This document shows positions 1 to 12,744 of a stretch of 12,744 nt of DNA, one piece after another (the stretch's first letter is position 1; each line of letters begins with the position of its first letter). Made by a program: the position numbers and the translations under genes. The notes under the pieces were generated by a model that was given only the letters and a program-made list of their open reading frames with translations, made no database searches and was not told the origin of the DNA. Source of the DNA: Candidatus Hydrogenedentota bacterium (lineage in GTDB: Bacteria; Hydrogenedentota; Hydrogenedentia; Hydrogenedentales; SLHB01); NCBI GenBank assembly GCA_022706165.1, contig JAKJDA010000042.1, positions 1 to 12,744 of the forward strand, read 5' to 3'.

Positions 1-1053
1 CGGAGCCGCCAATCTCTCGAACGCGGGCGATGCCTTTGCGACAAATCCGCCCGGAGCCGCATCGTCGTGGATGAGAAACAGCGCGGCGATGTCATTTTGG
101 ACAGCGAAGTCGTACGCGCGCTCCGGGCCCATCACCATGAAGGCGGTCGCGTAGCCATCGGTGAAGGCGCATTCCTGGGCGACGACGCTTGCCGAAGCGA
201 GGCGGTGCGAGATGGGCCGGCCTGTCTTGGGATCGATTTCGTGGGAGAGGCGGACGCCGTTTTCCTCGTAATAATTCCGGTAATCGCCCGACGTGGAAAT
301 GGATAGGCCGCTGAGGGAAAGAACCGTCTGGATCGCGCGCCCTTCCGCGATGGGCTTTTCAATGGCGATCTTCCAGGGCGCGTCGTCCGCGTTGAATCCG
401 CGCGTGCGCACTTCGCCGCCCACATCGACCATGTAGCGGGCAAAGCCCTGCGCCTCGAGAAGCAGGGACACTTTGTCCACGCTATACCCTATGGCGATGG
501 CCGATAGATCGCACTGAATGTCGGGCCGCGCTTTGCGGACAGTCTTCGCGGCAGGATCGAGGGTCAGCATGGCATAACCGACGCGTTCGCGCAGCGGATC
601 GAGGTCGGCGTCGGTCAGGACGCGGGTCGGCCGTTTTTGCGGCCCAAAGCCCCACGCGTTGACCAGCGGCCCCACCGTGATATCGAGCGCGCCATCGGTC
701 GCCTTGCTGATGCGCTGCGCGAACTGAATCAGGAAAAAGACGTCGTCCGAGAAAACGAAGGGCTCCGTGCTTTGCAGCCGGTTGAACGCCGACAATTCCG
801 AATCCTGCCGGTAGGTGGACATTTTTGCGTCGATGTCCCGCAAAACCGCGTCCGCGGCGGCAAAGGCGTCGCGGACAACGCGTTTTTCCGCAGGGGGCGC
901 GACGATCTTGATCGTGTATTTCGTGCCCATGGTCTGGCCGGAAACCGCATACAGATCGGGACGAAACCAACAGCCCTTCGCCGCCGCAACGGCCGCCGCC
1001 ATTACGATCGCCGCCATGGCCAAACCGGCCGCGCGCTTATGGAGCATGTTCAT
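1..1053 (-). CDS. apbE: FAD:protein FMN transferase (ApbE family), partial at left edge
   Basis: The frame is open from ATG at 1053 to the window edge (351 codons, no stop reached), so the C-terminus is missing. ApbE enzymes take FMN from FAD and attach it to a Thr of partner flavoproteins such as Nqr/Rnf subunits, outside the cytoplasmic membrane. Family motifs appear in order: MGTKYTIKI (42-50), MSTYRQDSELSAFN (78-91), DITVGPLVNAWGFGP (124-138), DLSAIAIGYSVDKV (182-195), VDVGGEVRTRG (209-219), SGDYRNYYE (255-263) followed by HEIDPKTGRPI, and the metal-binding region FTDGYATAF with Asp299 and Thr303. The N-terminus is a signal peptide (HKR, then an Ala-rich core) ending at Cys28. The preceding AAKG is a poor but possible lipobox. 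GAGAGG lies 8 nt before the ATG. It follows the GH51 stop by 29 nt on the same strand, so it is probably the last visible gene of that operon. No Nqr or Rnf substrate is in view. Confidence 0.93.
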   Translation of the reverse strand, partial: MNMLHKRAAGLAMAAIVMAAAVAAAKGCWFRPDLYAVSGQTMGTKYTIKIVAPPAEKRVVRDAFAAADAVLRDIDAKMSTYRQDSELSAFNRLQSTEPFVFSDDVFFLIQFAQRISKATDGALDITVGPLVNAWGFGPQKRPTRVLTDADLDPLRERVGYAMLTLDPAAKTVRKARPDIQCDLSAIAIGYSVDKVSLLLEAQGFARYMVDVGGEVRTRGFNADDAPWKIAIEKPIAEGRAIQTVLSLSGLSISTSGDYRNYYEENGVRLSHEIDPKTGRPISHRLASASVVAQECAFTDGYATAFMVMGPERAYDFAVQNDIAALFLIHDDAAPGGFVAKASPAFERLAAP

Positions 1054-1082
1054 GAGGATCCCTCTCGCCCTTCGATCGCCCC

Positions 1083-2573
1083 CTACGCGAGCGCGATAGT
1101 CAGCGTCGTCAAGGAACACGGAGGAAGGACGCACGTGAATCCGCCGCCGCTCGCTTCGACCTTCACGCGTTTAGGCGTCACGGTTTTAGGCGCGGCAATG
1201 GTGTTTGCATCGCGCGGAGAAGCGGAAGTCAGAACGCGACCGCTAACGGCGGCAATGCCCGCCCCGCGCAGATCGATCGGGGTTTCGATGGGTTGATCGA
1301 CGCTGGGGTTGACCACGGAGAGAAAAACCTTTTTCCCGGCAATGCTGGCGCTGGCGTTCAGCAGCGGCACGGCCTGCTTGGCATGCAATCCGACGGGATG
1401 CGCCTCGAACGTCGGCGTCTCCACCTCGCTTGTCAACAGACGCGCTCCCATATGCGGGCGCATCATGTCGTAGACGTGGTAGGTGGGGGTCAAGGCCATG
1501 CGATCCTCTTCGGTGATGGCCAAACACTGCAAGACGTTGATGGTCTGCGCGATGTTGGCCATGACAATGCGGCGGGCATGACGATGGAACAGGTTCAAGC
1601 ACGACGCCGCGAACAAAGCGTCCCGCAGGGTGTTGGGCTGTTCCAGGCCGTTGTCGACGGTCGCCTCCGGATGCCACACGCCCCATTCGTCAATGATAAG
1701 CCCCACGCGCTTGTGCGGATAAAAATACCCCAACACGTGATCGGCGCGCTCTATCTCGCGCTCGAACGTCACCAGATCGCCAAACAAGGCGTAATGCTCG
1801 GCATCGTGAAACTCGGCGCCCTTGCCGCGCGCAAAATACGCGTGCATCGCCAAATGATCAATCAGGTGGGCGTGCGGCATGGCCGCGCAAAAATCATGGT
1901 TCCATCGCATCAAAATCGGGTTGGCAAGATCCATCCCCGCCCCGGAAGCCACCAACTCGATGACGGGATCGACGGCGCGCAAATAAACGCTGAAACGAGC
2001 GAATTCCTGCGCGTACTGTTCCGGCGAAAACCCGCCGCCGCAACCCCAGTTTTCGTTGCCCACGCCCCAATGCCGCACCCCGTAAGGCGCAGGATGGCCG
2101 TTGGCGGCCCGCAACGCCGTCAGCGTCGTGTCGCCCCCGAAATTGCAATACTCGAGCCATGCGCGCGCCTCCTGGGGCGTGCCCGAACCGACATTCGCGC
2201 AAAGATACGGATCGCATCCAACGGCCCGGCAGAACCGCAGGAATTCATCGGTGCCGAATTCGTTGGGCTCGGTCTGCTGCCACCAAATGTTCATGGTCTT
2301 GGGACGCGTGTCGCGAGGACCGACGCCGTCGCGCCAATGGTAATCGTCGGCAAAACAGCCCCCCGGCCATCGCACGACCGGGGCCCGAAGCTGCTTCAAG
2401 GCCGCCAACACGTCGAGTCGAAGCCCGTTCTCGTTGGGAATGCGCGAGGCGGGACCAACCCATATGCCTTCGTAGATGCAGCGGCCTAGGTGCTCCGCGA
2501 AATGGCCGTACAGATTTGCGGCGATGGTCGCCTGGGGCAAATCGACCCAAACGCGGATGGAAGCGCGGCTCAT
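1083..2573 (-). CDS. GH51 alpha-L-arabinofuranosidase
   Basis: A 496-aa retaining glycosidase that releases terminal alpha-L-arabinofuranosyl residues from arabinan or arabinoxylan oligosaccharides. The length matches bacterial GH51 enzymes (about 500 aa) and there is no signal peptide, so it should act in the cytoplasm on imported oligosaccharides. Visible marks are FAEHLGRCIYEGIW (25-38), RWPGGCFADDYHW (68-80), the acid/base Glu174 in VGNENWG, and the nucleophile Glu296 in LIIDEWGVW. The 122-residue spacing between the two Glu is typical of GH51. A (beta/alpha)8 barrel is followed by the beta-sandwich that ends in a SLTTLTI strand. The start is ATG 2573, which forms an ATGA overlap with the stop of the upstream gene. 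The frame stays open further upstream but only as an antiframe of that gene. Substrate preference within GH51 cannot be read from sequence alone. The upstream partner of unknown function and the downstream ApbE are co-directional. Confidence 0.95.
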   Translation of the reverse strand: MSRASIRVWVDLPQATIAANLYGHFAEHLGRCIYEGIWVGPASRIPNENGLRLDVLAALKQLRAPVVRWPGGCFADDYHWRDGVGPRDTRPKTMNIWWQQTEPNEFGTDEFLRFCRAVGCDPYLCANVGSGTPQEARAWLEYCNFGGDTTLTALRAANGHPAPYGVRHWGVGNENWGCGGGFSPEQYAQEFARFSVYLRAVDPVIELVASGAGMDLANPILMRWNHDFCAAMPHAHLIDHLAMHAYFARGKGAEFHDAEHYALFGDLVTFEREIERADHVLGYFYPHKRVGLIIDEWGVWHPEATVDNGLEQPNTLRDALFAASCLNLFHRHARRIVMANIAQTINVLQCLAITEEDRMALTPTYHVYDMMRPHMGARLLTSEVETPTFEAHPVGLHAKQAVPLLNASASIAGKKVFLSVVNPSVDQPIETPIDLRGAGIAAVSGRVLTSASPRDANTIAAPKTVTPKRVKVEASGGGFTCVLPPCSLTTLTIALA

Positions 2574-3271
2574 GGCGTATGGGTTTCCTGCGGCGCGTCG
2601 TATTGACTCAGGTACGAATACACGTTGTCCCCGATGAACGAACAGAGGCTCCGGATGTTGGCGCAAGCCGCCTCGGGAGCGTCGCAAGAGAACGGATCCT
2701 GTCCGTATACCCCTTTCACCTCGACATACACCTCTTGCAGACTTTCGCGGTAGGACTCGATCACGACCGTAAGCGTTCCCTTGTGCTCCGGCGTTTCCGG
2801 CAAAACGAAACGCAGACCGCCTATCGAGACGGGACGCCCGAAATGCGGCGAAATGCGGCCTGCCTGATTGCAGGCGTGGTCCATCAGAAAGACGCGCGCG
2901 TCGGGATAATGCGTCAGGGCGAACGTCGTGCGAATCGTGGCCGTATGCGCGATGAAGCCCTGCACGCCCGCGGCTCCGGGCAGGCGCAGCGTGATCGTCC
3001 GAATTTTCTCCAAAAAATCGGAGAGCGCGATGTCGACCCATTCCTCGATAAGGACGACGCGATCCGGCAAGAACAACGCAATCGACTGCGTCCGCGCGCC
3101 GCGTTTGCTATAAAACCGGGGCGGGCCCGGCTGGCTGAAATCCGTGCTTTCGTACGCGGCCTTCGTTTGCGACAGATCAAAATACAGCCGCTGCAGCGCC
3201 GGCACCGAATACGCATGCGGCACGTGGATCAGTTCCGTTGAAAAATGAATCGGTCTGTCTTCGCGTTGCAT
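2570..3271 (-). CDS. Hypothetical protein of unknown family, first gene of GH51 operon
   Basis: A 233-aa protein I do not recognise. It has no signal peptide or transmembrane segment and looks like a soluble mixed alpha/beta protein. The motif LFLPDRVVLIEEWVDI (about 84-99) followed by a DFLEKI helix gives a strand-strand-helix pattern. This is loosely like small proteins of the sporadic TIGR04255 type, but that resemblance is weak and from memory. Several Cys (in DHACNQ, SCDAPEAACANIRSLC) cluster in the middle and C-terminal third. The start is ATG 3271 (MQREDRPIHF), with GAGGGA about 10 nt upstream. An in-frame ATG at 3322 lies inside the -35 box of the promoter, so it cannot be on the transcript. 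The gene ends in an ATGA overlap with the GH51 arabinofuranosidase, implying coupled translation and a related role. Reality of the gene is well supported by coding bias, promoter and overlap; function is unknown. Confidence 0.8.
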   Translation of the reverse strand: MQREDRPIHFSTELIHVPHAYSVPALQRLYFDLSQTKAAYESTDFSQPGPPRFYSKRGARTQSIALFLPDRVVLIEEWVDIALSDFLEKIRTITLRLPGAAGVQGFIAHTATIRTTFALTHYPDARVFLMDHACNQAGRISPHFGRPVSIGGLRFVLPETPEHKGTLTVVIESYRESLQEVYVEVKGVYGQDPFSCDAPEAACANIRSLCSFIGDNVYSYLSQYDAPQETHTP

Positions 3272-3298
3272 GAATCGCCCATCCCTCAAGAAAGACGT

Positions 3299-3327
3299 AG
3301 TATAGAAACTAGCGTTCCGCATGTAAA
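3299..3327 (-). promoter_or_regulatory. Sigma70-type promoter of the hypothetical/GH51/apbE operon
   Basis: Minus strand TTTACA (3322-3327), a 17-nt spacer, then TATACT (3299-3304): each box is one mismatch from consensus and spacing is optimal. In a GC-rich background this is conspicuous. The predicted transcript start, near 3292, leaves a leader of about 20 nt carrying GAGGGA before ATG 3271. The promoter therefore decides the start of the 233-aa gene. Confidence 0.7.
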
Positions 3328-3375
3328 GCGGCCCATCCCCGCCGGCATAACGCGCCTTCGATCGAGGCCTCAGGC

Positions 3376-3405
3376 TTGGAAGTCGTGCGCCATTTGGAGT
3401 ACATT
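3376..3405 (+). promoter_or_regulatory. Candidate promoter for the GH38 gene
   Basis: Plus strand TTGGAA (3376-3381), an 18-nt spacer, then TACATT (3400-3405). It lies 48 nt before the GH38 start in the divergent intergenic region (3328-3453). The boxes match consensus only moderately, so this is the best visible candidate, not a firm call. Confidence 0.35.
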
Positions 3406-3453
3406 TCCGGATGCGTCGCGAAGACCCGTCGGCCGCCCAAAAAAGGAAACAAC

Positions 3454-6303
3454 ATGAAAAAACAACACGGCGGAAAAAGCAAACGCATCGGACACGTCGT
3501 GTCCCACACCCACTGGGACCGCGAATGGCGCTATCCCATTTGGGAAACGCGCCTGATGCTGATCGAGTTCATGGACGAATTGATCGAGGTGCTCGAAACG
3601 GGCAAGTACCCCGGATTCCTGCTCGATGGCCAAGTCTCGCCCGTGATCGACTATCTAGACGTGCGCCCGGAAATGGCCCCGCGCATCAAGGCCCTCGTCG
3701 CGGCGGGCAAACTCCAGATTGGCCCGTGGCTCATCCTGCCCGACGAATACCCCATCGACGGCGAATCGATGATTCGCAATCTGCTATGGGGCCGGCGCCG
3801 TTGCCAGACCCTTGGCGGCGTATTCGACGTCGGCTACACATCCTTCGGATGGGGTCAGACCGCGCAACTCGCCCAAATCTACGCGGGTTTCGGCATGGAC
3901 GTCGCCATGATCGGCAAAAAGGTGAGCAAGGAGCGCGCGCCGTTCTCGGAATTCCTCTGGCGTTCCCCCGATGGCAGCGAACTCCTCACCACGCGCTTCG
4001 GCGCGCTGGGCCGCCAAAACTTCTACTTCAAGGTCCACCTCTCGGCCCTGGCAGGCACGCACCACGAAGGCCTGGGATGGCGCTACGAATGGGCGAAGGG
4101 CAGGGTCGCCTACCATCGCGCGGACGCCGAGGGCAAGGAACGCGACCATTACATGCTCGACGCGCCACAGACGTTCTGCCGGGAGATCATCACGCAGGAG
4201 ATGCTCGAGGAAACCTGGGCCACCACCGATGAAAGCCTTCTTCCCAACGACCGCCTCATGCTGAACGGGTGCGACTACACCGCCAGTCAACCCATGTTCC
4301 CGGACATGCTCCAGCGCGTGAACGAGGCCGACCAAGCCCCCGACCGCGAGTGGGTCCACACGACAATGCCGGCGTTCGTCGATCTCATGCGGCGCCAGAT
4401 CGACCGCAAGAAATTGCCGGTCGTGGACGGCGAATTGCGCGACGGCCCCGCGGCGGCATGCACGGGCAACGCGTTGCCGACGCGGCTCTATCTCAAGCGG
4501 ATCAACCGTCGCGCCCAGGACTTGCTCATCCGATTCGCGGAACCGATGAGCGCCGTGGCAGCGTTGGCGGGCGCGGAATATCCGCAGACGTTGATCACGC
4601 GCGCATGGCAATTCCTGATGGAATCGCACCCGCACGACAGCGTCAACGGCGTCACGCAGGACAAAACCGTGCTCGACGTCGAAAACCGCTTGCGGCAGGT
4701 CATCGAATTGGGCGAGGCGCTCGGCGATCGGGCCTTGCGCGAACTGACCCTGCGCACCGACATGTCCGCGTTCCGCGACGAGGACATCCTCATCACCGTC
4801 TACAACCCGACGCCGTATCCGCGCCGCGAAGTGGTCGAGGCGTGGGTAAACGTGCCCGACGACATGCCCAAGAATCCCTTCTGGCCGCCCGCGCCGGAAG
4901 GACTTCAGATGTTCGACGCAAAAGGCAAGCCCGTCTCCACACAAGCGCAAGGCCGCAGCGCCGAAGCCTATTGCGTCGCGGAATTGCACACCCGCGCGTT
5001 TCCATACAACTGCCAGCGCCATCGCGTGTTCTTTGACGCCGGCGAGGTGCCTGCGGGCGGCTACAAAATCTTCCGCGCAGGCTCGCTCGCCGAAGCGACC
5101 GAAAAGGGCATCGAACGGTCGGACTCGCTCGTGCGCACAAGCACGCTGCTCAAGACGCCGAACATCATGGAAAACGAATTCCTGCGCGTCGAGATGAACC
5201 CGAACGGCGCCTTCAACCTCACCGCGAAACGCCTGAATCGCACGTTCTCAAACTTGAACTACTTCGAGGACGCCGGCGACCTCGGCGACTATTGGATTCG
5301 CGACTATCCGACGTACAACCAAATCCACACGTCGCTGGGCTGTTCTGCGCGCATCTGGAGCGAGGAATCCGGCCCGTTGCGCGCAACGCTCGTCAGCGAA
5401 ATCACGATGCGCCTGCCAAAACGCGCAAACCGCGAACACCGCTATCGCGTCGAGGAACTCGAAGACCTCACCATCCGCACCGCCGTCACGCTGTGCGCCG
5501 GCGCAGAGCAAGTCGAAGTCAACGTCTCGTTCGACAACCGCATCGAAGACCATTACCTCCGCGCCATGTTCCCAACCGGCCTGACAAACGCCACCCACGC
5601 GGACGCCGCCGGGCACTTCATCGTCGACCGACGCCCGATCCGCCCGCAAGGACCATCGCCCGAAGCCGTTTGGTCGGACATGGGCACGTTGCCGCAAAAT
5701 AATTTCGTGGACGTCAGCGACGGCAAGACGGGACTGGCGTTCCTCAACGACAGCCTCGCCGAATACGAAGTGCTCGACAACGAAGAACGGACGATGGCGC
5801 TGGCGCTGTTGCGCGCCGTGCGCGTGTGGATCTGCACCGAGACCCGAGTCAGCGCGGACTTCCCCTCGCAGAAAGGCGCACAATGCCTTGGCCGTCACGA
5901 GATACGCTACGCGATCCGTCCGCACGCGGGCGATTGGCAAACGGCAAACATCCCGCTCGAAGCCGAACGCTTCTGCAGCGCGCTGCGCCTGGTCCAAACG
6001 CGCAAGCACAAAGGCTCCTTGCCCGCACAGCAGACTTCCCTCTTCGAAATCGACAACCGGATATTGCGTTTTGCCGCCATCAAAAAGGCGGAAGACCGCG
6101 ACACGTTTATTGTGCGCCTGTACAACCCCACCGGCAAGAAGACGAAAGGAAACCTGCGTTTCCGCGCGCCGGTGAAGAAGGCTTGGCGGACAAACCTCAA
6201 CGAGGACCGCGTGGCGCCCATCGCCGTGGCAAAGCCCGGCGTGATTCCAGTGGAAGCCGATGCATACAAAATCGTGACCATCGAGTTTTCGAACGGCTCG
6301 TAA
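3454..6303 (+). CDS. GH38 family alpha-mannosidase-like protein lacking the canonical nucleophile Asp
   Basis: A 949-aa cytoplasmic-type protein (no signal peptide) with the full GH38 layout of bacterial MngB-like enzymes: N-terminal catalytic barrel, three-helix middle domain and C-terminal beta-sandwich domains. Start ATG 3454 has AAGGA 7 nt upstream; the frame is open to 3376 but without a ribosome site. Zinc ligands His20 and Asp22 sit in SHTHWDREW (17-25). DGQ and GPW follow as in MngB. The probable acid/base is Asp274 in NGCDYTASQP, matching the NGHD site of MngB, and the fourth zinc ligand is His394 in SHPHDSVNG. The region that in MngB reads GYLPDSFG, with the nucleophile and zinc-ligand Asp, here reads GYTSFG (127-132): two residues are missing, including that Asp, while flanks (FLW..PDGSEL, QIYAGFG) align well. 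Classical alpha-mannosidase chemistry is therefore doubtful. It could be an inactive homologue or a subfamily with a displaced carboxylate (Asp125 is near). It is followed by a GT4 gene after 69 nt. Confidence 0.88.
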   Translation: MKKQHGGKSKRIGHVVSHTHWDREWRYPIWETRLMLIEFMDELIEVLETGKYPGFLLDGQVSPVIDYLDVRPEMAPRIKALVAAGKLQIGPWLILPDEYPIDGESMIRNLLWGRRRCQTLGGVFDVGYTSFGWGQTAQLAQIYAGFGMDVAMIGKKVSKERAPFSEFLWRSPDGSELLTTRFGALGRQNFYFKVHLSALAGTHHEGLGWRYEWAKGRVAYHRADAEGKERDHYMLDAPQTFCREIITQEMLEETWATTDESLLPNDRLMLNGCDYTASQPMFPDMLQRVNEADQAPDREWVHTTMPAFVDLMRRQIDRKKLPVVDGELRDGPAAACTGNALPTRLYLKRINRRAQDLLIRFAEPMSAVAALAGAEYPQTLITRAWQFLMESHPHDSVNGVTQDKTVLDVENRLRQVIELGEALGDRALRELTLRTDMSAFRDEDILITVYNPTPYPRREVVEAWVNVPDDMPKNPFWPPAPEGLQMFDAKGKPVSTQAQGRSAEAYCVAELHTRAFPYNCQRHRVFFDAGEVPAGGYKIFRAGSLAEATEKGIERSDSLVRTSTLLKTPNIMENEFLRVEMNPNGAFNLTAKRLNRTFSNLNYFEDAGDLGDYWIRDYPTYNQIHTSLGCSARIWSEESGPLRATLVSEITMRLPKRANREHRYRVEELEDLTIRTAVTLCAGAEQVEVNVSFDNRIEDHYLRAMFPTGLTNATHADAAGHFIVDRRPIRPQGPSPEAVWSDMGTLPQNNFVDVSDGKTGLAFLNDSLAEYEVLDNEERTMALALLRAVRVWICTETRVSADFPSQKGAQCLGRHEIRYAIRPHAGDWQTANIPLEAERFCSALRLVQTRKHKGSLPAQQTSLFEIDNRILRFAAIKKAEDRDTFIVRLYNPTGKKTKGNLRFRAPVKKAWRTNLNEDRVAPIAVAKPGVIPVEADAYKIVTIEFSNGS

Positions 6304-6372
6304 AAAAGTGGATCAAGTCCAGCGCGCCCGCGAACGATTTCTTGCGGACGCCATGCAACGTGCGGGGTGATC

Positions 6373-7554
6373 ATGCGCATTCTCAAAGTCATCACGTGGT
6401 TTCCGCCGGCGTATACGGGCCAAGGATATCAAGTAAAGACGCTGGTTCCCTTTCTGCAACGAGAAGGGGCGCAGGTCGTCGTGCTCACTTCCAGCGCCGC
6501 CAAAACCGACGCCCGCGAGATAATGGACGGCTTCGAGGTGCACCGGCTCCGGCGCGGACGCGGACGCATAGGCGCCATCGGCTTCGCGGCGCGCGTGTTT
6601 TTCTGGGCCTTTCGCCGGCGCAAACACTGGGACATCATCCATCTCCACGGCGCGGAATGGTCGGCGCTAGGGGGCGTGTTGGCGGCACGGGCGCTGGGCA
6701 AAAAAAGCATCGTCGTCCTCACGCTGATGGGAGCCGACGACCCGCAATCGATCAAAGCCACGCGATTAGGCCGCATGAAAATCGCCGTTCTGGGCATGGC
6801 GGACCGTTTCGTGGCGTTGTCCACCGCGCTGGTCCGCAGCGTGGAACAATCGGAATGGGACAGCGCGAAAACCGTCCAATTGCCTGAAGGCGTCGACGAA
6901 AAACGTTTCGCTCCCCTTTCCGCCGAGGAACGCCTCGCCGCCAAAACAGCGCTTTGTTCGCAATGGGGATGGGACCCCAACGCGCCCTTGGCCGTTTTCG
7001 TGGGAGCGATCATCCGGCGCAAGGGCGTGGACATCGTGGCCCAGGCATGGCCCTCAATTCTTGCCGCCGCGCCGACAGCGCGTCTCCTATTCGTGGGACC
7101 GCTGAAAGGACAGGCGGACAATCACGAATTCTCGGACACGTTCGTCGCATCGATCCGCGCACGCTTCGACCGGGAAGACCTCGCAGGAACGGCTGTGTTT
7201 ACGGACGCCGTGTCCGATCCAGAGCGTTTCTTGCGGGCGGCGGACGTTTTTGTGTTCCCGTCGCGCAACGAGGGGCTTCCCAATGCGTTGATCGAGGCCC
7301 AAACCGCCGGGGTTCCCACGGTTGTCGCCGACATGCCCGGCATCGCCTCGGACATTGTCGAAGACGGCAAAACCGGCTTCATTGTTCCCCAGGACGACCC
7401 TGCCGCCGTGGCCTCCGCCGTGACCCGCATCCTGCAAGACCCCGCCTTGGCCGCATCCATGCGCGAGGCGGCGCGCCTTCGAAGCGTTCGCGAATTCAAC
7501 ATAACCAGCGTGGCGCGGCGAACGATGGAAATGTATCGTCGGCTGCTCGACTGA
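6373..7554 (+). CDS. GT4 family glycosyltransferase (GT-B fold)
   Basis: A 393-aa retaining glycosyltransferase, predicted cytoplasmic or peripheral to the inner membrane, transferring a sugar from a nucleotide donor. The N-terminal Rossmann half starts with MRILKVITWFPPAYTGQGY, where the Pro/Gly loop is typical of the family, and continues to IIHLHGAEW (88-96). LPEGVDEKRFAP (170-181) leads into the donor domain VFVGAIIRRKGVD (208-220). The GT4 E-x7-E motif is Glu300 and Glu308 in RNEGLPNALIEA, followed by TGFIVP. ATG 6373 was chosen because GGGGTGA (6364-6370) lies just upstream; the in-frame GTG at 6367 falls inside that site. It is probably co-transcribed with the GH38 gene (69-nt gap, no terminator seen). 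The sugar and acceptor cannot be deduced. Confidence 0.92.
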   Translation: MRILKVITWFPPAYTGQGYQVKTLVPFLQREGAQVVVLTSSAAKTDAREIMDGFEVHRLRRGRGRIGAIGFAARVFFWAFRRRKHWDIIHLHGAEWSALGGVLAARALGKKSIVVLTLMGADDPQSIKATRLGRMKIAVLGMADRFVALSTALVRSVEQSEWDSAKTVQLPEGVDEKRFAPLSAEERLAAKTALCSQWGWDPNAPLAVFVGAIIRRKGVDIVAQAWPSILAAAPTARLLFVGPLKGQADNHEFSDTFVASIRARFDREDLAGTAVFTDAVSDPERFLRAADVFVFPSRNEGLPNALIEAQTAGVPTVVADMPGIASDIVEDGKTGFIVPQDDPAAVASAVTRILQDPALAASMREAARLRSVREFNITSVARRTMEMYRRLLD

Positions 7555-7555
7555 T

Positions 7556-7568
7556 TCGGCAACGCCGA
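7556..7568. terminator. Small hairpin between convergent genes
   Basis: TCGGC-AAC-GCCGA is a perfect 5-bp stem in the 28-nt gap between the GT4 stop (plus) and the methyltransferase stop (minus). There is no U-tract on either strand, so it is at best a weak bidirectional terminator. Confidence 0.25.
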
Positions 7569-7582
7569 GGCGACCGTCCGGG

Positions 7583-8425
7583 CTACATGAAATTCGAGAC
7601 CAACACCTCGCTGACGGCTCCGCGCCGGTCGGCTTTGCTGTTGATGGCGCGCGTGGCGAAGACTTCCCGGAGGGTGAATGCGCGGTAGAGTTCTTCGATA
7701 AACGGCGTTTTCGAGTTCGAAAGCAACGCCTTGACGCCGCGCCGATCGAGCTCGGCGAAAACTTCGGCAAGACGTCGCTGTTGGTCCTCGCCAAAACCGC
7801 CCTTGTCGTAACTAGTGAAAGACGCGGTCTTCGACACAGGATGATAGGGCGGATCAAAATAAACAAAATCGCCCTTCGCGGCGCGCTCGATCACGGTCTC
7901 GAACGGACGCTGCTCGATGCGAGCGTCTTTCAACGCCGCGGCCACCGCGCGCAGGTTTTCTTCGTCGCAAATCAGCGGGTTCTTATACCGGCCAAACGGC
8001 GTATTGAACAACCCCTTGCTGTTCTCGCGATAGAGTCCGTTGAAACACGTCTTGTTGAGGTAAATGACGCGCGCCGCACGCGCGATGGCATCGGACGGCA
8101 CCTCCGCGCGCATCGCGTAAAAATACGCTTCGCAATGCTTCTCCTTGTGCCCATGCAACAACGCGATGATCGCCTCGGCATTTTCCTGGACGCCCTTGTA
8201 GGCCTCGATAAGCCCCGCGTTGTTGTCGGAAAGACAAGCCTTGCGCCCCCTCATCCGCCCCAGCCGCGACAACTCGAAAAAAAGCGCGCCGCCCCCTACA
8301 AACGGCTCATGATACTTCCCGAACGCCCCAGCCGCCTCGACCGCCTTCAGCAGGTCCGGCAACAATTGCCCCTTCCCGCCAACCCATTTGAGAAAGGGCC
8401 GCGGCGTAACGGTCGGACGCCCCAT
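7583..8425 (-). CDS. D12-class adenine-N6 DNA methyltransferase (Dam/DpnII-like), methylase of a type II R-M pair
   Basis: A 280-aa enzyme that methylates adenine N6 in a specific DNA site using S-adenosylmethionine. The order of motifs is that of the alpha (D12) class: FLKWVGGKGQLLP (11-23, motif X), HEPFVGGGALFF (39-50, motif I), then YLNKTCFNGLYREN, the catalytic DPPY at 191-194, SYDKGGFGEDQQRRLA (205-220) and INSKADRRGAVSEVL (261-275). Most relatives recognise GATC, but the site is not provable from sequence. ATG 8425 fits the usual short N-terminus before FLKW. It lies 5 nt after the stop of the nuclease gene and has no clear Shine-Dalgarno of its own, suggesting re-initiation after the nuclease. 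An in-frame ATG at 8458, inside the nuclease gene, is a less likely start. Companion: the PD-(D/E)XK protein directly upstream. Confidence 0.93.
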   Translation of the reverse strand: MGRPTVTPRPFLKWVGGKGQLLPDLLKAVEAAGAFGKYHEPFVGGGALFFELSRLGRMRGRKACLSDNNAGLIEAYKGVQENAEAIIALLHGHKEKHCEAYFYAMRAEVPSDAIARAARVIYLNKTCFNGLYRENSKGLFNTPFGRYKNPLICDEENLRAVAAALKDARIEQRPFETVIERAAKGDFVYFDPPYHPVSKTASFTSYDKGGFGEDQQRRLAEVFAELDRRGVKALLSNSKTPFIEELYRAFTLREVFATRAINSKADRRGAVSEVLVSNFM

Positions 8426-8430
8426 GCGTC

Positions 8431-8820
8431 TTACAGTCCGAAGTACAGTTCGAGCCATGCTTGCAAGTCGCCCAACTCGACGGCGGATCCCGTCGAGAGT
8501 AGATACGATTCCATGTTCTGCGAAAAACCCGCGCCGCTATACACCACGATGCCGCGAATCGGCCACGCCTTGATGTCCTCGATGGTCGCCGGTATCTTCT
8601 CCTCGGCGCTGCCCGAACCGCCTTGAAACTTGCACTCGATCCCGAGACTGACGCGCGTCACGGGGTGCTTCAACACGATATCGATAAAGCGTTTCGCGCC
8701 CCAAATGCGCCGCCCCACGCCAACCTGCCGGGTCACGTTCAACCCCAAGGCCTCGCCCAACGCCGCGACGCGCGCCTCGAGGTCTTTGCCGGAATCAACA
8801 GCGACGGCTTTGCCCGGCAT
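8431..8820 (-). CDS. Small PD-(D/E)XK nuclease, predicted type II restriction endonuclease
   Basis: A 129-aa protein with a minimal PD-(D/E)XK core: helix with Glu15 (DLEARVAALGEALGL), Asp47 in KRFIDIVL, then Glu62-Cys-Lys64 in GIECKFQ. The D-x14-E-x-K spacing is normal for restriction and repair nucleases. A conserved-looking segment EEKIPATIEDI (73-83) and IVVYSGAGFSQNM follow. It is expected to cut double-stranded DNA in a Mg-dependent manner. Its position 5 nt upstream of a D12 methyltransferase makes a restriction enzyme the best reading. At this size it would probably act as a dimer and carries no separate DNA-recognition domain. ATG 8820 overlaps the stop of the GT2 gene (TGATG), and a strong GGAGGAG (8826-8832) lies 5 nt before it, within the last GT2 codons. 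The alternative, an orphan nuclease of other function, is not excluded. Confidence 0.82.
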   Translation of the reverse strand: MPGKAVAVDSGKDLEARVAALGEALGLNVTRQVGVGRRIWGAKRFIDIVLKHPVTRVSLGIECKFQGGSGSAEEKIPATIEDIKAWPIRGIVVYSGAGFSQNMESYLLSTGSAVELGDLQAWLELYFGL

Positions 8821-9638
8821 CAGGGCTCCTCCCGATTCTTGGGCGCGCGCGGCAACGCGCCGGCCCACGACAACGCGCGGTAGCGCAGGATCATCCGAAT
8901 CATCTGAAGCCCCAGAAAAAAGGCCTTCACCTTGCTGCCGGTCACGCTGGACTCCCCAACGCGCTTGCGATAGTTCACAGGCACTTCGATGAACGGGACG
9001 CCGTTGAGGATCGTCAACAGCATCAAATGCGGCCCAAACGCCGAGCCGCCCTCGGCGAACTGCGGGCGAATCTTCTCATACGCGGCGCGATGAAACAAGC
9101 GCATCGAGCAACCGACGTCCGTGAGCAGCGTGGTGTTGAACAAAAACTCCATGAGTTTGCCAACCGCCCAGTTGCCCCACTTGAGAAAGAGGCCCATGTT
9201 GGCCCCTTCCCACACGAGCTCACGCTGGGTGCGGGTGCCGAACACCACCGGAACATCATCGCAATAGGCAAGAAGCTTGATGACGTCATGACCGGAGAAC
9301 GTGCCATCGGGCTCTGCGATGATCAGGATGTCGCCAACGGCCTCCCGCAAGCCGCGCCGGATCGCGTACCCATAACCTTGGCGCGTCTCATACACAAGGC
9401 GCGCCCGAGTGGGACGGACCTCGTCGTCCGTCCCGGGGGCGGCGTTATTGTTGACGACGACAATCTCGTCAACGTGACCAGAATCGAAAAAATCTTCGAT
9501 CGCCGCCCGTATCGAATCCTTCTCGTTATACGTCGGAAAAACCACCGACACGGTTTTATCGCGCCACACGTCTCGCGCCCCAATCGACCTTGTTGGCTCT
9601 ACCAGTATGTATTGAACAACGACTCCGTAAACCAGCAT
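8820..9638 (-). CDS. GT2 family glycosyltransferase (GT-A fold)
   Basis: A 272-aa inverting glycosyltransferase, likely at the inner face of the membrane. SVVFPTYNEKDSI (31-43) begins the GT-A fold. EIVVVNNNAAPGTDDEV replaces the common DDGS loop with NNN. GYGYAIRRGL and DILIIAEPDGTF (103-114) follow; EPDG stands at the metal-binding DxD position. TDVGCSMRLF and VNYRKRVGESSVTG (acceptor-side signature) come later. The C-terminus is an amphipathic segment rather than clear transmembrane helices. The start is uncertain: ATG 9638 (used here, GGGG 6 nt upstream) overlaps the GT-C gene by 40 nt and gives a short extension before the fold. GTG 9569, 29 nt after the GT-C stop, would start directly at the fold. 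The gene lies between a GT-C membrane transferase and the R-M pair in one co-directional series, so its sugar probably feeds a lipid-linked or surface glycan. Confidence 0.9.
   Translation of the reverse strand: MLVYGVVVQYILVEPTRSIGARDVWRDKTVSVVFPTYNEKDSIRAAIEDFFDSGHVDEIVVVNNNAAPGTDDEVRPTRARLVYETRQGYGYAIRRGLREAVGDILIIAEPDGTFSGHDVIKLLAYCDDVPVVFGTRTQRELVWEGANMGLFLKWGNWAVGKLMEFLFNTTLLTDVGCSMRLFHRAAYEKIRPQFAEGGSAFGPHLMLLTILNGVPFIEVPVNYRKRVGESSVTGSKVKAFFLGLQMIRMILRYRALSWAGALPRAPKNREEP
8826..8832 (-). promoter_or_regulatory. Strong Shine-Dalgarno of the nuclease gene, inside GT2 coding sequence
   Basis: Minus strand GGAGGAG, followed by CCCTG and then the ATG at 8820. It encodes part of the Arg-Glu-Glu tail of the GT2 protein. 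It fixes the nuclease start at 8820 and indicates that nuclease translation is coupled to GT2 translation. Confidence 0.75.
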
Positions 9639-11233
9639 TGCAGCCCCAGAAAGCTGCACGCCGCCACGATCGGCCCCAGCGACCGCGCCTGCTGCGTCTT
9701 GTGATCAAGCATCTGCGCCGCCGGAATCACGAAGAATATCATGACATACATCGCGCTGCGCTCGCCCTCGCCGCGCGCAAGATACAAAAAATTCAGCGCG
9801 ACCAGCGTCAACAGAAACGTCAGGAACAGAGCCTTCGTCTGCGCTTCAGGCCTACTCCAACGGCGAAGGCACAACACCGACGTCGGGATTCCCGCAAAAT
9901 ACAACCAGCACATCGGATTCAAAATCCAATAGGTCCACGCCGGCAACCGCGGCGTCAGCGCGTCGAGGTGCGTCTGGTCTAGCCTGAACTGATCGTGGCA
10001 CGCCCGGAAACAAGCGACGACGTCGAACCCCGACCAAAAATACACGAGGGCGTGCGTGGCGAGAAACGAAGCGCCCATGACAACGGCCGTTCGGATGACC
10101 GAAAGCCGGCCCTCCGGACGCAGCATGCGCCACAGGCCGACAAATCCGAAAAAAGCCCCAACGCTTACCAACGAGAACGAAGTCAACGACATCGCGGCGT
10201 ACAACACTCCCGCGCCGCAAGCATAGCCGATGGAGGCCCGATGCATGGCGCGCCAGAACAGGAACAGCGTCGTCAACGTGAGCGGCATGAACAAAATATC
10301 CGCGCTGGTCGCCGTAAACAGCACAACCGACGGCATCAGCGCGAACAACAAACAACACGTCAACGCAACACGCCGATCGAACAAGTCACGCACCCAATAA
10401 TACAACGGAACCACGCTCAAACTGCCGACGGCCATCGTCGCCAAGGACAACCCAAGAGAACCGCGCCCCGCTACGTACGACAACAACCACAACATCGCGA
10501 TGGGACCAGGCGGATGCACCTTGGCGTGCATCGAAAGATAGGGGTGCAACGTCAGATAGTCGCGAAACAGGCCGCGAATCGACATGCCGCGCCCAATGTC
10601 GCCGATATACTCGCTGGCATGACGATCATAGGCCATTGTGATGCCGCCGATCCCGTCGCGCAACAAGGCGATCGACGCCGAAAAAACAAAAACGAAAAAT
10701 ACAATCGCGACCAGCATCCACCCCGCGGCTCGTTCGGATGGAATGCCGTCGCGCCAACCCAAGCGCTGAGCCGCCGCAATCCAGGCAATAAGCCCCCCCG
10801 AAAAAACAACCACGGCCAAAACATTCCAGCGGAACGCGGCCCACTTCGACGCCAGCGCGGCGGCAACGGTCACGCCGTTTTGCCGCGCTTCCAAAGGGAT
10901 GGCCGACGCCACGATCAGGACCGCAAACAGCCACACAGCCGCGGACGCGCCGGTCTTCCGCCAAGAGACGCGCTCTCGCGGCCAGACCCATCGCCGGACG
11001 ACAAATACGACAGCGCCCATGAGCAAAAGGGCAGCGGCGGGAACGAGGAGCGAATCAAAAACCGGACTGAGATACGCATAGAACGGCGTCGCGTTGAGGT
11101 AGATGCCTTCCACGCCGATCACCCACAACGCGGCCATGCCCAATAGATATCCGATCATGCAGCGCAAGCACAGATCAAACAATTTGCGTCCTGCGCGCGA
11201 TTCGCCGGACGGTTCTAGGATGTTGGCGGACAT
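9599..11233 (-). CDS. Polytopic GT-C-type glycosyltransferase (PMT/ArnT-like membrane protein)
   Basis: A 544-aa integral membrane protein with about a dozen hydrophobic helices (for example 22-43, 61-79, 98-113, 138-155, 171-191, 291-327, 343-370, 379-400, 468-485, 493-507). The long periplasmic-type loop near 193-244 carries AYDRHASEYIGDIGRG and ends in KVHPPGPI. This layout and the HPPG element before a helix are familiar from GT-C enzymes that use polyprenyl-phosphate sugars, but the acidic catalytic pair is not obvious, so the family assignment is by architecture. SPRL-type loop residues and RGEGERSAMY (487-496) near the end also fit such transferases. Start ATG 11233 is preferred over GTG 11257. 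No Shine-Dalgarno precedes it, and a TACAAT box 7 nt upstream hints at a leaderless transcript. It overlaps the downstream GT2 gene if that starts at 9638. Substrate and acceptor are unknown. Confidence 0.82.
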   Translation of the reverse strand: MSANILEPSGESRAGRKLFDLCLRCMIGYLLGMAALWVIGVEGIYLNATPFYAYLSPVFDSLLVPAAALLLMGAVVFVVRRWVWPRERVSWRKTGASAAVWLFAVLIVASAIPLEARQNGVTVAAALASKWAAFRWNVLAVVVFSGGLIAWIAAAQRLGWRDGIPSERAAGWMLVAIVFFVFVFSASIALLRDGIGGITMAYDRHASEYIGDIGRGMSIRGLFRDYLTLHPYLSMHAKVHPPGPIAMLWLLSYVAGRGSLGLSLATMAVGSLSVVPLYYWVRDLFDRRVALTCCLLFALMPSVVLFTATSADILFMPLTLTTLFLFWRAMHRASIGYACGAGVLYAAMSLTSFSLVSVGAFFGFVGLWRMLRPEGRLSVIRTAVVMGASFLATHALVYFWSGFDVVACFRACHDQFRLDQTHLDALTPRLPAWTYWILNPMCWLYFAGIPTSVLCLRRWSRPEAQTKALFLTFLLTLVALNFLYLARGEGERSAMYVMIFFVIPAAQMLDHKTQQARSLGPIVAACSFLGLQCWFTESLFNTYW

Positions 11234-11240
11234 GCGCGGT

Positions 11241-11269
11241 ATTGTAACGATCGCCACCCCGACGTTCTA
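11241..11269 (-). promoter_or_regulatory. Weak candidate promoter for the GT-C/GT2/R-M series
   Basis: Minus strand TACAAT (11241-11246) lies 17 nt after TAGAAC (11264-11269). The -10 is good, the -35 poor. The predicted start of transcription would be at or next to ATG 11233, giving a leaderless message, which agrees with the missing Shine-Dalgarno. Confidence 0.25.
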
Positions 11270-11296
11270 TAGAGCCATGGAGCCTGCGCCGCAATC

Positions 11297-11337
11297 AAAA
11301 AACAACCCGCGCCCGTGCTTCCCGGTCGTCTGCGCGC
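11297..11337 (-). terminator. Possible Rho-independent terminator after the HD-GYP gene
   Basis: Just after the TGA at 11339-11341 the minus strand has GCGCGC (11332-11337) able to pair with GCGCG (11308-11312), with an inner CCG/CGG pair, then GGTTGTTTTTTG (T-run 11297-11302). The stem is short and the loop imperfect. If real, it separates the regulator from the glycosyltransferase series. Confidence 0.35.
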
Positions 11338-11338
11338 C

Positions 11339-12499
11339 TCACTGCGTCTGCCGGGCGGCGCACGTCTCCAAGGAAGCAATCAGTTTTTGAAGCATCGACA
11401 GCGCCCCCGTGTCGGGAAGCTCCTTTTTGATGGCAAGGATTTTCTCCTCACGGGCGAGAAACGCGTCGACCACGTCCGGATCAAACTGAGAACCGCGCCC
11501 TTCCAACAGGATGCCGCGCGACGCCTCGTGCGAAAAAGCGTCTTTGTAGGGACGTTTCGACGACAGCGCGTCGTATACGTCGGCAAGCGCCACGATGCGC
11601 GCCGACAGGGGAATGTCCTCCTCCTTCAAGCCGGAAGGATACCCTGCGCCGTCCCATCGCTCGTGGTGAAAATACGCGATGTCACGACCCATCGCCAAGA
11701 ACGTGATCCGCCCCGCCTCTTTGTCGGCCGCCTCGAGCGTGTCGCCGCCGATGTTGGCATGGGTCTTCATGATATCGAATTCTTGCGGCGTCAACTTGCC
11801 AGGCTTCAGGAGAATGCGATCGGGAATGCCCACTTTGCCAATGTCGTGCAGGGGACTCGCATGGTACAACTCATCGATAAAAACGCTATCAAGCGCATGC
11901 CGATATTTGGGATGCGTCGAAAGCTCCACGGCGATTTCCCGGGCGTAGGCGCGCATCCTTCCCAGGTGTTCCCCGGTCTCCGGATCGCGTGATTCCGCCA
12001 GCCGGGCCAGCGAAAAGGCGGTGACGTGCTGAGAACGTTCAACCTGCTCCGTCCGCTCCCGGATGCGCGTTTCCAAGCGCTCCTGATATTCGATAAGCTG
12101 GTCTTGCATTCGCTTGACCCGAAGCGAATTGCGGATGCGCGCTTCCAGGAGTACGCTATCGAACGGCTTGACAAGCAGATCGTCGGCCCCGGCTTCAAGC
12201 GCCTTGATATTGGCCTCGTGGTCGGAAATGCCGGTTATGATAATCACCGGGATATGACGCGTGCGAAAATCACGCTTCAACCGTTCGCAGACCTGGAAAC
12301 CGTTCATTTGCGGCAACACGAGATCAAGGAGCACAATGTCCGGCAGCGAAGCCTCTATCATGGAAAGGGCCTCCTCTCCCGACAGAGCGAAGCGCACCTC
12401 AAACCCCCGATGGCCCAGGAACCCCTGCATGAGGACAAGGTTCTCTTCAGCATCATCGACAACGAGCACCACGGCGTTGGTTTCGGGTCTCATGGACAT
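11339..12499 (-). CDS. Response regulator with HD-GYP c-di-GMP phosphodiesterase domain
   Basis: A 386-aa cytoplasmic signalling protein. The receiver domain occupies about 9-125: acidic pair Asp15-Asp16, phospho-acceptor Asp59 in LLDLVLPQMNG, Thr89, and Lys111 in VKPF. A coiled-coil linker (about 127-158) follows, then an HD-GYP domain (about 159-345) with an intact metal site: His178 in GEHLGR, His218-Asp219 in SPLHDIGKVGIPD, His246 in KTHANIG, HHERWDGAGYP (277-287) and Asp306 in ALADVYDAL. All signature residues are present, so hydrolysis of cyclic di-GMP controlled by phosphorylation is expected. Its histidine kinase is not in the window. ATG 12499 has AAGGAG 6 nt upstream; ATG 12493 is a less likely alternative. 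It is read in the same direction as the glycosyltransferase series downstream, 105 nt away, with a possible terminator between. A role in switching surface polysaccharide is attractive but only inferred. Confidence 0.95.
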   Translation of the reverse strand: MSMRPETNAVVLVVDDAEENLVLMQGFLGHRGFEVRFALSGEEALSMIEASLPDIVLLDLVLPQMNGFQVCERLKRDFRTRHIPVIIITGISDHEANIKALEAGADDLLVKPFDSVLLEARIRNSLRVKRMQDQLIEYQERLETRIRERTEQVERSQHVTAFSLARLAESRDPETGEHLGRMRAYAREIAVELSTHPKYRHALDSVFIDELYHASPLHDIGKVGIPDRILLKPGKLTPQEFDIMKTHANIGGDTLEAADKEAGRITFLAMGRDIAYFHHERWDGAGYPSGLKEEDIPLSARIVALADVYDALSSKRPYKDAFSHEASRGILLEGRGSQFDPDVVDAFLAREEKILAIKKELPDTGALSMLQKLIASLETCAARQTQ

Positions 12500-12587
12500 G
12501 GCACGCTCCTTACGCTGTCAACGTTCACTACCCCGCCGACGGTATGGTCATGGCCCGCTACTTCTCCTACATGACCAAGTTTTTCAT

Positions 12588-12616
12588 TTGACGCCTTTTT
12601 CATATTACCATAAAAA
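12588..12616 (+). promoter_or_regulatory. Candidate promoter for a gene beyond the right edge
   Basis: Plus strand TTGACG (12588-12593, one mismatch), a 17-nt spacer, then TAAAAA (12611-12616). It sits in the AT-rich part of the 245-nt stretch upstream of the HD-GYP gene. A transcript from here would have a leader of about 120 nt to the end of the window. Confidence 0.4.
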
Positions 12617-12630
12617 TACGAAACCCGCAA
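12602..12630 (-). promoter_or_regulatory. Candidate promoter for the HD-GYP response regulator
   Basis: Minus strand TTGCGG (12625-12630), a 17-nt spacer, then TAATAT (12602-12607). Box matches are moderate. It would give a leader of about 95 nt before ATG 12499 and overlaps the divergent plus-strand candidate, so the two could not be occupied together. Confidence 0.35.
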
Positions 12631-12645
12631 TAACGGCAAGTTATT
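12629..12645. repeat. Inverted repeat AATAAC-GGCAA-GTTATT
   Basis: A perfect 6-bp inverted repeat with a 5-nt centre, touching the -35 box of the minus-strand promoter candidate and lying in the leader of the plus-strand one. It could be an operator. Such a short repeat can also occur by chance in AT-rich DNA. Confidence 0.4.
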
Positions 12646-12695
12646 CCCGTAAAACAAATATGAAGGTTGTCGTGTATCAAATGCGCCCCGGATCG

Positions 12696-12738
12696 GCCCG
12701 CGTTTCGCCGGGCGCCTTCCGTCCCCTTTGCCAGGAGG
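12696..12738 (+). promoter_or_regulatory. GC hairpin and strong Shine-Dalgarno upstream of an off-window gene
   Basis: GCCCG (12696-12700) pairs with CGGGC (12709-12713) to form a hairpin in the presumed leader. AGGAGG at 12733-12738 is a full Shine-Dalgarno, and the window stops 6 nt later (12744). A plus-strand start codon should therefore lie at or within a few bases of position 12745. Nothing can be said of its product. Confidence 0.55.
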
Positions 12739-12744
12739 AAAACC

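Follow-up and report, generated by a model that had tools for sequence, protein, structure and literature searches.

How might a GH38-like protein work when the aspartate that serves as nucleophile and zinc ligand in this family is replaced? The question is raised by P0001, a 949-amino-acid protein encoded in the window, meaning the whole 12,744-nucleotide stretch of Candidatus Hydrogenedentota DNA analyzed here. The earlier note on this DNA described a GH38 protein without Asp at the place of the nucleophile, and this is borne out: residues 125-135 read DVGYTSFGWGQ.

All four GH38 Pfam domains score above their cut-offs in P0001, and an AF2 model with its fold match places the protein in the GH38 fold. 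The sole NCBIfam match is NF007331 (mannosylglycerate hydrolase MngB), at 375.1 bits against a cut-off of 1138. Inspection by eye found no obvious signal peptide. Coordinates are collected in Table 1.

Table 1. Positions in the window of the P0001 gene and of the features discussed in the text.
Feature	Position	Strand	Basis
P0001, GH38-like protein, 949 aa	3454..6303	+	start codon picked by eye; listed ORF from 3376
His20 and Asp22, metal ligands (SpGH38 H13, D15)	3511..3519	+	alignment with 2wyh
Altered nucleophile loop, residues 125-135	3826..3858	+	sequence and homologue alignment
Phe131 codon TTC, position of nucleophile/zinc-ligand Asp (SpGH38 D125)	3844..3846	+	alignment
Lys155 (at SpGH38 R149)	3916..3918	+	alignment
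Arg187 codon CGC (at SpGH38 Y192)	4012..4014	+	alignment
Phe-clade insertion, residues ~197-237	4042..4164	+	length comparison, alignment columns
Asp274, acid/base equivalent (SpGH38 D232)	4273..4275	+	alignment
His394 (metal ligand) and Asp395 (SpGH38 H351, D352)	4633..4638	+	alignment
Trp614 (at SpGH38 Y574)	5293..5295	+	alignment

The altered nucleophile loop

The earlier note took the loop to be two residues shorter than usual, with the Asp deleted. The alignment contradicts this. P0001 GY-TSFGWG-Q and canonical GH38 GY-LPDSFG-Q are equally long, with no gap from GY to the following QxxQ, and Phe131 falls in the Asp column of a MAFFT alignment (60 rows Phe, 34 Asp and 3 neither, one of these a fragment). 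Canonical PDxFG typically becomes [S/P]F[G/S][W/Y/F]G in the clade described below. L086 has Asn at position 133. Intermediate motifs make the ungapped reading plain: the window's own genome encodes both GYTPFSFGHTEQ (L004) and, for comparison, GYVPDPFGHIAQ (L003), and further intermediates occur at L005 and L068. Because the motif is ungapped and intermediate forms (L004, L005 and L068) exist, a local deletion of PD is rejected; as judged from the aligned residues, the key Asp is swapped for Phe, with neighboring residues rebuilt and nothing deleted.

Phe131 occupies all 120 site-covering rows of group A (P0001 plus the best 120 of 2707 homologues; 121 rows, one a fragment) and 119/119 site-covering rows in a second group (the best 120 of 4328), from searches that scored limited candidate sets. 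Neither P0001 nor these listed homologues carry the nucleophile/zinc-ligand Asp, an invariance far beyond what chance would give. Close homologues with Asp, proposed earlier as the observation that would point to an error, are absent among the site-covering rows of the best 120 of 2707.

A local deletion, a sequencing error or a decaying gene would also leave P0001 without the Asp. We found no support for any of these, and several observations oppose them: the identical motif occurs in a protein of 99% identity whose record comes from a different source, on a contig of 221 kb, the homologues listed retain Phe131, dN/dS is 0.12-0.25 and the reading frame has no internal stop. We regard this explanation as having next to no chance. 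Sequencing error and gene decay are discarded given the conserved Phe clade and the dN/dS, in keeping with the earlier suggestion of a conserved but chemically altered subfamily.

A widespread clade with Phe at position 131

From named loci and local relatives we hand-picked 74 rows, excluding two fragments (L020_2, L009_1) and the partial L006_2, removed the motif columns and calculated a quick LG+G4 tree. Of these rows, 21 are unusual in composition, and L005 has residues in 26% of the columns. The 44 Phe rows all fall, with one Thr row (L055), in a single branch (SH-aLRT 96, the only support measure used), hereafter the Phe clade. L055 has Thr at position 131 and keeps Arg187. The nearest rows outside the clade, both weakly placed, are L080 (GYLISSFGH, with Lys for Arg187) and L093 (Asp type). 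One Asp to Phe change suffices on this tree, with Phe then kept through a wide radiation. By record titles, which mostly name metagenome bins and may include misbinned contigs, the Phe clade spans some 14 named phyla.

Comparisons below set the 44 Phe rows against 26 Asp rows (the Asp clade), omitting L055, L080 and the two outgroup rows. Position 131, the residue by which the rows were sorted, is Phe in 44/44 and Asp in 26/26. Many relatives carry multiple copies per genome. The window's own genome has another Phe-type GH38 (GYNVFSFGQ), which adjoins a long HAD gene on contig C258.

These patterns indicate that P0001 is a member of an ancient, widespread GH38-fold clade that lacks the GH38 double-displacement mechanism. 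It is highly likely that this clade is maintained, nucleophile-less and probably active.

Kept and rebuilt active-site residues

The earlier note reported that the remaining metal ligands and the probable acid/base are kept, and residue equivalences counted in an alignment with 2wyh agree (Table 1). His20 and Asp22 are conserved in 115/115 covering group-A rows, 44/44 Phe-clade rows and 26/26 Asp-clade rows. Asp274 is invariant (121/121 in group A, 120/120 in the second group, 44/44 in the Phe clade), and His394/Asp395 occur in 121/121 group-A rows and 43/44 Phe-clade rows, the remaining row being a gap. H20, D22, D274 and H394 are thus invariant wherever the residue is present.

Parts of the SpGH38 paper (PMC2815779) describe D125 as nucleophile and zinc ligand, Y192 as hydrogen-bonded to D125, R149 as supporting the nucleophile along with Y192, and Y574 as contacting swainsonine O1. 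Each of these positions differs in P0001. Position 187 is Arg in 44/44 Phe-clade versus Tyr in 26/26 Asp-clade rows. Position 155 is Lys in 120/120 group-A rows and Lys (19), Arg (19) or His (6) in the 44 Phe-clade rows, versus Arg in 26/26 Asp rows. Position 614 is Trp in 42/44 versus Tyr in 25/26. Arg187 and Lys155 are new residues, aligned with positions that in SpGH38 flank the nucleophile.

No clade-wide Asp/Glu replaces the lost residue: in every column where 93% or more of Phe-clade rows have Asp or Glu, most Asp-clade rows have one as well. Asp125, suggested in the earlier note as a displaced nucleophile, is rejected, with Asp at this position in 5/120 group-A and 3/44 Phe-clade rows.

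A retaining mechanism could instead use a nucleophile other than Asp/Glu, as sialidases do with Tyr. Candidates would be Tyr143 (43/44 Phe-clade rows; Leu in 22/26 Asp rows) or a His or Asp of the insertion, which extends the 187-274 interval to 84-88 residues in the Phe clade compared with 41-78 residues (median 41) for Asp-clade rows. These residues are new and well conserved both in group A (H221 119/120, D224 111/120, D231 119/121) and in the second group (Tyr143 118/119, H221 118/120, D224 118/120, D231 119/120). The insertion residues are nevertheless variable over the whole Phe clade (H221 30/44, D224 29/44, D231 29/44), and we consider a substitute nucleophile very unlikely.

Another proposal in the earlier note, a sugar-binding pseudoenzyme, would make P0001 a binding or regulatory protein that keeps the GH38 fold and metal site and cleaves no bond. 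The lost residue is indeed the one mutated to make GH38 ligand complexes (titles of 3czn, 3bvu and 7ufu). This proposal fits poorly with the invariance of Asp274, which a pure binder would not need, with the conserved metal ligands and with new invariant residues, including Arg187, that arose together. Many relatives also have more than one copy in a single genome, and there is a run of neighboring genes that includes sugar-phosphate ones; both argue against it, and we retain it as an improbable alternative. We infer that P0001 is active as an enzyme. The Asp to Phe swap makes cleavage by another chemistry probable, perhaps with phosphate in place of water.

Gene neighborhoods

We compared the best 80 of 590 named loci, comprising 45 Phe loci, 33 Asp loci, L055 and L080. 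A HAD phosphatase/mutase-like gene lies within 2.4 kb in 24/45 Phe loci versus 0/33 Asp loci (Fisher p 5e-8, kinship between loci ignored). In 20 of these 24 loci, the HAD gene is on the same strand within about 210 nt. The HAD genes are of two types and may come before or after the GH38-type gene. Such a gene is missing from the vicinity of the other 21 Phe loci, one of which (L047) shows a fragment.

The window's contig encodes no HAD of either form, so P0001 has no HAD neighbor, and none was found on five contigs (7.7-19.5 kb) carrying P0001 orthologues. These five contigs show no conserved gene order around P0001. The sole further match links the window's response-regulator gene to a gene of L122 over 103 residues.

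Among relatives of the window's genome, 3/59 fetched HAD loci (G024, the window genome's C258 and G014; about 1.5 kb flanks each, some genes fetched twice) have an adjoining GH38-type gene. Genome-level co-occurrence in these relatives is 30/40 versus 5/19 (p 6e-4), with Phe-type presence in the 59 relatives judged by eye among the matches listed; for genomes at least 90% complete it is 25/32 versus 3/7 (p 0.08).

Neighboring genes within 8 kb were clustered, each cluster being annotated through one representative. One Phe subgroup is associated with GH94 phosphorylase-like (8 loci), phosphohexomutase (7 loci) and NanE (putative N-acetylmannosamine-6-phosphate epimerase family, 4 loci) genes, none of which occur in Asp loci. 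A NAGPA phosphodiester glycosidase is also a neighbor in this subgroup. A cluster with a GH125 alpha-mannosidase representative occurs in 10 Asp loci versus 0 Phe loci. Of nine Phe-locus genomes in which we looked for PL8, one has it, the genome of L043.

The HAD partner resembles CbbY, YniC and pgmB in fold and in its DxDGT motif. It differs from them by an N-terminal extension of about 80 residues and the cap motif GHSVSEHL, and it scores far under the NCBIfam cut-offs of these families (21-35 bits against a cut-off of 189 for the bPGM model). In the fold search, CbbY, YniC-type phosphatases and beta-PGM all match its model within about 2 Z units of one another, so that the beta-PGM match ties with phosphatases. 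The long HADs have weak matches to the Pfam HAD models, some below cut-off. An equivalent of Arg49 of beta-PGM seems to be missing, and the partner may be a plain phosphatase.

Candidate reactions

Our best reading, which we hold tentatively and at slightly less than an even chance, is that P0001 is an inverting alpha-glycoside phosphorylase. The -1 sugar would be held by the metal and its neighbors, and Asp274 would donate a proton to the leaving group. Arg187, at a helix start, and Lys155 would make the pocket cationic and hold an anion, most likely inorganic phosphate, which would attack the anomeric carbon directly. An alpha-mannoside-like substrate and Pi would thereby give a beta-sugar-1-phosphate, which in many relatives the neighboring HAD (beta-PGM/phosphatase type) would then process.

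The phosphorylase reading draws on the clade-wide change of the nucleophile to Phe and of its partner Tyr to Arg, with no replacement Asp/Glu and with ligands and acid/base kept. It also draws on the HAD linkage in Phe loci and on the subgroup with GH94, phosphohexomutase and NanE. According to passages of a review (PMC8950772), a single catalytic residue is what inverting phosphorylases require, since the phosphate acts itself. The window's contig and the five orthologue contigs, all without HAD, count against this reading, as do the 21 Phe loci that lack a nearby HAD, the low share of HAD loci with an adjoining GH38-type gene (3/59) and the weaker co-occurrence in the more complete genomes. 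The reading also gives no role to the insertion with H221, D224 and D231.

P0001 could alternatively be an active hydrolase that uses no enzyme nucleophile, a possibility we rate as rather unlikely. Water, perhaps metal-bound, would attack directly with inversion, or the substrate's 2-acetamido group would attack; in alpha-linked ManNAc, this group is trans to the leaving group. Arg187 and Lys155 would then hold an acidic substituent on the substrate; Arg187 could bind a substrate carboxylate, sulfate or phosphate. The retained metal ligands and acid/base Asp speak for hydrolysis, as do NanE in four Phe loci and NAGPA in the same subgroup. NanE is confined to that one subgroup, however, no new clade-wide Asp/Glu is available as a base for water, and hydrolysis alone leaves the recurrent HAD partner unexplained.

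Extending the phosphorylase reading to the whole clade is a somewhat more tentative step. A single ancestral swap (Asp to Phe, Tyr to Arg) may have turned a retaining hydrolase into a metal-dependent, often HAD-paired family of inverting phosphorylases, found across a dozen or more bacterial phyla, that make beta-1-phosphates of mannose- or ManNAc-like sugars.

Many members of the Phe clade are labeled alpha-mannosidase or mannosylglycerate hydrolase, yet lack the residue that defines this chemistry, and the clade offers a clean natural experiment on mechanism change in glycosidases. If the phosphorylase reading is true, the glycoside phosphorylases would gain a fold and probably a product type (beta-mannose-type 1-phosphates), of use in glycan synthesis and in interpreting how Hydrogenedentota, Planctomycetota, Ignavibacteria and gut Clostridia metabolize carbohydrates.

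Comparison with known systems

Among the titles and abstracts listed by our literature searches, none describes a GH38 phosphorylase or a GH38 clade without the nucleophile, and no paper has the terms alpha-mannoside phosphorylase or beta-mannose 1-phosphate. The word GH38 is absent from the glycoside phosphorylase review (PMC8950772). A xanthan locus of gut Ruminococcaceae R.UCG13 includes two GH38 enzymes and one GH94, according to excerpts of PMC10881899.

P0001 shares 23-28% identity with SpGH38 (2wyh/2wyi) and an Enterococcus faecalis protein (5kbp, 3lvt). It differs from them by the replacement of the nucleophile Asp by Phe and, in SpGH38 numbering, of Tyr192 by Arg, Arg149 by Lys and Tyr574 by Trp, and by an insertion of about 45 residues. 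Some sources give the label of MngB (NF007331), a GH38, to members of the Phe clade; the MngB motif keeps the Asp, unlike P0001. The known inverting phosphorylases of GH65, GH94, GH112, GH130, GH149, GH161 and GT108 belong to different families from P0001, which would share with them the use of one acid residue together with phosphate and the location of genes beside those of sugar-phosphate enzymes.

Phe131 occupies the nucleophile position of P0001

The earlier note held that P0001, the GH38-like product of the window, had lost its nucleophile Asp by deletion. The Asp is missing, but not through a deletion: the P0001 motif GYTSFGWGQTAQ is as long as the canonical GYVPDPFGHIAQ of L003, a paralogue in the same genome, and a second paralogue there, L004, reads GYTPFSFGHTEQ. 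These comparisons therefore place Phe131 in the Asp column. Trp133 aligns with the conserved Phe127 of SpGH38, a GH38 alpha-mannosidase (PDB 2wyh/2wyi).

The window belongs to a 3.48 Mb draft genome of 713 contigs with ten PF01074 matches. On its contig C258 (L005, L156), a long HAD (phosphatase/mutase-like) gene directly precedes another GH38 gene with Phe at this site (motif GYNVFSFGQ), which runs past the end of the C258 sequence examined. Elsewhere in the window, the GH51-type ORF overlaps the 250-aa ORF, which has no Pfam match, in a different frame. A small PD-(D/E)XK nuclease gene (PDDEXK_11) is overlapped at its end by the D12-class adenine methyltransferase gene, and the two look like a compact restriction-modification pair.

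Coordinates of P0001 and of other genes in the window and at related loci
Feature	Stretch	Positions	Strand	Remarks
P0001	window	3454-6303	+	949 residues; four GH38 Pfam domains
GH51-type arabinofuranosidase-like ORF	window	1083-3041	-	
250-aa ORF	window	2570-3322	-	
D12 methyltransferase and PDDEXK_11 genes	window	7583-8868	-	
795-aa protein	L046	10479-12863		weak GH38N match only
URO-D family protein	L046	13872-14888		
URO-D family protein	L046	16934-17959		
URO-D family protein	L075	6679-7686		

Substitutions around the former nucleophile

SpGH38 equivalents were placed by residue counting within the 2wyh and family alignments, and were checked against residue numbers in excerpts of PMC2815779. 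P0001 residues H20, D22, F131, K155, D274, H394, D395 and W614 correspond to SpGH38 H13, D15, D125, R149, D232, H351, D352 and Y574. The FANWY column of Asp-type relatives (Asp at residue 131) and the same numbering suggest that Arg187 corresponds to Y192. The AF2 model of P0001 is confident (pLDDT 92.9, pTM 0.92) and places Arg187 as the second residue of helix 186-200.

We compared 44 Phe-clade with 26 Asp-clade rows, sorted by residue 131 and with two outgroup rows excluded. Position 187 is Arg in 44 of 44 Phe-clade rows and Tyr in 26 of 26 Asp-clade rows. Position 143 is Tyr in 43 of 44 versus Leu in 22 of 26, and position 614 is Trp in 42 of 44 versus Tyr in 25 of 26. Position 155 is Lys (19), Arg (19) or His (6) in the Phe clade, whereas all 26 Asp-clade rows have Arg. 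The segment spanning residues 187-274 is 84-88 residues long in the Phe clade; in the Asp clade its length varies from 41 to 78, the median being 41. We found no clade-wide replacement carboxylate; all columns with Asp/Glu in 93% or more of the Phe-clade rows are mostly Asp/Glu in the Asp clade too.

According to the same excerpts, the SpGH38 nucleophile is hydrogen-bonded by the Tyr192 hydroxyl, and Arg149 is said to hold it in the ionised state (PMC2815779). Together with the substitutions, these roles indicate that the former carboxylate pocket now has Phe, joined in group A (the window gene and the best 120 of 2707 homologues) by two cationic residues.

Conservation and spread of the Phe clade

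Phe131, Arg187 and Lys155 occur in 120 of 120 site-covering rows of the group A alignment. In a second group (best 120 of 4328 homologues of an Ignavibacterium gene), the 119 rows covering position 131 all have Phe, and the 120 covering position 187 all have Arg. Across an alignment with named genomes, residue 131 is Phe in 60 rows, Asp in 34 and neither in 3, one of which is a fragment. A 74-row tree built without residues 120-160 and 180-240 unites the 44 Phe rows and L055 on a single branch (SH-aLRT 96), requiring one Asp-to-Phe change. Four orthologues compared in pairs give dN/dS values of 0.12-0.25.

By record title, mostly of metagenome bins, Phe rows come from Hydrogenedentota, Planctomycetota, Verrucomicrobiota, Kiritimatiellota, Lentisphaerota, Bacillota, Spirochaetota, Calditrichota, Latescibacterota, Omnitrophota, Ignavibacteriota, Balneolota, Bacteroidota and Sumerlaeota.

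Genes neighbouring Phe-type loci

The HAD family was first spotted beside six group A genes, and an HMM of it was then used on the best 80 of 590 named loci (45 Phe, 33 Asp, 2 other). A relative lies at most 2.4 kb away at 24 of 45 Phe loci versus 0 of 33 Asp loci, leaving 21 Phe loci at which the HMM found none nearby; one of these, L047, carries just a fragment. In 20 of the 24 it is on the same strand within about 210 nt. The HAD gene is short at 14 loci and long at 10, and lies upstream or downstream. Short HAD proteins align over a conserved N-terminal extension (residues about 1-80), often with GYPAxYPV and without a Pfam match, before the HAD domain.

Weighing against the linkage, no HAD gene of this family was found on the window's contig or on five orthologue contigs. 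Across 59 related genomes, HAD is present in 30 of 40 with a Phe-type gene versus 5 of 19 without (p = 6e-4), Phe-type presence being judged from long unbroken matches among the matches listed; in genomes at least 90% complete the association is not significant (25 of 32 versus 3 of 7, p = 0.08). Of 59 HAD loci taken from these relatives with flanks of about 1.5 kb, some of them the same gene twice, only 3 show a GH38-type gene adjoining the HAD.

Genes of Ignavibacteria-type loci form a same-strand run, which at L058 comprises, in order, hydantoinase-like, FAD oxidoreductase, NanE, FAD oxidoreductase, phosphohexomutase, long HAD, GH38-like, GH94 and NAGPA genes. The GH94 protein matches cellobiose and chitobiose phosphorylases. 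Among the same 80 loci, a neighbour cluster with a GH125 alpha-mannosidase representative occurs at 10 Asp and 0 Phe loci; 3 Phe loci and 13 Asp loci have a cluster of binding-protein-dependent permeases nearby. URO-D family proteins are neighbours at four Phe-type loci and at one of the Asp type. At L046 the 795-aa protein lies between the Phe-type and HAD genes; its relatives occur near four Asp-type loci, including L091, L097 and L112.

A putative inverting phosphorylase

A maintained enzyme that lost its nucleophile while keeping metal, acid/base and substrate-holding residues would need another nucleophile. The cationic pocket at the nucleophile's site and the sugar-phosphate-handling partners point to inorganic phosphate, which could take over this role in the old nucleophile's place. 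From the observed substitutions, conservation, clade and linkage, we infer that the Phe-type protein may be an inverting phosphorylase using inorganic phosphate, the favoured of several readings. The HAD partner may then be a beta-phosphomutase or a phosphatase acting on the phosphorylase product, two activities that the HAD model does not distinguish.

A mannosylglycerate hydrolase label for P0001 was rejected (score of 375 bits, family cut-off 1138 bits). Among the profile's 19 matches to solved structures, all named as alpha-mannosidase or GH38 entries, we recognised none from a Phe-type protein, and the bacterial solved GH38 structures among the aligned matches have the Asp. P0001 is GH38-like by predicted fold and sequence; since it is without the defining catalytic residue of GH38, it should not be classified among the GH38 alpha-mannosidases.
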